The translations under genes and the position numbers were made by a program. From the NCBI GenBank assembly GCA_038851035.1, contig JAWCLH010000019.1, forward strand, positions 1-52,948: 52,948 nt of DNA. The letters are read 5' to 3'. This document shows, piece after piece, positions 1 to 52,948 of the stretch. How positions within the stretch are numbered: position 1 is the stretch's first letter; each line of letters starts with the position of its first letter. The notes beneath the pieces were generated by a model. It was not told the DNA's origin, ran no database searches, and saw nothing but the letters and a program-made list of their open reading frames with translations. Origin of the DNA: Thermoplasmata archaeon. Lineage in GTDB: Archaea > Thermoplasmatota > DTKX01 > VGTL01.

Positions 1-1901
1 GCACCCTCCAGCCTGACGAGCCCGGAGGAGAGGAACGAGCCCGTGGCCGGGTGCGTGATGCACACGAGGGGCGCGGTGCGGTCGGAGAGCGCGAGCACGA
101 GGGAGCGGCTTGAGGTCATTTCTATTTCTGTCTCGTTGTACAGATTCCCCAGAGAGCAGTTGACGTCGTGGGGTGTGAAGAGCTCCATCCCGTCTGCAGT
201 GATGCTCGCCTCGCGCAGGACGAGCCCGCGAACCCATCCGTCGGGACCGGTCCTTTCCCGCGCGACTTCACCGCCCCTGGCATCCCGGACCACCACATCG
301 GCGCCGGGCAGGAACCTCCCGTCCGTCCAGAGGGCCTGCACATCCAGATACCAGCTGATGTTGACGCGGCTGGTTCCGTCGAGGAACTCCAGACCCGTCC
401 TGTCGAGCGTCGAGTTGAGGCACTCGAGCAGCGAGGCGCCGTTCAGGGAGGCCGTGAGGCCTCCGGCGGTCTCAAGCGTGGAGTTGCGGATGAGGAGGGA
501 GGATGCGTTGAGGACGAGGGAGGTGTTCAGGCCGCGCAGGCGGGAGCCCTCCACGGGGCCGCCCCGGGAGCTCTTCAGGACGAGGGCCGCCGGGCAGAAG
601 TCCACCGTGGACGAGAGGATCGCGAAGTCGGAGGTCTCGAGGAGCGGCCCGGAGGCGCCCGGGTCGGAGATGTTCCAGCCGCAGTCGCGCAGGAGCGAGC
701 CGCTCATCGTGAACGCGGAACCGGGATGGCAGCGCAGGCGGTGGGGGAAGGAGGTGTTCCAGGCCCGGATGCCGGAGCCGCCCCGGAGCTCCAGGCGGCC
801 GCCGGGGAGGACGTCGATTCCGTCCTCGCCGGGCATCCTGCACTCGAGCGAGAGGCGGCTTCCCTCGAGGGAGAGGCACCCTCCGGCCTCGATGGTTACG
901 TTCCCGTGGAGCCGGAGCTCGGAGTTCACGACCCTGCTCTCCCGCGACACCATCCACCGCGTCGAATTCGGGAGGCAGGGGTCGCGGTAGGGCCTGTTGA
1001 ACCAGTCGATTCCGAACCTCGTGCTGTTCAGGAAGTCGCAGTTGATGATAGTGAGGTTGTGGTTTCCGAAGTCCGGCGAGTGGGCTATGCCGATGCCGTT
1101 GCCCTCGAACACGCAGTCCTCCAGAGTTATATTGGAGGGGCCGAAGTAGATATCGGCTTCCGCATAGACCGCCACGGCGATGCTCCCGACGAACGCGCTC
1201 GAGGAAATCAGGCAGCTCGAGTTGAGCGACCAGACTCCGACGGAGTTGTTGACGAGATTGCACGAGCTCAGGGTCGTGCAGAAGCCGAGCTCGCCGCTCG
1301 CGCGGTCCGAGAAGACCGCGTATCCGTTTTGCTCGAAGCTGCAACACATGAAGGTCGCGGAGCTGCGGATTACATAGGCCCCGAGATAGTTGTTGATGAA
1401 TCTGGAGGACGAGATGGCGGCGGGCGCGGCGACGGTGATTCCGCAGTGCGAGCCCGTGAAGGTGCAGCCGGCGACCACAACGCGGTCAGATTGGAGCTCG
1501 ATGCCGGCCCTCAACGCGCCGCAGGCGATGAAGGTCGAGTTCCTGAGCTCGGCGGCCGCGCCCCGCTCTATCACGAATGTAAAGGGCCTGAGCTCGTCGA
1601 AGGAGGAGACCACGGAGCCCTCGATAACGCGCAGAGAGCCGCCCGGCATGACGCGAATTCCGTGCTCCTCAGCAAATTCGCAATAGAGAATCAGGGTCGA
1701 ATTGGAGATGGTCAGAGAGCCGCCGCTCTCCACGGTCAGGTTCCCGTCGAGCAGGAGGGTCCGGTTCTCGAGCGCCTCGCTCCCCGTCACCACCCAGTCG
1801 CCGATTCCGAAGGGCGGGGGGTCGGCGCGCGCGGGGTGGGCGGACAGCAGGCTGGGGAGGAGAATGAGGGCGGTCAGAAGGAGCGGGGCACCGGTGCGCA
1901 T
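1..1901 (-). CDS. Partial exported right-handed beta-helix-like surface protein (C-terminus beyond the window)
   Basis: The frame is open from ATG 1901 to the window edge, about 633 codons, so the C-terminus is missing. Residues 1-26 form a signal peptide (MRTGAPLLLTALILLPSLLS, then a cleavage-like AHPARA-DPPP). The mature part has many short strands with the pattern 'gGsLtIsNSTLil', 'NCDFLNST', 'LRLHGNVTIEAGG', typical of right-handed parallel beta-helix proteins (NosD/pectate-lyase-like), and is rich in N-x-S/T glycosylation sites. Near the edge the style changes to an Ig-like segment (SDRTAPLVCITHPATG). It is probably displayed on the cell surface; a carbohydrate-active role is possible but not shown. 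A TATA-like AAATATTT lies upstream at about 2010-2017. The promoter and signal peptide are duplicated at 6921-7165. The start is well supported by the signal peptide. Confidence 0.8.
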   Translation of the reverse strand, partial: MRTGAPLLLTALILLPSLLSAHPARADPPPFGIGDWVVTGSEALENRTLLLDGNLTVESGGSLTISNSTLILYCEFAEEHGIRVMPGGSLRVIEGSVVSSFDELRPFTFVIERGAAAELRNSTFIACGALRAGIELQSDRVVVAGCTFTGSHCGITVAAPAAISSSRFINNYLGAYVIRSSATFMCCSFEQNGYAVFSDRASGELGFCTTLSSCNLVNNSVGVWSLNSSCLISSSAFVGSIAVAVYAEADIYFGPSNITLEDCVFEGNGIGIAHSPDFGNHNLTIINCDFLNSTRFGIDWFNRPYRDPCLPNSTRWMVSRESRVVNSELRLHGNVTIEAGGCLSLEGSRLSLECRMPGEDGIDVLPGGRLELRGGSGIRAWNTSFPHRLRCHPGSAFTMSGSLLRDCGWNISDPGASGPLLETSDFAILSSTVDFCPAALVLKSSRGGPVEGSRLRGLNTSLVLNASSLLIRNSTLETAGGLTASLNGASLLECLNSTLDRTGLEFLDGTSRVNISWYLDVQALWTDGRFLPGADVVVRDARGGEVARERTGPDGWVRGLVLREASITADGMELFTPHDVNCSLGNLYNETEIEMTSSRSLVLALSDRTAPLVCITHPATGSFLSSGLVRLEG

Positions 1902-2030
1902 CCGGGTCCGATTGGCCCCGGGCGCGGGTCCGCTGAATAATATATTTACTGCGGGGGAACGTGGGGAGCGGGGGACCGCGGGGGGCATTGTATTTTAATG
2001 GGCGATGGAAATATTTAGTTTTTTTCCGAA
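1786..2030. repeat. Direct repeat copy A: promoter plus signal-peptide block
   Basis: This 245-base stretch covers the start of the leftward beta-helix gene (first ~39 codons) and its upstream region. It matches 6921-7165, which is also 245 bases and in the same orientation. The first 65 bases or so are nearly identical; the rest is clearly related with scattered changes, including the shared blocks GGGGGGCATTGT and AAATATTTAGTTTTT. The intact gene belongs to this copy. Confidence 0.85.
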
Positions 2031-2106
2031 AAAAAAAAAATAGAATAATATAGATTACATTTATGGAGAGAGAAGCGAACTCTTCAGACTTCAATAGGAG
2101 GGATGA

Positions 2107-2400
2107 ATGACTGAAGGTGGCAAAGGCCGGATTCCCAAGACGCCGGACCTGAATATCGTGGAGCGGTTCCTGAACGCTCTCTGGGGCTCCAGTAGGGAGT
2201 GGGGTAGGACGCAGCTGGCGATGGCGGTGAGGATGAATTACAGAAGGTGCAGCATCTATATCGAGCTGCTTCAAAAAGCCGGATTATTAATAATTAAAAA
2301 GAATGAGAAAGGGCAAGACGTTATCAAAATCACAGAGCTCGGAGTAAGGGTCTATCACGCTCTTTCGGAGTGCAGTAATCTTTTCCGGAAGGGTTCTTGA
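2107..2400 (+). CDS. Small winged-helix transcription regulator
   Basis: A 97-residue protein with a predicted wHTH fold: helices over about residues 13-60, a recognition-helix region RRCSIYIELLQKAGLL and a wing with an IKKNEKGQDVIKIT hairpin. This layout is typical of small archaeal wHTH proteins of the HTH_45 type, which act as dimeric DNA-binding regulators; the family call is from memory of the pattern. The start is fixed by a strong Shine-Dalgarno AGGAGGG at 2096-2102; the ATG at 2103 is out of frame and stops at once. It is the first gene of the AT-richer island, just upstream of the palindromic array at 2474-2574, so the array may be its binding site (inference). Confidence 0.7.
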   Translation: MTEGGKGRIPKTPDLNIVERFLNALWGSSREWGRTQLAMAVRMNYRRCSIYIELLQKAGLLIIKKNEKGQDVIKITELGVRVYHALSECSNLFRKGS

Positions 2401-2473
2401 ATGGGTGGTAAATTACCTCGGGTCATTTCTTAATGCATCTGCGCCAGACGCTTCGTGTGTTGCTGATATATAC

Positions 2474-2574
2474 GATATATGTCGAAGATATGTATCGCTA
2501 GTAATTATCCCGGATACATATCCCCGGTACTTACCGAAGATAAGTATCATCGGTACTTATTCCGAATAAGTATC
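2474..2574. repeat. Four tandem imperfect palindromes, 26-base period
   Basis: Four related 22-23-base units begin at 2474, about 2501, 2526 and 2552, so the start-to-start spacing is about 26 bases. Unit 4 is a nearly perfect hairpin: arms GGTACTTATT and AATAAGTATC around CCG. Unit 3 has arms GGTACTTA and TAAGTATC around CCGAAGA. Unit 1 has arms GATATATG and ATGTATC-type sequence around TCGAAG. Unit 2 is the most degenerate. The array fills the 236-base gap between the winged-helix gene and the secreted-protein gene. It looks like a multi-site operator or a set of RNA hairpins in a leader. No spacer diversity is seen, so it is not a CRISPR. Confidence 0.8.
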
Positions 2575-2645
2575 GAAGGTGAGCGAGCTATATATTCGAG
2601 TTCGTACATTATGATTTAATTGAACGGTCTGCAGGGGTGAGAGGA

Positions 2646-3773
2646 ATGAGATGGGGGAAAATAGCGGGGGTGAGTGGAATTGTATTCATAGTGTCGCTGG
2701 CAGGAATACTATCAATAGGTGTGGGCCCCGGGGCTGATAATGGGTCTTGGCCAGCGAATCCTGGGTTTCCCGTGGATCCTTTTTGGAAAGGGAATTGGGC
2801 CTGTGTATATACACAGAATGATGTAACAACAGGTACTCATATTAATGGAATTACCATTTGGGACCTTGAATACAGGGATAATGCCAGAGGAGATATAAAT
2901 TATAATTACTATATTAAAGAATTAACCATTCCATGGATAAGTATCAAAATGCTGAATTGGAATAATGGACAGATAAAGCTTTATCCTCATGATGACAAAC
3001 CTCAGCAGGGGGGAACACCTGTCAATAAAATAATGTTTAATGGATGTCCATGTAATGGCCAAGGCAATTACAATGGTTTCAACGAGGGCAATCCAACGAC
3101 TTTTGAAGCTTGGTTCGACCTTGACTTCGATGGAGATGGATTTATTGAGTTTTGTTATCGATACCGAATGGAATTTCATGGTCAAAATGGACCACCACCG
3201 GGAAGAGCCGGCTTTATTCGGGTAATGATATCAGAGACGCTACATCCATATTATGATTTTAATGGGGATGGGGATGAGGATCCTGGTGAAGAATATTGGC
3301 ATCAAATGCCTGATGGCACGGTCGATAAAATAGATTATATTGAATATTCTTATTTAATTGATGCCGATGTTTATGATACATCAAGTAACAATATTTCATT
3401 ATGGAATGGGGTCGCATGGGCTCAACAGAATATCGAGGCAGGACCCATTGCACCGGTTCAGGGTGGTCCTAATGGCCGCATTGCGCGAATTGAAAATCCA
3501 ACGGCGATAATTCCACCTCCGCCAGCGAATCCCGTTCCAAGATATGTAAGCCTGAGAGAGACTCCAGATGGCCATACAATGTCATGGGTCTGGTGCTTGG
3601 CTGCCCATCAGAATGAATATTCACAGTATCCAACAAATTATGTGAACAATGAAAACCTTATTGATGAAGATGTTCAGCTATGGTATACAGAACGCTTTAC
3701 CGTTGGAGCCGGGCAATTTCCGCCATGGTTTCCTCAATGGGCAGAGATTCATTTATACGACTTTGAAGCATAA
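2646..3773 (+). CDS. Secreted acidic protein with Asp-rich calcium-loop-like motifs, function unknown
   Basis: The protein has 375 residues from ATG 2646. Residues 1-25 are a signal peptide or anchor (WGKIAGVSG followed by IVFIVSLAGILSIGVG). The mature part is aromatic-, Asn- and Gly-rich with two DxDxDG-like loops, DLDFDGDGFIEF and DFNGDGDEDPGEEYW, that resemble EF-hand or dockerin calcium loops, and one CPC motif. I recognise no enzymatic family. ATG 2646 is preferred over GTG 2637 because a Shine-Dalgarno GGGGTGA (2634-2640) precedes it by five bases. The codons are far more AT-rich than in most genes of the window, which suggests recent acquisition. Export to the surface is inferred from the signal peptide. 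Confidence 0.7.
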   Translation: MRWGKIAGVSGIVFIVSLAGILSIGVGPGADNGSWPANPGFPVDPFWKGNWACVYTQNDVTTGTHINGITIWDLEYRDNARGDINYNYYIKELTIPWISIKMLNWNNGQIKLYPHDDKPQQGGTPVNKIMFNGCPCNGQGNYNGFNEGNPTTFEAWFDLDFDGDGFIEFCYRYRMEFHGQNGPPPGRAGFIRVMISETLHPYYDFNGDGDEDPGEEYWHQMPDGTVDKIDYIEYSYLIDADVYDTSSNNISLWNGVAWAQQNIEAGPIAPVQGGPNGRIARIENPTAIIPPPPANPVPRYVSLRETPDGHTMSWVWCLAAHQNEYSQYPTNYVNNENLIDEDVQLWYTERFTVGAGQFPPWFPQWAEIHLYDFEA

Positions 3774-3884
3774 CGATATAATAATTTTCCAATTAATTAT
3801 TAATATTAAAATTTTTACTTTATTCGGTAAATTTATATACTTTTAATAGAATTAACATATATCATAAAGGGAGGGAGTAACGGA

Positions 3885-4013
3885 ATGTCGCCTGTAGGAA
3901 AGTCAAACAATATAAATGTTCATAAATTGCAGAGGGCTATTGAAAAAGGAAATGAATTGACGAACTTTGGAGATGAATACAGTGCTATGCTTTTGGATTT
4001 ATTGAAGGGTTGA
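3885..4013 (+). CDS. Small ORF, 42 residues, unknown
   Basis: An ATG preceded by a strong Shine-Dalgarno GGGAGGGAG (3869-3877) opens a 42-residue frame (begins MSPVGKSNNINVHKLQ, ends MLLDLLKG) that stops five bases before the next gene's GTG. The predicted peptide is helical and soluble with no membrane segment. A TATA-like AATTTATATAC at about 3830-3840 could drive it together with the large downstream gene. I do not recognise a family. The ribosome-binding site and tight coupling favour a real gene, perhaps a regulator of the downstream surface protein, but it could also be a leader peptide. Confidence 0.5.
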   Translation: MSPVGKSNNINVHKLQRAIEKGNELTNFGDEYSAMLLDLLKG

Positions 4014-4017
4014 TTCT

Positions 4018-6861
4018 GTGAAACCAAGAGATCACTCCCAATTATTGCGTTTATTGACCATTCTTTTCATTTTCCTGCTCTCTTTAGAATCTTTGGAGGC
4101 CCTTGCACCCACATCAACTTCCCGGTCGGCCGGTCTCCGCCGTACCATCGAGGCTGAACCAAATGACCAACTCAATCAGGCAATGCCCATTTCGAGCGAA
4201 GAGATAATTGAGGGGAGTCTGCTGATAAATCCATCCTCAGACCAGACGGATTGGTATAAAATCAATGTTCCATATGAAAAAATCCTGAACGCCAGTCTCT
4301 ACCTGATCGACTATAATGAGAGCGACACCGGTGAATTTAATTTTCATCTCGGATTATATTACGGTAATTTTATTCCCTTAGATTTCGGGAATACCAGCCA
4401 AAGATGGGAATCGGCCATTTCCGTGCAGTGGTGGAACTCGAGCGCTCCACAAACGGTCTACATAAGAGTATATGTCAACACCACCTCTCAGGGTGAAATA
4501 CGTACCCAGCCCGGCAGATATTTGCTCAGTGTAACAATAAAAGACCCGGTGGTCTATACAGCAGGTGAAGTCCTCGGCAGTTTAGATACAAATGCACCTA
4601 GCATAAAAATCGTCTATAGAATGGTGAATCCTCCGGCAGAGAACCAGCAGATGAGAGCCAGGCTCAAATGCCCCGCCACAGGAATTTTCTATCTATACAT
4701 TTTTAATCAATGGATGGGGATAAATTGGTGGCTGAGGAACGCGTCATACGTTAACACAGCTGGATGTATTCAGGAGGTTCGTTTTAATGGCTGTGGTGGA
4801 GCGATCTACATATTCATAACAGCTGCGCAGGGCAATGGCACATATATTCTGAAGGTCGAATTCGATGGAGAGCCAATGGACAACAACAATGCCCCGTCCG
4901 GTGCCGTTCTGATACAGGACCCGTCCCCGCAACTCGAATTTGTGGATCAAGGCGTGGACGGTGTGGACTGGTGGAAGGTGGAGATGAGAACTCCAAAAAC
5001 CATCAGTAGTATATATCTCAGCTTCGTTCTCAATGCTTATGAATATGGAACGAGCCTGGGCCTCTCGGTTTATGATGAGGAATTGAATTTCATCACAGGT
5101 CTGACCCCGAACGTCGGGAATCAGAACCTGCTCTTGAGTGATGTGAATATCCCGCATGCCGGAACGGTTTTTATTCTCATCAGAGCGCTATATTGCTATG
5201 CGTGGGGGGAAACTAACTTCGTTCCCGGACGTGGCTGGTACAAACTTACAGTATCTCTCCCTAACGACCCGCCCCGGCTCAACGGGACCCTCCCCGAGAT
5301 TCAGATGCTCGAGGACACGAGCAACAGCGACCTCATACTGTCAAACTACTTCATGGACCCGGACGGGGACAACCTGACCTACACTCTGTTCGGCTCGGGC
5401 TACAAGACGAAGCCCGTGGTGGACCGCGTGACCGGGAAAGTAACCTTCACACCGGAGAAGAATTGGTACGGCAGGGAGACGGTGAAGTTCCAGGTGAAGG
5501 ACAGCGGCCCGGGGAACCTCATATGCTACGGCACAACCAACGTGACGGTCCTCCCTGTGAATGACCAGCCCTATCTCTCGACCCCCCAGCCCGACATCGT
5601 AATTCAGGAGCACGCCGTTGGCTACACCTCCAACCTCGCCACCATCTTCCTCGATGATGATGACCCGCCCGCCAACTTCACCTACACCTGCACCGTCCTG
5701 AGTTCCGAGACCCACCCAGCCAATATGAGCCTGCCAATGGTCTATGAGAAGGCGAGCAACTGGTACAAGTTCGGCCCGGCGGAGTTCTTCTATGGTAGCT
5801 TCCTGCTCGAGCTCACATGCACAGACGGCCACGAAGGTACAGTTCCTGCGTCGACCAGATTTTATGTTAATATCACGCATGTCAACCATCCGCCCGTGGT
5901 CAAGCCGACGATTCCCGACCCCTACACGGTCATTCTCCACGAGGGCGGTCGCGACGACCAGACAAACGTGGCCGACCTTTTCACCGACCCAGACATCATG
6001 GAGGACTACTCCGACGACGCCCTCACCTACTGCATCACGGGCCAGAAGAAGGTCACGGTCAGTATAGCGCGGGATGGGCGCATCATATTCGACGCCGGGA
6101 GCGAGGAGTATGTTCCCGGGAGCCCCTATGAGGAGAGACTAATAATGACCGCCAAGGACAGGGCAGGGCTCCGGGCGACGCTGAACATGACGGTCAGGGT
6201 GGAGCCCGAGGACGACCCCCCATACTTCACCAAGGTGACTCCTGAGGACACGAATGTTGAAATGAGCGAGAACCAGAAGAAGACCTTCAGCGTGGCCGCG
6301 AGCGATATTGATACTCCGGAGCTGAGCTACTCGTGGTATCTTGATGGTGCGAAGGACAAGACCGCCAGGGGGTTCACCTACATCTTCGCCACGGACTACA
6401 ACATGGGCGGCAGGACCTACTCGCTCAGGGTGGACGTGACCGACGGCCACACGACCATAAGCTTCGAATGGAACATCACTGTTACAGAAGTCAACAGGCC
6501 GCCCACGGCCTACATAAAGACGCCGACCAACATGTCCAGTTTCAAGAAGGGGGCCTACATCAGCTTCAGCGCCGAGGGCTCCGACGAAGATGGAGACAAC
6601 CTGACCTTTGTCTGGAGGGACCAGACGGGCGCGGAGCTCGGCAGGGGCCCCACCTTCTCGACCAACAGGCTGCCGAAGGGGACCCAGACCGTGACCCTCG
6701 AGGTCAGCGACGGGAAGAGCAGCGTGATTCAGACCGTTACCATCGTGGTCAAGGACTCGGGTACAACGGGTGGCGGGGGAGCTCCGGGTTTCGAGGGTTC
6801 GACCCTTCTGGCCGGGGCTGGCATTTCTATAATATTGTTATACAGAAAGAACCTGCCATGA
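4018..6861 (+). CDS. Large exported protein with PPC-like, cadherin/Tandem-95-like and PKD-like domains and a PGF-CTERM-like end
   Basis: The protein has 947 residues. Residues 1-28 are a signal peptide. About residues 45-180 form a pre-peptidase C-terminal-like sandwich (EAEPNDQLNQA, DQTDWYKI); a second such unit is near 285-410 (GVDGVDWWKVEM). From about 415 to 890 there are several Tandem-95/cadherin-type and PKD-like beta-sandwiches (VNDQPY, EDTSNSDLILSNYFMDPDGD, NRPPTAYI). The C-terminus is Gly-rich, then APGFEGSTLLAGAG, a hydrophobic stretch and YRKNLP, which fits the PGF-CTERM signal processed by archaeosortases. Base composition shifts within the gene: the first ~1.25 kb is AT-rich, the rest GC-rich, suggesting a chimera. 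The start is a GTG directly after the 42-residue ORF. Confidence 0.75.
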   Translation: MKPRDHSQLLRLLTILFIFLLSLESLEALAPTSTSRSAGLRRTIEAEPNDQLNQAMPISSEEIIEGSLLINPSSDQTDWYKINVPYEKILNASLYLIDYNESDTGEFNFHLGLYYGNFIPLDFGNTSQRWESAISVQWWNSSAPQTVYIRVYVNTTSQGEIRTQPGRYLLSVTIKDPVVYTAGEVLGSLDTNAPSIKIVYRMVNPPAENQQMRARLKCPATGIFYLYIFNQWMGINWWLRNASYVNTAGCIQEVRFNGCGGAIYIFITAAQGNGTYILKVEFDGEPMDNNNAPSGAVLIQDPSPQLEFVDQGVDGVDWWKVEMRTPKTISSIYLSFVLNAYEYGTSLGLSVYDEELNFITGLTPNVGNQNLLLSDVNIPHAGTVFILIRALYCYAWGETNFVPGRGWYKLTVSLPNDPPRLNGTLPEIQMLEDTSNSDLILSNYFMDPDGDNLTYTLFGSGYKTKPVVDRVTGKVTFTPEKNWYGRETVKFQVKDSGPGNLICYGTTNVTVLPVNDQPYLSTPQPDIVIQEHAVGYTSNLATIFLDDDDPPANFTYTCTVLSSETHPANMSLPMVYEKASNWYKFGPAEFFYGSFLLELTCTDGHEGTVPASTRFYVNITHVNHPPVVKPTIPDPYTVILHEGGRDDQTNVADLFTDPDIMEDYSDDALTYCITGQKKVTVSIARDGRIIFDAGSEEYVPGSPYEERLIMTAKDRAGLRATLNMTVRVEPEDDPPYFTKVTPEDTNVEMSENQKKTFSVAASDIDTPELSYSWYLDGAKDKTARGFTYIFATDYNMGGRTYSLRVDVTDGHTTISFEWNITVTEVNRPPTAYIKTPTNMSSFKKGAYISFSAEGSDEDGDNLTFVWRDQTGAELGRGPTFSTNRLPKGTQTVTLEVSDGKSSVIQTVTIVVKDSGTTGGGGAPGFEGSTLLAGAGISIILLYRKNLP

Positions 6862-6871
6862 AAAGGCAGGT
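6851..6871 (+). terminator. Stem-loop across the stop codon of the 947-residue protein gene
   Basis: Perfect 7-base arms ACCTGCC and GGCAGGT enclose the loop ATGAAAA, which contains the TGA stop (6859-6861). No T-run follows, so a role as terminator is uncertain; it could be an mRNA 3'-end structure. Confidence 0.35.
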
Positions 6872-6889
6872 CGTTGGGAGAGTCACGTC

Positions 6890-7078
6890 CTAGGCTGCTT
6901 CCTCCCTCGTCCGTCTCCCAGTCACCACCCAGTCGCCGATTCCGAAGGGCGGGGGGTCGGCGCGCGCGGGGTTGGCGGACAGCGGGCCGGGGAGGAGAAG
7001 GAGCGCGGTCAGAACGAGTGAGGCTACGGTTCGCGTCCGGGTCCGATCGGGGCCGAACCCGGGCCGGTTGATTAACAT
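6890..7078 (-). pseudogene. Decapitated copy of the beta-helix protein 5' end (signal peptide only)
   Basis: The frame encodes a second copy of the signal peptide of the gene at 1-1901: LVLTALLLLPGPLSANPARA followed by DPPPFGIGDWVVTG, which is the same mature start. After that it departs into RRTREEAA and a stop. The original ATG is lost by a small deletion (the CAT triplet at 1899-1901 has no counterpart here), so the frame now depends on an ATG at 7078 further upstream. It is probably a remnant, although a short exported peptide cannot be excluded. Confidence 0.65.
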
Positions 7079-7165
7079 ATTTACGGTGAGGAAGCAGGGG
7101 GAGCGGGGGGCCGCGGGGGGCATTGTGTTTTAATGGGCGGGAGAAATATTTAGTTTTTATCCGGA
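6921..7165. repeat. Direct repeat copy B: promoter plus signal-peptide block
   Basis: This is the partner of 1786-2030, in the same orientation and of the same length. It carries the remnant signal peptide and the upstream promoter-like sequence. The similarity ends about 60 bases after the stop codon of the 947-residue protein gene. The two copies bracket the AT-richer island of about 4.9 kb. Confidence 0.85.
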
Positions 7166-7346
7166 ATAGAACAGGCTCATGTGGATGACTTCTGCGCTGG
7201 GAGGAGCGAATTCCGCCGCCCCTGACGTCTGCCCGACGTATATCGTTTTCTGCTACTGACCAATCGCGCTGTCCCGGGCGCCCGCACCGCCGGAGAGCCT
7301 CCCTCAGCCGGTGCCGGCAACATGTTACACCACCCTACCAATCCGA

Positions 7347-7353
7347 ATATATA
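7347..7353 (+). promoter_or_regulatory. TATA box of the subtilase gene
   Basis: ATATATA lies about 29 bases before ATG 7379, the distance expected for a near-leaderless archaeal transcript. The rest of 7166-7378 holds no gene that I can support. Confidence 0.5.
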
Positions 7354-7378
7354 CCAGATAATCTGATAACAAAACATC

Positions 7379-10300
7379 ATGCGCCCTCTCTCGATCCTCC
7401 TGCTGGTGGCGGCGCTGTCGGCCCAGCCCCTGTTCTCCGCGTCCGCGGGTCCGCCGGAGGCGGGCAGGGAGGTGGAGAGGGCCTACATCTGCGTCATGGC
7501 CGGGGAGCGCGAGCTGCGCCATCTCGGCCTGCGCGCCGATGAGGTCTACGCCTCCTTCGTGACAATGGAAGCGTCGGATGGTGACCGGGCCGTGCTCAGG
7601 GAGGCCGGAATTCATTTTTTCGCGATCCACGGCCGGGACGATGTGGTCCTGCCGGGCGCGGAATTCACGCTCGGCCCCTCAGAGCTGAGGGGGAAGGGGC
7701 TGGGGGAGCTGAGGCTCGAGGGCGATGGACCGTTCTATCTGGTCTTGAAGCTCAAGGGGCCCGTGAAGGCCTCTTGGCTCTCTCAAATCCGCAACGCGGG
7801 CGTGGAGATTCTAGAGGCCCTGAGTCACTACAACTTCATAATCAGGGCGGAGCGCGATGAAGTGGAGCGCCTCGCCTCCATGCCGTTCGTCCGCTGGCTG
7901 GGGGAGTTGAGACCGGAGCACAAACTGCTCCACCCCCTCCCCGGCGATGACTTCGTCAGGTTCGAGGTTGCGTTCTTCAGGGAGGCGCGGAACGATTTCG
8001 CGAGGGCACTGGAGATGGTGCAAGCCTCGGGGGGACGGGCAGTCGAGCTCGACACCGGGACGGAGTGGTGGTTGTCGGCAATGCTCGAGGCGCCTCGCGA
8101 GACAGCCATCGAAATTCTCGGCCTCCCCGGTTTGTGGGCGCTCGAGCCTTGGGACCCCGTGGAGCCGAGGAACGATGTTGCTCGGTGGGTGGTCCAGAGC
8201 TTCGACAACGAGACCATCCCAACCCCCTACTGGGACGCGGGTCTCACGGGGCAGGGAATAATAATAGGCCTCGCGGACTCGGGCATAGACTACGACCACA
8301 TCTGCTTCAGGAACAATACGAGCGAGCAGGGGGTGCCGGGCCCCACGCACAGGAAGATAGTCTGCTACAACACATCAGTGGACGACTGGGACCAGCTCGG
8401 CCACGGGACCCACGTCGCCGGGACGCTCGCGGGCGACAGCATCGAGAGCCCGGGCCGCTACGACACCTACGACGGCATCGCCTACGGCGCGAGAATCGCT
8501 TTCTACGACATCGTGGACGCAAATGGCTCTTGGGCACCCCCGCTGATTCGCGGAATTCTGGGAGACGCATACGCCCATGGCGCGACCTCTCACAGCGACA
8601 GCTGGGGCGACAACAGGAGGGAGTATTCCCTACGCGCGCAGAGAATCGACCAGTTCCTCTGGGACCACCCCGACTTCCTCGTCTTCGTCGCCGCGGGCAA
8701 CAGCGGCCCCGAGCCCGGCAGCGTGCTCGAACCCGCCACGGCGAAGAACATCGTCGCCGTCGGCGCGGCCGTCAACGGCAACACTACGGACCTGGCCTCA
8801 TTCAGCGCCCACGGGCCGACGCCGCAGGGCCTGATAGCGCCCACGCTCGTCGCGCCGGGCCAGAGCCTGGTTTCCGCTTCGTCCGACTCGACCCGCTACA
8901 GCATGAACTCGGGCTACAGGACCATGCACGGGACCAGCATGGCGACGCCCGTCGCCGGGGGGGCCGGGGCGATCGTCGAGCAGTACTTCAGGGACGGCTT
9001 CTATCCCGGAGGGGTCAGGGGCTCCTCCGCGGGTTTCATGCCCTCGGGACAGCTCAGGAGGGCGGTACTCGTTCTATCGTGCTGGGATCAGCTCGGTGGG
9101 AAGTACGTCGAGGCGAGCGCGCCCGACTTCTCGCAGGGCTGGGGGAAAATCAGGCTCCTCAACGCCCTCTATCTCGAGGGCGACGGGAGGACGCATCGCC
9201 TCTGGGTTCAGGATTATTATAATGAATCGCGTATCAACGACGGCCTCGCCACGGGCGAGACAAGGACGCACCACATCGGCGTGAATTCAAGCTCGCCGCT
9301 CAGGGTTGTGCTCTCCTGGGCCGACTGGCCGGGCGCGGGCCTCGTCAACGACCTGAACCTCGAAGTCACCGCGCCCGACGGGAGGGTCTACAGGGGGAAC
9401 CAGATTGTCAACGGCTCCTCCGTTCCCTCCGAGGGCGCGGACGCCGTGAACACCATCGAAGCCGTTTTCCTCCCGAGCCCCATACCGGGGCACTACGCAA
9501 TCAACGTGACCGCCCTCAGCGTGGGCGCAGGCGGCAGGCAGCGCTATGCCCTCGCCGCCACAGGGGGCCTCTTCGACCCGTCCATCGGGGAGCTTGCGCT
9601 AGACAAGGAGAGGGTCCCCCCGGAGGCCTCCCTGCGCGTCCGGCTCATTGACAGGGACCTCGCGGGCCTCGGCTCCGCGAGGGTCTATGCGTCGAGCGGT
9701 ACCGAGAGCGCGCCCGAGGCGCTGGAGCTGGTCGAGCTTGGCCGGAGCGGGAGCTTCGAGGGGACGCTCAGAATCGCCCCAGGTGCACCGGCCGCCGATG
9801 GCGTCCTTCAGGTGTCGGACGGGGACACCGTGATGGTCGAGTACAGGGACGCCAGCCCTCCGGGCCAGTGCTGGGCGGGCGCGCTCGTTGACGGCTCGCC
9901 CCCCCGTCTCCTCTCATTTGAGCTGACCAACCTAACGAACTCGAGCGCGCTGCTCAGGGTAGAGACGGACGAGGTCTCGAGCGCAATCGCGATCTGCCGG
10001 AGCGATGGAGGGGTGCTCGAGGCGCCGGGGCCCGAGTCCTCCTTCAGGCACTCGATTCTCATCGACGGCCTCCGCCCCGGGACCGCCTACACCCTCGACC
10101 TCGAGCTCGAGGACGTATGCGGGAACAGGGTCCTCCAGGACTTCAACGGCAGCCATCTGACTTTTAGAACGCACGACCTGACCTTCAGGCCGATGCCGGG
10201 GATGGCGGGCTGGGCGCAGGAGGGCGAGAGCGGGGGCCGCTTCGCGGAGGAGAGGATATCGGTCGGAATCTACGAGGGATGGCTCAGGCTCGGCGGGGTC

Positions 10301-11908
10301 CGCTTCGACACGCCCGGTTTCCCGGATGGCGTCATTGTTACAGGGGCGTGGCTCCGGCTTATGCCGGCGGATACGGACCCGGCGCTTTCCAGCAGCCTCT
10401 TCTCCGTCGAGCTCCTCTCGTCCGAGGCCCTCGGGCTCTTCGACGGCGTGAGGCGCCCGACTTGCTCGGAGCTAAAACAGGCCGTAGCGGAGGCCGAGGT
10501 CGGGAGGAGCTTCGGCGCGGGGGCGCTGAGGGCTGGCGAGTGGCTCACGCTGGAGCTCGGCGAGCCCCTGCGCAGGCTCATTTGCAGGCAGGCGGTGGAG
10601 GGCGGCGTGTGCATCAGAATCAGGGGGCCCGCGGCGGGCTCGACGAGCTACATCGAGTTCCTCACTGGAGCGTCCGGAGGAATGGAATGGGCCGCGCCCC
10701 AGCTCGTTCTCGACCTCGACCGACCCCCGAGGGTCCGGCCCTTCGCACCCCGCGCCCTCTCGATGACTGAGGACGTGCCGGACTCAACCTCCCTGAGCCT
10801 CCTGAAGGTCTTCGAGGACGAGGGGCCGATGAGCTTCTCCAGCCCGACCCATGGAGAGGGCTCGGGCGCGGACGTGACCGTCAAAATATCCCCAGATGGA
10901 AACGTGACCCTGACCCCGAGGCAGGACTGGAACGGAGTTGACTCCGTGGACTTCCGCGCCACGGACGCCTCCGGCCTGAGCACGGACCACTTCGTCACAG
11001 TCACCGTCAGACCGGTCAACGACCCGCCGGTGATAGTTTCCGTGGGCGGGAGGGCGGCGGAGGACGGGATGGTTTTCGAGGTGAGTCAGGGCGAGGCCTT
11101 CGCCGCCGGCGTGCGAGCCGAAGACCCCGACATCAAATTCGAGGGAGACGAGCTCTACTTCTCCACCAACGATTCTCTCGTCAGATTCACCTCGCCGCGC
11201 AGCGACACCCTCTCCTTCACGCCGGGCAACGGTGACGTCGGGACCAGGCTCGTCAGGGTCGTGGTCAGGGACGGCCAGGCGCAGGCGGCGCTGAATCTGA
11301 GCTTCAGAATTCTCAATGTAAACGACCCGCCATCCGCCCTCATCGACTCGCCCTACCCCGGCGGGTGGTACGACAACGAGACCCCGATAACCTTCTCGGC
11401 CTACGGCACCACAGACCCGGATATCCGGTGGGGCGACACCCTCAACTACACTTGGGAGTCGAACCTGTCGGGACTGATCGGCCACGGAATCGAGCTCGAG
11501 GCCCTCCTTCCCCCGGGAGCGCATCTTGTCACGCTGACGGTTATCGATAAGGCGGGCGCCTTGAGCCAGGCCAGCGTGGAAATCGAAGTTGCCGCCATTC
11601 AGCCACCGCCCCCTCCTCCGCCGCCCCCTCCTCCGCCTCATTTAATCAATCAGACCAACACCTCCTCTGGAGAGCTCCCGCTCAGGCTCGGCGCGGTGGC
11701 TCTGGTCATCTCAGGCCTCATCGGTTTCTGGTACCTGCTGACTCCCAAGCGGCCTTCCGGCCGCGGCCCGGCCCCGAAAAAACCGCCCGCCGACGCTGGC
11801 GCTCCGGCGAGGAGGCGGCCCCCGTTCCGCCCCGCCCCCCACCGAGAGGAGCGCGGCGGTGAGAAACAGGAGCCGGAACCGGGGGTCGAGGTTGTCGAGA
11901 GGCGCTGA
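7379..11908 (+). CDS. Membrane-anchored S8 subtilisin-like protease with beta-sandwich and DNRLRE-like domains
   Basis: The protein has 1509 residues. Residues 1-23 are a signal peptide. The S8 catalytic domain spans about 275-600 with the triad Asp300 (ADSGIDYDH), His342 (GHGTHVAG) and Ser520 (HGTSMATPVAGG). The preceding ~250 residues look like a propeptide or inhibitor-like N-domain. A jelly-roll domain follows (VVLSWADWPG, NDLNLEV), then an Fn3-like unit (GLRPGTAYTLDL), a DNRLRE-like domain (about 935-1105), Tandem-95/cadherin-like units (EDVPDSTSLSLLKVFEDE, VNDPPV) and a PKD-like unit. A proline run (about 1411-1422) and one membrane helix (about 1433-1454) precede a 55-residue basic cytoplasmic tail. 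It likely cleaves extracellular protein at the cell surface. It is larger than ordinary subtilases because of the C-terminal modules. Confidence 0.9.
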   Translation: MRPLSILLLVAALSAQPLFSASAGPPEAGREVERAYICVMAGERELRHLGLRADEVYASFVTMEASDGDRAVLREAGIHFFAIHGRDDVVLPGAEFTLGPSELRGKGLGELRLEGDGPFYLVLKLKGPVKASWLSQIRNAGVEILEALSHYNFIIRAERDEVERLASMPFVRWLGELRPEHKLLHPLPGDDFVRFEVAFFREARNDFARALEMVQASGGRAVELDTGTEWWLSAMLEAPRETAIEILGLPGLWALEPWDPVEPRNDVARWVVQSFDNETIPTPYWDAGLTGQGIIIGLADSGIDYDHICFRNNTSEQGVPGPTHRKIVCYNTSVDDWDQLGHGTHVAGTLAGDSIESPGRYDTYDGIAYGARIAFYDIVDANGSWAPPLIRGILGDAYAHGATSHSDSWGDNRREYSLRAQRIDQFLWDHPDFLVFVAAGNSGPEPGSVLEPATAKNIVAVGAAVNGNTTDLASFSAHGPTPQGLIAPTLVAPGQSLVSASSDSTRYSMNSGYRTMHGTSMATPVAGGAGAIVEQYFRDGFYPGGVRGSSAGFMPSGQLRRAVLVLSCWDQLGGKYVEASAPDFSQGWGKIRLLNALYLEGDGRTHRLWVQDYYNESRINDGLATGETRTHHIGVNSSSPLRVVLSWADWPGAGLVNDLNLEVTAPDGRVYRGNQIVNGSSVPSEGADAVNTIEAVFLPSPIPGHYAINVTALSVGAGGRQRYALAATGGLFDPSIGELALDKERVPPEASLRVRLIDRDLAGLGSARVYASSGTESAPEALELVELGRSGSFEGTLRIAPGAPAADGVLQVSDGDTVMVEYRDASPPGQCWAGALVDGSPPRLLSFELTNLTNSSALLRVETDEVSSAIAICRSDGGVLEAPGPESSFRHSILIDGLRPGTAYTLDLELEDVCGNRVLQDFNGSHLTFRTHDLTFRPMPGMAGWAQEGESGGRFAEERISVGIYEGWLRLGGVRFDTPGFPDGVIVTGAWLRLMPADTDPALSSSLFSVELLSSEALGLFDGVRRPTCSELKQAVAEAEVGRSFGAGALRAGEWLTLELGEPLRRLICRQAVEGGVCIRIRGPAAGSTSYIEFLTGASGGMEWAAPQLVLDLDRPPRVRPFAPRALSMTEDVPDSTSLSLLKVFEDEGPMSFSSPTHGEGSGADVTVKISPDGNVTLTPRQDWNGVDSVDFRATDASGLSTDHFVTVTVRPVNDPPVIVSVGGRAAEDGMVFEVSQGEAFAAGVRAEDPDIKFEGDELYFSTNDSLVRFTSPRSDTLSFTPGNGDVGTRLVRVVVRDGQAQAALNLSFRILNVNDPPSALIDSPYPGGWYDNETPITFSAYGTTDPDIRWGDTLNYTWESNLSGLIGHGIELEALLPPGAHLVTLTVIDKAGALSQASVEIEVAAIQPPPPPPPPPPPPHLINQTNTSSGELPLRLGAVALVISGLIGFWYLLTPKRPSGRGPAPKKPPADAGAPARRRPPFRPAPHREERGGEKQEPEPGVEVVERR

Positions 11909-11991
11909 GGTGCGGGCGGCGAGACGTTTTTCATCCGCCCCCTGAATCGGAATTCCTTTGTGCTCCCTCCACACGGGCGAGGGGTCTCTGC

Positions 11992-12753
11992 TCAGCCGGA
12001 CTCCCCGGGCGCTGGGCGTGAGCCGGGGTCGCCCCCCACTCGCCTCCTCCTCCCGGCCATCGAGAACTCGCAGCCGCAGTAGCTCTGCCTGCGCATCCCG
12101 GCCTCCCGCGCGAGCCTGCAGCTCCTCAGGAAGCCGTCCCTCTTCTTGAAGTCGGCCGCGAGGAAGCGCGGGGCCGCACCAATTCTTTCCGGAGGCGCTC
12201 CCTCCCTACAGGCTCCGTTTGTCCCTCCAGAACCCATGTACATACCACTCGCGGCTCCGCCCTCTCCCTCCAGAGCTCCCGTCCCCACTCCATTAGTTCC
12301 CAGCGGGGCCACGGCACCGCGCGCTCCGGGGCCGGGCTCCATGGCGATATCCTCCGCCGCCTTTCTCCCAGCGGCATTGACCATGGCAGCATTCTTGTGG
12401 GGGCTGACGGTCAGGGTCGTGGTGAATAGCTCCGCCCCAAGCTCGCTCGCGAGCCGCGCCGTGGCGCGCAGGCGGAGCTCGAAGCACCTCTCGCATCGCC
12501 TCCCGCCCTCCGGCTCAGCCTCCAGTCCCCTGACGGCCCTCAGCCACTCCTCGTGGGACCAGTCGCCCTTGACGAGCGTAAGCCCCTTGTGCAGGGCGTA
12601 CCTTTCCGCCTCGGCGAGCCTCCGGTCGTGCTCCTCTTTAGGGTAGATGTTCGGGTTGTAGAAGAAGAGCGTGAGCTCGTAATCAGGCCTCAGTCTCTCA
12701 ACCACCTCCGTCGAGCACGGCCCGCAGCACACGTGCAGCACAAGCCTCCTCAT
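11992..12753 (-). CDS. queH: QueH-family (DUF208) epoxyqueuosine reductase-like protein
   Basis: The protein has 253 residues with the hallmarks of QueH: CCGPC at residues 9-13, a C-x2-C in RRCERCFELRL, FLAADFKKRDG and the C-terminal YCGC. In bacteria QueH reduces epoxyqueuosine to queuosine in tRNA and uses a 4Fe-4S cluster plus a further metal site. Here a ~60-residue Gly/Ala/Pro-rich insert sits between the NAAGRKAAEDIAM helix and the FLAADF motif; this part is normally short. The start ATG lies four bases after the stop of the upstream membrane-protein gene, whose end supplies a GGTGATG ribosome site, so the two form an operon. Archaea generally make archaeosine and not queuosine, so the substrate is uncertain. 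Confidence 0.85.
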   Translation of the reverse strand: MRRLVLHVCCGPCSTEVVERLRPDYELTLFFYNPNIYPKEEHDRRLAEAERYALHKGLTLVKGDWSHEEWLRAVRGLEAEPEGGRRCERCFELRLRATARLASELGAELFTTTLTVSPHKNAAMVNAAGRKAAEDIAMEPGPGARGAVAPLGTNGVGTGALEGEGGAASGMYMGSGGTNGACREGAPPERIGAAPRFLAADFKKRDGFLRSCRLAREAGMRRQSYCGCEFSMAGRRRRVGGDPGSRPAPGESG

Positions 12754-12757
12754 CGCA

Positions 12758-13597
12758 TCACCAGCCCGCCCCCTGCAGGGCCATCCTCGCGCCCGTGAAG
12801 AGCTCGAGGCCGATGAAGTAAATCCCCACCAAGACCATCAGCACCGCGCTGACGTCTCGTAGCTTTAGCAGCAGCGCCCTCCCACTCAGCCCCCTGACAA
12901 GAGCCCCCCCCGCCGCGGCGGCGAGCAGGACGGGCGTGGAGGCCCCGAGGGAAAAAAGGAGCATCATCATGGCCCCGAGGCCCGCGGAGGGGGCGGGTCC
13001 GGGCGAGGAGGCGCCCGCGAGGGCGCTGAGTGCCGCGGCCTCGAGGATGCCGAGCTCCGCAAGGCACGCTAGGCTGAGGAGCGCGCCCCATATCAGGAAG
13101 AGCCTCTCGGCGCTCATTCCCCCCGGATAGGTTGCGGCGGCGTGAGATGAGAGGATGTGGAGGAGGAACGAGCGCCCGCGCTTGCCCCAAGCTCCCCTTC
13201 CCCGCTGGGGGCTTTGCGGTCGCGAGCTCTCTACGCGCCCTCCCCCTCCCCCGCTCCCGCAGGCATCCGCCCGAGTGAGAATTCGAAGGCCGGTCAGGAG
13301 GAGCAGGACCCCAATCAGAAAATAGGCAATGACGCTCACGCCGGAGAGGAGGGCGCGGGCCGGGGCCGCGCTGGCGAGTCCGAAGCTCAGGAGCCCCAGG
13401 ACGGCGCCGAGGGCGGTCAGGACCAGAATTCTGGGCAGGGAGAGCAGTAGGCCGAGCCTTAGGGAGCGGAGGGGCCCGGCGCCCTCTCCTATTATGACGG
13501 GTATCATACCGGGCGCACAGACCAGCAGGCACACGGAGAGGCCCCTGAGCGTTCCTAAAAGGAGTGCGGCAGCCATTGCGGCGAGGAGGTCGGGCAT
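12758..13597 (-). CDS. DsbD/CcdA-like or UreH-like polytopic membrane protein
   Basis: The protein has 279 residues with about six hydrophobic helices in two three-helix halves, separated by a Gly/Arg/Ser-rich loop (about residues 108-145). The first helix contains LSVCLLVCAPGMIP, which resembles the cysteine/proline motif of the DsbD/CcdA and UreH-SafE transporter group. Members carry electrons through thiols or move metal ions; which of these applies here cannot be told. The second half has LGASTPVLLAAAAGG, the matching Pro-containing helix, but lacks the partner cysteine, which argues against simple thiol relay. It is co-transcribed with queH. Start ATG 13597 follows an AGAGGAC ribosome-site-like sequence. 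Confidence 0.6.
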   Translation of the reverse strand: MPDLLAAMAAALLLGTLRGLSVCLLVCAPGMIPVIIGEGAGPLRSLRLGLLLSLPRILVLTALGAVLGLLSFGLASAAPARALLSGVSVIAYFLIGVLLLLTGLRILTRADACGSGGGGGRVESSRPQSPQRGRGAWGKRGRSFLLHILSSHAAATYPGGMSAERLFLIWGALLSLACLAELGILEAAALSALAGASSPGPAPSAGLGAMMMLLFSLGASTPVLLAAAAGGALVRGLSGRALLLKLRDVSAVLMVLVGIYFIGLELFTGARMALQGAGW

Positions 13598-13736
13598 GTC
13601 CTCTGGCTGGTGTGCGGATGCGCAGGTGCAAAGAAAGCATTTGCGGTGGAGATATTCGAGTGGCCACCGAGTCCTGTCGAATCTCCTCCGGTACTATTCC
13701 TTACATTTTTACGCAACGCCACAACAATAGTGGGAT

Positions 13737-14678
13737 TCAGGCTCGCTCGCGGAATTCGCGTTCGCCCTCCCTGGCTCTTCTGCTGCGCTTAGGACCCCTG
13801 ACCTTTATCACTCGCGTCTCCACTTGCGTACCCTCTCCCATCCACGCGGGCTCGACGACGATTTCCTGAACCTCTTCGTCCCCGGTCTCGGCCGCTCCCG
13901 CGTCTGCGCTCGGAGTGCGGTCCGCCGCAGCCCCGGCGCGGTTTGCGTCGAGGCCTTCCCGGCGCCCTGTATCGAGCGCCACAGGGAGCTCTCGAGCTGA
14001 GCCAGAAACCACAGGCCCCGGCGCCTCACGGCTTCCTATATCCCCTCCTGAAGCCCTCTTGCTAAGCCGGACCCTTCTGGCGACGGGTCCCTCTCCTCCC
14101 AGCGGCTCTCGCGGGCCTGGGGGTCGGGAGACCTCCAGAGAGTCCGGCCCAGCAACACCCGGGGCCTCTCCCATCCTCTCCCTAACGCAAGCGACGAAGC
14201 CCTCCGGGTCCTCAGCGTCGAGCAGGACGCGGTCAACTTTGACACGCCTGACGGTTATGGGCTCCGTGAGGTCGATTCTGACCACCCCCCGGCCGCTCGA
14301 GAGCACCTGAAGGGTGGCATCGCGGCGGCTGAGCCTGACGCCGGTTTTCCCGGGAAGCTCCCCCACGACTCTGATGGAGGCGATTTTTTTGAATGGTATC
14401 GTCAGTGCGAAGAACCAACCCTGCCTGAGCACGGCCGCGGCCGAGGTAACCTGGTGCTTTGTTGCGACGGGTGGAAGGGGGCCGGCCAGCATAAGGGCGA
14501 AGAGGGCGACGGCCCCCACAAGGATGAGGACGGCGGGCAGAAGCAGCCGCTCGGAAATCCTGAGGAGAAGGAGGCCGATTCCGCCCAGTACTATCACCCC
14601 AGCGGCGTAGAGCCTAAGGCTCTTCCTGAAGCCCCTTGTATCGTAGGCGAATTCCCTGGGCAGCCACCGGGAGGCCAT
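13737..14678 (-). CDS. Membrane protein with PH-like (bPH/DUF304-type) domain and long charged tail
   Basis: The protein has 313 residues from ATG 14678. Two helices at about 22-42 and 47-67 form a hairpin, followed by a beta-rich stretch (KHQVTSAAAVLRQGWFFALTIPFKKIASIRVV) with the pattern of bacterial PH domains: an 'f.ip...I..i' strand pair and a closing helix (DAEDPEGFVACVRERM). After about residue 160 the protein is low-complexity, rich in Arg, Gly, Ala and Pro, and probably disordered. The start is chosen because a TATA-like sequence lies 25-30 bases upstream; the in-frame extension to 14819 would cover this promoter. Function unknown; related domains sit on the inner face of the membrane. 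Confidence 0.6.
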   Translation of the reverse strand: MASRWLPREFAYDTRGFRKSLRLYAAGVIVLGGIGLLLLRISERLLLPAVLILVGAVALFALMLAGPLPPVATKHQVTSAAAVLRQGWFFALTIPFKKIASIRVVGELPGKTGVRLSRRDATLQVLSSGRGVVRIDLTEPITVRRVKVDRVLLDAEDPEGFVACVRERMGEAPGVAGPDSLEVSRPPGPREPLGGEGPVARRVRLSKRASGGDIGSREAPGPVVSGSARELPVALDTGRREGLDANRAGAAADRTPSADAGAAETGDEEVQEIVVEPAWMGEGTQVETRVIKVRGPKRSRRAREGEREFRERA

Positions 14679-14733
14679 GATGATGATAGGGCTCTGGAAC
14701 GTATTAAATCCTTTCACACCTGATACCCCTTTA
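14679..14733. promoter_or_regulatory. Divergent promoter region between the PH-like gene and archaemetzincin
   Basis: Only 55 bases separate the two start codons. The TATTAAAT at 14702-14709 can serve as TATA box in both directions, about 25 bases from either ATG. Neither gene has a clear Shine-Dalgarno, which fits leaderless mRNAs. Confidence 0.5.
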
Positions 14734-15369
14734 ATGGCCCTGAGGGTATATCTTCTGCCTATGCTGACCCGGGAGGGACTCGCGAGACTCACGTTCCCCG
14801 CGCCCGGTGGAACCACCACGGGTCGGACGGGGAGCGCGAGCTCCTCAGACCGCCCCTCTCACCGGCTCCCCTTCGCCATCGATTCTAGCGAGCTCGAGGC
14901 TCTTGCCTTAGGAATTCGGGCCGCGGGCGTGGACCTCATCCCCCTTCCCCCGCGCCCCCTTTTACCGGAGATGTACAACCCGGTCAGGAGGCAGTACCAG
15001 TGTTCCCACATCCTGCGCTTTGCCCGCGAGCTCCTCGAGGGGCTGGGGGGATTTCAGTCGAGGCTCCTCGTCCTCACGGACGCCGATGTCTACGAGCCCG
15101 GGATGAGCTTCACCGGCGGGATGGCCGAGCTGGGCGGAAGGTTGAGCCTTGTGTCTCTGGCGAGGCTCCAGTCGGGCGACAGGGAGAGGATGGTCTCCAG
15201 GGCGGTGAAGGAGTGCCTGCACGAGCTCGGCCACAACCTAGGCCTCGAGCACTGCAGGCGAAGGGAGTGCGTGATGTTCCTGTCCCGCACGCTCGCAGAC
15301 AGCGATTTAAAGTCCGCATCGTTCTGCCCGGCGTGTAGGGCAATTCTTGGAAGGGCTCTGATGAGTTGA
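14734..15369 (+). CDS. amzA: Archaemetzincin, family M54 zinc metalloprotease
   Basis: The protein has 211 residues. The metzincin zinc site HELGHNLGLEHC is at residues 163-174, with Glu164 as catalytic base, followed by the M54-specific Cys cluster (C-x4-C-V-M ... C-x2-C) that binds a second zinc. The N-terminus MALRVYLLPM matches the first beta-strand of the family, so ATG 14734 is chosen over 14677 and 14761. An acidic NPVRRQY loop precedes the central sheet as in relatives. Its length is typical for the family. The substrate is unknown for archaeal members; it is cytoplasmic, with no signal peptide. Confidence 0.92.
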   Translation: MALRVYLLPMLTREGLARLTFPAPGGTTTGRTGSASSSDRPSHRLPFAIDSSELEALALGIRAAGVDLIPLPPRPLLPEMYNPVRRQYQCSHILRFARELLEGLGGFQSRLLVLTDADVYEPGMSFTGGMAELGGRLSLVSLARLQSGDRERMVSRAVKECLHELGHNLGLEHCRRRECVMFLSRTLADSDLKSASFCPACRAILGRALMS

Positions 15370-15578
15370 GTTCCACTCACCACTTGCTGTCACCGAGGGC
15401 CCTCCTGTTGGGGGGAGGTTTTTCATCGTCAGGTCCCCTCCGGACTCGTCACGGGCACCGCGGGTAACGCAGTGGAGGGGGCCGCTCCCGCCCCTCCCGA
15501 AAGCTTTAATGCTCCCCTCGACGATATGTGGGCTGCGGCGCTGCCGTGGGGAAAGGGGCATAGGGAAGCGAAGCGCCC

Positions 15579-18500
15579 ATGCACCTTAAGGACATCTACC
15601 TAGAGAACTTCAAGTCGTTCGGAAGGAAGCTGCACATACCCTTCATGCCCGGGTACACGGCAATAACGGGCCCGAACGGCTCCGGGAAGTCCAACATAGC
15701 AGATGCCATCCTCTTTGTGCTCGGGCCCAAGAGTTCTAAGGCCTTGCGGGTCGGCAAGCTCACCGATTTGATTTTCGACGGTGGAAAGGACAAGAAGCCC
15801 GCGACCTTCTGCCGGGTCGTCCTCACATTTGACAACAAGGACAGGACCATTCCGGTGGACGAGGACGAGGTTAGGCTTTGCAGGGTCGTCAGGCTCGCCT
15901 CCCACAGGACTGAGAGAAAGCACACGGAGGGTGGGGATGGGGCGCAGGGTCAGGGGGGCTCCGCTGGGCCCGGGTACTACAGCTACTTCTATGTTAACGA
16001 GAGGGCCTCCTCGCTCAACGAGTTCGACAGCCTCCTCGCCCACGCGCGCATCAGCGCCGATGGTTACAACCTTGTCCAGCAGGGCGACATCAACAGAATC
16101 GTTCTTATGAGCAATCTGGAGAGGCGCAGGATCCTCGACGACATCGCCGGAATAACCCAGTACGACGAGGACATAAAGAAGGCGGAGGAGAAGAGGGCTG
16201 CCACGGAGGAGAATCTTGGCACCATCGAGACCCTTCTAGACGAGGTCAAGAGACAGGTCTCCCAGCTCCAGAGGGAGAGGGACTCGGCGCTGAAGTACAG
16301 GGAGCTGAGGGACAAAAGGGACGAGCTGAAGGTTCAGATTCTGTTCAGGAGGAAGCAGGACGTCGAGGAGGAGATGGCCTCGCTCAATGGGCAGATTCAG
16401 GACCTCCAGAAGGAGCAGGCCGAGATTGGCCGGCAGGTCGAGGAGCTCCAAAAGAGAATCGCCTCCGCAAAAAGCGAGGTCGAGGCGCTAGAGAACAGAA
16501 TCGCCGAGGCGGGGGGGGCGGACGCGCAGGAGCTCCGCAGGAAAATCGACGAGCTACGCCTCGAGGTGATGAGGGCGAAGGACGCCTCCGAGACCGCCAG
16601 GGAGAGAATTCGGCAGTTGAAGGAGGCCAGTGCGGTCACGGCGCAGGACCTGAAGGCGCTGGAGAAGGAGATTGAGGCTGGGAAGGCGGAGGCAGCCCGT
16701 CTATCGTCGGAGCTGGAGGAGCTCAGGGAGAGGGAGAAGGCCACGGCCGGCGAGCTGAAGGAGGCTCAGGACGCGGTCGCCCGGTCCGACACGAGAGCGA
16801 TGAAGCTCCAGAGGGAGCTCATCCTCCGCCGGAAGGAGTTCGACGAGAAGGAGCAGGAGCGGGGGCGGCTCCTGCTGGAGAAGGAGAGGGCCGAGGACAG
16901 GGTCAACAGGCTCGCGCAGGACATCGCCCAGCTCGAGGAGAGCATAAAGAAGTACGAGTTCCAGCTCAGTGACATTGACTTCGACCTGAAGAACCTGAGG
17001 GCGGAGGCGAGGAACTCGAGTGGCTCAAAGAGGGACATCCAATCGGAGTACCAGGCCGCGAAGGAGGAGGAGGCGAAGCTGCTAAGGACGGGCGCGGAGC
17101 TGGAGACGAAGGTGAGGGAGCTCAGGCGGAGGTGGGAGCAGCTCAAGGCCGAGGCGGCGGCCGCCGCGAGCGTGCAGAAGGGCTACAACGCGGCGGTCGA
17201 GGCGATTCTCGATGCGCGCGACAGGGGCGAGCTGAAGGGAATTCACGGTACCGTCGCGGAGCTCGCGTCCGTGAAGCCCGAGCACGAGACCGCTCTGACC
17301 GTGGCCGCGGGAGGGAGGATGCAGTCCATCGTCGTGGACGACGACGAGGCGGCCGCGAGGGCGATAAACTACCTGAAGCAGAAGAAAATCGGGAGGGCGA
17401 TATTCCTCCCACTAAACAAGATGATTCTCGGCAGGCCAGGCGGGAAAGCGCTGATGGCCGTCAAGGACCCATCCTCCCTGGGCTACGCGATGGACCTGGT
17501 CAAGTTCAAGGAGCAGTACAGGGCCGCGTTTTGGTTCGTGTTCGGCGACACCATCGTGGTGAAGGACCTAGACGCCCTCCGCAGGCTTATGGGCGGCGTC
17601 AGGCTGGTCACGCTTGAGGGAGAGCTGGCCGAGCCCTCCGGGGCGATGGTCGGGGGAACGCCCGAGCAGGCATTGGTCAAGTTCGGGGCGCCCTCGGAGA
17701 GTGAGCTGAGGAGGGTCGGACAGGAGCTGAAGGAGGCGGTCGAGGCCTCGGACAAGGTGTCTCAGAGGCTCCAGAAGCTCAGGGAGGCCCTGACCCAGAT
17801 GGAGAGGGAGCTGGCGGAGGCCCACAGCAGGCAGAGCGAGGTCGAGATGAAGGCGGCGGCGCTTGAGTTCAGGCGGAAGGAGTGCGCGGGCACTAGAGAC
17901 CAGCTGAAGAAGGAGAGGGAGGCGAAGCTGAAGGAGATGGACGAGGCGAAGAGAGGTGTGGAGAGGGTTCAGCAGAGGCTGGGCGAGGTAGAAGCTGCGC
18001 TGGAGGCGCTGACGAAGCAGAGGGACGAGATGACAAAGAGCCTCGCCACCGCCACGCCGCAGCAGCTCGCGGCCAAAATCAAGAAGCTCCAGGAGACGCT
18101 CCTGAAGCTCGGTAACGACATACGCGACAGGGAGGCGGCCCTGCAGACCTCCGCCGCCAAGCTCCAGCTCTTGGCTCAGAGGCAGGAGGAGCTGAAGAGG
18201 GCGGCGGCGGCGACGGCGGCGGAGATAAAGGAGTGCGAGTCCTCGATAGTGAGGTCCAAAGAGGTGGCGGCGAAGGCCGGCGACCAGCTCAACGTTCTCA
18301 TGGAGGCAGAGCAGAAGACCTCGAGGGAGCTCAGAGAGTGGCAGGCTAGGAGGGACCAGGCCTACAAGCTCAAGACGGACCTCGAGACCCAGCTCGAGAA
18401 GCTGAACGGGAGGCTCGAGACCCACGGGGACCTGATCATATCGCTCAGGTCGAAGCTCAGGCTGCTTGAGGACAGGCACGCCGAAATCATGGCCGAGATT

Positions 18501-19298
18501 GGGGAGAAAGAGCTGAAGGTCAAGGGGAAGCTCCCCCCTCTCGCCGAGCTGGAGGGAGCCGTCAAAGAGCTCGAGGCGGGGATGCAGGCGCTGGAGCCGG
18601 TCAACATGCTTGCCTTGGAAGAATACGAGAAGCAGGCGAAGCGCTGCGCGGATCTTTCGGCTGAGCTCGAGCAGCTCCGGAGCCAGAGGGAGAACCTCCT
18701 CAAGCTAGTAGAGGAGCTCAACAGCAAGAAGAAGTACGGGCTGAGCAAGGTCTTCAACGCCATAAACAAGAACTTCGGCGAGATATACAAGGAGCTCTCC
18801 GGCGGTGGAAGCGCCGAGCTTATTCTGGAGAACCCGGAGAACCCGTTCGAGGGCGGGCTGATTATCCGGGCCCAGCCGAAGGACAAGAAGGCCCAGAGAC
18901 TCGAGTCCCTCTCAGGTGGGGAGAAGAGCCTGACCGCGCTATCGCTGATATTCGCGATTCAGCAGTACCAGCCCTCGCCCTTCTACCTTCTCGACGAGGT
19001 CGACATGTTCCTGGACGCGGTCAACGCCGAGAACGTGGCCCTGATGATAAAGAAGAATTCAAAGATGGCCCAGTTCGTCCAGATAACTCTGAGAAAGGTC
19101 ACGCTCGCCAACGCGGACTACCGGTACGGCGTGACGATGCAGGGCAACGGCATCAGCGACATCATCGGTAATATAAAGGTGGGGGACGTCGGAGAGGATG
19201 GCAGCATTCGGATAGCTGAGGAGGGGGGTTCTGGCCGCCCGCTGGCCCCTCCGGGTGGGGGAAGTGAGCTGACGGGCTCTGGGAGGATGGGAGACTGA
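15579..19298 (+). CDS. smc: Chromosome segregation ATPase SMC
   Basis: The protein has 1239 residues with the full SMC layout: Walker A GPNGSGKS at 31-38, the Q-loop region NLVQQGDI near 160-170, a long coiled coil, a hinge at about 535-695 (GIHGTVAELASV, FVFGDTIVV), a second coiled coil, signature LSGGEKSL from 1111 and Walker B FYLLDEVD with Asp1139 and Glu1140. A low-complexity insert (about 105-130, rich in Gly, Gln and His) sits in the N-terminal head. It forms a dimer that organises and separates sister chromosomes with ScpA, encoded 42 bases downstream. The ~25 residues after the C-terminal head are Gly/Ser-rich. No ScpB-like gene is in the window. Confidence 0.97.
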   Translation: MHLKDIYLENFKSFGRKLHIPFMPGYTAITGPNGSGKSNIADAILFVLGPKSSKALRVGKLTDLIFDGGKDKKPATFCRVVLTFDNKDRTIPVDEDEVRLCRVVRLASHRTERKHTEGGDGAQGQGGSAGPGYYSYFYVNERASSLNEFDSLLAHARISADGYNLVQQGDINRIVLMSNLERRRILDDIAGITQYDEDIKKAEEKRAATEENLGTIETLLDEVKRQVSQLQRERDSALKYRELRDKRDELKVQILFRRKQDVEEEMASLNGQIQDLQKEQAEIGRQVEELQKRIASAKSEVEALENRIAEAGGADAQELRRKIDELRLEVMRAKDASETARERIRQLKEASAVTAQDLKALEKEIEAGKAEAARLSSELEELREREKATAGELKEAQDAVARSDTRAMKLQRELILRRKEFDEKEQERGRLLLEKERAEDRVNRLAQDIAQLEESIKKYEFQLSDIDFDLKNLRAEARNSSGSKRDIQSEYQAAKEEEAKLLRTGAELETKVRELRRRWEQLKAEAAAAASVQKGYNAAVEAILDARDRGELKGIHGTVAELASVKPEHETALTVAAGGRMQSIVVDDDEAAARAINYLKQKKIGRAIFLPLNKMILGRPGGKALMAVKDPSSLGYAMDLVKFKEQYRAAFWFVFGDTIVVKDLDALRRLMGGVRLVTLEGELAEPSGAMVGGTPEQALVKFGAPSESELRRVGQELKEAVEASDKVSQRLQKLREALTQMERELAEAHSRQSEVEMKAAALEFRRKECAGTRDQLKKEREAKLKEMDEAKRGVERVQQRLGEVEAALEALTKQRDEMTKSLATATPQQLAAKIKKLQETLLKLGNDIRDREAALQTSAAKLQLLAQRQEELKRAAAATAAEIKECESSIVRSKEVAAKAGDQLNVLMEAEQKTSRELREWQARRDQAYKLKTDLETQLEKLNGRLETHGDLIISLRSKLRLLEDRHAEIMAEIGEKELKVKGKLPPLAELEGAVKELEAGMQALEPVNMLALEEYEKQAKRCADLSAELEQLRSQRENLLKLVEELNSKKKYGLSKVFNAINKNFGEIYKELSGGGSAELILENPENPFEGGLIIRAQPKDKKAQRLESLSGGEKSLTALSLIFAIQQYQPSPFYLLDEVDMFLDAVNAENVALMIKKNSKMAQFVQITLRKVTLANADYRYGVTMQGNGISDIIGNIKVGDVGEDGSIRIAEEGGSGRPLAPPGGGSELTGSGRMGD

Positions 19299-19339
19299 AC
19301 GGAAGGCTAAGAAACGGAGGCGGCGGACCGACAGAGGCT

Positions 19340-20500
19340 GTGGAGAGCCCATACGTTCCCGGGTACGTGGGGCCGGAGAGGTACGAGGGCTACGACACCG
19401 GGGAGCAGGTGATCAACCACCTGATTTTCTACAAATCCATCATTAGTGAAGAGGACAGCGGGCAGAAGCTCAGCGAGTATATGGAGCTTGTCCAGAAGCT
19501 CGAGAGGGGTGAGCACCTACCAATAAAGGACCCGTTCGACAAGTCGATCGCTCTCACCTTCGAGCTAGTGATTCAGAACCACCTCAACCCATGGGACGTC
19601 GACCTGCTCAAGTTCTCCAAGCTCTATATGGAGAGAATAAAGAGCGAGCCCGACATAGACTTCGTCACCGCGGGCAGGCTGATGTTCATGGCTTGGTCGG
19701 TGCTGAAACTCCAGTCGGACGAGGTTCTCGCGAGCAACCAGCCGAAGCCCGACACAGCCCCGCAGGACTCTTGGGCCGGCGGGAGCCCCGAGTGGCTCGC
19801 CTCCGACGCCTCCTACGACTTCACCGCCGCCGTGCTCGGGAGCCCGGAGCCGCCGATTCAGGAGAGCGTGTGGAGGAAAGGGACTAGGCCAGTGACGCTC
19901 TACGAGCTCATCGGGGCGTTCGAGGAGGCCCGGAGGGAGGCCGAGCTCCAGAGGGCGCTGGCCGAGGAGAGGAAGAAGCAGAGGCAGCTCTGGGAGAGCC
20001 AGAAGGCCCTCAGAGTGAATAGAATGATTCACAGGGAGGACCTGCAGGACGACATCAGCGCCGTCTGGAGCAGAATCGAACCCCTCTCCGGCAAAATACC
20101 GCTGAGCCGGCTGTGCCCCAGGCAGTGCGACGAGGACAGGCTGACGGCCTTCGTCTCGGTCCTCTTCTTGGCCTACATGAATCAGGTCAGGGTATGGCAG
20201 GAGGACTTCCCGCGGGGTGAGGTTTATGTGGAGAAGGTCGGCGAGGGTGGGCTGGACCTCGAGAAACTCCAGGCAATAACTCACCCTGCAAGGAAGGAGG
20301 TCTGGGACGAGAAAAAGAGAAGGGGGCGCAGGGCGAAAAAGGCCGGGAGCGGTGGGCCAAGGTCTGGGCATGCGCAGGGTGGCGCGGCTCGGGTTAAGGC
20401 CTCGTCGAGTTCTGCGGTGGAGGGTCCCGCGCCCCCGCCATCGGGGGAGAACGGGGCGGGAGGGAGCGAGGAAACCCCGGAGGGGCAGGGCAAAAATTGA
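19340..20500 (+). CDS. scpA: Segregation and condensation protein ScpA
   Basis: The protein has 386 residues. It carries the kleisin N-terminal helices (LSEYMELVQKLERG, FDKSIALTFELVIQNHLNPW, VDLLKFSKLYMERI), with the NPWDVDLL motif that binds the SMC neck, and a winged-helix C-domain (LSRLCP, FVSVLFLAYMNQVRVWQEDF) that binds the SMC cap. The last ~80 residues are basic, then Gly/Pro/Ser-rich, and probably disordered; they are an extension compared with usual ScpA of about 250 residues. The start is a GTG, preceded by GGAGGCGG about 20 bases upstream. The adjacent SMC gene and the overlap or near-contact with the Nudix gene suggest one operon. Confidence 0.93.
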   Translation: MESPYVPGYVGPERYEGYDTGEQVINHLIFYKSIISEEDSGQKLSEYMELVQKLERGEHLPIKDPFDKSIALTFELVIQNHLNPWDVDLLKFSKLYMERIKSEPDIDFVTAGRLMFMAWSVLKLQSDEVLASNQPKPDTAPQDSWAGGSPEWLASDASYDFTAAVLGSPEPPIQESVWRKGTRPVTLYELIGAFEEARREAELQRALAEERKKQRQLWESQKALRVNRMIHREDLQDDISAVWSRIEPLSGKIPLSRLCPRQCDEDRLTAFVSVLFLAYMNQVRVWQEDFPRGEVYVEKVGEGGLDLEKLQAITHPARKEVWDEKKRRGRRAKKAGSGGPRSGHAQGGAARVKASSSSAVEGPAPPPSGENGAGGSEETPEGQGKN

Positions 20501-20526
20501 ATACCTCCAGAGCGGTTCAAGCCAGT

Positions 20527-21018
20527 ATGCAGGGTGCGCCACACGAGCCGGTGGCGGGCGTGGATGGCGGGGGTTTTGTCTGTGTGCTCGCCTTCCGGGA
20601 GCCCCGGCTCCTTCTCCGTAGAAAGCCCCGGGGTGAGGGTAGGAAAAGAGACCGTCTCCTGCGGAGAGCCGAGTCCAAAGCCCCGAAACCGCCCAAGCCC
20701 CCGAAATTCATCTTGGTCTTCAACCACAAGAGGGGGTGGGAATTCCCAGGCGGAGAGATAAGGGAGGGCGAAGTTCCGGAGGAGGCGGCGGCGCGCGAGT
20801 TCCTGGAGGAGACGGGCTACGAGGTAGCCATCGTCGAGAGACTACCGTCGGGCAGGGGCCAGTTCTTCCTAGGTAGGCTGGGGAAGAGAAGGGGGATGCC
20901 CCAGGACCCCGACGTAAAGGAGATACGATTCCTGCGCGAGCTCCCCCGGGAGGGACTCGCCTTTCCGAGGGAGGAGTACGAGCAGCTCCTCGCCATCGCG
21001 AGGGCCCGGGGCCTCTGA
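20527..21018 (+). CDS. Nudix hydrolase
   Basis: The protein has 163 residues from ATG 20527. The Nudix box is complete: GGEIREGEVPEEAAAREF then LEETGYEV, giving the metal-binding glutamates of GX5EX7REUXEEXGU. Such enzymes cleave nucleoside diphosphates linked to another group; the substrate cannot be told. An extra basic loop (RRKPRGEGRKRDRLLRR region) lies between the first strands and the box, longer than in minimal Nudix folds. A TTG at 20497 that overlaps the scpA stop is an alternative start, favoured by GGAGGGG 12 bases upstream. The position after smc-scpA suggests co-transcription, not a shared function. Confidence 0.85.
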   Translation: MQGAPHEPVAGVDGGGFVCVLAFREPRLLLRRKPRGEGRKRDRLLRRAESKAPKPPKPPKFILVFNHKRGWEFPGGEIREGEVPEEAAAREFLEETGYEVAIVERLPSGRGQFFLGRLGKRRGMPQDPDVKEIRFLRELPREGLAFPREEYEQLLAIARARGL

Positions 21019-21101
21019 GCTCCCGCCCCTTCTCCGCCCTTTCCTCTCGCCTTCGTGGCCGGCTAGGGTCTCCACAATCGGGCGCTCAGGGGCGTGCCTT
21101 C

Positions 21102-21899
21102 TCAGAGACACGGTATTCCGCTGGCGGCGGTTGCGACGAACCATATACCGAAAGCGACCATCATCGCGCCGCAGACACCGGCGATTCCCCGCTGGAGCTC
21201 TCCGCCCCTAAGTCGGCCGCCCTTAAATGAAGCAAGGCCGATGAGGGCGTCCCAGCCGAGGTCCACGGACCAGTGGAGGAGAGCGAAGGCCCCGAGCACC
21301 GCGGGCCCGAAGCTGAGGGCCGTGAACACGAGGGCCGCGCCCAGCGTCGCCCACCACAGGAAGTAGTAAGGATTGGAGGCTGTGGTTACGGCGCCCATGA
21401 CGACGTGGTTGCCCGCGAGGCGCGCGCCCCTCCTCCAGCCTCCAGACTGGGGCCCCGGGTGGCTTCCATCGGGAGCGGCCCCTCGGTCCAGCGCGACAGC
21501 TCTATGGTCCCAGCCTCTCCCTACGCCTCTCTCCCGCTGATTCGCCCCGTGACGAAGCTTCGCCGAGCCCATCCCCCTCAGGGAGAGAAGGGAGGCGGCG
21601 CCCATAACCAGCAGCGCGGTGCCACCAGCAAGGCCTAGTGCTAAAGCCGCTCGCGGGTCGCCGAGGAACGAGCCGAGCCCCAGAGCCACAGCCGCAATCG
21701 TGGGGAACTCGACTAGGCCGTGGCCGAGGGCGACATGCACACCGCCCCATCTGTCGAGCAGGCCGCCGCTTGCGGCCGCAGCCGTCACGGGGCCCGGCAT
21801 CATAGCCCCCGTGACCGAGACGGCCGCGGCTGTGGCTAGGAACTCCACCACCCCACCCGCGGGGCTCATCGGGTTTGCTATCGCTCCGCCCATAATCAA
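21102..21899 (-). CDS. LysE/RhtB-family exporter
   Basis: The protein has 265 residues with about six membrane helices. The N-terminal MMPGPVTAAAASGG matches the conserved PGP motif of LysE-type amino-acid and small-molecule exporters, and NPYYFLWWATLGAALV is the second conserved motif (N-P-x-x-x-x-W). Between helices 3 and 4 lies a Gly/Arg/His-rich loop (about residues 112-165) that is longer than in the family average. The substrate is not predictable. It is divergent from ribK, with a 70-base region between start codons, so the two may share control. ATG 21899 and 21893 are both possible starts. Confidence 0.8.
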   Translation of the reverse strand: MIMGGAIANPMSPAGGVVEFLATAAAVSVTGAMMPGPVTAAAASGGLLDRWGGVHVALGHGLVEFPTIAAVALGLGSFLGDPRAALALGLAGGTALLVMGAASLLSLRGMGSAKLRHGANQRERGVGRGWDHRAVALDRGAAPDGSHPGPQSGGWRRGARLAGNHVVMGAVTTASNPYYFLWWATLGAALVFTALSFGPAVLGAFALLHWSVDLGWDALIGLASFKGGRLRGGELQRGIAGVCGAMMVAFGIWFVATAASGIPCL

Positions 21900-21939
21900 G
21901 TTTGCGGGGTGCCGCGCCTGCCGTGCCGACCAAAATCAA

Positions 21940-21946
21940 GATATAC
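21940..21946 (+). promoter_or_regulatory. TATA box of ribK
   Basis: GATATACC-type sequence about 26 bases before ATG 21969, fitting a leaderless transcript. On the other strand it lies 40 bases from the LysE start and could also serve that gene. Confidence 0.5.
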
Positions 21947-21968
21947 CAAAGAAGTGGTAGGTATACCG

Positions 21969-22643
21969 ATGGCGGAGCCCGAGTCTGTCCAGCCAGAGCT
22001 CATCAGAATTCTAAAGGAGCTGGCGCTTCTCGGCGGCATCACCGGGACGGTGATGATAACATCCGGCGAGCTCGCGAAAAGGCTAGGGATGAGCCAGCAG
22101 TCCGCCTCCAACAAGATTATACAACTCGTCGAAGAGGGTCTGGTCACGCGCAGGATGGGGCCGCGCAAACAGGCGCTCCAGCTGACGCCAAAGGGAATCG
22201 GGGCACTGCGCAGGGAGCACTCCGACTACCTGAAGATATTCGAAGGCGCCGGCAGGCTTCTGATTACAGGACAGGTGACCAGCGGCTTCGGGGAGGGCGG
22301 GTACTATGTGGGGCAGGAGGCCTACCAAGCCCAGTTCCGCCAGAAGCTAGGGATGAAGCCCTACCCGGGCACCCTCAACCTTCGCGTCAGCGGCCAGGAG
22401 CTAGCTAAGTTAATGATACTGAAGGAGTCGCCCGGAATAACGCTGGAAGGCTTCACGAGGGATGGAAGGACCTTTGGAAATGGTCGCATGTTCCGCGCCA
22501 GAATTCGAAACCTCTACTGCGCGGTCGTGATTCCCCACCGCAGCCACTATAGCGACATGATAGAGGTGATCTGCGAGAAGAAAATCAGGGACGTGCTGGG
22601 CCTGAGGGACGGCGACAGTGTCAGGGTGGAGGTGATTCTCTGA
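21969..22643 (+). CDS. ribK: CTP-dependent riboflavin kinase with N-terminal wHTH
   Basis: The protein has 224 residues. Residues about 10-85 form a MarR-type winged helix (SGELAKRLGMSQQSASNKII, a wing with TRRMGPRKQALQLT). Residues about 90-224 are the DUF120 kinase domain with GQVTSGFGEGGYYV, PYPGTLNLRV and the C-terminal RDGDSVRVEV. The enzyme phosphorylates riboflavin to FMN using CTP, as in Methanocaldococcus RibK. The HTH fusion is common in euryarchaea and suggests a self-acting repressor of riboflavin genes. ATG 21969 is chosen because the TATA box at 21940 lies at the right distance and because the upstream extension reads across it. Confidence 0.93.
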   Translation: MAEPESVQPELIRILKELALLGGITGTVMITSGELAKRLGMSQQSASNKIIQLVEEGLVTRRMGPRKQALQLTPKGIGALRREHSDYLKIFEGAGRLLITGQVTSGFGEGGYYVGQEAYQAQFRQKLGMKPYPGTLNLRVSGQELAKLMILKESPGITLEGFTRDGRTFGNGRMFRARIRNLYCAVVIPHRSHYSDMIEVICEKKIRDVLGLRDGDSVRVEVIL

Positions 22644-22714
22644 CCTGGAATGGCTGCGGAGGCGGCGGGCGGGCCGGAGCGCGCGCGGAGGGGGCGGGCG
22701 GTGAAGGAGACGCT

Positions 22715-23635
22715 GTGAAGGAGAGGGGGGCGAGCAGGGACCCGAGGCGGGAGGGCGGTCGGGAGTCTGGAAGGGAGGCGGTAGGTTCCAAGGAGCGTGA
22801 TGGAGAGGGTGGCATAACAAGCTTCCGAGAAGGGGGTAGGCCATGCGGCGCTAGAGCGGGCGCCGTAACCAAAGAGCTAGAGGGTGGGGAGGGCAGCCCC
22901 TCCACCGTGGTTGAGCAGGACGAGCCTCGCGGGTGTGGCTCGGAGAGGGGGGCCGCCGCCGGAGTGAGTCCGCCCGCCAGCCCCGGACGCCCGAGGGAGC
23001 TAATGGCCTCCCACGAGCTGCCGAGGAGGGGGGGAGCGAAGAGGAGCCTCAAACCGGCCATCGCTGGGGTTCTCCTTTTAATTGCGGCTTCCGCGGGTTT
23101 TGTGACCTCCGGGAGGTACATCGGAGCGCCCCACCTCCCGTGGCTTCTCGGCTCCCATGGCGAGCTCACCGGGGAGATCAAGAATGAGAGCGGCGGGGGA
23201 ATTCAGAACGCTACCGTGTGCGTTCTCGAATTGAGGAGCGTGTCGAACGAGACTGGATACTTCAGGCTTTCCGGTGTGCCGACCGGCAGGCAAGAGGTTG
23301 TTGTGGAGGCTGACGGCTACAAGAAACTCAGGTTTATCACCCTCGTATATGAAGCGCCCGTGAAGCTCTCGCTCAAGCTCAAGGAGGGCAATGGAACGGA
23401 GGTGGTTGACGAGCATCCCCAGCAAGTCAGCTCCTTATATACATGCGGGGCCCTTACTCTGGTCTTCAGCGCCGTCGTGCTGGGGGGGGCTTTTTCCGCC
23501 ATGAGGCGCAAACGATACACCATTGCGCTGACAGGGGCCATGGTCGGTCTCGCGCTCCCACCCTTTCCAATCGCCACCGTTCTCTGCCTAACCGCGATCG
23601 CACTGCTGATATTCTCGAGGGGTGAGTTCGGCTGA
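22715..23635 (+). CDS. Membrane protein with extracytoplasmic carboxypeptidase-regulatory-like domain (paralogue 1)
   Basis: The protein has 306 residues if it starts at GTG 22715, or 210 from ATG 23003, which has GGAG just upstream. The first ~110 residues of the long form are Arg/Gly/Glu-rich and likely disordered. A membrane helix (PAIAGVLLLIAASAGFV) is followed by a small beta-sandwich of CarboxypepD_reg type (GELTGEIKNESGGGIQNATV, TGYFRLSGVPTGRQEVVVEA). Then come three or so hydrophobic helices. The pattern TM, sandwich, TM bundle recurs in the next gene, so the two are paralogues from a duplication. Function is unknown; the sandwich is outside the membrane. Confidence 0.6.
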   Translation: MKERGASRDPRREGGRESGREAVGSKERDGEGGITSFREGGRPCGARAGAVTKELEGGEGSPSTVVEQDEPRGCGSERGAAAGVSPPASPGRPRELMASHELPRRGGAKRSLKPAIAGVLLLIAASAGFVTSGRYIGAPHLPWLLGSHGELTGEIKNESGGGIQNATVCVLELRSVSNETGYFRLSGVPTGRQEVVVEADGYKKLRFITLVYEAPVKLSLKLKEGNGTEVVDEHPQQVSSLYTCGALTLVFSAVVLGGAFSAMRRKRYTIALTGAMVGLALPPFPIATVLCLTAIALLIFSRGEFG

Positions 23636-23673
23636 GGAAGGATGTCGGGTCGGGAGCAACCCGGCGGAAGCGC

Positions 23674-24816
23674 GTGGGTGACGCAGGGCTCCCGTGCGGG
23701 CAGTCAGGAGATTGTGCCTCGCAGAGGGAAACGGATGGGGGTGAGGCTCCCCACAGACCGCCGGCCAGGGAAGGAGGGAGAGGCCGGGGACCTCCCGCGC
23801 TGAAAAGGGTCGCATCGTTCCTCTTCCTCGCCTCCTTCGTCCTTGGAGTCTTGAACGCTGCGTACGCCATAATCGGAATCGCGGGCGTGTCGACGCCCGA
23901 CGGGACCCACGTCTCTGGGACATGCGAGCTCTCCGGCGAGGTCCGAGACACCGCCGGCCGCCCCATCGTCTGCGCCACGGTCATAGTCACCGACGCATCC
24001 CTGTCGGCCCTGACGGACGAGAGCGGGTGGTACGTCATTAAGGGAATTCCCCCGGGAGTCCACCGCGTCGAGGCCACGGCGCCGGGCTATAATAGGATGT
24101 CCGTCAGAGTGGACCTGAGGCCCAGCCTGCTGAAGTCCATGGACTTTACGCTGGAGTACGGGGGTGCAGACTTCTACTTGGACGAGGCATTGGGCGAGAG
24201 CTTCTCTGAGCCCGTGGCCTCCCTACTTTGGACGGTGCCGCTGCTCCTTTCGTGCTCCGTCTGCGCGCTTGCGGCGGCGCTGCTGTCCCTCGGAAGGAGA
24301 CCGGGAAGGCTCGCGCTTGCGCTCGGCGCAGCATCGATTCCCTCCCTGGGGTTTGGTGTAGGGAGCGCCCTCGCGGCCTTCGGAACGGTTGCGCTCGCTC
24401 TTCATATCACGGGCTGTCGCTGGCTCAGGCGAGCAAGACGCCCCGCGGGCGCGCCCGGGCCCGTAATGCTCACCAACCAGAGGTGGAGGGCGGGGAGCGG
24501 AGAGAAGGCCAGCGCCACGGGAGCTACCCCCCCTCCCGGGCAGACAAAAATGCCCGCTCCCGCGCCCTCGCCGATGGAGGGAGGCGAAGGGGGGGAGAGA
24601 GAGACTTGCGCGGAAGAAATCCGGGGGCGCGTTGCGCGATATGCAATTGGGAGGAGGCGAATCAGTCAGGAAAGAGCGCTCTGCTGCGTCTGCATTAAGG
24701 AAATCCATCCTGGCCAGAGGTACATCAAGTGCGTTTGCGGCCGGAGAATGCATTTCGCATGCGTCCAAGAGCCGAAGTGTCCGGAGTGCGGCCATCCATT
24801 CAGAGCAGGGAAGTGA
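23674..24816 (+). CDS. Membrane protein with carboxypeptidase-regulatory-like domain and cytoplasmic C4HC3 zinc finger (paralogue 2)
   Basis: The protein has 380 residues. A charged N-terminus leads to a helix (SFLFLASFVLGVLNAAYAII), then a CarboxypepD_reg-like sandwich (CELSGEVRDTAGRPIVCATV, SGWYVIKGIPPGVHRVEATA), then about three helices (about 190-250), then a Gly/Pro-rich linker. The last ~40 residues form a zinc finger with the spacing C-x2-C-x12-C-x-C-x4-H-x2-C-x5-C-x2-C, the order seen in RING-CH and PHD-type fingers. Paralogue 1 lacks this finger. RING-type fingers often recruit E2-like enzymes, but ligase activity here is only a possibility. The GTG 23674 start is uncertain. It forms a probable operon with the previous gene. 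Confidence 0.65.
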   Translation: MGDAGLPCGQSGDCASQRETDGGEAPHRPPAREGGRGRGPPALKRVASFLFLASFVLGVLNAAYAIIGIAGVSTPDGTHVSGTCELSGEVRDTAGRPIVCATVIVTDASLSALTDESGWYVIKGIPPGVHRVEATAPGYNRMSVRVDLRPSLLKSMDFTLEYGGADFYLDEALGESFSEPVASLLWTVPLLLSCSVCALAAALLSLGRRPGRLALALGAASIPSLGFGVGSALAAFGTVALALHITGCRWLRRARRPAGAPGPVMLTNQRWRAGSGEKASATGATPPPGQTKMPAPAPSPMEGGEGGERETCAEEIRGRVARYAIGRRRISQERALCCVCIKEIHPGQRYIKCVCGRRMHFACVQEPKCPECGHPFRAGK

Positions 24817-24901
24817 GCCAATTGCGGAGTGATTTTGAGGACAGCCCGGCGGGAGTTGTGGGGCCAGCGGCTCCGGAGGGATTTGGAGGCGGGGTGAGGG
24901 A

Positions 24902-25669
24902 ATGATGAGCCGGGAATTCTGGAGATGGCTCTCGCGGCTGAGCAGTGGCACGGTCCAGAAAGGCTTCCACCCACTGGTTCTTATTCCCGCCGCAATCACC
25001 CTCATCTGGGCACTGCTGAACGTCCTAGCACCCCTCTCGCTGCCCCCGGGCTCGGTGACGGGTCTCTCGGGCTCGGTCGGTGTCATCGATAACGGCGAGC
25101 TCACGGCTCACATGAACCCTCTCGCTAAGGCGATTTACGAGAGCGGGGACGTGAACTGCCACCAAAGGGCCGACCGGTCCATTTTCATCAACGGCAACCA
25201 AATGCCCTACTGCGCCCGCTGCACCGGAATCTTCCTGGGGCTCGCGCTGGGCACCGCTCTCTCGCTATATTTCGTCGTGGAGCTCAGGCTCTGGCAGATT
25301 CTCCTCGGCCTCGGGCCGCTCGGTCTCGACGGCGGAGGGCAGCTCCTCGGCCTCTGGGAGAGTACAAACCCCGTGCGCATCGTCACGGGCGCTCTGGCGG
25401 GCGGGGTCACGGGCATTGCGCTCGGCTACATCTTCTTCGTTCTCGAGAGCTTTCTGGGGGAGAGGCTGGGGAGGAGGGCGGCGGGACTGGGCGGCGTCAA
25501 TAGAGCCCCTCCGCGCCCCCAGGATGCAGAAGACAACGTTCGATGTGGTGATGAGGGCGAGAATTCCAAGCCCGACGGGCTCGAGGGTGGCAACGCCGCC
25601 GAGGTACGCTCCCAGGATAATAATAAGGAGCGAGAGCTCGACCCCGCTCCAGAAGAGCCCCGCAAATAG
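24902..25669 (+). CDS. DUF2085 membrane protein
   Basis: The protein has 255 residues. The motif DVNCHQRADRSIFINGNQMP followed by YCARCTGIFLG is the diagnostic C-H-Q ... C-A-R-C-T-G signature of DUF2085. About four helices are visible (28-48, 100-122, 128-148, 160-185). The cysteines may bind a metal; the function is unknown. A GGTGAGG site precedes ATG 24902. The last ~60 residues (from about 195) are hydrophilic and lie on the strand opposite to the membrane segments of the next gene. That tail could be the by-product of a missing stop, but no earlier stop exists in frame. Confidence 0.8.
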   Translation: MMSREFWRWLSRLSSGTVQKGFHPLVLIPAAITLIWALLNVLAPLSLPPGSVTGLSGSVGVIDNGELTAHMNPLAKAIYESGDVNCHQRADRSIFINGNQMPYCARCTGIFLGLALGTALSLYFVVELRLWQILLGLGPLGLDGGGQLLGLWESTNPVRIVTGALAGGVTGIALGYIFFVLESFLGERLGRRAAGLGGVNRAPPRPQDAEDNVRCGDEGENSKPDGLEGGNAAEVRSQDNNKERELDPAPEEPRK

Positions 25670-25864
25670 CCCCACAAGAAGGCCGGCCCGGGGCGTGAGG
25701 GTACCACCTTTTAGGGCTCCCATGTAGCCGGCCGCGAATGGCGCAAGCGTGAAGAGGAGAACAGTACCGATGGGCGCCGCGAGAAGGAGGAGAAGCGAGA
25801 GGGCCAGAACTCCTAGAGCGACTAGCAATCCCCTGACCATCGCGCCCAGAGGTGGCCCTGCCAT
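25265..25864 (-). CDS. Four-helix membrane protein, unknown, overlapping the DUF2085 gene
   Basis: The protein has 199 residues from ATG 25864. Four helices (about 10-30, 33-52, 60-88, 92-115) include Gly-rich turns such as GYMGALKGG. The last ~80 residues are charged and low-complexity and are encoded opposite the DUF2085 gene. A TATA-like box (TATTATAG on this strand) lies 25 bases before ATG 25864, so the longer ORF start at 25924 is rejected. I do not recognise the family; it resembles small DUF5518-type archaeal membrane proteins in layout, but that is only an impression. Confidence 0.6.
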   Translation of the reverse strand: MAGPPLGAMVRGLLVALGVLALSLLLLLAAPIGTVLLFTLAPFAAGYMGALKGGTLTPRAGLLVGLFAGLFWSGVELSLLIIILGAYLGGVATLEPVGLGILALITTSNVVFCILGARRGSIDAAQSRRPPPQPLPQKALENEEDVAERNARDPARQSARDDAHGVCTLPEAEELPSAVETERPEAEENLPEPELHDEI

Positions 25865-26064
25865 TGGGGCTGTATCGGTGGCCGGGCTATAATACTTGAT
25901 GCCAGCCCCCGGCCTAGGAGGCAAGCGAGCCGCTCCCCAGACGCGCAGCCGCGGAGCGGATTACGCGCTCCATCGGCTGGGCGTGTCCTGTCGTTTCTTT
26001 TATATAAAATTTCCCAGTTAGTTAAATAAATTCATTCTTCAGTTAACTGTAGGGGTGCGTCCCT

Positions 26065-26637
26065 ATGGTCTGCTTATCCGAAATAAAGAAAATGGAGGTG
26101 CTGAGCTCGGATGGGAGGGCGATCGGGCACGTCGATGACATCACAATTGATGATAAATGGTCCATCAAGGGCTTCACCATCAAGCTGGACAAAGAGGTGG
26201 CGCGCTCGATGGGGAAGCAGACCCCGCTGCTCTCCGCGCTGAAGCTCGATGTGGGCCTAGACATAATCAAGTCCATCGGGGACAAGGTTCTCCTCAACCA
26301 GCCTGTATCGGAGCTCGGAGCCCACATGAAGACCCAGGAGGGCGTGAGGAGGGTCTCGAGCTTCATGGGTATGAAGGTTGTGAGCACAGAGGGCAAGATT
26401 CTCGGAAAGGTCGACGACATTGCTTTCGAGCCCTACACATGGAAGATGCCATCCCTCCACATAACCGTTCCGCGTGACGTTCTGGATGCTTTGAAAGCGA
26501 AGAAGCCGATACTGGGCAAAGGTACCCTCAGCCTATCGATGGTCCATGTGAAGAGCATCAAGGACTACGTGATGCTTGACACCGACTACGAAGGCCTGAG
26601 CAGAATTCTCGAGACCTCGACCGTGAAGGCGCACTGA
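26065..26637 (+). CDS. Protein with two PRC-barrel domains
   Basis: The protein has 190 residues. Two PRC-barrel units are visible: residues about 5-85 (EVLSSDGRAIGHVDDITID ...) and about 95-180 (KVVSTEGKILGKVDDIAF ...). The repeated 'vls.dGk.iG.VdDi' strand pair is the hallmark. PRC-barrel proteins bind RNA or other proteins and occur in RimM and in archaeal CdpA/CdpB cell-division partners. A role in division or ribosome assembly would be an extrapolation. AT-rich sequence upstream (TTTTATATAAAA near 25999-26008) may be the promoter. The monocistronic position offers no other hint. Confidence 0.8.
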   Translation: MVCLSEIKKMEVLSSDGRAIGHVDDITIDDKWSIKGFTIKLDKEVARSMGKQTPLLSALKLDVGLDIIKSIGDKVLLNQPVSELGAHMKTQEGVRRVSSFMGMKVVSTEGKILGKVDDIAFEPYTWKMPSLHITVPRDVLDALKAKKPILGKGTLSLSMVHVKSIKDYVMLDTDYEGLSRILETSTVKAH

Positions 26638-26809
26638 GCACCCCGGAGCTCCCCCGCTCGGCCGGCGAGGGCGCACCCGCTCTTCCGGATGCGACCGGGA
26701 TGGGGCCGTCCGAGAGCGGGGTGCCGGGGGAGTCTGCCGGTTATTGGATGGACTGTGAGGGGCAGAGAGAGATAGATAGATATATACGGACAAGAGAATC
26801 AACATAAGC

Positions 26810-27718
26810 GTGGCGCGCAAAATAAAGAGCGGGATACTTGGCCTGAACCCCCTCCTGGACGGAGGAATCAACGAGAACTCCGTCACGGTCGTCGTCGGTT
26901 CCTCGGGGGCCGGGAAGACGATTTTCGCCACCCAGTTCCTCCACTGGGGCCTCCAGACCGGGCAGGAGGGAATCTACATCACTCTCGACGAGCCCCCTGA
27001 GCAGCTGCTCAACGAAGCGGAAGAGATGGGGTGGGGGGACCTGAGGGACTACATGAAGGAGGAGAGGATGGTCTTCATAGACGCCACTGGGAAACAGTTC
27101 ACCGAATTCATAAAGAGGGAGCTGGCGGACTTCGTCCGGGAGTGGAGAGGCTCCGGTGCCAGAATTGTCGTGGACCCCCTGACGCCGGTGCTATGGTCCT
27201 CGCAGACCAGGTACGAGCAAAGGGACCTCGTATCTTTCATGATGCGCGAGGTGAAGAAGATGGGGACCGTGCTCTGCACCCTCGAAGAGCATGGCACCGC
27301 CGGGGACCTGTCCACACCGGAGACCATCATTCCCCTCTACATATCCGACGCCGTGATTCATCTCAGGTATGTGGCGAGGGAGGGAGAGGCGAGCCGGATG
27401 CTCAAGATTGTCAAGTGCAGGAGCAGCCGGCACAGTCACCGCTCCCACCCCTACCGGATCATTAAAGGCGCGGGACTCGTGGTCGAGCCCGATGGCCCGC
27501 CGCCGGCTCGGCCCTCCGAGAGGGTGACCGCTGAGTCCGCGCGGGAATACTTCAGAAAGAAAATCGCAGCGCTACCGAGGGAGAAGTTCGAGATGGTTCC
27601 TGAGAGGACCTGGAGGGCGCTGGACAGGATGATAGAGTGCGCCGCGCAGGAGAGCGCCGAGGGCGTGGAGCTCTCAAGGGTGGTCTCGCTGCTCCTGCAG
27701 GAGCTTGGTCAGGAGTAG
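26810..27718 (+). CDS. KaiC-like RecA-superfamily ATPase
   Basis: The protein has 302 residues. Walker A GSSGAGKT is at 30-37, a Walker B-like strand ARIVVDPLTP follows near 120, and the KaiC-like start SGILGLNPLLDGGI is clear. This is a single-domain KaiC-family protein of the archaeal type, often a signalling ATPase that controls motility or other outputs (compare ArlH and RadC-like members). The C-terminal ~60 residues (after VVEPDGPPPARP) are a helical extension not found in minimal members, and could recruit a partner. The start is a GTG, with GATATATACGG about 30 bases upstream as TATA box. The phosphorylation residues of cyanobacterial KaiC are not evident. Confidence 0.85.
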   Translation: MARKIKSGILGLNPLLDGGINENSVTVVVGSSGAGKTIFATQFLHWGLQTGQEGIYITLDEPPEQLLNEAEEMGWGDLRDYMKEERMVFIDATGKQFTEFIKRELADFVREWRGSGARIVVDPLTPVLWSSQTRYEQRDLVSFMMREVKKMGTVLCTLEEHGTAGDLSTPETIIPLYISDAVIHLRYVAREGEASRMLKIVKCRSSRHSHRSHPYRIIKGAGLVVEPDGPPPARPSERVTAESAREYFRKKIAALPREKFEMVPERTWRALDRMIECAAQESAEGVELSRVVSLLLQELGQE

Positions 27719-27782
27719 AGGAGCCGCGGGCGAGAACCACAAACAATAAATATGGCGACGCAATAGTGCCGCCGAGCGGAAC

Positions 27783-28616
27783 ATGACGAAGAAAGGCCAG
27801 AAGCAAATGAGGTGGACGGACGAGCTCGTTATCCAGAAAATCAGGGAGCTCAGCACCACAGGCAGCATAAACCTCGAGCGCGTCCGGCGGGAGGACAATA
27901 GGCTTCTGATGGCAGCCCGGCACAGGTTCGGGTGCTGGGAGAACGCCGTCAGGGCCGCCGGCCTTGACTACAGCAGCGCCCGGCTCACCCCGCCGCCGAA
28001 GTGGAGCAAGGAGCAGATTCTGACGGAGATACTCAAAATCCTGAGCACGAAGGGCGAGGGTTTCAGGGGAATCACCAGGCTCAACAAGTCACTCTACACA
28101 GCCGCCCAGACACACTTCGGGAGCTGGCAGAAGGCCATCGAGGCTGCGAAGACCTTCCAAAAAACGGGCTCCCCGCCCTCGATGAAGGTCTTCACCCTGA
28201 AGACATCTTTCGGCAAGGAGGAGGAGGTGGCGGAGTCGATTCAGGCGCGGTCCCGGAGCAACCGCGCGGTGAAGGTAGGCAAGGTAATCAGCACTCCGAA
28301 GCTCCGGGGCTACATATTCGTGGAGGCGATGGACGAGAACGAGCTGATATCCCTAACGAGCGGAATTCGGCATGCGCGCGGGGTGATCGGCCAGGCCTCC
28401 CCAGAAGAGATAAGAAAGTTCCTGATGCCTGAGCACCCGGCTGAGGAGCTGAAGGAGGGGGATCTGGTCGATGTAATCAAGGGGGATCTAAAGGGCGAGC
28501 AAGGACGAATCAAGAGGATAGGCCCGGAGGAGGTAGCGATAGAGCTCGTGAACGCGATCGTGCCCCTAACGGTGAATGTGAAGCTGGACCAGCTTAGAAA
28601 GTCAGCACCGGGCTGA
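27783..28616 (+). CDS. spt5: Transcription elongation factor Spt5 fused to two homing-endonuclease-associated repeats
   Basis: The protein has 277 residues. The C-terminal ~144 residues are a complete archaeal Spt5: NGN domain from Met134 (KVFTLKTSFGKEEEVAESI, LRGYIFVEA) and KOW domain (LKEGDLVDVIKGDLKGEQGR). Spt5 clamps RNA polymerase and promotes processive elongation. Residues 8-65 and 68-125 are two copies of a helical repeat of the homing-endonuclease-associated type (pattern W-T/S-x-E ... FGCWENAVRAAGL and FGSWQKAIEAAKTF), which binds DNA in mobile endonucleases. The whole is one frame with no ribosome site before Met134, so it is read as a fusion. The usual archaeal neighbours (SecE, L11) are absent here. 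Confidence 0.88.
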   Translation: MTKKGQKQMRWTDELVIQKIRELSTTGSINLERVRREDNRLLMAARHRFGCWENAVRAAGLDYSSARLTPPPKWSKEQILTEILKILSTKGEGFRGITRLNKSLYTAAQTHFGSWQKAIEAAKTFQKTGSPPSMKVFTLKTSFGKEEEVAESIQARSRSNRAVKVGKVISTPKLRGYIFVEAMDENELISLTSGIRHARGVIGQASPEEIRKFLMPEHPAEELKEGDLVDVIKGDLKGEQGRIKRIGPEEVAIELVNAIVPLTVNVKLDQLRKSAPG

Positions 28617-28689
28617 GCTCCTCCGAATCGTCCTGCCCTCCCCTGCTCCTCCGATAGATTTTTTAAAGCACCGGTGATTAGAGGAGGCG

Positions 28690-29391
28690 ATGCTGGGAAA
28701 CGGAGGCGGGGTGGGTCCAGCGCTCAGACGCGCGCTAGGTGCTTCTCCGGGTGGTGTCCGGCCCCCGCCCGCGAACGATTCCCTCCTGATGAACCCCACT
28801 CGCCTGCGGCTTTTTCATATTCTCTGCAACTCCCCCTGCTTAACCGTCAGGGACCTCTCTCGTGCGCTGGGTATGGGGGCGCCCACCGTGCTCTGGCACC
28901 TTAGGAGGATGATTGCGAGGGGTCTCATCGCCCGGAATCGCCTGGCCGGTCGGGTCGCTTACTATCCAGCGGGCGTGCTTGAGGAGGAGGACGTCCGCCT
29001 TCTGGCCATCGTGAACGCGGAAGGGAGGAAGCGCGCAGTGCGGGCGGCTCTGGAGAGACCCGGAATGACGCAGGAAGAGCTCACCGCAGAGGCACGGTGC
29101 AGCGCCTATACCCTGCGCCGGCTGGTCAGCGGAGGGGCCCTCGAGGTCCTCAGGGACGGGAGATATAGGCGCTACTATCCATCCGCGCACCTGAAGCAGA
29201 GGCGCGAGGCGTTCGAGAGGCGAGCTAGGCGCTACAGGCATCTGCTTCTGGTACGTCTGGAGGAAGAGGGCCTCGCCCCGGAACTCTCCGTTCGCGAGCC
29301 CGGCGAGTTCGAATTCAGGGTCAGGATCGGCTCACGGAGCGAGGCCCTTGACATTCTCCGGAACCCCTATTATTTCGAGAAAGCTGTGTAG
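28690..29391 (+). CDS. Transcription regulator with two winged-helix domains
   Basis: The protein has 233 residues. The first wHTH (about 33-95: MNPTRLRLFHILCNSPCLTV, RALGMGAPTVLWHLRRM, a wing ending in GRVAYYP) is ArsR-like. The second (about 105-160: RPGMTQEELTAEARCSAYTL, RRLVSGGALEVL, RDGRYRRYYP) is similar, so the protein looks like an internal duplication. The 'YYP' wing ends in both halves support it. Such tandem proteins are common in Thermoplasmatota and methanogens, but the target here is unknown. A Shine-Dalgarno GAGGAGG and a TTTTTTAAA box (about 28659-28667) precede the ATG. Confidence 0.8.
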   Translation: MLGNGGGVGPALRRALGASPGGVRPPPANDSLLMNPTRLRLFHILCNSPCLTVRDLSRALGMGAPTVLWHLRRMIARGLIARNRLAGRVAYYPAGVLEEEDVRLLAIVNAEGRKRAVRAALERPGMTQEELTAEARCSAYTLRRLVSGGALEVLRDGRYRRYYPSAHLKQRREAFERRARRYRHLLLVRLEEEGLAPELSVREPGEFEFRVRIGSRSEALDILRNPYYFEKAV

Positions 29392-29485
29392 GGGTTTTCT
29401 CTCCAAAACTTAAAAGTTCGGTGGAATTCTTCCCGGTGCGCCCACACGTTCCCGTCAGGGGGTCGGTTTTTCTCCCCGCGGGCCA

Positions 29486-30967
29486 TCAATCTCTCAGAAT
29501 CTGCACGCTCCCGCACTTCGGGCAAGCAGCCTTCACAGGTCTCTGGGCGACCTTAACTTGGAACATCGCACCACAGCTGCCACAGCTGTACTTCCTCGGG
29601 CCTGCCGGGGCCTCCCTCGCCGGAGGAGGGGCCGGCGCCGGATACTCTGGCTGCTCGGGGGCCGGGGCCTGATAGGGTTGGTACTGCGTTTGCTCGGGGG
29701 CCGGCGTCTGGTACTGCTCGGGCTGGGGTTGCTCTGGGCCGGGGGCCGTGTACTGGGACTGGTCGTACTGGGGCTGCTCCTGCTGGACCGGCAGATAGAG
29801 CGGCCCCTCCGAGGGAGCCACGGGCTCGTACTTCGGCTGCTCTTGGGCAGGCGTCGGCTCCCATGCCGGACCCTGCGCGGGAGGGGACGGCGAGGGCTGG
29901 GGCGGGGCGGTCGCCGGCAAGGGGGCGAGTTGCTCGGGCGATGGCGCGCTGCTGATCTGCTTGGAAATGGTCCTCGCCAGATACTCCGCTTCTTTTGCGA
30001 GATAGTCGGCCGTGCGGTAGTCTTTTTCCTCGAGTGCGCGCTTCGCCCGCGCGAGCAGAGCCTCTGCCTCACCGACGTCCACTCCAGCGGCTTTTGCGCG
30101 GCTTATCGTTCCCGAAGTGCTGGAGACTAAATACCTTACCCCTTTCGCCACCACCTCATCCCTCAGCTCCTTGAGGTCCTTGATGAGCCTCTGCGTGGAA
30201 TCGAGCGCCATCTCCGGGGCAGCTCTCTTAAGATGCTGGAGGGCCTCGCTGTACCTCTTCTCTAGGGCCGAGACATCGAGGCCATAGTCCCTCATCTCGT
30301 CGAGCAGCTCCCGGACGCCCTCAAGGTCGTACCTGACATTGCAGTAGGGGCACTCCTTGATGTCCATTTCCATCGCCAGAACATTCTGCTCCCTAAGTCG
30401 GAGCTCGCTCTCCGCGGCGGCGACCCTGGCCTCCCTCCTGGCTAGCTCACCCTCTTTCGCCTCAAAGCCCGCCGCCGCAGCCTCCCTCTCCGCTAGAAGC
30501 CGGGCCTTTTTCTCTAGTTCCCCTGCGACTCTCTTAAGCTCCCCCTCCCGCGCCTTAAGAGCCTCTTCTCTTTGCTTCAGTGAGCCAATTCGCTGGGAGA
30601 GGAGGTCTGCGCCCTTCTTCAGCGCCGCTTCCTTCTCCCTGAGCTCCGCCGCCTTTCTATCCAGTGCCTCTTTCTGGGCCTGGAGCTCGGTGGCGATTCT
30701 CCTGAGCTCGTGGGGGTCGGGCGTCGCCGGTGCCCTCCAGCTCTGGGTGGCCGTGGGCTGGACGGCTCGATAGGGCTGGGCGCCCGTAGCAGGAGGTGTG
30801 TACTCATCTCTCCGAATTCTTCTCGTGGGCGGAGCTTGCTGGGCCTCCGGTTTGGGATAGCCCGGGTCGCCCCTGACGCTGGACATTATCGCCCTGAGGT
30901 CCTCCATTCCACCGGATTCCTGAGCGCTATCTTCGGGCCGGGAGTACCTGCCCCATCTCTGGTCCAC
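29486..30967 (-). CDS. Coiled-coil protein with two zinc ribbons and a Pro/Gln-rich region
   Basis: The protein has 493 residues. Order: disordered N-terminus (1-80), a heptad-rich coiled coil (about 85-195), a C-P-Y-C motif near 205, a helical domain (215-330), a Pro/Gln/Tyr-rich repetitive stretch with recurrent PAPEQ and QPQYxQ units (335-455), and a C-terminal zinc ribbon (CGSCGAMFQ ... CPKCG). The only clear homology is to zinc-ribbon and coiled-coil proteins common in Thermoplasmatota; the function is unknown. It may act as a cytoplasmic scaffold. The start is GTG 30967 with a strong AGGGGTGAT site directly upstream. It is divergent from the TPR surface-protein gene and shares an AT-rich 170-base region. 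Confidence 0.75.
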   Translation of the reverse strand: MDQRWGRYSRPEDSAQESGGMEDLRAIMSSVRGDPGYPKPEAQQAPPTRRIRRDEYTPPATGAQPYRAVQPTATQSWRAPATPDPHELRRIATELQAQKEALDRKAAELREKEAALKKGADLLSQRIGSLKQREEALKAREGELKRVAGELEKKARLLAEREAAAAGFEAKEGELARREARVAAAESELRLREQNVLAMEMDIKECPYCNVRYDLEGVRELLDEMRDYGLDVSALEKRYSEALQHLKRAAPEMALDSTQRLIKDLKELRDEVVAKGVRYLVSSTSGTISRAKAAGVDVGEAEALLARAKRALEEKDYRTADYLAKEAEYLARTISKQISSAPSPEQLAPLPATAPPQPSPSPPAQGPAWEPTPAQEQPKYEPVAPSEGPLYLPVQQEQPQYDQSQYTAPGPEQPQPEQYQTPAPEQTQYQPYQAPAPEQPEYPAPAPPPAREAPAGPRKYSCGSCGAMFQVKVAQRPVKAACPKCGSVQILRD

Positions 30968-31079
30968 GCTATCACCCCTGCCTCCGCAAAACCGTATGTT
31001 GTTAAGGTATATAGATATGGCGCAGGAGAGGGCGCTTTACTTCTAAATTTATTATATTTATGTTAAAAATTGTTAGATT

Positions 31080-31120
31080 AATATTCGATTTTACAATTTA
31101 AATATTATATATCGAATATT
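31080..31120. promoter_or_regulatory. Perfect 10-base inverted repeat in a divergent AT-rich promoter region
   Basis: AATATTCGAT (31080-31089) and ATCGAATATT (31111-31120) are perfect inverted arms 21 bases apart. They lie 22-62 bases before ATG 31142 and flank AT-rich TATA-like sequence (AAATATTATATAT near 31099-31111). Centre-to-centre spacing is 31 bases, or three helical turns, suited to a dimeric regulator or a looped operator. The whole 30968-31141 region has no gene. Confidence 0.5.
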
Positions 31121-31141
31121 TTATAAAATTTTAGAAACATC

Positions 31142-34100
31142 ATGGCAGGGGACCCGGAGAAAAAGAAGGGGTTGGTCCGCGATTTCAAGGCTCGTTGGAG
31201 CCGTGTCTCCAGAGTTGACATTGGCAAGTGCCCCTTCTGCGGTAACCCACTCAAGGACGAAATTGCCCCCTGCAGTCTGTGCGGAGGCTCCAGAGAGGGC
31301 GTTTCGGGCATCACACGCCCTCCAGGCCCCGCCCCCGTGCCCCCTCCCCCTGAGCCCCTACCGGAGCCGGTGGGAGAGGAGCTTGAGATAAAGAAAGACG
31401 AGAGGGACTGGAAGGCCTGGATAGTGCAAGGTGACATCTATTACAACTCCGGTCATCTGCAAAAAGCCCTTGAGGCCTACGACCGCTCCCTCTCCATCCG
31501 CCCCTCTTTCGAAGCCCTGAACAACAAGGGTCTGGTACTGCATCGAGAGGGCAGGCACGCCGAGGCTCTGGAGTGCTTTGAGAAGGCCGTGGAGCTCAAC
31601 CCGGACGATGAGAACCTTTGGTATCACAGGGGCAACGTCCTTCGCGAGCTCGGACGGCACACCGAGGCGATGGACTCCTACGACCGGGCGATATCCCTGA
31701 AGCCCAACTTCGAGAGGGCCTGGGCGGCGGCGGGGCACGCCCTACTGGCGATGGGCCGGAACGAGGAGGCAATTATTTGCTTCGAGTCGGCGCTGAGAAT
31801 TCAGCTCGATAATGAGCACACCTGGCACGCGATAGGCAGCGCCCTCCTCCGCATGAAGAGATACGACGAGGCCGAGACTGCCCTCGCCAAGGCTGTCGAG
31901 ATACGGCCCGACTACTGGGAGGCCTGGTATGAAAGGGCCGCACTCTCGCTCGAGAGGGGACGTTTCCAAGAGGCCATCGAGTTTCTCAGAAAGGTCACGG
32001 AGCACAACCCCCGCCACTGGCGGTCCTGGCTCGAGCTCGGTGCCCTTCTCATGGATAAGGGCGATGAGAGGGAGGCGCTACTATGCTACTCAAAGGCCTC
32101 AGAGAACAGCGCCGGGAGATGGGAGGTCTGGAGGGCGCTCGGGCAATGCTACCTCGGGATGAAGAGATATCAGGAGGCCTCCGCAGCTTTTACTAAAGCC
32201 ACGGAACTCAACCCGGCCAACTCCGCCCTTCTGCAGGAGGCGGCGGAGGCGCACTACCTCGCCGGCAGGCCCGAGCTCACGGTTCAGGCGGCGGAGAAAG
32301 CTCTCGCTCTTGGTGAGACCTCCCAGGCGCTGCTGACGCTCGGCACTGCCTTCCTCCGCACCGGAAGATTTCGGGAGGCGCTGGAGCGTCTCGATAAGGC
32401 CGCCTCTCTCGATGCCGGCTCCCCAAGGGTCTGGCTCGAGAAGGCGAACGCCCATAAAATGCTCGGGGAGCGCGATAAGGCCCTCGAGGCCTGCGAGAGG
32501 GCGCTTTCGCTCAACCCTAGATATGAGAGGGCTCTGGGCCTGCGCTCGGAGATTCTCTTCGAAATGGGCCGCTGGAGGGAGGCACTGGAGGCGGCGGACG
32601 CCGCCCTCGCCCTCAGACCATCTCTGGAAAAGCTCGAGAGAATCGCCGAGCTGCGCGAGATGCTGATCATCGCGGAGGCAGAGAAGTGGAGGAGAGAGGC
32701 TCCCTTACCCGAGGCCGCGCCCCTGACGCCAGAGGAGCTGGTCAGGCTCGGCCTCGAAGCCGGCGCTCCCGCGGTCTCCCCGCCCCCGCCGGTCGAGGTC
32801 CAGCCCCCGGAGGCGCTCCCACCGGAAGAGCTGGTGGCAGTGGAGGCGGAAGCCTTGCCCGAGGCCGTGCCGGAGCTCCGCGAAGGTCTGGAGACGGAGG
32901 AGCCCGCTGTCCCCGGGCTTCAGACGGAGTCGCTTGCGGCAGTGCCCGCCAAGGGAGAGCCAGAAGGAGCCGGGGCCCCGGTGGCCGAGGTGGGTAGGGA
33001 GGTGGAGGAACCCGGCCCCATCGAATTCGAGCTAGTTGAGAGGCCGCTGGTCTCTCGTGATGTCGCGCGGCCTCCGGCCAGACGTCCATCGATGAGGGAG
33101 AAGGGCCTGACAAATGGCCTTGGGCTGACCAACGGCCGTGTTCCGGGAGTCGGAATCGGAGCGGGGCGCAGCCTGAGCAACGGAAGGAGCGGCATAAACG
33201 GCCGCGGGCTGACGAATGGGCGCGGCATCATTAATGGCCGTGGCGTCATCAATGGAAGAGGCGCGATAAACGGCCGCGGCCTCATCAACGGGAAGGGCAT
33301 AATCAACGGGAGAGGGCCTTCGGGCCGCCAGGGCCTCATCAACGGAGTTCCACCAGAGGCCCCGGGTCCCTACGCAGCTCGTCTCCGGAGTAGGAGGGCC
33401 CGGAGAAACATGAGGCTGGCCGCGACTGTGCTCGCCGCGGCTGCGCTCATCCTCGCCCTCCCCTTCGCCGCCATGATTCTGATGAGGCCAGTGGGAATAG
33501 AAATCAATGGCGATTTCTCCGACTGGCTCGGCATCCCGTCCCTTCCCGACAGCTTCGAGGACATGGTCGCCGAGCCGCGGCTCAACATCCTGAACGTGAG
33601 TACTGTTGTGGAGCTGGGCAGAGCCTTTTTCCGAGTGGATGTCGTGGGCAGAATTCTCGATGGGCCTCCGGACGGTGTGGACGTTCTGCGAGTCTTCATA
33701 GACGCCGATTCTTCATCGCGCACCGGCTACTTGATAGCGGGCATCGGCGCCGACAGACTCATCGAGGCCTGGGGGTACAACAACACCGTCCGCGGAACCG
33801 AGCTGCGGGCCTTCAACGCCAGCCGCCCCAGGCTCGACTGGAATGGCTGGAACCTTATCGGGAGCGCTAGCGCCGCCGCGAGGGGCCGCAGCGCCGAGCT
33901 CGGGGCGGCCCTCTCGGACCTAGGCCTCATCGAGGGCAGGACCTATCTGTGTGTTGCTGAACTGGACGACGGGAAGGGCCATAGGGATGTCTCGGACCTC
34001 GTGCTCGGGAGCGAGGGAGGAGCGCTTTTAGTCGAACAGAGTGGACTCGTGCCGGAGGTCGTGAACTCGACCTGCGAGCCCCTGCCGATTCTGAGGGCCA

Positions 34101-36391
34101 GCCTCCGCGCGCTCGTAGCCGAAGTGCCACTCTGTGCGCTCTTGCTCGAACCACTCGGCACCTCCCGGGACCGACCGACGGCTCTCTTGAGCCTGACCAT
34201 TCACCTCGACACAAACCGCAACGGCGTCGTGGACGGTGGCGAGCCGCCGCTCGCAACCGCCGCCCCGACCAGCGGGGGGTGGCAGGTGTGGCTCCCCGAC
34301 CCTCTCGTAGTCACGCCGGGAAAAGAAATCGAACTCCTCGTCTCAGGCCTCTTGCGGCCGGATGCCGGGCTCGGCTCGCCAGTCGGGGCGAGAATTCCCG
34401 CGATGGACGGAGCATTACTCGGGAGGGGGGCCGCCACCATCAGAGGGGGTGGCTCGCTGGGCTTCGTCATCTCTCATTCCCCGGGAATAACCATTGATGG
34501 CTTCTTCAGCGACTGGGCCCACGTCACCATCCTTAACGACACTGACGACGCCCTCCCTCCGGACATCGACATCCTGCACTATGCCTTCGCCTCGGACAGC
34601 CGCTCCCTCTCTTTCTACATGGACGTCGAGGGGGAGATGCTGGGCGGTAATGCGATTCCGGCCTTGGCCAGGGGCAGGCCCGGGAAGCCCTCGCCGGTGC
34701 AACCCGGACCACCACCGGTTCCCCTCCCCCTGCCGGTCGTCACTGGGGAGGACACCGCCGCGGTCCTGATAGACGCGGACCGAAACCCGCGCACGGGAGT
34801 TCAAATCTGGGGAGGAATCGGGGCTGATTTCTGCATTCAGGTACGGGGCAGGGAGGGGAGGGTGACAAGCGCGGAGTGCCACAGGGCGAACGCCTCCGGA
34901 GGCTGGGAGCAGATCGGGCCCGTCCCCGCCGGAGCGGACGGTTGCCGTCTGGAGACGCAGGTCACGTTCGGGCTCCTCGGCATTCCCCCCTCGCAAGTGG
35001 ACGCGGTTCTCTACACCACGGACTGGACGGACCGGAGGGACTACACCGAGCCCTCGCGCGGCCGTGGCGGCGCGCTGGACATCAGCGGCAGGAGCATCCT
35101 GCCTCCGGCCGTCACAGCTGGCGCGGTCTGGCCGGCTCTGGCCCTCACGATGACAGCTTCCGGCGGCGACGTCGTTCTGACCTCGCTGGAGCCGTCGCTG
35201 CTCGGCACGGCGTCGGGCCTGGACGCCCCCCGCGCCCACCTCTTCGCGGACACGGACCACGACGGCGAGTTCACCGGAGCCGACGAGCTTGTGCTCGGTG
35301 GGGAGGCGACTTTCGCCGACGGCCGCTACCTCATCTCGCATGCCCCCCTCCTGATTCCGGAGGGGCGGACGCTTCTCCTTTTCGTCGCGGTGGAGCTATC
35401 GGCAGCAGCGGTGTCAGGGAGAACGCTCGGTCTATCTCTCGAGCGGCCGGAGAGAGTCGAGTCGACCGCCATCTCGGTGTCCGGTGATTTTCCGCTCGCA
35501 TCGGAGCTCGCTGCGATCGCTCCGGGCCGCGGCCGGGGAGGGTGGGAGGCCGAGGAGGGCTGGCTCGTCGTCGCCCTCCCCTCGCCCTGCCAGCTCGTCC
35601 CGGCGGAGTTCGAGAGCGGCTTGCGCGACCCGGGCCGGGGCCCATCGGGGGGCTGGCCATCGAGCTGGACCTGGCTGACCAACGACAGCGACAACAAGGG
35701 CGCGAGCTTCAAGGACATTGACATCCTCTCTCTCTGGATGTACGACGACTCAAATTACATCTATTTCAAAATAAATCTCGAGGACCTCGCCACGCTCTAT
35801 ATCAACGACGAGTGGAACTTCTACTTCAAGACCAATGACTCGAGCAACAACAACTACGACATGTGGTATAGGGTCTCGCTGAGGTGCACGAGCACCGCTA
35901 CGCCTTCATTCAGCTCCTCGTTGAGCAGCTACACCGGCAGCGGCACGCCTGACAGGGGTGACTCCTGGACGGTGAACGAGACCAACACCGGCAACTCGAC
36001 CCTTGACGGGACGATGTACGGCTACTGGTTCGACCAGCAGAACGACTCGGTGATGTTCTATGTGTCCAAGTCCTCGATATACGGAAACCTTCTCGGGCCG
36101 GGCAACACGACCAGCGTCTATGCCGACACCTGGTATTACAGCAACAACAAGTGGCGCAGGTACGATCGCGCGCCGGGCGCAAACAAACTCTTGGACTACA
36201 CCATGATACCCGAGTTCGGGGAGATTCTCGCGCCCGTCGCAGGAAGCATGATATTGTTCGCGCTGTTGAGGAGAGCTGGGTGGCGCAGAGGGCGTTTCAT
36301 AGGGGAATCCAGAAATGTGTCTCCCCGGCGGCCGGGATGCGGGAGGAAAAACCATCGGAAAAGATGCGGGCGCGGGCCGGCGAGCCGGTGA
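31142..36391 (+). CDS. Giant TPR protein anchored across the membrane with three exported beta-sandwich modules and a PEF-CTERM-like end
   Basis: The protein has 1749 residues. A zinc ribbon (CPFCG ... CSLCGG) is at 30-49. Twelve or so TPRs fill about 94-515 (AWIVQGDIYYNSGHLQKALE). A Pro/Glu-rich linker leads to short NG-repeats (about 655-735: GLTNG, GIINGRG, GVINGRG). A single helix (about 758-782) crosses the membrane; the rest is probably outside. Three modules share an INGDFSDW-like opening (about 790-950, 1115-1280 and 1510-1650), as in DOMON/CBM9-type sandwiches. PEFGEILAPVAGSMILFALL from 1690 fits the PEF-CTERM signal, although ~40 residues follow it. It likely links cytoplasmic complexes to the cell surface. 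Confidence 0.8.
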   Translation: MAGDPEKKKGLVRDFKARWSRVSRVDIGKCPFCGNPLKDEIAPCSLCGGSREGVSGITRPPGPAPVPPPPEPLPEPVGEELEIKKDERDWKAWIVQGDIYYNSGHLQKALEAYDRSLSIRPSFEALNNKGLVLHREGRHAEALECFEKAVELNPDDENLWYHRGNVLRELGRHTEAMDSYDRAISLKPNFERAWAAAGHALLAMGRNEEAIICFESALRIQLDNEHTWHAIGSALLRMKRYDEAETALAKAVEIRPDYWEAWYERAALSLERGRFQEAIEFLRKVTEHNPRHWRSWLELGALLMDKGDEREALLCYSKASENSAGRWEVWRALGQCYLGMKRYQEASAAFTKATELNPANSALLQEAAEAHYLAGRPELTVQAAEKALALGETSQALLTLGTAFLRTGRFREALERLDKAASLDAGSPRVWLEKANAHKMLGERDKALEACERALSLNPRYERALGLRSEILFEMGRWREALEAADAALALRPSLEKLERIAELREMLIIAEAEKWRREAPLPEAAPLTPEELVRLGLEAGAPAVSPPPPVEVQPPEALPPEELVAVEAEALPEAVPELREGLETEEPAVPGLQTESLAAVPAKGEPEGAGAPVAEVGREVEEPGPIEFELVERPLVSRDVARPPARRPSMREKGLTNGLGLTNGRVPGVGIGAGRSLSNGRSGINGRGLTNGRGIINGRGVINGRGAINGRGLINGKGIINGRGPSGRQGLINGVPPEAPGPYAARLRSRRARRNMRLAATVLAAAALILALPFAAMILMRPVGIEINGDFSDWLGIPSLPDSFEDMVAEPRLNILNVSTVVELGRAFFRVDVVGRILDGPPDGVDVLRVFIDADSSSRTGYLIAGIGADRLIEAWGYNNTVRGTELRAFNASRPRLDWNGWNLIGSASAAARGRSAELGAALSDLGLIEGRTYLCVAELDDGKGHRDVSDLVLGSEGGALLVEQSGLVPEVVNSTCEPLPILRASLRALVAEVPLCALLLEPLGTSRDRPTALLSLTIHLDTNRNGVVDGGEPPLATAAPTSGGWQVWLPDPLVVTPGKEIELLVSGLLRPDAGLGSPVGARIPAMDGALLGRGAATIRGGGSLGFVISHSPGITIDGFFSDWAHVTILNDTDDALPPDIDILHYAFASDSRSLSFYMDVEGEMLGGNAIPALARGRPGKPSPVQPGPPPVPLPLPVVTGEDTAAVLIDADRNPRTGVQIWGGIGADFCIQVRGREGRVTSAECHRANASGGWEQIGPVPAGADGCRLETQVTFGLLGIPPSQVDAVLYTTDWTDRRDYTEPSRGRGGALDISGRSILPPAVTAGAVWPALALTMTASGGDVVLTSLEPSLLGTASGLDAPRAHLFADTDHDGEFTGADELVLGGEATFADGRYLISHAPLLIPEGRTLLLFVAVELSAAAVSGRTLGLSLERPERVESTAISVSGDFPLASELAAIAPGRGRGGWEAEEGWLVVALPSPCQLVPAEFESGLRDPGRGPSGGWPSSWTWLTNDSDNKGASFKDIDILSLWMYDDSNYIYFKINLEDLATLYINDEWNFYFKTNDSSNNNYDMWYRVSLRCTSTATPSFSSSLSSYTGSGTPDRGDSWTVNETNTGNSTLDGTMYGYWFDQQNDSVMFYVSKSSIYGNLLGPGNTTSVYADTWYYSNNKWRRYDRAPGANKLLDYTMIPEFGEILAPVAGSMILFALLRRAGWRRGRFIGESRNVSPRRPGCGRKNHRKRCGRGPASR

Positions 36392-36583
36392 GCGCGGCCA
36401 AATTTAAATATCTATATATATCCTGAAACTCTTTTACTGCCGTAATTGGAAAAATCGCCGCGGAGGCGGGAGGAGTTGAAGAGCTGCCCGGTCGGGAGGT
36501 TGCGAAGTTTTACAAACCCGTCACGAGGGGCGGGAAGCCAAGACAGCCGATGGGCGCTTTTTAGAGAGGAAGGTGCTTTTTAA

Positions 36584-38320
36584 TTGCGCGGACCAGAGCT
36601 CGAGAGGGAGGTCCCCTCCCCGCTGAGCTGCCCGGGCTGCGGGGCAGTTCTTGCTCCTGGAACAGCCAGATGCCCCGCCTGCGGGATGAGCCTCGGCGGC
36701 GCCTTCCAGCCCACGGGCGCGGGGAGGCCCGGCGATTCCGGCGAGGAGTTCGAGGACGAGGAGCCCGAGCGCCCCGCCGGGCCAGTCCCGAGGTGCCCGC
36801 GGTGCGATGCTCCGGTGGGATTGAAGGATGTCCGATGCGCACACTGCGGCTTCGAGCTCAGATTCCCCGGCGAGGCAAGGACCCCCCCGCCGCCTTCGGC
36901 CGCGCAGAAGCTGCTCGCCTCCCTCCCCCTCGCGCCCCCTCCTACGCGAGAGCCAGCGCCTCCCCCGCCCGCCCCTCTCACTCCTCCACCCGCGACGCCT
37001 CCGCCAGCGCCTCCGGTGGAGCGCGTCCCCCCGGCCCCTATCCCGCCCGCCGGCCCCGCGTCCCGGCCTCCTCCGCCGCCTGTCCCCGCGCCCCCGCCGC
37101 AGACGCTCGCACGGCCGGCGCCGGCGCCACCGCCCGCGAAGACCATTCCTGTGGTCCCTCCCGCGCCCCGCCCGCCCGACGAGAAGAGGGCCGCGAGGGA
37201 GAGGTTCATGGTGCTCGGCAGCGAGATTCTTATCGGCCTCGGGATCGCAGACGTAGTGGTCTGGGCGGTGCCCCAGCTCTGGACGGATTTCTACATCAAC
37301 CTCGGAATGTCTCTCGCCAACCTTGTTATTATTCTTTATGTCCTCGGCAGGGCGCAGGCGCACTACAGCGCGGGCTCGAGCGAGATGTCGGACTATGAAA
37401 GAAAGAGGGTCGACAGGACGCTCATTGGGCTTTTCATCTTCCTCCTCGTGCCGATTCACGAGGTCCTCAACATATTCCCGCTGGGCTACTACTCACCCTC
37501 CTGGACGACCTACGGACCGGCTGGCCTCATCAACCCGATGATAATGCTAATCGGACTGATGGTTGTGGCGTGGGGAATTCAGGGCTCGAGGGAGAGGATG
37601 GGCTATTTCGGAATCTGGCGGAACGGAACAATAATTCTCGTTCTTCCCCCGATTTTCGCGCTGGTCCAGCTCTTCGCGCCGGTGCTCATTGCTCCGGAAT
37701 GGTTCCACCAGACTGTCGGCCTCACCGGGGGCGCGGTGATGGGCATCGCCTTTCTGGTCAAATCCCAAAGGAACAAACAGTTCGAGGAGCTAGAGAGGGC
37801 CCTGAGCTGGGGCGATGCCTACGCCGCGCGTGGGCAACTCAATGAGGCCCTCCAGCAATACGACGCCGCGATAAACGTCGCGCACACCCTCTTCTCCCAC
37901 CTCATCTACAACCCGGACAACCCCTACGCCCAGGTGCGCGTCCCGCCGGCCTACAGCGAGCCCTGGTTCAGGAAGGGCAGGCTGCTCGCCAGAATCGGGG
38001 ACTACAGGAGTCGGAAGAAGGCGCTGGCGATATTCGACATGATTCTGGAGATGGACCCCGCCAACCTGACCGCCCTGCTCAACGAGGCCGAGATACTGAC
38101 TGATATGGGCGAGTTCGACGCCGCGGTGCGAGCCTGCGACAGGGCCCTCGCGATAGCGCCCGGCCACCCAGACGCGATGAGGCTCAAGGCGGAGGCGATA
38201 AGGGCGGCGCGCAGGGCGGAGGAGGAGAGGGAGAGGGCTAGGGGAGCGGAGTCGGTATTCGATGGCATTGAGCCCTCCGTCCCTGCCTCCGGCCGTCGTA
38301 CCGGCGCCGGTGGCGGGTGA
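36584..38320 (+). CDS. Polytopic membrane protein with two zinc ribbons, Pro-rich linker and C-terminal TPRs
   Basis: The protein has 578 residues. N-terminal zinc ribbons are at about 16-33 (CPGCGAVLAPGTARCPACG) and 70-87 (CPRCDAPVGLKDVRCAHCG). A 100-residue Pro/Ala-rich linker follows. Six or so membrane helices lie between about 205 and 390. The last ~180 residues have TPRs (ALSWGDAYAARGQLNEALQQ, ALAIFDMILEMDPANLTALL). The start is a TTG with GAGGAAGGTG ten bases before it; no ATG is near. The architecture echoes the zinc-ribbon/TPR protein just upstream, so both may belong to one membrane apparatus (inference). A transport or signalling role is open. Confidence 0.75.
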   Translation: MRGPELEREVPSPLSCPGCGAVLAPGTARCPACGMSLGGAFQPTGAGRPGDSGEEFEDEEPERPAGPVPRCPRCDAPVGLKDVRCAHCGFELRFPGEARTPPPPSAAQKLLASLPLAPPPTREPAPPPPAPLTPPPATPPPAPPVERVPPAPIPPAGPASRPPPPPVPAPPPQTLARPAPAPPPAKTIPVVPPAPRPPDEKRAARERFMVLGSEILIGLGIADVVVWAVPQLWTDFYINLGMSLANLVIILYVLGRAQAHYSAGSSEMSDYERKRVDRTLIGLFIFLLVPIHEVLNIFPLGYYSPSWTTYGPAGLINPMIMLIGLMVVAWGIQGSRERMGYFGIWRNGTIILVLPPIFALVQLFAPVLIAPEWFHQTVGLTGGAVMGIAFLVKSQRNKQFEELERALSWGDAYAARGQLNEALQQYDAAINVAHTLFSHLIYNPDNPYAQVRVPPAYSEPWFRKGRLLARIGDYRSRKKALAIFDMILEMDPANLTALLNEAEILTDMGEFDAAVRACDRALAIAPGHPDAMRLKAEAIRAARRAEEERERARGAESVFDGIEPSVPASGRRTGAGGG

Positions 38321-38336
38321 GGACTGGTGAATTTGG

Positions 38337-39740
38337 ATGGTGCGCAGGAATGCTGAATGGAGTACAGCGGCCACTGGTGGCGGCCGTGAAAGGGCACGCC
38401 ACAGGGCCAAGGGCCACCCCGAGCCCCGTGTCGAGGAGATGAAGACCGTCCACGACCCTGTCCACGGGAGCCTCGACATCGGCGGGGTCTTTCTCGAGCT
38501 CCTCGAGTCGGCCGAGCTCCAGCGGTTGCACGGAATTCGCCAGCTAGGGCTCGCCAGCCTCGTGTTCCCGGGCGCCAACCACACCCGGCTAGAGCACTCC
38601 CTCGGCTGCTGGTACATCGGCAGGAGGATGGCGCAAGAGCTCGGGGTGGAGGAGGGGCTCGAGGAGCTCTCAGCCGCCTGCCTGCTCCACGACCTGGGAC
38701 ACTATCCTTTCTCGCACACCCTCGAGACCGTCCTTCACGACGCGGCAGGAATCGACCACGTCAGGCTGACGCGCGAAATAATCACCGGCAGGACCGACGT
38801 GCTGAGGGATGGCGAGGAGCTCCCCGGAAGGAGGAGGGTTTCCGAGATTCTGCAGGAGAGGGGTGTGGATGCGGAATTGGTGGCGGAGCTGGTGTCCGCG
38901 GAATTCGGCTCCAGACCCGAGGCCCTTCTGGAAGAATTCGCCGGCAGAGGGCGGAGGGGCAAGCGGGCCCCTCCCGGCTGGCTCGGCGGAATTCTCCACG
39001 GCGCAATAGACGCGGACCAGCTCGACTATCTCTTGAGGGACTCGCACTACACGGGCGTCGCATATGGCGTCATTGACCTCCCACGCCTCCTAAGGACGAT
39101 TGCACCGTGGCAGGGAGGGGTCGCGGTTAGGAAGAGCGGGCTGGCGGCTGTCGAGAGCGTTCTCGTCGCCCGCGCCCTGATGTACTCATCCGTCTACTTC
39201 CACCACACCGTCAGAATAGCAGAGATGATGCTCGCCCGCGCGGTCGAGAGGATGGAGGATTTGAAGGAGCTGGATGTGCCCAGAATGGTGGACTGGGAGC
39301 TGCTCCAGCACCTCGCGGCCTCCGGCGGTTTCCAGAGGGAGATCGCCCTGAGGTTGAAGTACCGGAGGCTCTTCAAGAGGGCCCACACGGTCCCCCTCGA
39401 GGGGCTGGACGAGAGGAGGGCGGAGCGCCTTGCGGAGCTCGAAAAACCGGCCGAGAGGCGCCGGCTCGAGGACGAGCTCGCCCGAAAGGCAGGAGCGCCC
39501 GAGGGCTACGTGATTGTGGACTTTCCCTCGAAAGAGCTACTTCTCTCGGAGCCGAGGATGCACAGAACCGGCATCATGATTCTGGACGAGGAGACCGGGC
39601 GCTTGAGGCCACTCTCGAAGCACAGCCCCCTCGCCCGCGCATTGCAGCTCAGGAGGGTTCCGGACTGGGCAGTGATGGTCTCGACCGACGCGCGCTTTAG
39701 GTCCGAGGTGGCGAGGGCAGCGAGGGCAGCTCTTGAGTGA
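38337..39740 (+). CDS. HD-superfamily phosphohydrolase (SAMHD1-like dNTPase family)
   Basis: The protein has 467 residues, or 433 from ATG 38439. VHDPVHGSLDIG then LLESAELQRLHGIRQLGLAS is the family start; the HD motif is His118-Asp119 (CLLHDLGHYPFSHTLE) with upstream HTRLEHSLG and a downstream Asp in GAIDADQLDYLLRDS. Such proteins hydrolyse dNTPs or other nucleotides; dGTPase-like activity is known in relatives, but the substrate here is unverified. The first ~34 residues before MKTVHDPVHG look non-conserved, so the true start may be 38439. The gene lies 16 bases after the zinc-ribbon membrane protein, probably in one transcript. Confidence 0.88.
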   Translation: MVRRNAEWSTAATGGGRERARHRAKGHPEPRVEEMKTVHDPVHGSLDIGGVFLELLESAELQRLHGIRQLGLASLVFPGANHTRLEHSLGCWYIGRRMAQELGVEEGLEELSAACLLHDLGHYPFSHTLETVLHDAAGIDHVRLTREIITGRTDVLRDGEELPGRRRVSEILQERGVDAELVAELVSAEFGSRPEALLEEFAGRGRRGKRAPPGWLGGILHGAIDADQLDYLLRDSHYTGVAYGVIDLPRLLRTIAPWQGGVAVRKSGLAAVESVLVARALMYSSVYFHHTVRIAEMMLARAVERMEDLKELDVPRMVDWELLQHLAASGGFQREIALRLKYRRLFKRAHTVPLEGLDERRAERLAELEKPAERRRLEDELARKAGAPEGYVIVDFPSKELLLSEPRMHRTGIMILDEETGRLRPLSKHSPLARALQLRRVPDWAVMVSTDARFRSEVARAARAALE

Positions 39741-39868
39741 TTCCTCGCCTCGGAATCGAGATGGCACCTCTCCCTTCTCGGGAGGCTGGTCCGACTCAGT
39801 CGGGGTGAGGGTGCCTTGAGGCGTCCCTGACAATAGATTAATATACTGGCGCCCGCGTGAGTTCTGTG

Positions 39869-42800
39869 ATGCGGGCGATGAGAGGGGCAGAGCCGGGCCC
39901 GAACGCCTTGGCGAAGGCCGCAGCGCTGCTCCTTTGCGCGCTTCTCATACCCTCCGCCCCATTCCGGATGACTGTAGAGGCCGGGAGGGTTGTACTGAAT
40001 AACTTCAGCGGCGGCAACTCCTCCGTCGAGACTTACTTTCCAGCGGCGGGGGAAATCGAGGCCGCGTCCATCAGAATTCCAAAGGTCGCCTCCCTCCAGA
40101 GGGCCTGCGTCACGGTCGAGGGCCGGCCCCGTCTGGAAAACCGGACCATTGTCCTTGATTCCCGCGACGACTTCGCGGCGTGCGAGCTCCGGAACCTCGA
40201 CATAAACTCCACCCAGGGCAGCCTCAGGCTTCTAAGGCGGGAGGGGCTGGGGGACGAGTTCTCTGCGTCGAGCCTCGACCCGAAATGGAGCTGGTTTAAC
40301 GAGCCGCCGGAGTGGGACGTCAATTCCACCCGAGCGGGCCATCTGCACATGGTCTCGGCCCGGAACACCCAGTTCCACGGAGATGAGGACAACGGCCACA
40401 TCGTATATCAGGTTCTTAATGGCAGCTTCATGCTGGAGACAAAGCTCGTCTCGACGCCGACGAAGAACTACGAAAAAGCGGGACTGGTCGTGAGGCACGA
40501 CGCGGGGAACTATGTTCTCCTGAAGTACCAGAACAACACCGGAAAAACCGTTCAGGTGGCCGTGAAGGAGGCGGGGAGCATGTGGAACGACATGACCCGC
40601 TCAATATCCGCCACCAGCCCGATATGGCTCAGGCTCGAGAAGGACAACAGGACATTCACGAGCTCCTACTCGAACAACGGCAACAGCTGGACCCCCCACT
40701 TCCAGTGGTACGTAACCATCGCCGACCCGGTTATGGTGGGTCTCTTCGTGGCCGACGGGAACGCGGGCACAAACTACACGGCGGACTTCGACTACTTCCG
40801 AGTAACCCAGTACGCCTTCAACGGCACCCTCCTCTCCCCAGTCTACGCCACTGACCGCCCCGTGCTCTCCGCCCACGTTTGCTGGGACGGACCGGTCTCT
40901 CCCACCAATACGGGCTTCGTCTTCAGCCTCCGCGCGGACCCGGGCGCTCCGTGGGAGACGATGCTCTGGAATTCAAGCGTCGAGCTCCAGCAGAGGGGTA
41001 CGAGGGCCCAGTTCCGTATGGACATGACGTCCCTAGGCCTTAGGACACCCGAGCTCTATTGCGTTACGCTGACGCTGACAGCCGGGTCGCACCCGTCGGG
41101 CGTCTCTCTGGCCCTCGGGGGCGGAGCCCCCTTCTGGAGCGCCGGGGGCGAGCTCAGGGGTGCGGTCATTGTCGATTTCTTGCGGGCTCTCGCAGACTAC
41201 ATTGCCGCCGCCCCGGCGGACGGGGAGGGAATGGTCACCGTGCCCCTCCGGCTCTCTTCAGCGAGCGAGGGATATTTGGTGCTGCGCAACCTGACGGTGG
41301 AGTACTTCATTGGAGCACCTCCCGAAGTGCCGCTCCTCATTTCTCCGGGCGATGGTGCCTTCCTCCCTTCCCTCTCCCCGAACCTCACCCTCCGCTCCAC
41401 AGACCCAGATGGAGACCCCCTCTGGTACTCTGTTGAGCTGACGCCCGAGGGCTCCGGCGTGTGGCAGCGCTTCGACCAGACTACTTCCGGAGCTGGCTGG
41501 TCTGGTGGGGAACATCCCTATCCCTCGGGCGAGAATGCAACCCTAGTCATACCCCGACACCTCGCCCAGGGAACGACATATCTCTGGAGGGCCAGATCCT
41601 TCGACGGTGCGTACTGGTCCCCATATTCTCCATCCCGCCGCTTCACGCTCGACACGACTCCGCCCGAAGGGTGGGTGAGGGACGAGGGGGAAATCACCCA
41701 CGACCCCAGCCAGCTCAGGGCCGAGCTCAATTTCTCCGACCCAGAGTCCGGCGTCGAGCTATTCGAGGTCTCCATCGGCACATCGCCCGGGGCCACGGAT
41801 GTTGTGCCGACCATCTGCTCCAGTATTCCCGAAGTGATTGTTGATGGACTCTCATTGGAGGACGGCCCAATCTATTACATCAACGCAAGGGCCCGGAACA
41901 GGGCCGGTCTGTGGTCAGCGTGGGCCTACTCCAACGGAATTCGATACCACCTGCCGGATGCGGAGAGGGTCGGAATAAGGATAGAGTCCCCTTCCGATGG
42001 CAGCGTTCTGAGCGGCACTGTGGATGTCTGCGGGACAGCTTGGAATAGGGACGGCTGGGGTTCTCTGGCCCGCGTTCAGGTCAGAGCGGGACAAGCTCTG
42101 TGGAGGTACGCTACAGTCTCGGGCGAGGGCTGGCTCCGCAACTGGAGCATCGCGCTCGACACAACCTCCCTTGCTGATGGGAGCCAGACTATTCAGGCCA
42201 GACTCGTGCAGGACCTGATAACGGGTGGTGTGCTCGCTTTCCACAGTGTTAACGTGACCGTGGTCAATCAGGGCCCGATGCCCGAGCTTGGCGCCGATTT
42301 CTCGCCGCCCGGAAATGTGACGATATTGGAGAACGAGAGCGTCGAGTTCTCGGTCGTAAACGCCACGCTCCCTGTGACCTACACATGGTTCGTGGACGGC
42401 GAGGTCAGGGCCGCGACCACGAACAGGTTCTTCTATAGGCCCTCCTACACATCCGCGGGCGCGCACACCGTGACCGTCGTCCTAAGCGCTGGCGTCGTCT
42501 CGCTGCGCCACGAATGGAACGTATTGGTGGTCGACGTGAACCGGCCCCCAGTAGCGATAATCACGGAGCCCACGGGCCGCGAGAGGCTGGAGACGGGCAG
42601 GCAAATTCTCTTCGACGCCTCGAGGAGCTACGACCCAGACCCGGGAGACAACCTCACGTTCCGCTGGGAGCTGGGCGACGGCGTGGTCCTCGAGGGCCGC
42701 GCGGTCCAGCACGCCTACACCAGGGCCGGGGAGTTCAGGGTCATTCTGATAGTTTCCGACGGCAGAGCCGAGGCCACGGCGGAGGTGGAGCTCACCGTTC

Positions 42801-43249
42801 TGGAGAGGCCAAGGACCATTGCGCAGGAACCGGCGGACCTATCCCGTCTCGCCGTGCCCCTGCTCCTGCTACTGGCACTGACCACCTTCTCGGCCGCGAG
42901 CGCCTATTTCGCCCGTAGGGCGCTAATTGAGAGGAGAGAGGCGCGGCGCAGGGCCGAGGCAATGAAGCCCATCAGGATAGACCTGGGGCTGGAGGAATTC
43001 CTGGATGAGTCGCTCGGCCGCCGGAGCTCTCCGAGGGACAGGTTCCTCGACGACGATGAGGCGCCGGGATTCAGGGAGCTGACGCCGGATGCTCTTGCCG
43101 GCCTTCCAGAGGCAGAGACCGAGCTCGTCGAGGAGCCCCCAGGGACCCGGACAGAACCGGTTGACGAAGGGGGGGGTGGGGGAGGTATGGACCGCAATAG
43201 AGAAGGGTCCTTGGAGGACGGTAAGGCTCACGGCAAGGGTGGACCGTAG
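39869..43249 (+). CDS. Exported membrane-anchored protein with DUF1349-like lectin domain, Fn3, Ig-like and PKD domains
   Basis: The protein has 1126 residues from ATG 39869. A signal sequence (NALAKAAALLLCALLIPSAP) is followed by a concanavalin-like DUF1349 domain (about 130-310: AGLVVRHDAGNYVLLKYQNN, WLRLEKDNRTFTSSYSNNG). Next are an Fn3-like segment (SPGDGAFLPSLSPN ... WRARSFDGAYWSPYS), an Ig-like segment (GIRIESPSDGSVLSGTVDV) and PKD domains (VNRPPVAIITEPTG, SYDPDPGDNLTFRWELGDG). One membrane helix (about 990-1012) and a ~110-residue acidic cytoplasmic tail end it. The TATA-like TTAATATAC (39837-39845) sits at the right distance for ATG 39869, so GTG 39857 is rejected. A surface adhesin or carbohydrate-binding role is likely. 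Confidence 0.8.
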   Translation: MRAMRGAEPGPNALAKAAALLLCALLIPSAPFRMTVEAGRVVLNNFSGGNSSVETYFPAAGEIEAASIRIPKVASLQRACVTVEGRPRLENRTIVLDSRDDFAACELRNLDINSTQGSLRLLRREGLGDEFSASSLDPKWSWFNEPPEWDVNSTRAGHLHMVSARNTQFHGDEDNGHIVYQVLNGSFMLETKLVSTPTKNYEKAGLVVRHDAGNYVLLKYQNNTGKTVQVAVKEAGSMWNDMTRSISATSPIWLRLEKDNRTFTSSYSNNGNSWTPHFQWYVTIADPVMVGLFVADGNAGTNYTADFDYFRVTQYAFNGTLLSPVYATDRPVLSAHVCWDGPVSPTNTGFVFSLRADPGAPWETMLWNSSVELQQRGTRAQFRMDMTSLGLRTPELYCVTLTLTAGSHPSGVSLALGGGAPFWSAGGELRGAVIVDFLRALADYIAAAPADGEGMVTVPLRLSSASEGYLVLRNLTVEYFIGAPPEVPLLISPGDGAFLPSLSPNLTLRSTDPDGDPLWYSVELTPEGSGVWQRFDQTTSGAGWSGGEHPYPSGENATLVIPRHLAQGTTYLWRARSFDGAYWSPYSPSRRFTLDTTPPEGWVRDEGEITHDPSQLRAELNFSDPESGVELFEVSIGTSPGATDVVPTICSSIPEVIVDGLSLEDGPIYYINARARNRAGLWSAWAYSNGIRYHLPDAERVGIRIESPSDGSVLSGTVDVCGTAWNRDGWGSLARVQVRAGQALWRYATVSGEGWLRNWSIALDTTSLADGSQTIQARLVQDLITGGVLAFHSVNVTVVNQGPMPELGADFSPPGNVTILENESVEFSVVNATLPVTYTWFVDGEVRAATTNRFFYRPSYTSAGAHTVTVVLSAGVVSLRHEWNVLVVDVNRPPVAIITEPTGRERLETGRQILFDASRSYDPDPGDNLTFRWELGDGVVLEGRAVQHAYTRAGEFRVILIVSDGRAEATAEVELTVLERPRTIAQEPADLSRLAVPLLLLLALTTFSAASAYFARRALIERREARRRAEAMKPIRIDLGLEEFLDESLGRRSSPRDRFLDDDEAPGFRELTPDALAGLPEAETELVEEPPGTRTEPVDEGGGGGGMDRNREGSLEDGKAHGKGGP

Positions 43250-43373
43250 CCCCCAGGAGCTTCAGCCGGGGCCCGTAGGGGCGGGTGGGAGCTTCGCCCC
43301 CCACACGCTTCATTTAGATTTATTTTGCAATAGATTTATAAACTCCCGCAGCGATAAGAAATCGGGTGCCCCT

Positions 43374-43730
43374 ATGCTCGGCCCGATCAAGGAGCTTAAA
43401 GTTAGGGTTCTCGAGAGAGACAGTATTGGCATGCTCAACTTCTCCGAGAAGCAGGAGGGCTTCATTCAAGGTGTCAATGCCTGCATCTATTTCGGTGTGA
43501 GGGCTAGGGACATATTCGGCAACGAGGAGTGGGTGGACGCGAGCTGGAGCTCAGAGAGAGGAGACCTCGTGCACATTACCCCCAGAAGAAGCTCCCAGGT
43601 TCGTATCGTCGGACTCCGGCCCGCTGAGGGCAGAATACCGATTATCGCAGAGTATGCGGGTCACAAGGCCCGCGCCTACATCGAAGGAATAGGCGGGCTG
43701 GGGGATGGCGCGTTGCGCTCTTCGGAATGA
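43374..43730 (+). CDS. Small basic/acidic cytoplasmic protein, unknown
   Basis: The protein has 118 residues (MLGPIKELKVRVLERDSIGM ...). It looks like an alpha/beta or all-beta fold with an aromatic motif DIFGNEEWVDASW and a C-terminal strand pair (RIPIIAEYAGHKARAYIEG). No membrane helix or signal peptide is seen. The TTTATAAA at 43335-43342 about 35 bases before ATG 43374 supports this start; the longer frame back to 43089 reads through the previous gene. I do not recognise a family. It is convergent with the trmG10 gene. Confidence 0.55.
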   Translation: MLGPIKELKVRVLERDSIGMLNFSEKQEGFIQGVNACIYFGVRARDIFGNEEWVDASWSSERGDLVHITPRRSSQVRIVGLRPAEGRIPIIAEYAGHKARAYIEGIGGLGDGALRSSE

Positions 43731-43856
43731 CCATTCCACCCTCTTTGGCGGGCTCTAACCCCGAAATTCTTCCCCAGCCTCACTAAAATGGCCCGCGCTT
43801 TCTATCCACCAGTTCATATCAGGCCAATGGCCGCATGGGCGCGGGGGTGTGCAGCA

Positions 43857-44927
43857 TCAGTCATGGGCGTTCTCCGTGTCGGGCCTGTTTGTTCTACAGC
43901 ATCTCTCGAATACCAGCAGATGTCTGGTAAGACTCTTATGCACGGGGTACCGGAATTGATGAAGGAGGCGAAGCCCCCTCCTCGTTTGAGCCAGGGATGG
44001 GTCCGGGAGGGAAAGCACAAGCCTCCCTCCAGGGGCGAGGAGCTCTTCAGAGACCTTGAAGAGCCTTGAATAGACCTCCCGGAGGCCCTCCCCGCGAGTG
44101 CTGGAAGCCCTTCCATAGGGAGGATCCGTTACCACAGCGTCCACCCTCTCTCCCCTAAGGAGGTCCCCCAGCTCTCCGACGTCTGCATTTTGAAGCCGGA
44201 GCGCGCCGAGACCGAATTGCGCCAGATTCCTCCTGCACCCCTCGACCATTCTCGGGTCAAGGTCTCCCCCAATGAGCCGCATCCCCATCTCGCCCGCTTC
44301 GAGCAGAATTCCGCCTGTCCCGCAGAAGGGGTCGAGGACTGTGGAGCCCGGAGCCACCGCAGCGAGGTTGACCATTGCCCTCGCGAGCTTTGGGGGAAGG
44401 GATATGGGCGAGAAGAAGGAGCGGTGCTGGGCCCTTCTTTTTCTCAGGGGCTCCTTCGCCTGTTCCCAGACCGTTGTCCCGACGTGGGCGCTGGTGGAGA
44501 GGAGCACCCGGAGCGAAAGGTCAGGAGCCACGAGGCGAATTCTATAGCGACTCCGCAATAACTCCCCTAGGTCTCTCTCCATCTCCGGCGCCCGGACCAC
44601 CAGCTTTGTGCCTTTTGCCCGTCTCACCCTCACCGCGACGGTCTCGCCCCCGTGAAGCTCTGGGAGACCCGTCTCGAGAGCCCGAGCGAGGCACTCCTTG
44701 AGCTCGGAGATGGCGCAGCTGAAGAGGTGTTTATGGACCGCGTGGCTGTAGGCAAGACGGCTGCAGGGGTAGCTAGTCCCCTCAGGGAAACCGAGCACGA
44801 GGACGCCGGGCTCTCGCACAAGAGTGACCCAACTCGGGTTCGCTGTCAGCGCGAGCGCCTCCGCCTCCGCAGCCGGCAGCTCCGGATGCTCTCCGGAGAG
44901 CTCAAAAAGCAGTCTCAGGCAACACAC
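43857..44927 (-). CDS. trmG10: tRNA (guanine10-N2)-dimethyltransferase, Trm-G10 type
   Basis: The protein has about 356 residues. A THUMP domain with a ferredoxin-like lead (LRLLFELSGEHPELPAAEAE; AVRVRRAKGTKLV) precedes a Rossmann methyltransferase with motif I DPFCGTGGILLEAG and catalytic motif DPPYGRASS. It adds one or two methyl groups to N2 of G10 in tRNA using S-adenosylmethionine. The start is uncertain: GTG 44927 matches the beginning of the family's first strand (homologues open with a short strand before EAEAL), while ATG 45152 would overlap pyrK by 140 bases. It lies downstream of pyrK in the same direction. Confidence 0.85.
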   Translation of the reverse strand: MCCLRLLFELSGEHPELPAAEAEALALTANPSWVTLVREPGVLVLGFPEGTSYPCSRLAYSHAVHKHLFSCAISELKECLARALETGLPELHGGETVAVRVRRAKGTKLVVRAPEMERDLGELLRSRYRIRLVAPDLSLRVLLSTSAHVGTTVWEQAKEPLRKRRAQHRSFFSPISLPPKLARAMVNLAAVAPGSTVLDPFCGTGGILLEAGEMGMRLIGGDLDPRMVEGCRRNLAQFGLGALRLQNADVGELGDLLRGERVDAVVTDPPYGRASSTRGEGLREVYSRLFKVSEELLAPGGRLVLSLPDPSLAQTRRGLRLLHQFRYPVHKSLTRHLLVFERCCRTNRPDTENAHD

Positions 44928-45012
44928 CTCCAGACCATCCGGCAATGCCTTTACGACTATCCCCTCCCCCTCCCATTGGAACGCCCACGCTCCCCAATCT
45001 CCCAACCCGGCC

Positions 45013-45894
45013 CTACAGCTTCTCCCTTCGGCCGCTAGCGTCCCGCCTGCTCTTTCCGAACTCGGATAGAGTGAGAGCGGTCCACCCGCTGACAACAGGT
45101 CCGTCCGTGCAAACATGGAGGCCACTGATAGCGCACGCGTCGCAGAGGCCAATGCCGCATTTCATGTACCGCTCTAGCGAGAGCTGGACCGGAATTCCCA
45201 TTTGGGCCCCGAGCTCGGCAACCCTTCGCATCATCAGCTCGGGCCCGCAGGTGTATATCCGGGCGTAGCCTCCTCTCTGGAGGAGCTCCTCGGCCGCGTC
45301 CGTGGCCATGCCCCTCATTCCCACACTGCCGTCTTCGGTCGTGAGCACGACCTCTGCACCCGCGCTCAATACCCTCTTCACGAAAAGGAGCTCGCTCGCG
45401 GTCCTTGCGCCAATGACAACAGTGTGTCGCCTCTTTTTCGGAAGAAGCTCTATAAGGGGTGAGAGGGCTGCGATGCCCGTGCCACCGGCAATAACGAGCG
45501 CCCTGCCGGGAAGTGGCTCGAACCCGCGGCCCAAGGGTCCCCTTATCCCGACCCTGTCGCCAGGCTCGAGTCCCGCGAGCGCCTCCGTTGCCTCGCCCTT
45601 GACGTGGACGGCAATCCCCTTTAGGGGTCCAATGTGGCACAGGCTCATCGGAATCTCATCCACACCCGGCACCCAGACCATGACGAACTGACCTGGGGAC
45701 GCGGGAGAGGAGTCAAAGTAGCGCAGAACGGTCACAAGAGGAGTCTCCCTGCGCTTTCCGGTGATTCTCACGACCCTAAGAGTTGTTCTATTACCGGCGT
45801 GCAGCGGTCCTTTTCCACGGGCCACTCCACGCCCGTTGTCGTTTCCGCCATCACTGCGAGAGGCCTGAATCGAGCCAGTGGCGGTCCTCCACAT
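45013..45894 (-). CDS. pyrK: Dihydroorotate dehydrogenase electron-transfer subunit PyrK
   Basis: The protein has 293 residues. An FAD-binding barrel (PGQFVMVWVPGVDEIPMSLC), an NAD-binding half (LVIAGGTGIAALSPLIELLP) and the C-terminal 2Fe-2S motif KCGIGLCDACAISG-LHVC (C-x4-C-x2-C-x7-C) are complete. It passes electrons from dihydroorotate via FMN of PyrD and FAD to NAD+. The ~40 residues before RVVRITGK are Gly/Arg-rich and not conserved; ATG 45894 starts one base after the pyrD stop, so the coupling supports this start, though a later start is possible. Confidence 0.93.
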   Translation of the reverse strand: MWRTATGSIQASRSDGGNDNGRGVARGKGPLHAGNRTTLRVVRITGKRRETPLVTVLRYFDSSPASPGQFVMVWVPGVDEIPMSLCHIGPLKGIAVHVKGEATEALAGLEPGDRVGIRGPLGRGFEPLPGRALVIAGGTGIAALSPLIELLPKKRRHTVVIGARTASELLFVKRVLSAGAEVVLTTEDGSVGMRGMATDAAEELLQRGGYARIYTCGPELMMRRVAELGAQMGIPVQLSLERYMKCGIGLCDACAISGLHVCTDGPVVSGWTALTLSEFGKSRRDASGRREKL

Positions 45895-45895
45895 G

Positions 45896-46810
45896 TCATC
45901 GGCCCCCGTGGGCTCGGCCCACCATCTCCTCTATTGATTCATACCCGAGGCGGGTCATAAGGCGCGATAGGTGGCGCCGCAGCTGTCTAAACGTCTGCTC
46001 CCTCTCCTTGTAGACCGCGGTGCCCACCTGGACGGCGCGGGCACCGGCCATGATGTACTCCGCAGCGTCCTCGCCCGAAGAGACCCCGCCAACGCCGAAT
46101 ATAGGTATCCTCACAGCCTCGAAGATTTCGTAGACCGCGCGGATTCCAACGGGCTTAATCGCAGGACCGCTGAGGCCTCCGAATTCGTTGCTCAATACGG
46201 GCCGGGACAGCTCCAGATTTATCACCATGGCGCGGATGGTGTTTATTGCAGTCACGCCGTCGGCCCCGCCCCGCTCCGCCGCCTTCGCGAGGGAGGCGAT
46301 GGAGGCGGTGTTCGGAGTCAATTTGACGAAAACCGGCACCTCGACGGCTCCTTTGACGGCGCGAGTTATCTTCTCGGTCAGGAGGGGGCTTCGGCCGAGC
46401 TCGGCCCCGGCGCCTCGAACATGAGGGCAGCTCAAGTTCAGCTCGAGAGCATGGACGCCGAAGCCCTCCATTTTTTTTGCGACAGCGCAGAACTCGGAGG
46501 GGCTCCTTCCGAAAATCGAGCCGATGACCGGCTTTCCGGGCTTTAGGGCCTCGGCGATTTCCTCACCGTACGCCTCAACGCCCGGGTTGGGGAGGCCCAT
46601 GGCGTTCACGAGGCCAATGGGAAGCTCCACCACCGTCGGGTTTGGATAACCCGGGCGGGGCTCGAGGCAAACGGACTTGGTCACGACCGCGGCGGCCCCC
46701 GCCCTCAGGGCGCGGGCGAGCGAGGCTCCGCTCTCGCCCCAGACGCCCGACGCGAGAACAAATGGGCTCTCAAGCTCCACCCCGGCTACTTCGACATCCA
46801 GCTCCGGCAT
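45896..46810 (-). CDS. pyrD: Dihydroorotate dehydrogenase PyrD, class 1B
   Basis: The protein has 304 residues. Family marks: SPFVLASGVWGESG, NAMGLPNPGV, LNLSCPHVRGAG with the catalytic Cys in LNLSCP, KLTPN, INTIRAM, GGLSGPAIKP and GVGGVSSGEDA. It oxidises dihydroorotate to orotate in pyrimidine synthesis and forms a heterotetramer with PyrK, encoded just downstream. The start is supported by PELDVEVAGVELESP, the normal first strand. It is divergent from gcvH with about 130 bases between; no other pyrimidine gene lies in the window. Confidence 0.96.
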   Translation of the reverse strand: MPELDVEVAGVELESPFVLASGVWGESGASLARALRAGAAAVVTKSVCLEPRPGYPNPTVVELPIGLVNAMGLPNPGVEAYGEEIAEALKPGKPVIGSIFGRSPSEFCAVAKKMEGFGVHALELNLSCPHVRGAGAELGRSPLLTEKITRAVKGAVEVPVFVKLTPNTASIASLAKAAERGGADGVTAINTIRAMVINLELSRPVLSNEFGGLSGPAIKPVGIRAVYEIFEAVRIPIFGVGGVSSGEDAAEYIMAGARAVQVGTAVYKEREQTFRQLRRHLSRLMTRLGYESIEEMVGRAHGGR

Positions 46811-46938
46811 CAGTACCGCTCGAGATAGGTCGTGCCGGGTTAAAGACTTAATCCCTAAGACCTAGGAAACTTTTATCTTCCGCCATCCTTTTGCCCCTGC
46901 CCGGGCTGCTGCAAGAGCCCCCAGCCGGATGTGGAAAA

Positions 46939-47331
46939 ATGTCCGAGGTTCCGAGAGACTTGAGGTACGCCGCTACCCACGAATGGGCCCGTCTGGAAGG
47001 CGAGCTCATTAGGGTGGGGATAACCGACTTCGCCCAAAGCGAGCTCAGCGACATTGTTTTTGTCGAGCTGCCCAAGGTTGGGCAGGAATTGGTAAAAGGA
47101 AAAGAAATGGGAGTTGTCGAATCGGTCAAGTCGGCCTCGGACCTTTACGCCCCAGTCAGCGGACAGGTGGTCGAGGTCAACCAGGCGCTGACCAAAACTC
47201 CTGAACTCATCAACAAATCCCCCTATGGAAGCGGCTGGCTCGTGGTCGTCAGGCCCAAGGATATGAAAGAGCTCGAGAGCCTCCTCGACGCCGCGGCCTA
47301 TGAAAAACTAATACAGGAATCAAAGCACTGA
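46939..47331 (+). CDS. gcvH: Glycine cleavage system H protein
   Basis: The protein has 130 residues. It has the lipoyl-domain motif GVVESVKSASDLYAPVSG with the lipoylated Lys, preceded by the family start LRYATHEW-like (DLRYAATHEWARLE) and ending in DAAAYEKLIQE. It carries the aminomethyl group between P, T and L proteins of the glycine cleavage system or serves as lipoyl carrier in its own right. ATG 46939 follows GGATGTGG; the longer start at 46891 would add a non-conserved leader. No other gcv gene is here, so partners are elsewhere. Confidence 0.95.
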   Translation: MSEVPRDLRYAATHEWARLEGELIRVGITDFAQSELSDIVFVELPKVGQELVKGKEMGVVESVKSASDLYAPVSGQVVEVNQALTKTPELINKSPYGSGWLVVVRPKDMKELESLLDAAAYEKLIQESKH

Positions 47332-47372
47332 GCCACTCCAGCCCCCACTGGTCCGCTTCCGTGGATTTACGT

Positions 47373-48404
47373 TTATACGAGCCTCTCAGGGCAGCAGCTG
47401 CGCCTGGAGCAGCTCCGGCACTTGCCGGGTCTCTTGTGGCTCCTGTGGACCTCACCAGTCCTCAGCTTCTCCCTCATCTCGCCAAGCTTGAAAATCACGA
47501 GCATCCTGAGCTCGTTGCTGTACTCGATTCTCTCGTCCCTCTCGGGATAACGAATGATACCCGCCGGCGGGGGCTCGCCGTAGGTCTCTTCGACGAGAAG
47601 CATGTAGGCGCCGAGCTGCAGAATATGGGAGAAGAGCGGTCCTCTAGGCGTCCGGCCAGTCTTCAGCTCCACCGGAACTCTTTTTCCATTCTGGATGAGA
47701 ATCAAGTCGGGCCGTCCCCTCAGGCCGTGGGTTTTCGAATACAGTAGGCCCTCCTCATCCTTATCTTTGGCCGGGGCCGCGGATACGGCGTCAACGTAGT
47801 CGAGCTCCCCTTTCTGGCGGAGGCCTTGTGCCTCCCTGACCCTCGCGGCCCGGGTTCTGCGCGAGAGGGATCTGTAGAAAAAGATGCACGCGCCGATCAG
47901 CCAGGCGACCGCAATAACCTCCGCTACCCTCCCCATCATGGGGTCTGAAACGAGCGCAAGCGGCACTGAGGCGACCGAAATCACCGTGGCGACCATAGCG
48001 AAGACAATGATTAGGGCCTCGTACCTAGCTCTCTCTTCCTTCACTTCAACCGATTCAAAGCGGTAGAGAAAATAAGCGGCTGCGAGAAGCCATATCAGCG
48101 CTACCAGCCCCATCAGTCTGGCGAAGACGTCGGAATAGGAAAAGGGCAGCAGGGCAACTCCGACGATCGCAATAATCGTCGCTACAATCGCGAACCAGAG
48201 CACCGTGACCTCTGAAGAGCGGGCCTCCGCCTCGTCCCTCCTCGCCCCCTCCAATGCCTCGCCCGCCCTCCTGTGCTCCTCCTGACCGACCGAGACGCTG
48301 TCGCCCTCGGCCCTCTGGCCCTGCCTGTCGAGCCACCAACTCAGGTGGCAGTAGGCAAACTTCTCCAGCTCGCTGGCGGAAATGGTCTCCGGCTCCTCCA
48401 CCAT
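47373..48404 (-). CDS. Cas4/RecB-like nuclease with four inserted membrane helices
   Basis: The protein has 343 residues. The front part has SASELEKFAYC with Cys19 and the Cas4-type motif-I His44 (VGQEEHRRAGEA). Residues about 66-180 form four membrane helices. The nuclease core resumes with GRPDLILIQ (Asp233), PVELKTG (Glu246, Lys248) and QLGAY (Gln263, Tyr267); Cys329, Cys332 and Cys337/338 complete the likely 4Fe-4S site. This is the PD-(D/E)XK fold of the Cas4/Dna2 group, split by a membrane insertion. No cas1, cas2, other cas gene or CRISPR array is nearby. The activity is expected to be on DNA ends, held at the membrane. Confidence 0.8.
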   Translation of the reverse strand: MVEEPETISASELEKFAYCHLSWWLDRQGQRAEGDSVSVGQEEHRRAGEALEGARRDEAEARSSEVTVLWFAIVATIIAIVGVALLPFSYSDVFARLMGLVALIWLLAAAYFLYRFESVEVKEERARYEALIIVFAMVATVISVASVPLALVSDPMMGRVAEVIAVAWLIGACIFFYRSLSRRTRAARVREAQGLRQKGELDYVDAVSAAPAKDKDEEGLLYSKTHGLRGRPDLILIQNGKRVPVELKTGRTPRGPLFSHILQLGAYMLLVEETYGEPPPAGIIRYPERDERIEYSNELRMLVIFKLGEMREKLRTGEVHRSHKRPGKCRSCSRRSCCPERLV

Positions 48405-48562
48405 CCGCCTTCTGATTTCTATATGGGGTTATAATATTATGCCCAGCCCCACATCATCGTGAAAAATAAGCGATATGTATTTCAGTCCCTTCAATCCCCC
48501 CGCTCATCAATTTCTCATAGGTCCAGGCGGCGCTTCGACCCTACGCGAGAGCCGGACCGCCA

Positions 48563-49789
48563 TCAGGCCCCGAACTTCTCCGCCCTTCCCGTTAAATCCA
48601 GAAGAATTGGAAGTAGATCCCTTCCCAGCAGCCGCCCCAGCCCTCCCCGCGCGCAAGAGACCTCGTCAAATGTCCTCACGGCGTCCCTCCTCACCCCAGG
48701 CCCGTATATAAGTAGGGGCACGGGGTCGGCCGAGTGGTCCCTGACCGAAACTGGCGTCGAGTGGTCGGAGGTTATCGCGACCACGGTATCACCGGGGAGC
48801 TCCCTCCTGACCAGTGCTAACGCGTCGTCTATCCGCGTGACCACCTGGGCCTTTCCTGGGGCGTCGCCATCATGGCCGCATAGATCCGGAGCCTTTATGT
48901 GGACAAATACCAGCTCATTTTTGTCAATCGCCCTCAGGGCGGCCTTCATCTTGGCCTCGACGTCGGTGTCAAGCCCGCCCGTTGCGCCTCCGACGTCCAA
49001 CACATCCATCCCGGAGAACCTGCAGATTCCCTTGACGAGCGCCACGCCCGCGATGGCAGTGCTCCTGAAGCCATATCTCTCATGCAGGGTTGGGAGGCGG
49101 GGCACGACACCTGCACCCCTTGGAAGGACTATATTTGCGGGAGGAAGGCCTGAGTCCACTCTCGCTCTATTAACGGGATGGTTCTTGAGGAGTTCGTATG
49201 AGCGGCGGACGAATTCGGCGACAACCCTCGCGGTCAGGGCGGCCTCAGGTGATTTTGGAACACATTCTTCGACACGCAGGCCCTCCCGGTGTGGGTCTGC
49301 ATCAGACACGTTCGGTGAGAGACCGGAGCCCCTGAGAAGCAGAACCCCCCTGTGCTCTGTACCCTCTTTAAAAAACACCTGAATTCCATCCAGCTCCCAC
49401 CCGTCCAGTGCTCTCGCCAGCTCCTTCGTCCCTTCGCGTATTCTCCCCGCCCTCCTGTCCAGAACCGTCATCGATTCGTCGACGGTGGCGAAGTTGCAGC
49501 GGAAGGCCACATCGCCCGGTCTCACCTCAAGCCCCACCCCTAGAGCCTCGAAGGGCCCCCTCCCCGTGTAAACCCTGAAGGGATCGTGACCGAAGAGGGC
49601 GAGGTGGGCAGTGTCACTGCCGGGCCTGACGCCGGGTCCAATGATGTCTAGAATTCCACAGGCGCCTCTTGAGGCGAGCCAGTTCAGGTTGGGTTTCCTC
49701 GCGGCCTGAAGAGGCGTCCTCCTGCCCATGCTCTCCACCGGTCGGTCCCCTAGTCCGTCGCAGACGACCATCAGAATTCTTCCCGGCAT
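48563..49789 (-). CDS. apgM: 2,3-bisphosphoglycerate-independent phosphoglycerate mutase, archaeal type
   Basis: The protein has 408 residues with alkaline-phosphatase-superfamily marks: LMVVCDGLGDRP (metal Asp), RPGSDTAHLALFGHDP with the catalytic Ser in GSDTAH, AIDKNELVFVHIKAPDLCGH, and AITSDHSTPV. It interconverts 3- and 2-phosphoglycerate. Its length matches archaeal ApgM. It lies nine bases downstream of the DUF92 gene in the same direction, with no other glycolytic gene in the window. Confidence 0.96.
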   Translation of the reverse strand: MPGRILMVVCDGLGDRPVESMGRRTPLQAARKPNLNWLASRGACGILDIIGPGVRPGSDTAHLALFGHDPFRVYTGRGPFEALGVGLEVRPGDVAFRCNFATVDESMTVLDRRAGRIREGTKELARALDGWELDGIQVFFKEGTEHRGVLLLRGSGLSPNVSDADPHREGLRVEECVPKSPEAALTARVVAEFVRRSYELLKNHPVNRARVDSGLPPANIVLPRGAGVVPRLPTLHERYGFRSTAIAGVALVKGICRFSGMDVLDVGGATGGLDTDVEAKMKAALRAIDKNELVFVHIKAPDLCGHDGDAPGKAQVVTRIDDALALVRRELPGDTVVAITSDHSTPVSVRDHSADPVPLLIYGPGVRRDAVRTFDEVSCARGGLGRLLGRDLLPILLDLTGRAEKFGA

Positions 49790-49798
49790 CGGAGCACC

Positions 49799-50557
49799 TC
49801 ATATCAGCATGAGCACCGCTAGCGCCATCAGGGTGGCGGCTCCAATTGAAAGGATATTGACCCGGTCCTTATTCAACTTTCCCCGGTTCTCGAGGGTTGC
49901 ACCGAGCAAACTGTCGATGTTGCACCCAATGAACCCCATGGAGATGGGAATCAGGATGTAGCTGACGGGGAATGCCGCCAGCTCGCCGGTGAACCAGATC
50001 ACTACCCACCCGATGGCGGATGTATAAACGGCCGCACCAAGTGCGGCGGCCGTGCCAAGAGCGGAGACGCCCCCGTTTGTCCCGGGTTTCACCCTGCTGA
50101 AGTTTGTTATGAGGTAGGCCCTGTCCGAGAGGACCCCGAGCTCGCTGGCGATGGTGTCCGCGGCTGCAGCGCTAAGGGCGGTCAGGAACAGGATAGCTGC
50201 GACGCCCTTGGGAAAAGTGCTGACCCATGGGTTCTCGAAGCTAAGAAGGGCGACGACCATCGGGACCCAGCCGTTGGCAAGCACTGATGCAAAGCCCCTT
50301 GTTCCACCTCTGGGCTCAGCCACTTGAAGCTTCTCTTTTAAAGAATATTTATACCGCGTGGCCACGAATGATGTAATAAGGAAAATAAGAAGTAGAAAGA
50401 GCCAGTAAAGGTGCCCGAATAGGCCGATAATGAGCGCGAGGAAAAAACCGAGAGCGGAGCCGTGAAGGTCGAGGACTCTCTTCCGGTAGGTCAGGCCCGC
50501 GAGAAGGAGGCAGACCGCCACCACTAATGCGGGGTAAACCGGGTCCGGGACAGGCAT
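49799..50557 (-). CDS. DUF92/TMEM19-family membrane protein (possible prenyl- or phytyl-phosphate kinase relative)
   Basis: The protein has 252 residues and about six helices. The motifs RGGTRGFASVLANGW, AAADTIASELGVLS, NFSRVKPGTNGGVSALG and GFIGCNIDSLLGATLE are diagnostic of DUF92. The plant relative VTE6 phosphorylates phytyl phosphate, so a prenyl-phosphate kinase role in archaeal lipid metabolism is plausible but unproven. The start (MPVPDPVYPA) fits the first helix. It lies between UPF0147 and apgM, all on the minus strand with short gaps, and probably forms one operon. Confidence 0.9.
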   Translation of the reverse strand: MPVPDPVYPALVVAVCLLLAGLTYRKRVLDLHGSALGFFLALIIGLFGHLYWLFLLLIFLITSFVATRYKYSLKEKLQVAEPRGGTRGFASVLANGWVPMVVALLSFENPWVSTFPKGVAAILFLTALSAAAADTIASELGVLSDRAYLITNFSRVKPGTNGGVSALGTAAALGAAVYTSAIGWVVIWFTGELAAFPVSYILIPISMGFIGCNIDSLLGATLENRGKLNKDRVNILSIGAATLMALAVLMLI

Positions 50558-50568
50558 TCAGGCCGCAC

Positions 50569-50838
50569 TCATGTCTTTTTCTGGCTGCTCACCGTCTCGA
50601 GCTGGCTGATTATGTTCCAGATGAGGGTGCGGCCGTGCAGGGGGATGTTGGGGTCATTAGCCAGCTCGTCCAAAATGAAGCTGGCGCTCGCGGCCCGCAC
50701 ATCAAGGGCGTCCTTGGGGTTGACCAGGAGGTCCTTCGCTTCTTTGGCTCCGCGCCTGATGTTGCGCGGAACGGAGGTGTCCTCTGCCAGCTGGTCCAGC
50801 ACCTCCGTAATCTGCTTGACCTTCAGCTCCGCTTCCAA
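50569..50838 (-). CDS. UPF0147 family protein
   Basis: The protein has 89 residues and is all-helical: ITEVLDQLAEDTSVPRNIRR, KDALDVRAASASFILDELAN and DPNIPLHGRTLIWNIISQLE. This pattern is typical of UPF0147, a small archaeal family of unknown function. Its length agrees with the family. It starts the minus-strand cluster with DUF92 and apgM. Confidence 0.92.
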   Translation of the reverse strand: MEAELKVKQITEVLDQLAEDTSVPRNIRRGAKEAKDLLVNPKDALDVRAASASFILDELANDPNIPLHGRTLIWNIISQLETVSSQKKT

Positions 50839-50990
50839 GGTCCTCCCTCCCTTTTTCGTTCACTCGTCCGCCTTAAGAGTCCATCCCCTTTTTAAGCCTT
50901 TCGTGCGAGGGGCTGACAGCTCCGGCGCGCTTTCCTCTCGCACCTCGCCAACATCGCCTCTGGACCAATCACCCCAACATCGCGGATAGA

Positions 50991-51000
50991 GTATATATAC
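50991..51000 (+). promoter_or_regulatory. TATA box of tRNA-Arg
   Basis: GTATATATAC lies 26-35 bases before the first base of the tRNA-Arg gene, the expected archaeal distance. Confidence 0.6.
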
Positions 51001-51025
51001 AGGCGAAGAGGTTCCTTGCTAGGAA

Positions 51026-51127
51026 GGGCCCGTAGCTTAGACAGGATATAGCACTGGCCTTCTAAGCCCCCGGATTCCGGAGGGCGCGGGTAGCCAGGGG
51101 TCTCGGGTTCGAATCCCGACGGGCCCG
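51026..51127 (+). tRNA. tRNA-Arg(TCT) with a 27-base intron at position 37/38
   Basis: The acceptor arms GGGCCCG and CGGGCCC pair fully. The D stem is GCT/AGC, the anticodon stem CTGGC/GCCAG, the anticodon TCT at 51061-51063, and the T arm TCGGG-TTCGAAT-CCCGA. The intron is 51065-51091, between positions 37 and 38, with a 3-base bulge on each side; its central helix is imperfect. The discriminator is G51127; CCA is not encoded. Confidence 0.9.
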
Positions 51128-51341
51128 ACTATATCTTAGTAGCGGGCCCGTTCAAAAATTCTCGTTGCAGCGCCCATTTCTCAGTCCCGGATAGCCCGCC
51201 ATCCCATAGCAAACCTAAATGTATCTGGATTTGAGGAATCGAAACAACTGGCCGATGGCCTTCCGCAGCCCATTCAACCCGTGAATAAGCCTAATAAAGC
51301 CCTTCAGCCTTACACGGGAGCAAGGGCATGGAGACTGCCGA

Positions 51342-51449
51342 ATGAAGCGGAGCTCAAGGGCTTGGAAAAAGCGAGGCAAGCAAAGATGGAAGTGGCGCAA
51401 GAAGAAGATGCGCCGGCGCAAGAGGGAGAAGAAGAGGCAGCAGGAGTAA
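51342..51449 (+). CDS. rpl41e: Ribosomal protein eL41
   Basis: This 35-residue, highly basic protein begins MKRSSRAWKKRG and continues with RWKWRKKKMRRRKR. It matches the archaeal eL41 pattern (M-K-R ... W-K-K-x-G ... W-K-W-x-K-K ... M-R-R-x-K-R). eL41 is the smallest ribosomal protein and sits at the interface of the two subunits. A GGAG lies about nine bases before the ATG. The gene is 18 bases before tRNA-Trp, so both may lie on one transcript, cleaved by RNase P. Gene finders are likely to miss it; an overlapping 92-residue ORF in another frame is a shadow. Confidence 0.88.
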   Translation: MKRSSRAWKKRGKQRWKWRKKKMRRRKREKKRQQE

Positions 51450-51467
51450 GCATTGCGTCCGAACAGC

Positions 51468-51681
51468 GGGAGCATGGGGTAGTGGGATCCTTACGGGCTC
51501 CAGTTGAGAGCAAATCCAACGAACGCCTCCGGCGTCCGGGGATGACTGGAATCGGGTAAGCTGCGGGGCGGATGCATCCCTACCGGGCCATCCCCCTGCG
51601 GAAGAACTGGAGCGAGGACCCGGACAAACCGCCAGAGGCAGGGGATACCCGTCGACCTGGGTTCAAATCCCAGTGCTCCCA
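51468..51681 (+). tRNA. tRNA-Trp(CCA) with a 143-base intron at position 37/38
   Basis: The acceptor arms GGGAGCA and TGCTCCC, anticodon stem ACGGG/CCCGT (51493-51497 and 51648-51652), anticodon CCA at 51500-51502 and T arm CTGGG-TTCAAAT-CCCAG define the gene. The intron is 51504-51646. The splice site forms a textbook bulge-helix-bulge: central helix CTCC/GGGG, bulges AG|T and AT|A. The discriminator is A51681 and CCA is not encoded. Long tRNA-Trp introns in euryarchaea often carry a box C/D guide RNA; here the usual CTGA box D is not present, although a GATGAC like box C is seen. A T-run (51685-51688) follows. Confidence 0.9.
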
Positions 51682-51740
51682 CCCTTTTCTCTTCTTGGAT
51701 TTCTGAGATAAGGAAGCGCGGGCGGAAAACGGGCCTCCTA

Positions 51741-52050
51741 TCATTCTCCGGTGTACATATCGGGGTCGAGGCCCTTCTGCTTCAGTGGCCTTTTGAGCTC
51801 CGCGGCGATCTGGCGGGCTTGCGGGGAGTTACCGGATTCTATGTTCAGAATTTCCAGCACACAGTCGCGCTGGGAGCTTCTCCCCACGTCACGGATGAGA
51901 AAACGGAGCGTTAGCGCTGAGCCCGATGGAAGCGTGATGCGATACTGGCGACCACAGGGCTCGCCGGTCCGTTCGCCCACCCACACATGTCCATAGGACG
52001 ATGGCTCTGGATGGAAGTCATAGCGCCGGTCCCGGAGTTCCTTTTCGAGG
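51741..52050 (-). pseudogene. ORF probably cut by the neighbouring insertion sequence
   Basis: The frame is open for 108 codons up to 52064 but has no ATG; a GTG at 51986 would give only 81 residues and start inside a sensible-looking stretch (HLEKELRDRRYDFHPEPSSY then GHVWVGERTGEPCGRQ). The C-terminal part (LRFLIRDVGRSSQRDCVLEI) looks like a folded domain of unknown family. The most likely reading is a host gene whose 5' end was removed when the IS481-type element inserted near 52050. I do not recognise the family. Confidence 0.4.
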
Positions 52051-52948
52051 TGTGGAGTCCTGAATTAAGTTCCTCTCGTTGATTTGAGTTCATGTCCCGG
52101 ACCCCCTCTCTACCGTGAATCCCTCTTCCAATAGATAGGCAGGGGCATATCTGGCAACCATCTTGATATTCTCCCTGATGAACGCCCTTCTCTTTGCAGG
52201 CCACATCTTCCTGATGAACGCCTGGAACGGCGTCTCGCACTCCTCGAGCCTGAGGCTCCAGTGCGGCCTTCTGTAGTTATAGTAGCTCACTGCCCTCTCA
52301 AGCCCCCCGAAGTGCCCGATGAGCCTCATAATAGTTCCAGCCGCCTTCTCCACTTTCCCGTTGGATTGAGGATGCTTCACCCTGGCCTTCACATGTTCTA
52401 TCCCGTTCTCCTCGAGCCATTTCTGGAACATGTTCAATCCCGGTTCCGCACAGCTCTCTCTTGGTAAGGATGTGAATTGTGTTCCATGGTCGGTCATGAG
52501 CTGCCTGGGCTTGCCATAAGCTGCCACAGCCTTTTTGAGGGCTCTTAGACTATTCTGAGCGGTGGCATTTTTATATGAGCCGGCCCCCACCAGCAGCCTT
52601 GAAGCGTCGTCCTCTATAAGAATTACATACACACCCCCAATCTCTACCCAGTCAGCGTGCCAGAGAGAGTTGCTGTGCTTCCTCTCATACCGGACCCACT
52701 TCCGGCGTCTCTGCTTCCTGGGTTCATCTTTTGCCAGTCCATTCTCTTTAAGGATCCTGTGAATGCGGTTGTGTGGGATATTTATCCCCTCCTCACTTTC
52801 AATTGCCTTCTCCAGGATGAATGCTCCGGATGCTGGATGCCTGGCTCTTGCCCTCATTACATATTCCCTCTCTTCATCAGTGATTGGCTTAGGGGATGCC
52901 CCGGGCTTTTTAGGATATGGATATTCGCCCCTCTCACTATACCTGCGG
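52051..52948 (-). mobile_element. IS481-type insertion sequence, partial (runs off the right edge)
   Basis: The element contains a transposase on the minus strand. A candidate left end is TGTGGAGTCCTGAATTAAG at 52051, since many IS481 ends begin TGT and it lies about 40 bases past the transposase stop; the matching inverted repeat is outside the window, so the limit is tentative. Confidence 0.6.
52090..52948 (-). CDS. IS481-type DDE transposase (partial, N-terminus beyond the window)
   Basis: There are 285 visible residues, open to the edge, so the N-terminus (HTH part) is missing. The catalytic core has SLWHADWVEIGGVYVILIED (Asp), MTDHGTQFTS (Asp) and KHPQSNGKVEKAAGTIMRLI (Glu), the DDE triad of the rve integrase-core fold. 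YNYRRPHWSLRLEECETP is the typical C-terminal segment of IS481 enzymes. The visible part reads without frameshift or stop, so the element may be active. It shows no archaea-specific feature; these elements move between bacteria and archaea. Confidence 0.9.
   Translation of the reverse strand, partial: RRYSERGEYPYPKKPGASPKPITDEEREYVMRARARHPASGAFILEKAIESEEGINIPHNRIHRILKENGLAKDEPRKQRRRKWVRYERKHSNSLWHADWVEIGGVYVILIEDDASRLLVGAGSYKNATAQNSLRALKKAVAAYGKPRQLMTDHGTQFTSLPRESCAEPGLNMFQKWLEENGIEHVKARVKHPQSNGKVEKAAGTIMRLIGHFGGLERAVSYYNYRRPHWSLRLEECETPFQAFIRKMWPAKRRAFIRENIKMVARYAPAYLLEEGFTVERGSGT

Follow-up and report, generated by a model that had tools for sequence, protein, structure and literature searches.

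Array and Neighboring Genes

The stretch of DNA analyzed here (the window, 52,948 nucleotides) is contig C19 of a 2.69 Mb archaeal assembly of 50 contigs. Near its start, a gene for a 97-aa winged-helix (wHTH) protein (2107..2400, + strand) is followed by an array of repeats (2474-2574) and by the gene for a 375-aa secreted protein (2646..3773, + strand). The wHTH protein, the proposed ligand of the array, was assigned to the Pfam family HTH_45 (PF14947, E 3.4e-6; 27.4 bits against a curated cut-off of 25.5), and no Fur match was obtained for it in Pfam. The secreted protein, the proposed target, has an N-terminal signal-like sequence and no Pfam match. A gene for a large secreted repeat protein (4018..6861, + strand; Big_9, cadherin-like, and PKD domains in Pfam) with a C-terminal membrane-like segment comes next, and it is possibly the second gene of the operon, yet a TATA-like sequence of its own was seen upstream.

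Four inverted repeats of 23 bases each (2474-2496, 2500-2522, 2526-2548, and 2552-2574) follow one another at a step of exactly 26 bases, as the initial annotation had described, and the most regular of them, GGTACTTATT-CCG-AATAAGTATC, has the 10-base arms and CCG loop that were claimed for it, with one mismatched pair. The spacing is real, but 26 bases is not the basic unit. We found a finer period of 13 within the array, which consists of eight near-palindromic 10-mers of the pattern RRTANNTAYY (2474-2483, 2487-2496, 2500-2509, 2513-2522, 2526-2535, 2539-2548, 2552-2561, and 2565-2574; no strand assigned). In order they read GATATATGTC, GATATGTATC, AGTAATTATC, GATACATATC, GGTACTTACC, GATAAGTATC, GGTACTTATT, and AATAAGTATC, with 3 free bases as spacer after each. 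Each 26-base palindrome is two adjacent 10-mer units read jointly. The central bases of the units partly alternate in orientation in the window array and in its duplicate on contig C35, and less regularly on C44, so the 26-base impression is stronger at these loci. A basic period of 26 was rejected because lag 13 was about equally strong everywhere and the arrays of a sister genome (see below) had no inverted alternation. The array was also not accepted as a set of multiple TBP sites, since units like AATACGTATT make poor TATA boxes. Elsewhere in the window, a period-18 repeat (33197-33253) lies within a long ORF and is probably a coding repeat.

In a logo of 30 units from five loci, which is somewhat circular because only units matching at least 9 of 10 pattern positions were taken in, positions 3, 4, and 7 were invariably T, A, and T, and position 8 was A in 29 units. 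Purines occupied positions 1-2 and pyrimidines positions 9-10; the spacer and the two bases at the center were nearly uninformative.

Recurrence of the Array

The pattern of four units with at most 3 mismatches had 5 matches in the window versus 0 in 100 dinucleotide shuffles. The lag-13 score of the window intergenic region was reached at lag 13 by 0 of 1000 shuffles, and by 4 of 1000 when every lag between 7 and 30 was admitted; at lag 13, none of 1000 intergenic shuffles matched the score of any of the seven arrays considered in this study. The initial annotation had proposed a genome search for the unit, and this search was positive. With at most 3 mismatches allowed, the four-unit pattern occurred at only five places in the genome (C19, C35, C44, C17, and C32; reversed control, 0), a count of the arrays that fit this unit pattern, from which arrays with quite different unit letters could have escaped.

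Outside this genome, no match with at most 1 mismatch was found in the set of 389 genomes of the phylum, and a DNA search with the array in 96 relatives yielded nothing beyond the genome itself. Contigs of 84,980 species contained 34 stretches with the four-unit pattern and viral contigs contained 6, mostly runs of near-identical copies (neighborhoods were examined for two). About a quarter of the 34 were runs of near-identical 13-base repeats in Methanosarcinaceae contigs (L039, L050, L059, L062, L066, and others). An acidobacterial contig (L036, 1764-1851) carries an array with a 13-base period whose AGTATATACT units vary; despite this variety it was set aside as a counterpart because a transposase-like gene adjoins it.

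One other genome of the same family (G001), belonging to a sister genus, was compared, so that the comparison rests on two genomes, both with fragmented assemblies. It contains two arrays with the geometry of the window array and different unit letters, each preceded by a wHTH gene and followed by a TATA box and then a secreted-protein gene. The cassette on contig C149 comprises the wHTH gene, units of the GATGCTCATC type, GGTGAGCCAG and GAATATATC, and then a gene for a 353-aa secreted protein; that on C28 comprises the wHTH gene, six units of the RNTACTTAYY type (one imperfect, all in the same orientation), CTATATCA, and the gene for a close paralog of the 353-aa protein. C149 was reached via its wHTH and C28 via the array pattern (one control match was also found in G001), so the association of array and wHTH emerged whichever of the two was the starting point. 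An identical overlap of 127 bases is shared by the contigs C149 and C28, which are probably adjacent. From just past the TATA box onward the two cassettes are 83% identical, and nothing aligns in the array or the wHTH. In the C149 wHTH gene, a TAA interrupts the reading frame close to the N-terminus (L014, ~1490-1510); translation may begin at a later GTG, or the gene may be broken.

Promoter Geometry and Downstream Genes

In the window's own genome, each of the five arrays immediately precedes the promoter region of a gene for a secreted protein. The array recurs across this genome and in a sister genus, always at the same place before a promoter. In the window, a putative TATA box, CTATATAT (2588..2595, + strand), begins 14 bases past the last unit, and like spacing was seen at the other arrays: the last unit ends about 14-15 bases before a TATA-like box in this genome and 13-15 bases before one over all seven arrays, with boxes read from the sequence and that of C32, ATTAATTG, a weak match. 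Between them, GGTGAGCGAG (2578..2587, + strand) continues the 13-base register as a degenerate ninth slot, which abuts the TATA box at the expected place of the BRE. This slot between the last unit and the TATA box, GAAGGTGAGCGAG in C19, is nearly identical in C35 and C44, and reads GGTGAGCCAG in the sister cassette C149. The distance from the last unit to the ATG is 55-71 bases at the five loci of the genome, and a purine-rich GGTG- or GGTA-type site precedes the ATG at all five. In the window, this ribosome-binding site, GGGGTGAG, and a likely ATG start at 2646 were read from the sequence (2634..2648, + strand). A scan for sigma-70 promoters and terminators, designed for non-archaeal signals, stayed at background level. 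TBP genes were found in the genome.

A signal-like N-terminus was present on the product of the gene after the array at 5 of 5 loci. The genes behind the C19, C35, and C32 arrays encode one protein family (28-30% identity), and different secreted proteins are encoded behind C44 and C17. At C19, C44, C17, and C32, the next product is a large secreted repeat protein, in most cases with a C-terminal membrane-like segment. The secreted-protein genes of C44 and C17 seem to be broken by stops or frameshifts.

Linkage to a wHTH Family

A profile built from the three wHTHs of the genome was run against 974 ORFs of five array-bearing loci, and four matches were obtained: C149 (E 2.8e-5), C32 (1.3e-4), C28 (6.7e-4), and a truncated ORF at the contig end of C17 that stayed below threshold (0.35). 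The wHTH gene is at most 300 bases from the array at C19, C35, C28, and C149, and also at C17 if the truncated ORF is counted, and about 5 kb from it at C32. No such gene was found in the 13-kb contig C44, which ends 430 bases from the array. With the truncated C17 gene counted, 6 of 7 arrays in two genera are therefore linked to this wHTH family. The units of C44 are identical to those of C19, so the C19 or C35 paralog could serve C44 in trans. The unit sequence also appears to follow the wHTH subfamily, which is suggestive although the cases are few. In the window's genome, the units are GATAC[A/T]TATC-like with the group of wHTHs that are 72-80% identical, AATACGTATT at C32, and RATATATATY at C17; in the sister genome, they are GATGCTCATC and RATACTTAYC.

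The window wHTH has two paralogs in its genome (80% and 73% identity), of which C35a fell slightly under the PF14947 cut-off in a genome scan. The third member (C35:20018; L007, 11519-11812) adjoins an ABC transporter and has no array downstream. A likely promoter of the wHTH gene, ATATTTAGTTTTTTTCCGAAAAAAAAAAAATAGAATAATATAG (2009..2055, + strand), was read by eye and is similar in the three paralogs. They share an upstream element of the form ATATTTAGT-T-run-CCGAAAAAAA, a variant of it in the third (window 2009-2055; L007 ~6517-6560 and ~11430-11465), possibly a promoter or an autoregulatory site. No relatives of the wHTH were found in genome contigs and viral contigs, and more distant relatives within the phylum (L009-L013 and L015) had no 13-base array nearby. 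The predicted structure, a low-confidence model (mean pLDDT 63), consists of helices at 15-29 and 33-57, a hairpin at 61-75, and a helix at 77-95. A Foldseek search with this model gave no match under E 0.001. In the PDB, a weak match to Sso10a-2 (4hw0, E 0.67) was obtained, and the model has a weak structural likeness to AspA, among many wHTH folds.

Interpretation of the Array

Based on these distributions, we propose, with a probability of roughly 0.6, that the array serves as a multi-site operator on which copies of the neighboring wHTH of the HTH_45 type bind next to one another, most likely with an activating effect. The binding, its cooperativity, and the preference for activation over repression are what we infer from sequence and position. 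The initial annotation had already offered a cooperative operator for the adjacent regulator as a candidate, and the recurrence of arrays of the same geometry beside this wHTH family in two genera supports it well. The nearly invariant TA..TA of the units and the position of all five arrays before secreted-protein genes count in its favor. Counting against it are the C44 array without a linked wHTH, the C32 wHTH at 5 kb, the arrayless paralog C35:20018, the in-frame TAA of the C149 wHTH, and the low confidence of the wHTH model; the half-sites are also only 6-7 bases apart, which is tighter than usual for a single wHTH dimer.

Under the operator hypothesis, each 10-mer RRTANNTAYY would be held by a symmetric dimer, or by two monomers, of the wHTH encoded upstream or of a paralog. 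Neighboring copies would stack every 13 bases, turning ~86 degrees per step and thus winding around the helix, of which about five turns are completed in four steps. Neighbors had earlier been supposed to face opposite sides of the DNA, and this does not hold as a simple alternation, given the turn per step and the single orientation of the sister arrays. The filled array, reaching to within ~14 bases of the TATA box, would recruit or stabilize TBP/TFB, and the operon for the secreted or surface protein would be switched on. Each wHTH subfamily, with a unit sequence of its own, would then provide a private regulator for a different surface operon.

The same array and ligand might instead repress, with the stacked protein blocking TBP/TFB or spreading until a signal releases it. 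The last unit and the degenerate slot GGTGAGCGAG do extend to the BRE, and a protein spreading from so dense an array could extend over the TATA box. In archaea, however, repressors usually bind across the TATA box or the start site, and here every intact unit stops short of the TATA box on its upstream side. The usual position of an archaeal activator site is just ahead of the BRE or in part across it (PMC7408454), and all seven arrays, with the C32 box being weak, are in that place. Because the arrays end where activator sites usually sit, we prefer activation and consider repression unlikely.

Three further explanations concern the ligand or the nature of the array. Ribbon-helix-helix proteins typically bind short palindromes in tandem, and 10-base palindromes at a 13-base pitch would suit a MetJ-like protein, so the array could serve such an unlinked regulator with the wHTH gene as a mere passenger. 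The C44 array would fit this idea, but the linkage of 6 of 7 arrays in two genera to one wHTH family (counting the truncated C17 gene), together with the joint divergence of array sequence and wHTH in the sister genome, makes it improbable. The initial annotation had further considered a multi-hairpin RNA leader and a nucleation site for a DNA-coating protein, and both are now disfavored. The window array folds well as RNA (z -4.3), yet at every locus the array is followed by a TATA-like box (a weak one at C32), and no Rfam family was found in a scan of the array, which gave one match at chance level. The sister arrays, identical in geometry and with units in one orientation, do not keep the pairing and fold weakly (-7.8 and -4.6 kcal/mol); the hairpins are therefore probably a by-product of near-palindromic units, and a leader that controls the secreted gene is very improbable. 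A site for a chromatin or partition protein would accord with the weak resemblances of the wHTH to Sso10a-2 and AspA, but we regard it as equally remote, because the five arrays share one promoter position before secreted-protein genes and the pattern was found nowhere else in the genome.

Comparison with Known Systems

Operator arrays that are bound cooperatively are already known, and so are local regulators of surface operons. The met boxes of MetJ are tandem short palindromes of variable copy number that are bound cooperatively; they differ from the present units in having 8 bases without spacers, a ribbon-helix-helix protein, and a bacterial host. PapB-type local regulators of fimbrial adhesin operons bind as oligomers to repeats upstream of the promoter, and their gene adjoins the surface-protein operon as it does here, although the protein is unrelated and bacterial and the repeats are AT-rich and of 9 bases. 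In Fur boxes, the winged-helix protein Fur binds arrayed GATAAT hexamers, of which several copies are needed (PMC7536154), and the window array has in common with them dense GATA/TATC-like half-sites 6-7 bases apart. The 6-1-6 or 7-1-7 arrangement of GATAAT was not found here, where RRTANNTAYY units stand at a 13-base pitch. The present arrays also differ in the archaeal promoter, the HTH_45 protein without the Fur metal domain, the strictness of the pitch, the number of units (up to eight), and unit letters that vary between cassettes. BldC and RdfS, small proteins of the wHTH type, align along tandem sites on DNA (PMC5859096, PMC11963761), and the stacking proposed for our wHTH would resemble theirs in its side-by-side arrangement. 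The units of BldC are asymmetric direct repeats stepped at about one helical turn, in contrast to near-palindromic units with a 13-base step. The archaeal Sso10a/HTH_45 proteins are small, like the window wHTH, and have a long C-terminal helix that the wHTH may share, judging from its low-confidence model; in sequence the match is weak. Filaments are formed on DNA by Sso10a2, and Sso10a is regarded as a chromatin protein of general function (PMC4941522), whereas the linkage to specific arrays seen here points to sequence-specific regulation.

A search of open-licence papers gave no description of this cassette of wHTH, array, and secreted-protein gene. To our knowledge, few archaeal regulators have known binding sites beyond model species. 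In the present case, a candidate site, its probable protein, the arrangement at the promoter, and several naturally varied pairs all emerge from the sequence alone, and with them a code relating recognition helix to unit becomes directly testable. We tentatively raise the possibility, which may well prove wrong, that private wHTH-array pairs diverging together are mutually insulated switches for archaeal surface-protein operons, possibly used one at a time. If the pairs were insulated from one another, they would illustrate how an archaeon can gain new surface proteins together with new regulators, and they could act as orthogonal switches.

Three more paralogs of the secreted-protein family in the window's genome, on C3, C5, and C32 (L118, L119, and L120), have no 13-base array. 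Two of them look decayed, that on C3 (L118) with internal stops and that on C32 (L120) with a short partial match. Upstream of these paralogs lies a 23-base direct-repeat array with TTAAGYC motifs (L118 2591-2643, - strand; L119 1354-1383; L120 1220-1249), which forms a second array class.

Follow-up and report, generated by a model that had tools for sequence, protein, structure and literature searches.

The stretch of DNA analysed here (the window) comprises 52,948 nucleotides of contig JAWCLH010000019.1 from a Thermoplasmata archaeon, and in it two neighbouring genes encode similar membrane proteins, of which only the second ends in a putative zinc finger. This raises the question of what such a finger does at the end of a surface protein in an archaeon, and whether it belongs to a system of ubiquitin-like (Ubl) protein modification, as the first-pass annotation had proposed.

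Architecture and history of the paralogue pair

The tandem membrane paralogues described at first were recovered where they had been placed, at 22715-23635 (+) and 23674-24816 (+), with one CarboxypepD_reg domain in each and the finger in ORF2 only. As annotated, ORF1 (22715-23635, +) comprises 306 aa starting from a GTG. Since GGAG lies just 5' of an ATG at 23003 and the MASHxLP start is common to the orthologue in the related genome G001, ORF1 probably starts at this ATG (210 aa) and not at GTG 22715, judging from these sequence signals. The features of the locus are as follows:

21909 to 22643, forward strand: upstream neighbour, a winged-helix and CTP-dependent riboflavin-kinase-like ORF (named by sequence appearance)
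23003 to 23635, forward strand: ORF1, the finger-less paralogue, with TM1, a CarboxypepD_reg ectodomain (about 23165-23380; PF13620) and C-terminal TM helices
23674 to 24816, forward strand: ORF2, the paralogue with the C-terminal finger (380 aa from GTG, start uncertain)
23794 to 23883, forward strand: ORF2 TM1, residues 41-70 (AlphaFold2 helix; hydropathy)
23929 to 24156, forward strand: ORF2 CarboxypepD_reg beta-sandwich, residues 86-161, predicted extracellular (PF13620)
24217 to 24435, forward strand: ORF2 TM2-TM4, residues 182-204, 210-225 and 227-254 (helices of the AlphaFold2 model)
24436 to 24678, forward strand: ORF2 predicted cytosolic linker, Pro/Ala/Gly-rich, of low confidence (pLDDT mostly 22-35)
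24682 to 24789, forward strand: ORF2 C4HC3 RING-like finger with ligands C337, C340, C353, C355, H360, C363, C369 and C372 (alignment, profiles)
24902 to 25669, forward strand: downstream neighbour, a DUF2085 membrane protein (PF09858, E 2.5e-26)

Both CarboxypepD_reg domains (PF13620) scored above the cut-off of 32.3 bits, with 42.8 bits (E 6.9e-11) for ORF1 and 55.9 bits (E 5.6e-15) for ORF2, in which homology starts near residue 42. The beta-sandwich of ORF2 was mostly well predicted by AlphaFold2 (pLDDT 71-91 across blocks 81-150). A membrane bundle, noted earlier, is present, and its arrangement had to be mended, because in the ORF2 model TM1 lies ahead of the ectodomain and three helices lie behind it. 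From this order of helices the finger is predicted to be cytosolic, on the side to which it had first been assigned, and the loop charges of ORF2 (RRPG between TM2 and TM3, RARR after TM4) fit the same orientation. As for ORF1, our guess is a finger-less partner or decoy derived from tandem duplication.

The order riboflavin-kinase-like ORF, paralogue 1 and paralogue 2 with the finger was kept in G001 and G002, and DUF2085 was also found downstream of the finger-bearing paralogue in G001 and G020. A single finger-less homologue followed by DUF2085 was found in G003, G007 and G023. Since the finger is present at the ORF2 locus in four genomes (the window's genome, G000, together with G001, G002 and G020) and absent in the syntenic orthologues of these three, it is a lineage-variable addition to the locus; the concern of the first-pass annotation that orthologues might lack the C-terminus was thus borne out in part. 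An E2 was present in all four finger-bearing genomes and, among the three finger-less ones, in G003 only. A query with two sequences against a named genome collection returned one close orthologue (VGTL01000060.1) and a weak KSB1 match. In several finger-less ORF1/ORF2 homologues (L035, L036, L037, L041, L042 and L048) a zinc ribbon lies at the N-terminus, ahead of TM1, and in the homologue of G020 an N-terminal zinc ribbon and a C-terminal finger occur together.

Affinities of the finger

The pattern C-x2-C-x12-C-x-C-x4-H-x2-C-x5-C-x2-C was found at the C-terminus of ORF2 exactly as first described, with the last ligand, C372, eight residues ahead of the stop, and all eight ligands were kept in the G001 and G002 orthologues. 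When the 52-residue tail of ORF2 was searched against 60 related genomes, matches were obtained in 19. In an alignment of 25, and later 31, fingers the ligands were invariant or nearly so, in the order C4HC3; a cross-brace is not visible in the structure model, which is poor. All 25 sampled fingers matched Pfam zf-RING_2 at E < 1 and 22 of them matched Prok-RING_1 (PF14446) at the same threshold (best 4.6e-17). The profile of the finger family matched mainly RING and PHD structures in the PDB, with RING-H2 E3s aligned over the whole domain (RNF24, E 2e-7; RNF165/Arkadia, about 1e-6).

ORF2 itself is a distant case. Its finger alone reached no Pfam family above cut-off (zf-RING_2, E 0.011) and gave no match to Prok-RING_1 at E <= 1 (cut-off 29.1 bits), while the G020 orthologue was borderline for the latter model, with 29.0 bits in the protein scan and 32.8 bits in the genome scan. 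For a leave-out profile, 27 fingers were taken from proteins other than the four of ORF2 type. This profile scored ORF2 at 37.1 bits; the highest score among 200 shuffles of the tail was 19.3 bits, and five local zinc ribbons reached at most 17.2 bits. By these scores the pattern is more than chance, the ORF2 finger belongs to the Prok-RING_1-like family of this phylum, and a plain zinc ribbon, named at the outset as the result that would refute a RING-like finger, was rejected; the quality of the structure model was too low for a decision on this point. AlphaFold2 gave the finger a pLDDT of 53 alone and about 45 within the whole of ORF2 (two-sequence input, no zinc), and Foldseek with this poor model returned mostly RING matches, none of them significant (best E 0.13), which we do not count as evidence.

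On profile comparison we therefore assign the ORF2 finger, as a divergent case, to a RING-like family that lies near Prok-RING_1. True RING-CH and PHD fingers have a long segment between the sixth and seventh ligands (C6-C7), of at least 11 residues. Since this loop has 5 residues in ORF2, the finger cannot be counted among them although the ligand order fits, so that of the RING/PHD-like assignment made earlier the RING-like part stands and the RING-CH/PHD part falls. The segment has 6 residues in 61 of 64 relatives, and none of the 64 fingers has a Trp in it. After C372 ORF2 continues with G373-H374; the position after the eighth ligand is Gly in 44/64 fingers, so a linchpin Arg/Lys is not located there, and the next position is R/K in 30/64. 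Between the first two cysteines, 56/64 fingers have I/L/V at the E2-contact position, which is V339 in ORF2. As read from the alignment, the ORF2 finger is a compact RING-like finger without two features of the archaeal E3 that has been tested experimentally.

A Ubl system in the genome and the distribution of fingers with E2

E1- and E2-like genes, for which the first-pass annotation had recommended a search, were found in the window's genome as an E1-Ubl-E2-JAB set, and the run that holds this set also encodes two more fingers of the family. Six genes on one strand of contig C3 (L080, G000:C3:112500-132000; L106) encode a TM-finger protein, E1, a coiled-coil finger protein, Ubl, E2 and a JAB peptidase, apparently as an operon. 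The first gene, which overlaps the E1 open frame, encodes a receptor-type protein of 971 aa with a signal-like N-terminus, PKD and He_PIG/cadherin-like repeats, a TM segment and the finger. It is followed by the E1 (ThiF, E 2e-47), the coiled-coil protein of 3155 aa with its finger at the C-terminus, the Ubl ending in PDPEGGG (ubiquitin E 0.002 and YukD E 5e-5, both below family cut-offs), the E2 (UQ_con, E 2.4e-15, with HPN and GGYVC motifs) and the JAB peptidase (E 2.6e-10). The conjugation set of this genome is thus complete, with ThiF, UQ_con and JAB above cut-offs, GGYVC in the E2 and GGG at the end of the Ubl. Altogether six fingers were found in the genome, and for five of them the protein has predicted TM segments and carries the finger at its C-terminus; the remaining three are at the ends of TM proteins on contigs C2 and C20. 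The TM-finger protein on C2 (L121) has a PKD and repeat ectodomain and is followed by a separate ORF that by eye resembles an M14-type carboxypeptidase. On contig C47 (L081, G000:C47:1-9940) there is a second E2, with genes for a HAD-like and a ThiF protein after it, and a similar E2 with a Ubl 5' of the gene occurs in G001 (L088).

A receptor-type protein with such a finger had been thought unusual in archaea. This expectation does not hold for the finger in this phylum, in which 123 of 345 genomes encode a RING-like finger at E <= 1e-4. At E <= 1e-8, finger and E2 occurred together in 79 of the 345 genomes, the finger only in 26, E2 only in 9 and neither in 231 (Fisher p 3e-44, with genomes counted as independent and kinship ignored). 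Counted by family, both were present in 23, the finger only in 6 and E2 only in 3, giving p between about 1e-4 and 1e-6; the value varies with the total number of families that is assumed, estimated at 45-53. A phylum-specific E2 profile detected all six positive controls and revealed no hidden divergent E2 in any of the 26 finger-only genomes. These genomes include the whole families f11, with fingers of the same TM type, and f24 and f35, with coiled-coil fingers. Of the E2-positive genomes examined, 5/6 have a system-type E1 (E <= 5e-68), the sixth being G299, whose E2-like domain misses the usual catalytic Cys; the finger-only genomes examined for E1 gave generic ThiF/MoeB-like matches only (best 2e-18).

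Among 66 distinct fingers, a set that is not a random sample and includes many loci truncated on the 5' side, 42 were preceded by a hydrophobic, TM-like segment, and 45 ended within 20 residues of the C-terminus. Linkage of finger genes to E1, E2, Ubl or JAB genes was found in families f1, f3, f22 and f49. In G024, from a second family, a TM-finger gene overlaps an E1-Ubl-E2-JAB run, and G001, G003 and G004 contain finger-E2-JAB runs. In f49 (L109/G301, L110/G299, L111/G334) the Ubl forms the N-terminal part of a fusion with an E2-like domain, encoded next to, and divergently from, a giant coiled-coil finger gene; the position of the catalytic Cys reads GGVVKMEY, GGDIHCEY or GGIIRMAY compared with GGYVCTRL, which looks UEV-type. 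In G035, a genome in which no E2 was found, a 1598-aa coiled-coil finger protein adjoins an FtsZ-like gene (L091, G035:C1:870000-889000).

Interpretation and comparison with known systems

Because of the apparent C3 operon and the phylum-wide co-occurrence of finger and E2, the partner of the finger is likely, on genomic context, to be a dedicated E1-E2-Ubl system. Whether ORF2 acts as a membrane-anchored, E3-like adaptor of this system we consider an even question, and it is the explanation we prefer. The ectodomain of ORF2 would have a binding partner at the cell surface or would keep ORF2 within a surface complex, the cytosolic finger would recruit E2~Ubl from the E1-Ubl-E2 system of the genome, the recruited E2~Ubl would modify membrane-proximal proteins, and the JAB peptidase would reverse or process the Ubl tag. 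Zinc binding, E2 binding, Ubl transfer and the response to an extracellular signal are all steps that we infer for ORF2; the computed support consists of the architecture, the homology to fingers adjoining E1 and E2, the locus kept in four genomes and the co-occurrence with E2. Against the E3-like adaptor stand several points: neither W58 nor R69 of the experimentally tested archaeal E3 has an equivalent in the finger, 26 genomes have a finger without an E2, three orthologues are finger-less, the Pfam scores are below cut-off and the model is poor. We extend the reading tentatively, and with some doubt, to transmembrane receptors with CarboxypepD, PKD, Ig/cadherin-like or CARDB ectodomains as a class of membrane-anchored RING-like E3s of a dedicated Ubl system, which would couple surface sensing to Ubl signalling outside eukaryotes.

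The main rival, possible if doubtful, is that the finger is a general zinc-stabilised cytosolic docking module of surface proteins that takes no part in Ubl transfer and serves in assembly, envelope organisation or scaffolding; its co-occurrence with E2 would then reflect shared ancestry and larger gene repertoires. This rival stays alive because the features of the E2 groove (the RING helix/tryptophan loop and the linchpin) are missing and because there are E2-free lineages, with TM-finger proteins persisting in f11 without E2 or system-specific E1 and coiled-coil fingers persisting in f24 and f35; that the finger is a variable add-on at the ORF2 locus also suits it. The linkage of fingers to conjugation genes in four families and the survival of the co-occurrence at family level argue the other way. 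An E2-linked context without the canonical E3 linchpin would also suit a finger that binds Ubl or E2 non-catalytically, ORF2 being a modified receptor or substrate or a recruiter of modified proteins. The f49 fusion, which lacks the catalytic cysteine beside a coiled-coil finger gene, points in this direction, but f49 may be a derived, decayed case, and we find this explanation improbable. That the eight ligands form an ordinary double zinc ribbon is very improbable: weak matches to such models (DZR_2, E 0.075) and the abundance of zinc ribbons in these genomes are set against a treble-clef/RING spacing that includes [FY/M]-H-x2-C and CPxC, the low scores of the local ribbons with the family profile, and PDB matches mainly to RING and PHD.

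In a survey dated December 2014, archaeal ubiquitin genes were found as single-domain proteins (PMC4327156), and the archaeal Ubl system known from experiments works with a small RING protein (PMC5654768). In the present genomes, which have E1, E2, Ubl and JAB, RING-like fingers lie at the predicted cytosolic end of surface proteins, a TM-finger gene joining the E1/E2/Ubl/JAB genes in two families. A small literature search of partial coverage returned no description of this system in this phylum. If the fingers act with E2, Ubl tagging would be under surface control in archaea outside the groups usually tied to eukaryote origins, with components small enough for reconstitution.

The E3 of Caldiarchaeum subterraneum, srfp, belongs to the RING-H2 type and is a small protein that needs W58, R69 and I30 (PMC5654768). 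As in the Caldiarchaeum system, Ub(l), E1, E2, RING and a JAMM peptidase are encoded together in an archaeon, and a hydrophobic E2-contact residue lies between the first two cysteines (I30, corresponding to V339). The fingers described here, which are putative E3s, differ from srfp in being mostly on membrane-anchored or giant coiled-coil proteins and in having no counterparts of W58 and R69. The eukaryotic transmembrane RING E3s RNF13 and ZNRF3, both matched by the profile, share with ORF2 the order ectodomain, TM and cytosolic RING, whereas ORF2 has a short C6-C7 loop and another ectodomain; the profile comparison covers the finger and gives no evidence for common descent of the whole architecture. 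With Prok-RING_1 (PF14446) the finger shares the C4HC3 ligand pattern and spacing, and several family members score above its curated cut-off, whereas the ORF2 finger falls below the detection of that model and is part of a protein that also has four TM helices and a CarboxypepD_reg domain predicted to be extracellular. Finally, SAMP/Urm1-type archaeal modification, the pathway suggested at first, likewise has a ubiquitin-fold tag and a ThiF-type E1. To our knowledge SAMP conjugation uses no E2, whereas the system described here includes an E2-like enzyme.

Follow-up and report, generated by a model that had tools for sequence, protein, structure and literature searches.

Does the gene at positions 47373-48404 of the window, the 52,948-nucleotide stretch of Thermoplasmata archaeon DNA analysed here, encode a single Cas4-type nuclease whose chain passes through the membrane, and if so, which DNA would such an enzyme process? 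The initial annotation had described an open reading frame at these coordinates, without a strand, as a Cas4-like nuclease split by four transmembrane helices. The reading frame proved to be real and to lie on the minus strand, and the parts of the nuclease were located as follows.

47373-48404, minus strand: whole membrane Cas4-family nuclease gene, 343 aa (ATG at 48404, stop at 47375-47373)
48225-48404, minus strand: N-terminal lobe, residues 1-60, SASELEKFAYCxLSWWL ... H, with Cys19 and His44 invariant; the long helix 35-85 of the model begins here
48348-48350, minus strand: Cys19, predicted first 4Fe-4S ligand, invariant in 74 orthologues
48273-48275, minus strand: His44, predicted active-site histidine, invariant in the 74 orthologues
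47376-47807, minus strand: PD-(D/E)XK nuclease core, residues 200-343, from Pfam/TIGR00372 and Foldseek (4ic1, 2.8e-5)
47706-47708, minus strand: Asp233, catalytic metal ligand by motif, from the alignment of 74 orthologues
47661-47669, minus strand: Glu246-x-Lys248 catalytic motif, from the alignment; Glu replaced by Asp in 5/74
47604-47618, minus strand: Gln263-x3-Tyr267, RecB/Cas4-type motif, from the alignment; Gln replaced by Arg in 3/74
47391-47420, minus strand: Cys329-x2-Cys332-x5-Cys338, the other predicted 4Fe-4S ligands, invariant in the 74 orthologues

Residues 214-339 of the product score above the cut-off of the Cas4 equivalog profile TIGR00372 (71.8 bits against 65, E 5.9e-20), and the protein matches PF12705 (PDDEXK_1, 1.1e-14) and PF01930 (Cas4, 8e-7; 29.7 bits against a cut-off of 22.7); PADLOC models also call proteins of this type Cas4. 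The sole match in a sequence search of the PDB was SSO0001 (4ic1, 1.1e-4). The AlphaFold2 model, built from 74 aligned orthologues (mean pLDDT 84.9, pTM 0.81), has the same Cas4 as its best Foldseek match in the PDB (2.8e-5, probability 1.00), with the type I-C Cas4 8d3q at 3.6e-5 (probability 1.00), and the top matches are solely Cas4-like and related nucleases, including a Cas4/1 fusion complex, Dna2 and MGME1. The Cas4-type assignment thus stands, and structure prediction, suggested at the outset to see whether the two halves fold together, places the Cas4 fold and the membrane helices in one model. In this model a long helix (35-85) runs from the N-lobe into the membrane, helices 91-118 and 122-146 cross it, and helix 155-192 returns to the nuclease, where the mixed sheet of the core follows. 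As judged from sequence and model, the window protein is a Cas4 fold whose chain is interrupted after the Cys19/His44 lobe.

The key residues listed in the initial annotation are all present, with one correction: Cys337 is not conserved, and Cys338 is the predicted cluster ligand. Cys19, His44, Asp233, Lys248, His260, Tyr267, Cys329, Cys332 and Cys338 are invariant in the alignment (74/74), so the loss of active-site residues in orthologues that had been named as counter-evidence does not occur. Glu246 is replaced by Asp in five proteins (L063, L067, L077, L096, L100), three of which (L063, L067, L077) also have Arg in place of Gln263. Conservation of the catalytic residues in these 74 proteins speaks against a catalytically dead membrane protein. 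The Cas4-family cysteine pattern, one N-terminal and three C-terminal, is present, and the one N-lobe and three core cysteines probably bind a 4Fe-4S cluster. A metal-dependent exonuclease that degrades ssDNA in the 5'-3' direction, Sso0001 carries a 4Fe-4S cluster that resembles the 'staple' of AddB, and it requires all four cysteines to be soluble (PMC3466216). By homology with Sso0001, the membrane form should hold the same cluster and cut DNA ends.

Is the membrane part a genuine component of this protein? The hydrophobic segments (residues 68-86, 94-112, 131-149 and 163-181) are all well over threshold and lie between Cys19/His44 and Asp233; they form two hairpins.

48045-48221, minus strand: transmembrane hairpin 1, residues 62-120 (TM1 ~68-86, TM2 ~94-112), from hydrophobicity and the model
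47853-48044, minus strand: transmembrane hairpin 2, residues 121-184 (TM3 ~131-149, TM4 ~163-181), a copy of hairpin 1 by hhalign

Hydrophobicity, AlphaFold2 and about 80 independent full-length orthologues with the same insert agree on the four helices originally noted. The nearest orthologue (genome G001) is 58% identical across residues 4-313, where the match is ended by the end of its contig. Close orthologue pairs have dN/dS of 0.03-0.26 over the whole gene; membrane part and core are both constrained, the core more so, and the membrane part equals the N-lobe in conservation (mean consensus identity 0.5-0.6 for both). The insert-bearing loop lies outside the conserved catalytic motifs, which suggests that the membrane helices serve to anchor or position the enzyme and take no part in catalysis. 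Relatives with two separate genes exist (see below) and could be taken to mean that an assembly or sequencing error fused two genes here, the helices being foreign to the nuclease, an outcome that the initial annotation had named as counter-evidence. This explanation has practically no chance of being right: about 100 independent genomes carry the fused form, its dN/dS is far below 1, and the split relatives keep one helix in each half. Fusion by error was accordingly ruled out.

The helices come in pairs. The two hairpins align with each other in hhalign (probability 99.1, E 6e-19, 33% identity, a score that membrane composition may inflate) and have in common the motif WLxxAxxFLYR. Among the 107 proteins in which both flanking motifs are readable, the insert contains four helices in 90, two in 9 and eight in 6 at a lenient threshold; the number is thus even in 105/107 and odd in two (one with three, one with five), while stricter thresholds lose a weak fourth helix in some, so that 9 to 13 proteins are counted as three. 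The protein ranges from 264 to 580 aa, or is encoded by two genes. Lysine plus arginine averages 2.97 in the middle, inner loop, and the outer loops have averages of 0.41 and 0.53. Taken together, the even helix number and this charge bias place the N-lobe and the core both on the cytoplasmic side.

An independent view of this topology came from a search of 26 genomes with weak or partial matches, which uncovered a form made of two adjacent genes, A and B, in families f27, f16 and f7 and across many genera. Gene A (~80-110 aa) encodes the Cys19/His44 lobe followed by a single helix that ends within a few residues of the C-terminus; gene B (~165-190 aa) encodes one helix, then the core and the cysteine triad. 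In locus L119, for instance, A occupies 1152-1484 and B 1477-2016 (stop to stop), and further examples are L124, L127, L133 and L134. In every A/B pair with both genes read, the break falls at the outer loop of the hairpin; A is therefore expected to be N-in/C-out and B N-out/C-in. Both proteins are conserved between close A/B pairs (66-83% identity, dN ~0.10-0.23, dS saturated). As read from the genes, this natural split gives direct support for the topology and for lobes that would assemble as separate chains; it amounts to a built-in topology test, and an active site and metal cluster divided between two membrane proteins would be an unusual case. The tree needs two to three split/fusion changes; with its deep branches poorly resolved and bootstrap support not settled, it is compatible with one or several splits, or with fusions.

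Where does this protein occur, and does it travel with CRISPR or mobile elements? The phyletic survey called for in the initial annotation found it in 270 of 395 Thermoplasmatota genomes (at least 85% complete) and 113 of 149 genera, a vertical and near-universal distribution; it is also present in 40 of 60 relatives of the source genome. About a third of the phylum does not have the gene, which is not essential there. In a search of 84,980 species genomes, the best 80 of 220 loci all have record titles that fit Thermoplasmatota (Thermoplasmata, Methanomassiliicoccales, DHVE2/Aciduliprofundum, halophilic Thermoplasmata and 'Euryarchaeota' bins). No membrane Cas4 copy was found in the viral contigs and phage records searched, and the reading as a mobile-element gene was rejected; a plasmid collection gave one weak, core-only match, to a cyanobacterial plasmid. 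Membrane Cas4 is a chromosomal, vertically inherited solo-Cas4 of Thermoplasmatota. A second RecB-like family (L211, L215; 376-387 aa) is found outside CRISPR loci in several of the same genomes; it is soluble and different, and was ruled out as a member of membrane Cas4.

The Cas4 family name given by NCBIfam and PADLOC models would be consistent with a Cas4 that works at the membrane in antiviral defence or as an accessory to CRISPR. That is very unlikely. The source genome, 99% complete, has no Cas1, so that the absence of a CRISPR locus first noted for the window holds beyond it as well. (Absence cannot be read from a PF01930 profile search of the genome, since that search overlooked even the window gene.) Among the 60 relatives, Cas1 occurs in 10/40 genomes with membrane Cas4 versus 8/20 without; presence of membrane Cas4 does not track Cas1. 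In the tree, membrane Cas4 forms a clade apart from the CRISPR Cas4 of the same phylum (support 100/99). Its neighbours are not cas genes, PADLOC detecting among them only generic similarity to PLD proteins (DrmC-type), and its inheritance is vertical, in non-defence contexts. A CRISPR role as the main reading was ruled out by the missing Cas1, the lack of co-occurrence and the separate clade. The automated label 'CRISPR-associated Cas4' is misleading, and plain 'Cas4' is probably the name under which databases carry these proteins.

The question then becomes which process the neighbouring genes point to. Those of the window gene are housekeeping genes:

48563-49789, minus strand: 2,3-bisphosphoglycerate-independent phosphoglycerate mutase, upstream neighbour
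49799-50557: DUF92 gene, upstream of the phosphoglycerate mutase gene
50569-50838: UPF0147 gene, beyond DUF92
46891-47331, plus strand: glycine cleavage H protein (gcvH), convergent neighbour

The order phosphoglycerate mutase, DUF92, UPF0147 is kept in the same-family genome G001, and in other lineages the neighbours are GlmS, an MtnA-like protein, phosphoglycerate mutase, a TPD protein or a PLD-LTD protein. The search for conserved neighbours suggested beforehand found links to smc-scpA, PLD-LTD and TPD, with a context that differs from one lineage to another, so that no single pathway is indicated. Synteny within a family can persist by descent, and the PLD, TPD and smc-scpA contexts do not carry equal weight as leads; recurrence in different arrangements strengthens the PLD link, and a tight operon with matching absences strengthens the smc-scpA link. 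A protein with the TPD motif (PF14811, the family of human CDIN1/C15orf41) is encoded directly upstream in 23/80 loci (e.g. L062:7167-7952), a neighbourhood that may hint at what the CDIN1 family does. A nucleic-acid-binding TRAM domain (PF01938, 1.1e-10) is fused to the C-terminal, cytoplasmic end of an eight-helix member (L014:382-2340). In about 31 loci within the range L033-L106 (e.g. L043:5795-6648), a convergent pair of genes for small membrane proteins (~114 and 150-175 aa) without a Pfam match runs a few bases into the 3' end of the Cas4 gene. The window also contains, at 31142-36391 on the plus strand, a gene for a TPR-repeat protein of 1749 aa, in which a low-complexity stretch of NGRG-type repeats precedes a TM helix and a large C-terminal region, and, near its end (52090-52857, minus strand), a transposase/integrase-core reading frame that is probably an insertion sequence.

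The PLD-LTD protein bears on whether membrane Cas4 acts on DNA entering the cell. This protein (PLDc_2 and lamin-tail domains, in some cases PKD, a signal peptide and a C-terminal helix) is encoded directly upstream, on the same strand, in 19/80 loci, and recurs near membrane Cas4 in other arrangements in f24 (L107, L151, L254), f5 (L247) and f21 (L251, L252). Its model (pLDDT 78.5, pTM 0.64) resembles phospholipases D and PLD3/PLD4, the latter being lysosomal ssDNA 5' exonucleases. One could therefore imagine a DNA-entry nuclease, serving nutrition or protection, that is paired with this secreted, membrane-anchored enzyme: the outer enzyme would cut or unwind DNA that is extracellular or has been injected, and the strand that reaches the cytoplasm would be degraded by the Cas4 core. 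I regard this as possible but unlikely. A PLD fold does not tell a nuclease from a lipase, and PLD-LTD proteins are present in 56/60 relatives regardless of membrane Cas4. No ComEC was detected in the 60 relatives by a search whose control was positive in 10/14, which speaks against a ComEC-type uptake partner. Membrane Cas4 is, moreover, absent from the viral and phage collections and is inherited vertically, without the patchiness of a defence gene. A role in DNA uptake, or in processing DNA that enters from outside or belongs to phages or plasmids, as first envisaged, is therefore not my first choice; the secreted PLD-type neighbour keeps DNA entry alive as the less likely reading.

The tightest operon link of membrane Cas4, observed in one family only, is with smc-scpA. 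In all 21 f27 genomes with the split genes (loci L165-L171, L221-L239, L241 and L243), the order is smc-scpA-cas4A-cas4B, with ends that overlap or nearly touch; A or B comes immediately after scpA, A often overlapping the scpA stop, and in several genomes a tyrosyl/tryptophanyl-tRNA synthetase gene follows the row. Five f27 genomes without the cas4A-cas4B pair (G049, G065, G112, G045, G053) have other genes after scpA, which suggests loss of the pair in part of the family. The f27 SMC is identified beyond doubt by Pfam (2.8e-48, hinge 2.8e-27). Its partner is kleisin-like, overlaps smc by 4 bases and scores 19.4 bits, below the Pfam cut-off of 24.6; it is called scpA-like here, an assignment that rests partly on position. 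Homologous genes are found in the window:

15579-20500, plus strand: SMC and ScpA-like genes, 27 kb from the Cas4 gene, homologous to the f27 genes that precede cas4A-cas4B

A tentative hypothesis is that in several Thermoplasmatota lineages two single-pass subunits, divided at the outer loop, share one Fe-S cluster and paired helices, and that at least in one family, f27 (probably Thermoplasma/Ferroplasma), they provide the SMC-ScpA condensin with a membrane anchor and a nuclease. If true, a two-subunit membrane Cas4 would couple chromosome organisation to the processing of DNA ends at the membrane. The same linkage, together with a membrane part as well conserved as the N-lobe, could also be explained by a nuclease domain that serves mainly as a DNA-binding tether or sensor at the membrane, for attachment or segregation of chromosome or plasmid, with cutting secondary or lost; a viral Cas4 derivative is reported to have turned into a nucleocapsid protein (PMC4625639). 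The catalytic residues are under strong constraint, however, Asp233, Lys248, His260 and Tyr267 being invariant in 74 proteins, and such a tether is improbable.

With the architecture established from sequence and model, I infer the rest, namely cluster, activity, substrate and partner binding, and give about even odds to a membrane-docked Fe-S exonuclease that processes DNA ends of the cell's own chromosome as a housekeeping function. In sequence and model, the chain leaves the nuclease after the Cys19/His44 lobe, crosses the membrane two, four or eight times as repeated two-helix hairpins, and comes back into the cytoplasm, where it supplies the rest of the catalytic core and the C-terminal cysteine triad. 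In the three split families the outer hairpin loop is open, and two single-pass proteins take the place of one, A with Cys19/His44 and a helix, B with a helix and the core. Lobes or subunits would be pinned together by helix packing and by a 4Fe-4S cluster to which the N-lobe contributes one ligand and the core three, an 'iron staple' as in AddB/Cas4. The enzyme would be a metal-dependent ssDNA exonuclease working at the inner membrane face, where it would trim or resect the DNA ends of the host chromosome, a housekeeping role for which one family shows a link with the SMC-ScpA condensin. The TRAM fusion, the smc-scpA operon, vertical inheritance, the lack of a Cas1 link and the biochemistry of Sso0001 argue for this chromosomal role. 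Against it, smc-scpA is the context in one family only, with housekeeping, TPD or PLD-LTD neighbours elsewhere, and it is hard to see why a chromosomal substrate should call for four to eight helices. The whole suggests a widespread arrangement that keeps the processing of DNA ends at the cell membrane.

How does this protein compare with known systems? The initial annotation knew of no system with this layout; none was found in the open-licence literature either, which yielded no transmembrane Cas4 and no ScpA-Cas4 link, and the main text of the 2017 survey of the Cas4 family has no mention of Thermoplasma(ta) or of a transmembrane Cas4. CRISPR Cas4 (type I-C, 8d3q) has the same fold and motifs but is soluble, encoded with cas1/cas2 and in a separate clade. 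AddB, Exo5, Dna2 and MGME1 have the RecB-type fold in common with membrane Cas4, yet none of them is known to be a polytopic protein or to be divided within a membrane loop. AddB and Dna2, both linked to helicases, tolerate long spacers after the first Cys/His lobe and before the core, where the insert sits here; Dna2 and Exo5 have an iron staple from an N-terminal Cys to a C-terminal Cys triad, and MGME1 has no cluster. In AddB the iron staple likewise joins the N-terminal Cys to the C-terminal triad (PMC3466216). The f27 row differs from Wadjet/JetABCD in its housekeeping-type smc, its scpA-like gene and its Cas4-type membrane nuclease. As in other SMC-nuclease systems, in Wadjet/JetABCD the nuclease is encoded beside the SMC complex. 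The closest relative is solo-Cas4 (Sso0001, PDB 4ic1, COG1468/PF01930), which shares the PD-(D/E)XK core, the pattern of one cysteine on the N-terminal side and three on the C-terminal side, and a non-CRISPR setting; archaeal solo-Cas4 genes lie outside CRISPR loci and are mostly vertically inherited (PMC5704561, PMC3466216). Typical solo-Cas4, however, is a soluble single domain of ~180-220 aa, a description that membrane Cas4 does not fit, and Sso0001 was purified as a soluble protein, with no membrane insert and no split gene, in contrast to the two, four or eight TM helices of membrane Cas4. Solo-Cas4 proteins occur in most archaea, and here the membrane, smc-scpA, PLD-LTD and TPD clues make the function of one branch testable, in some cases possibly in cultivable archaea.
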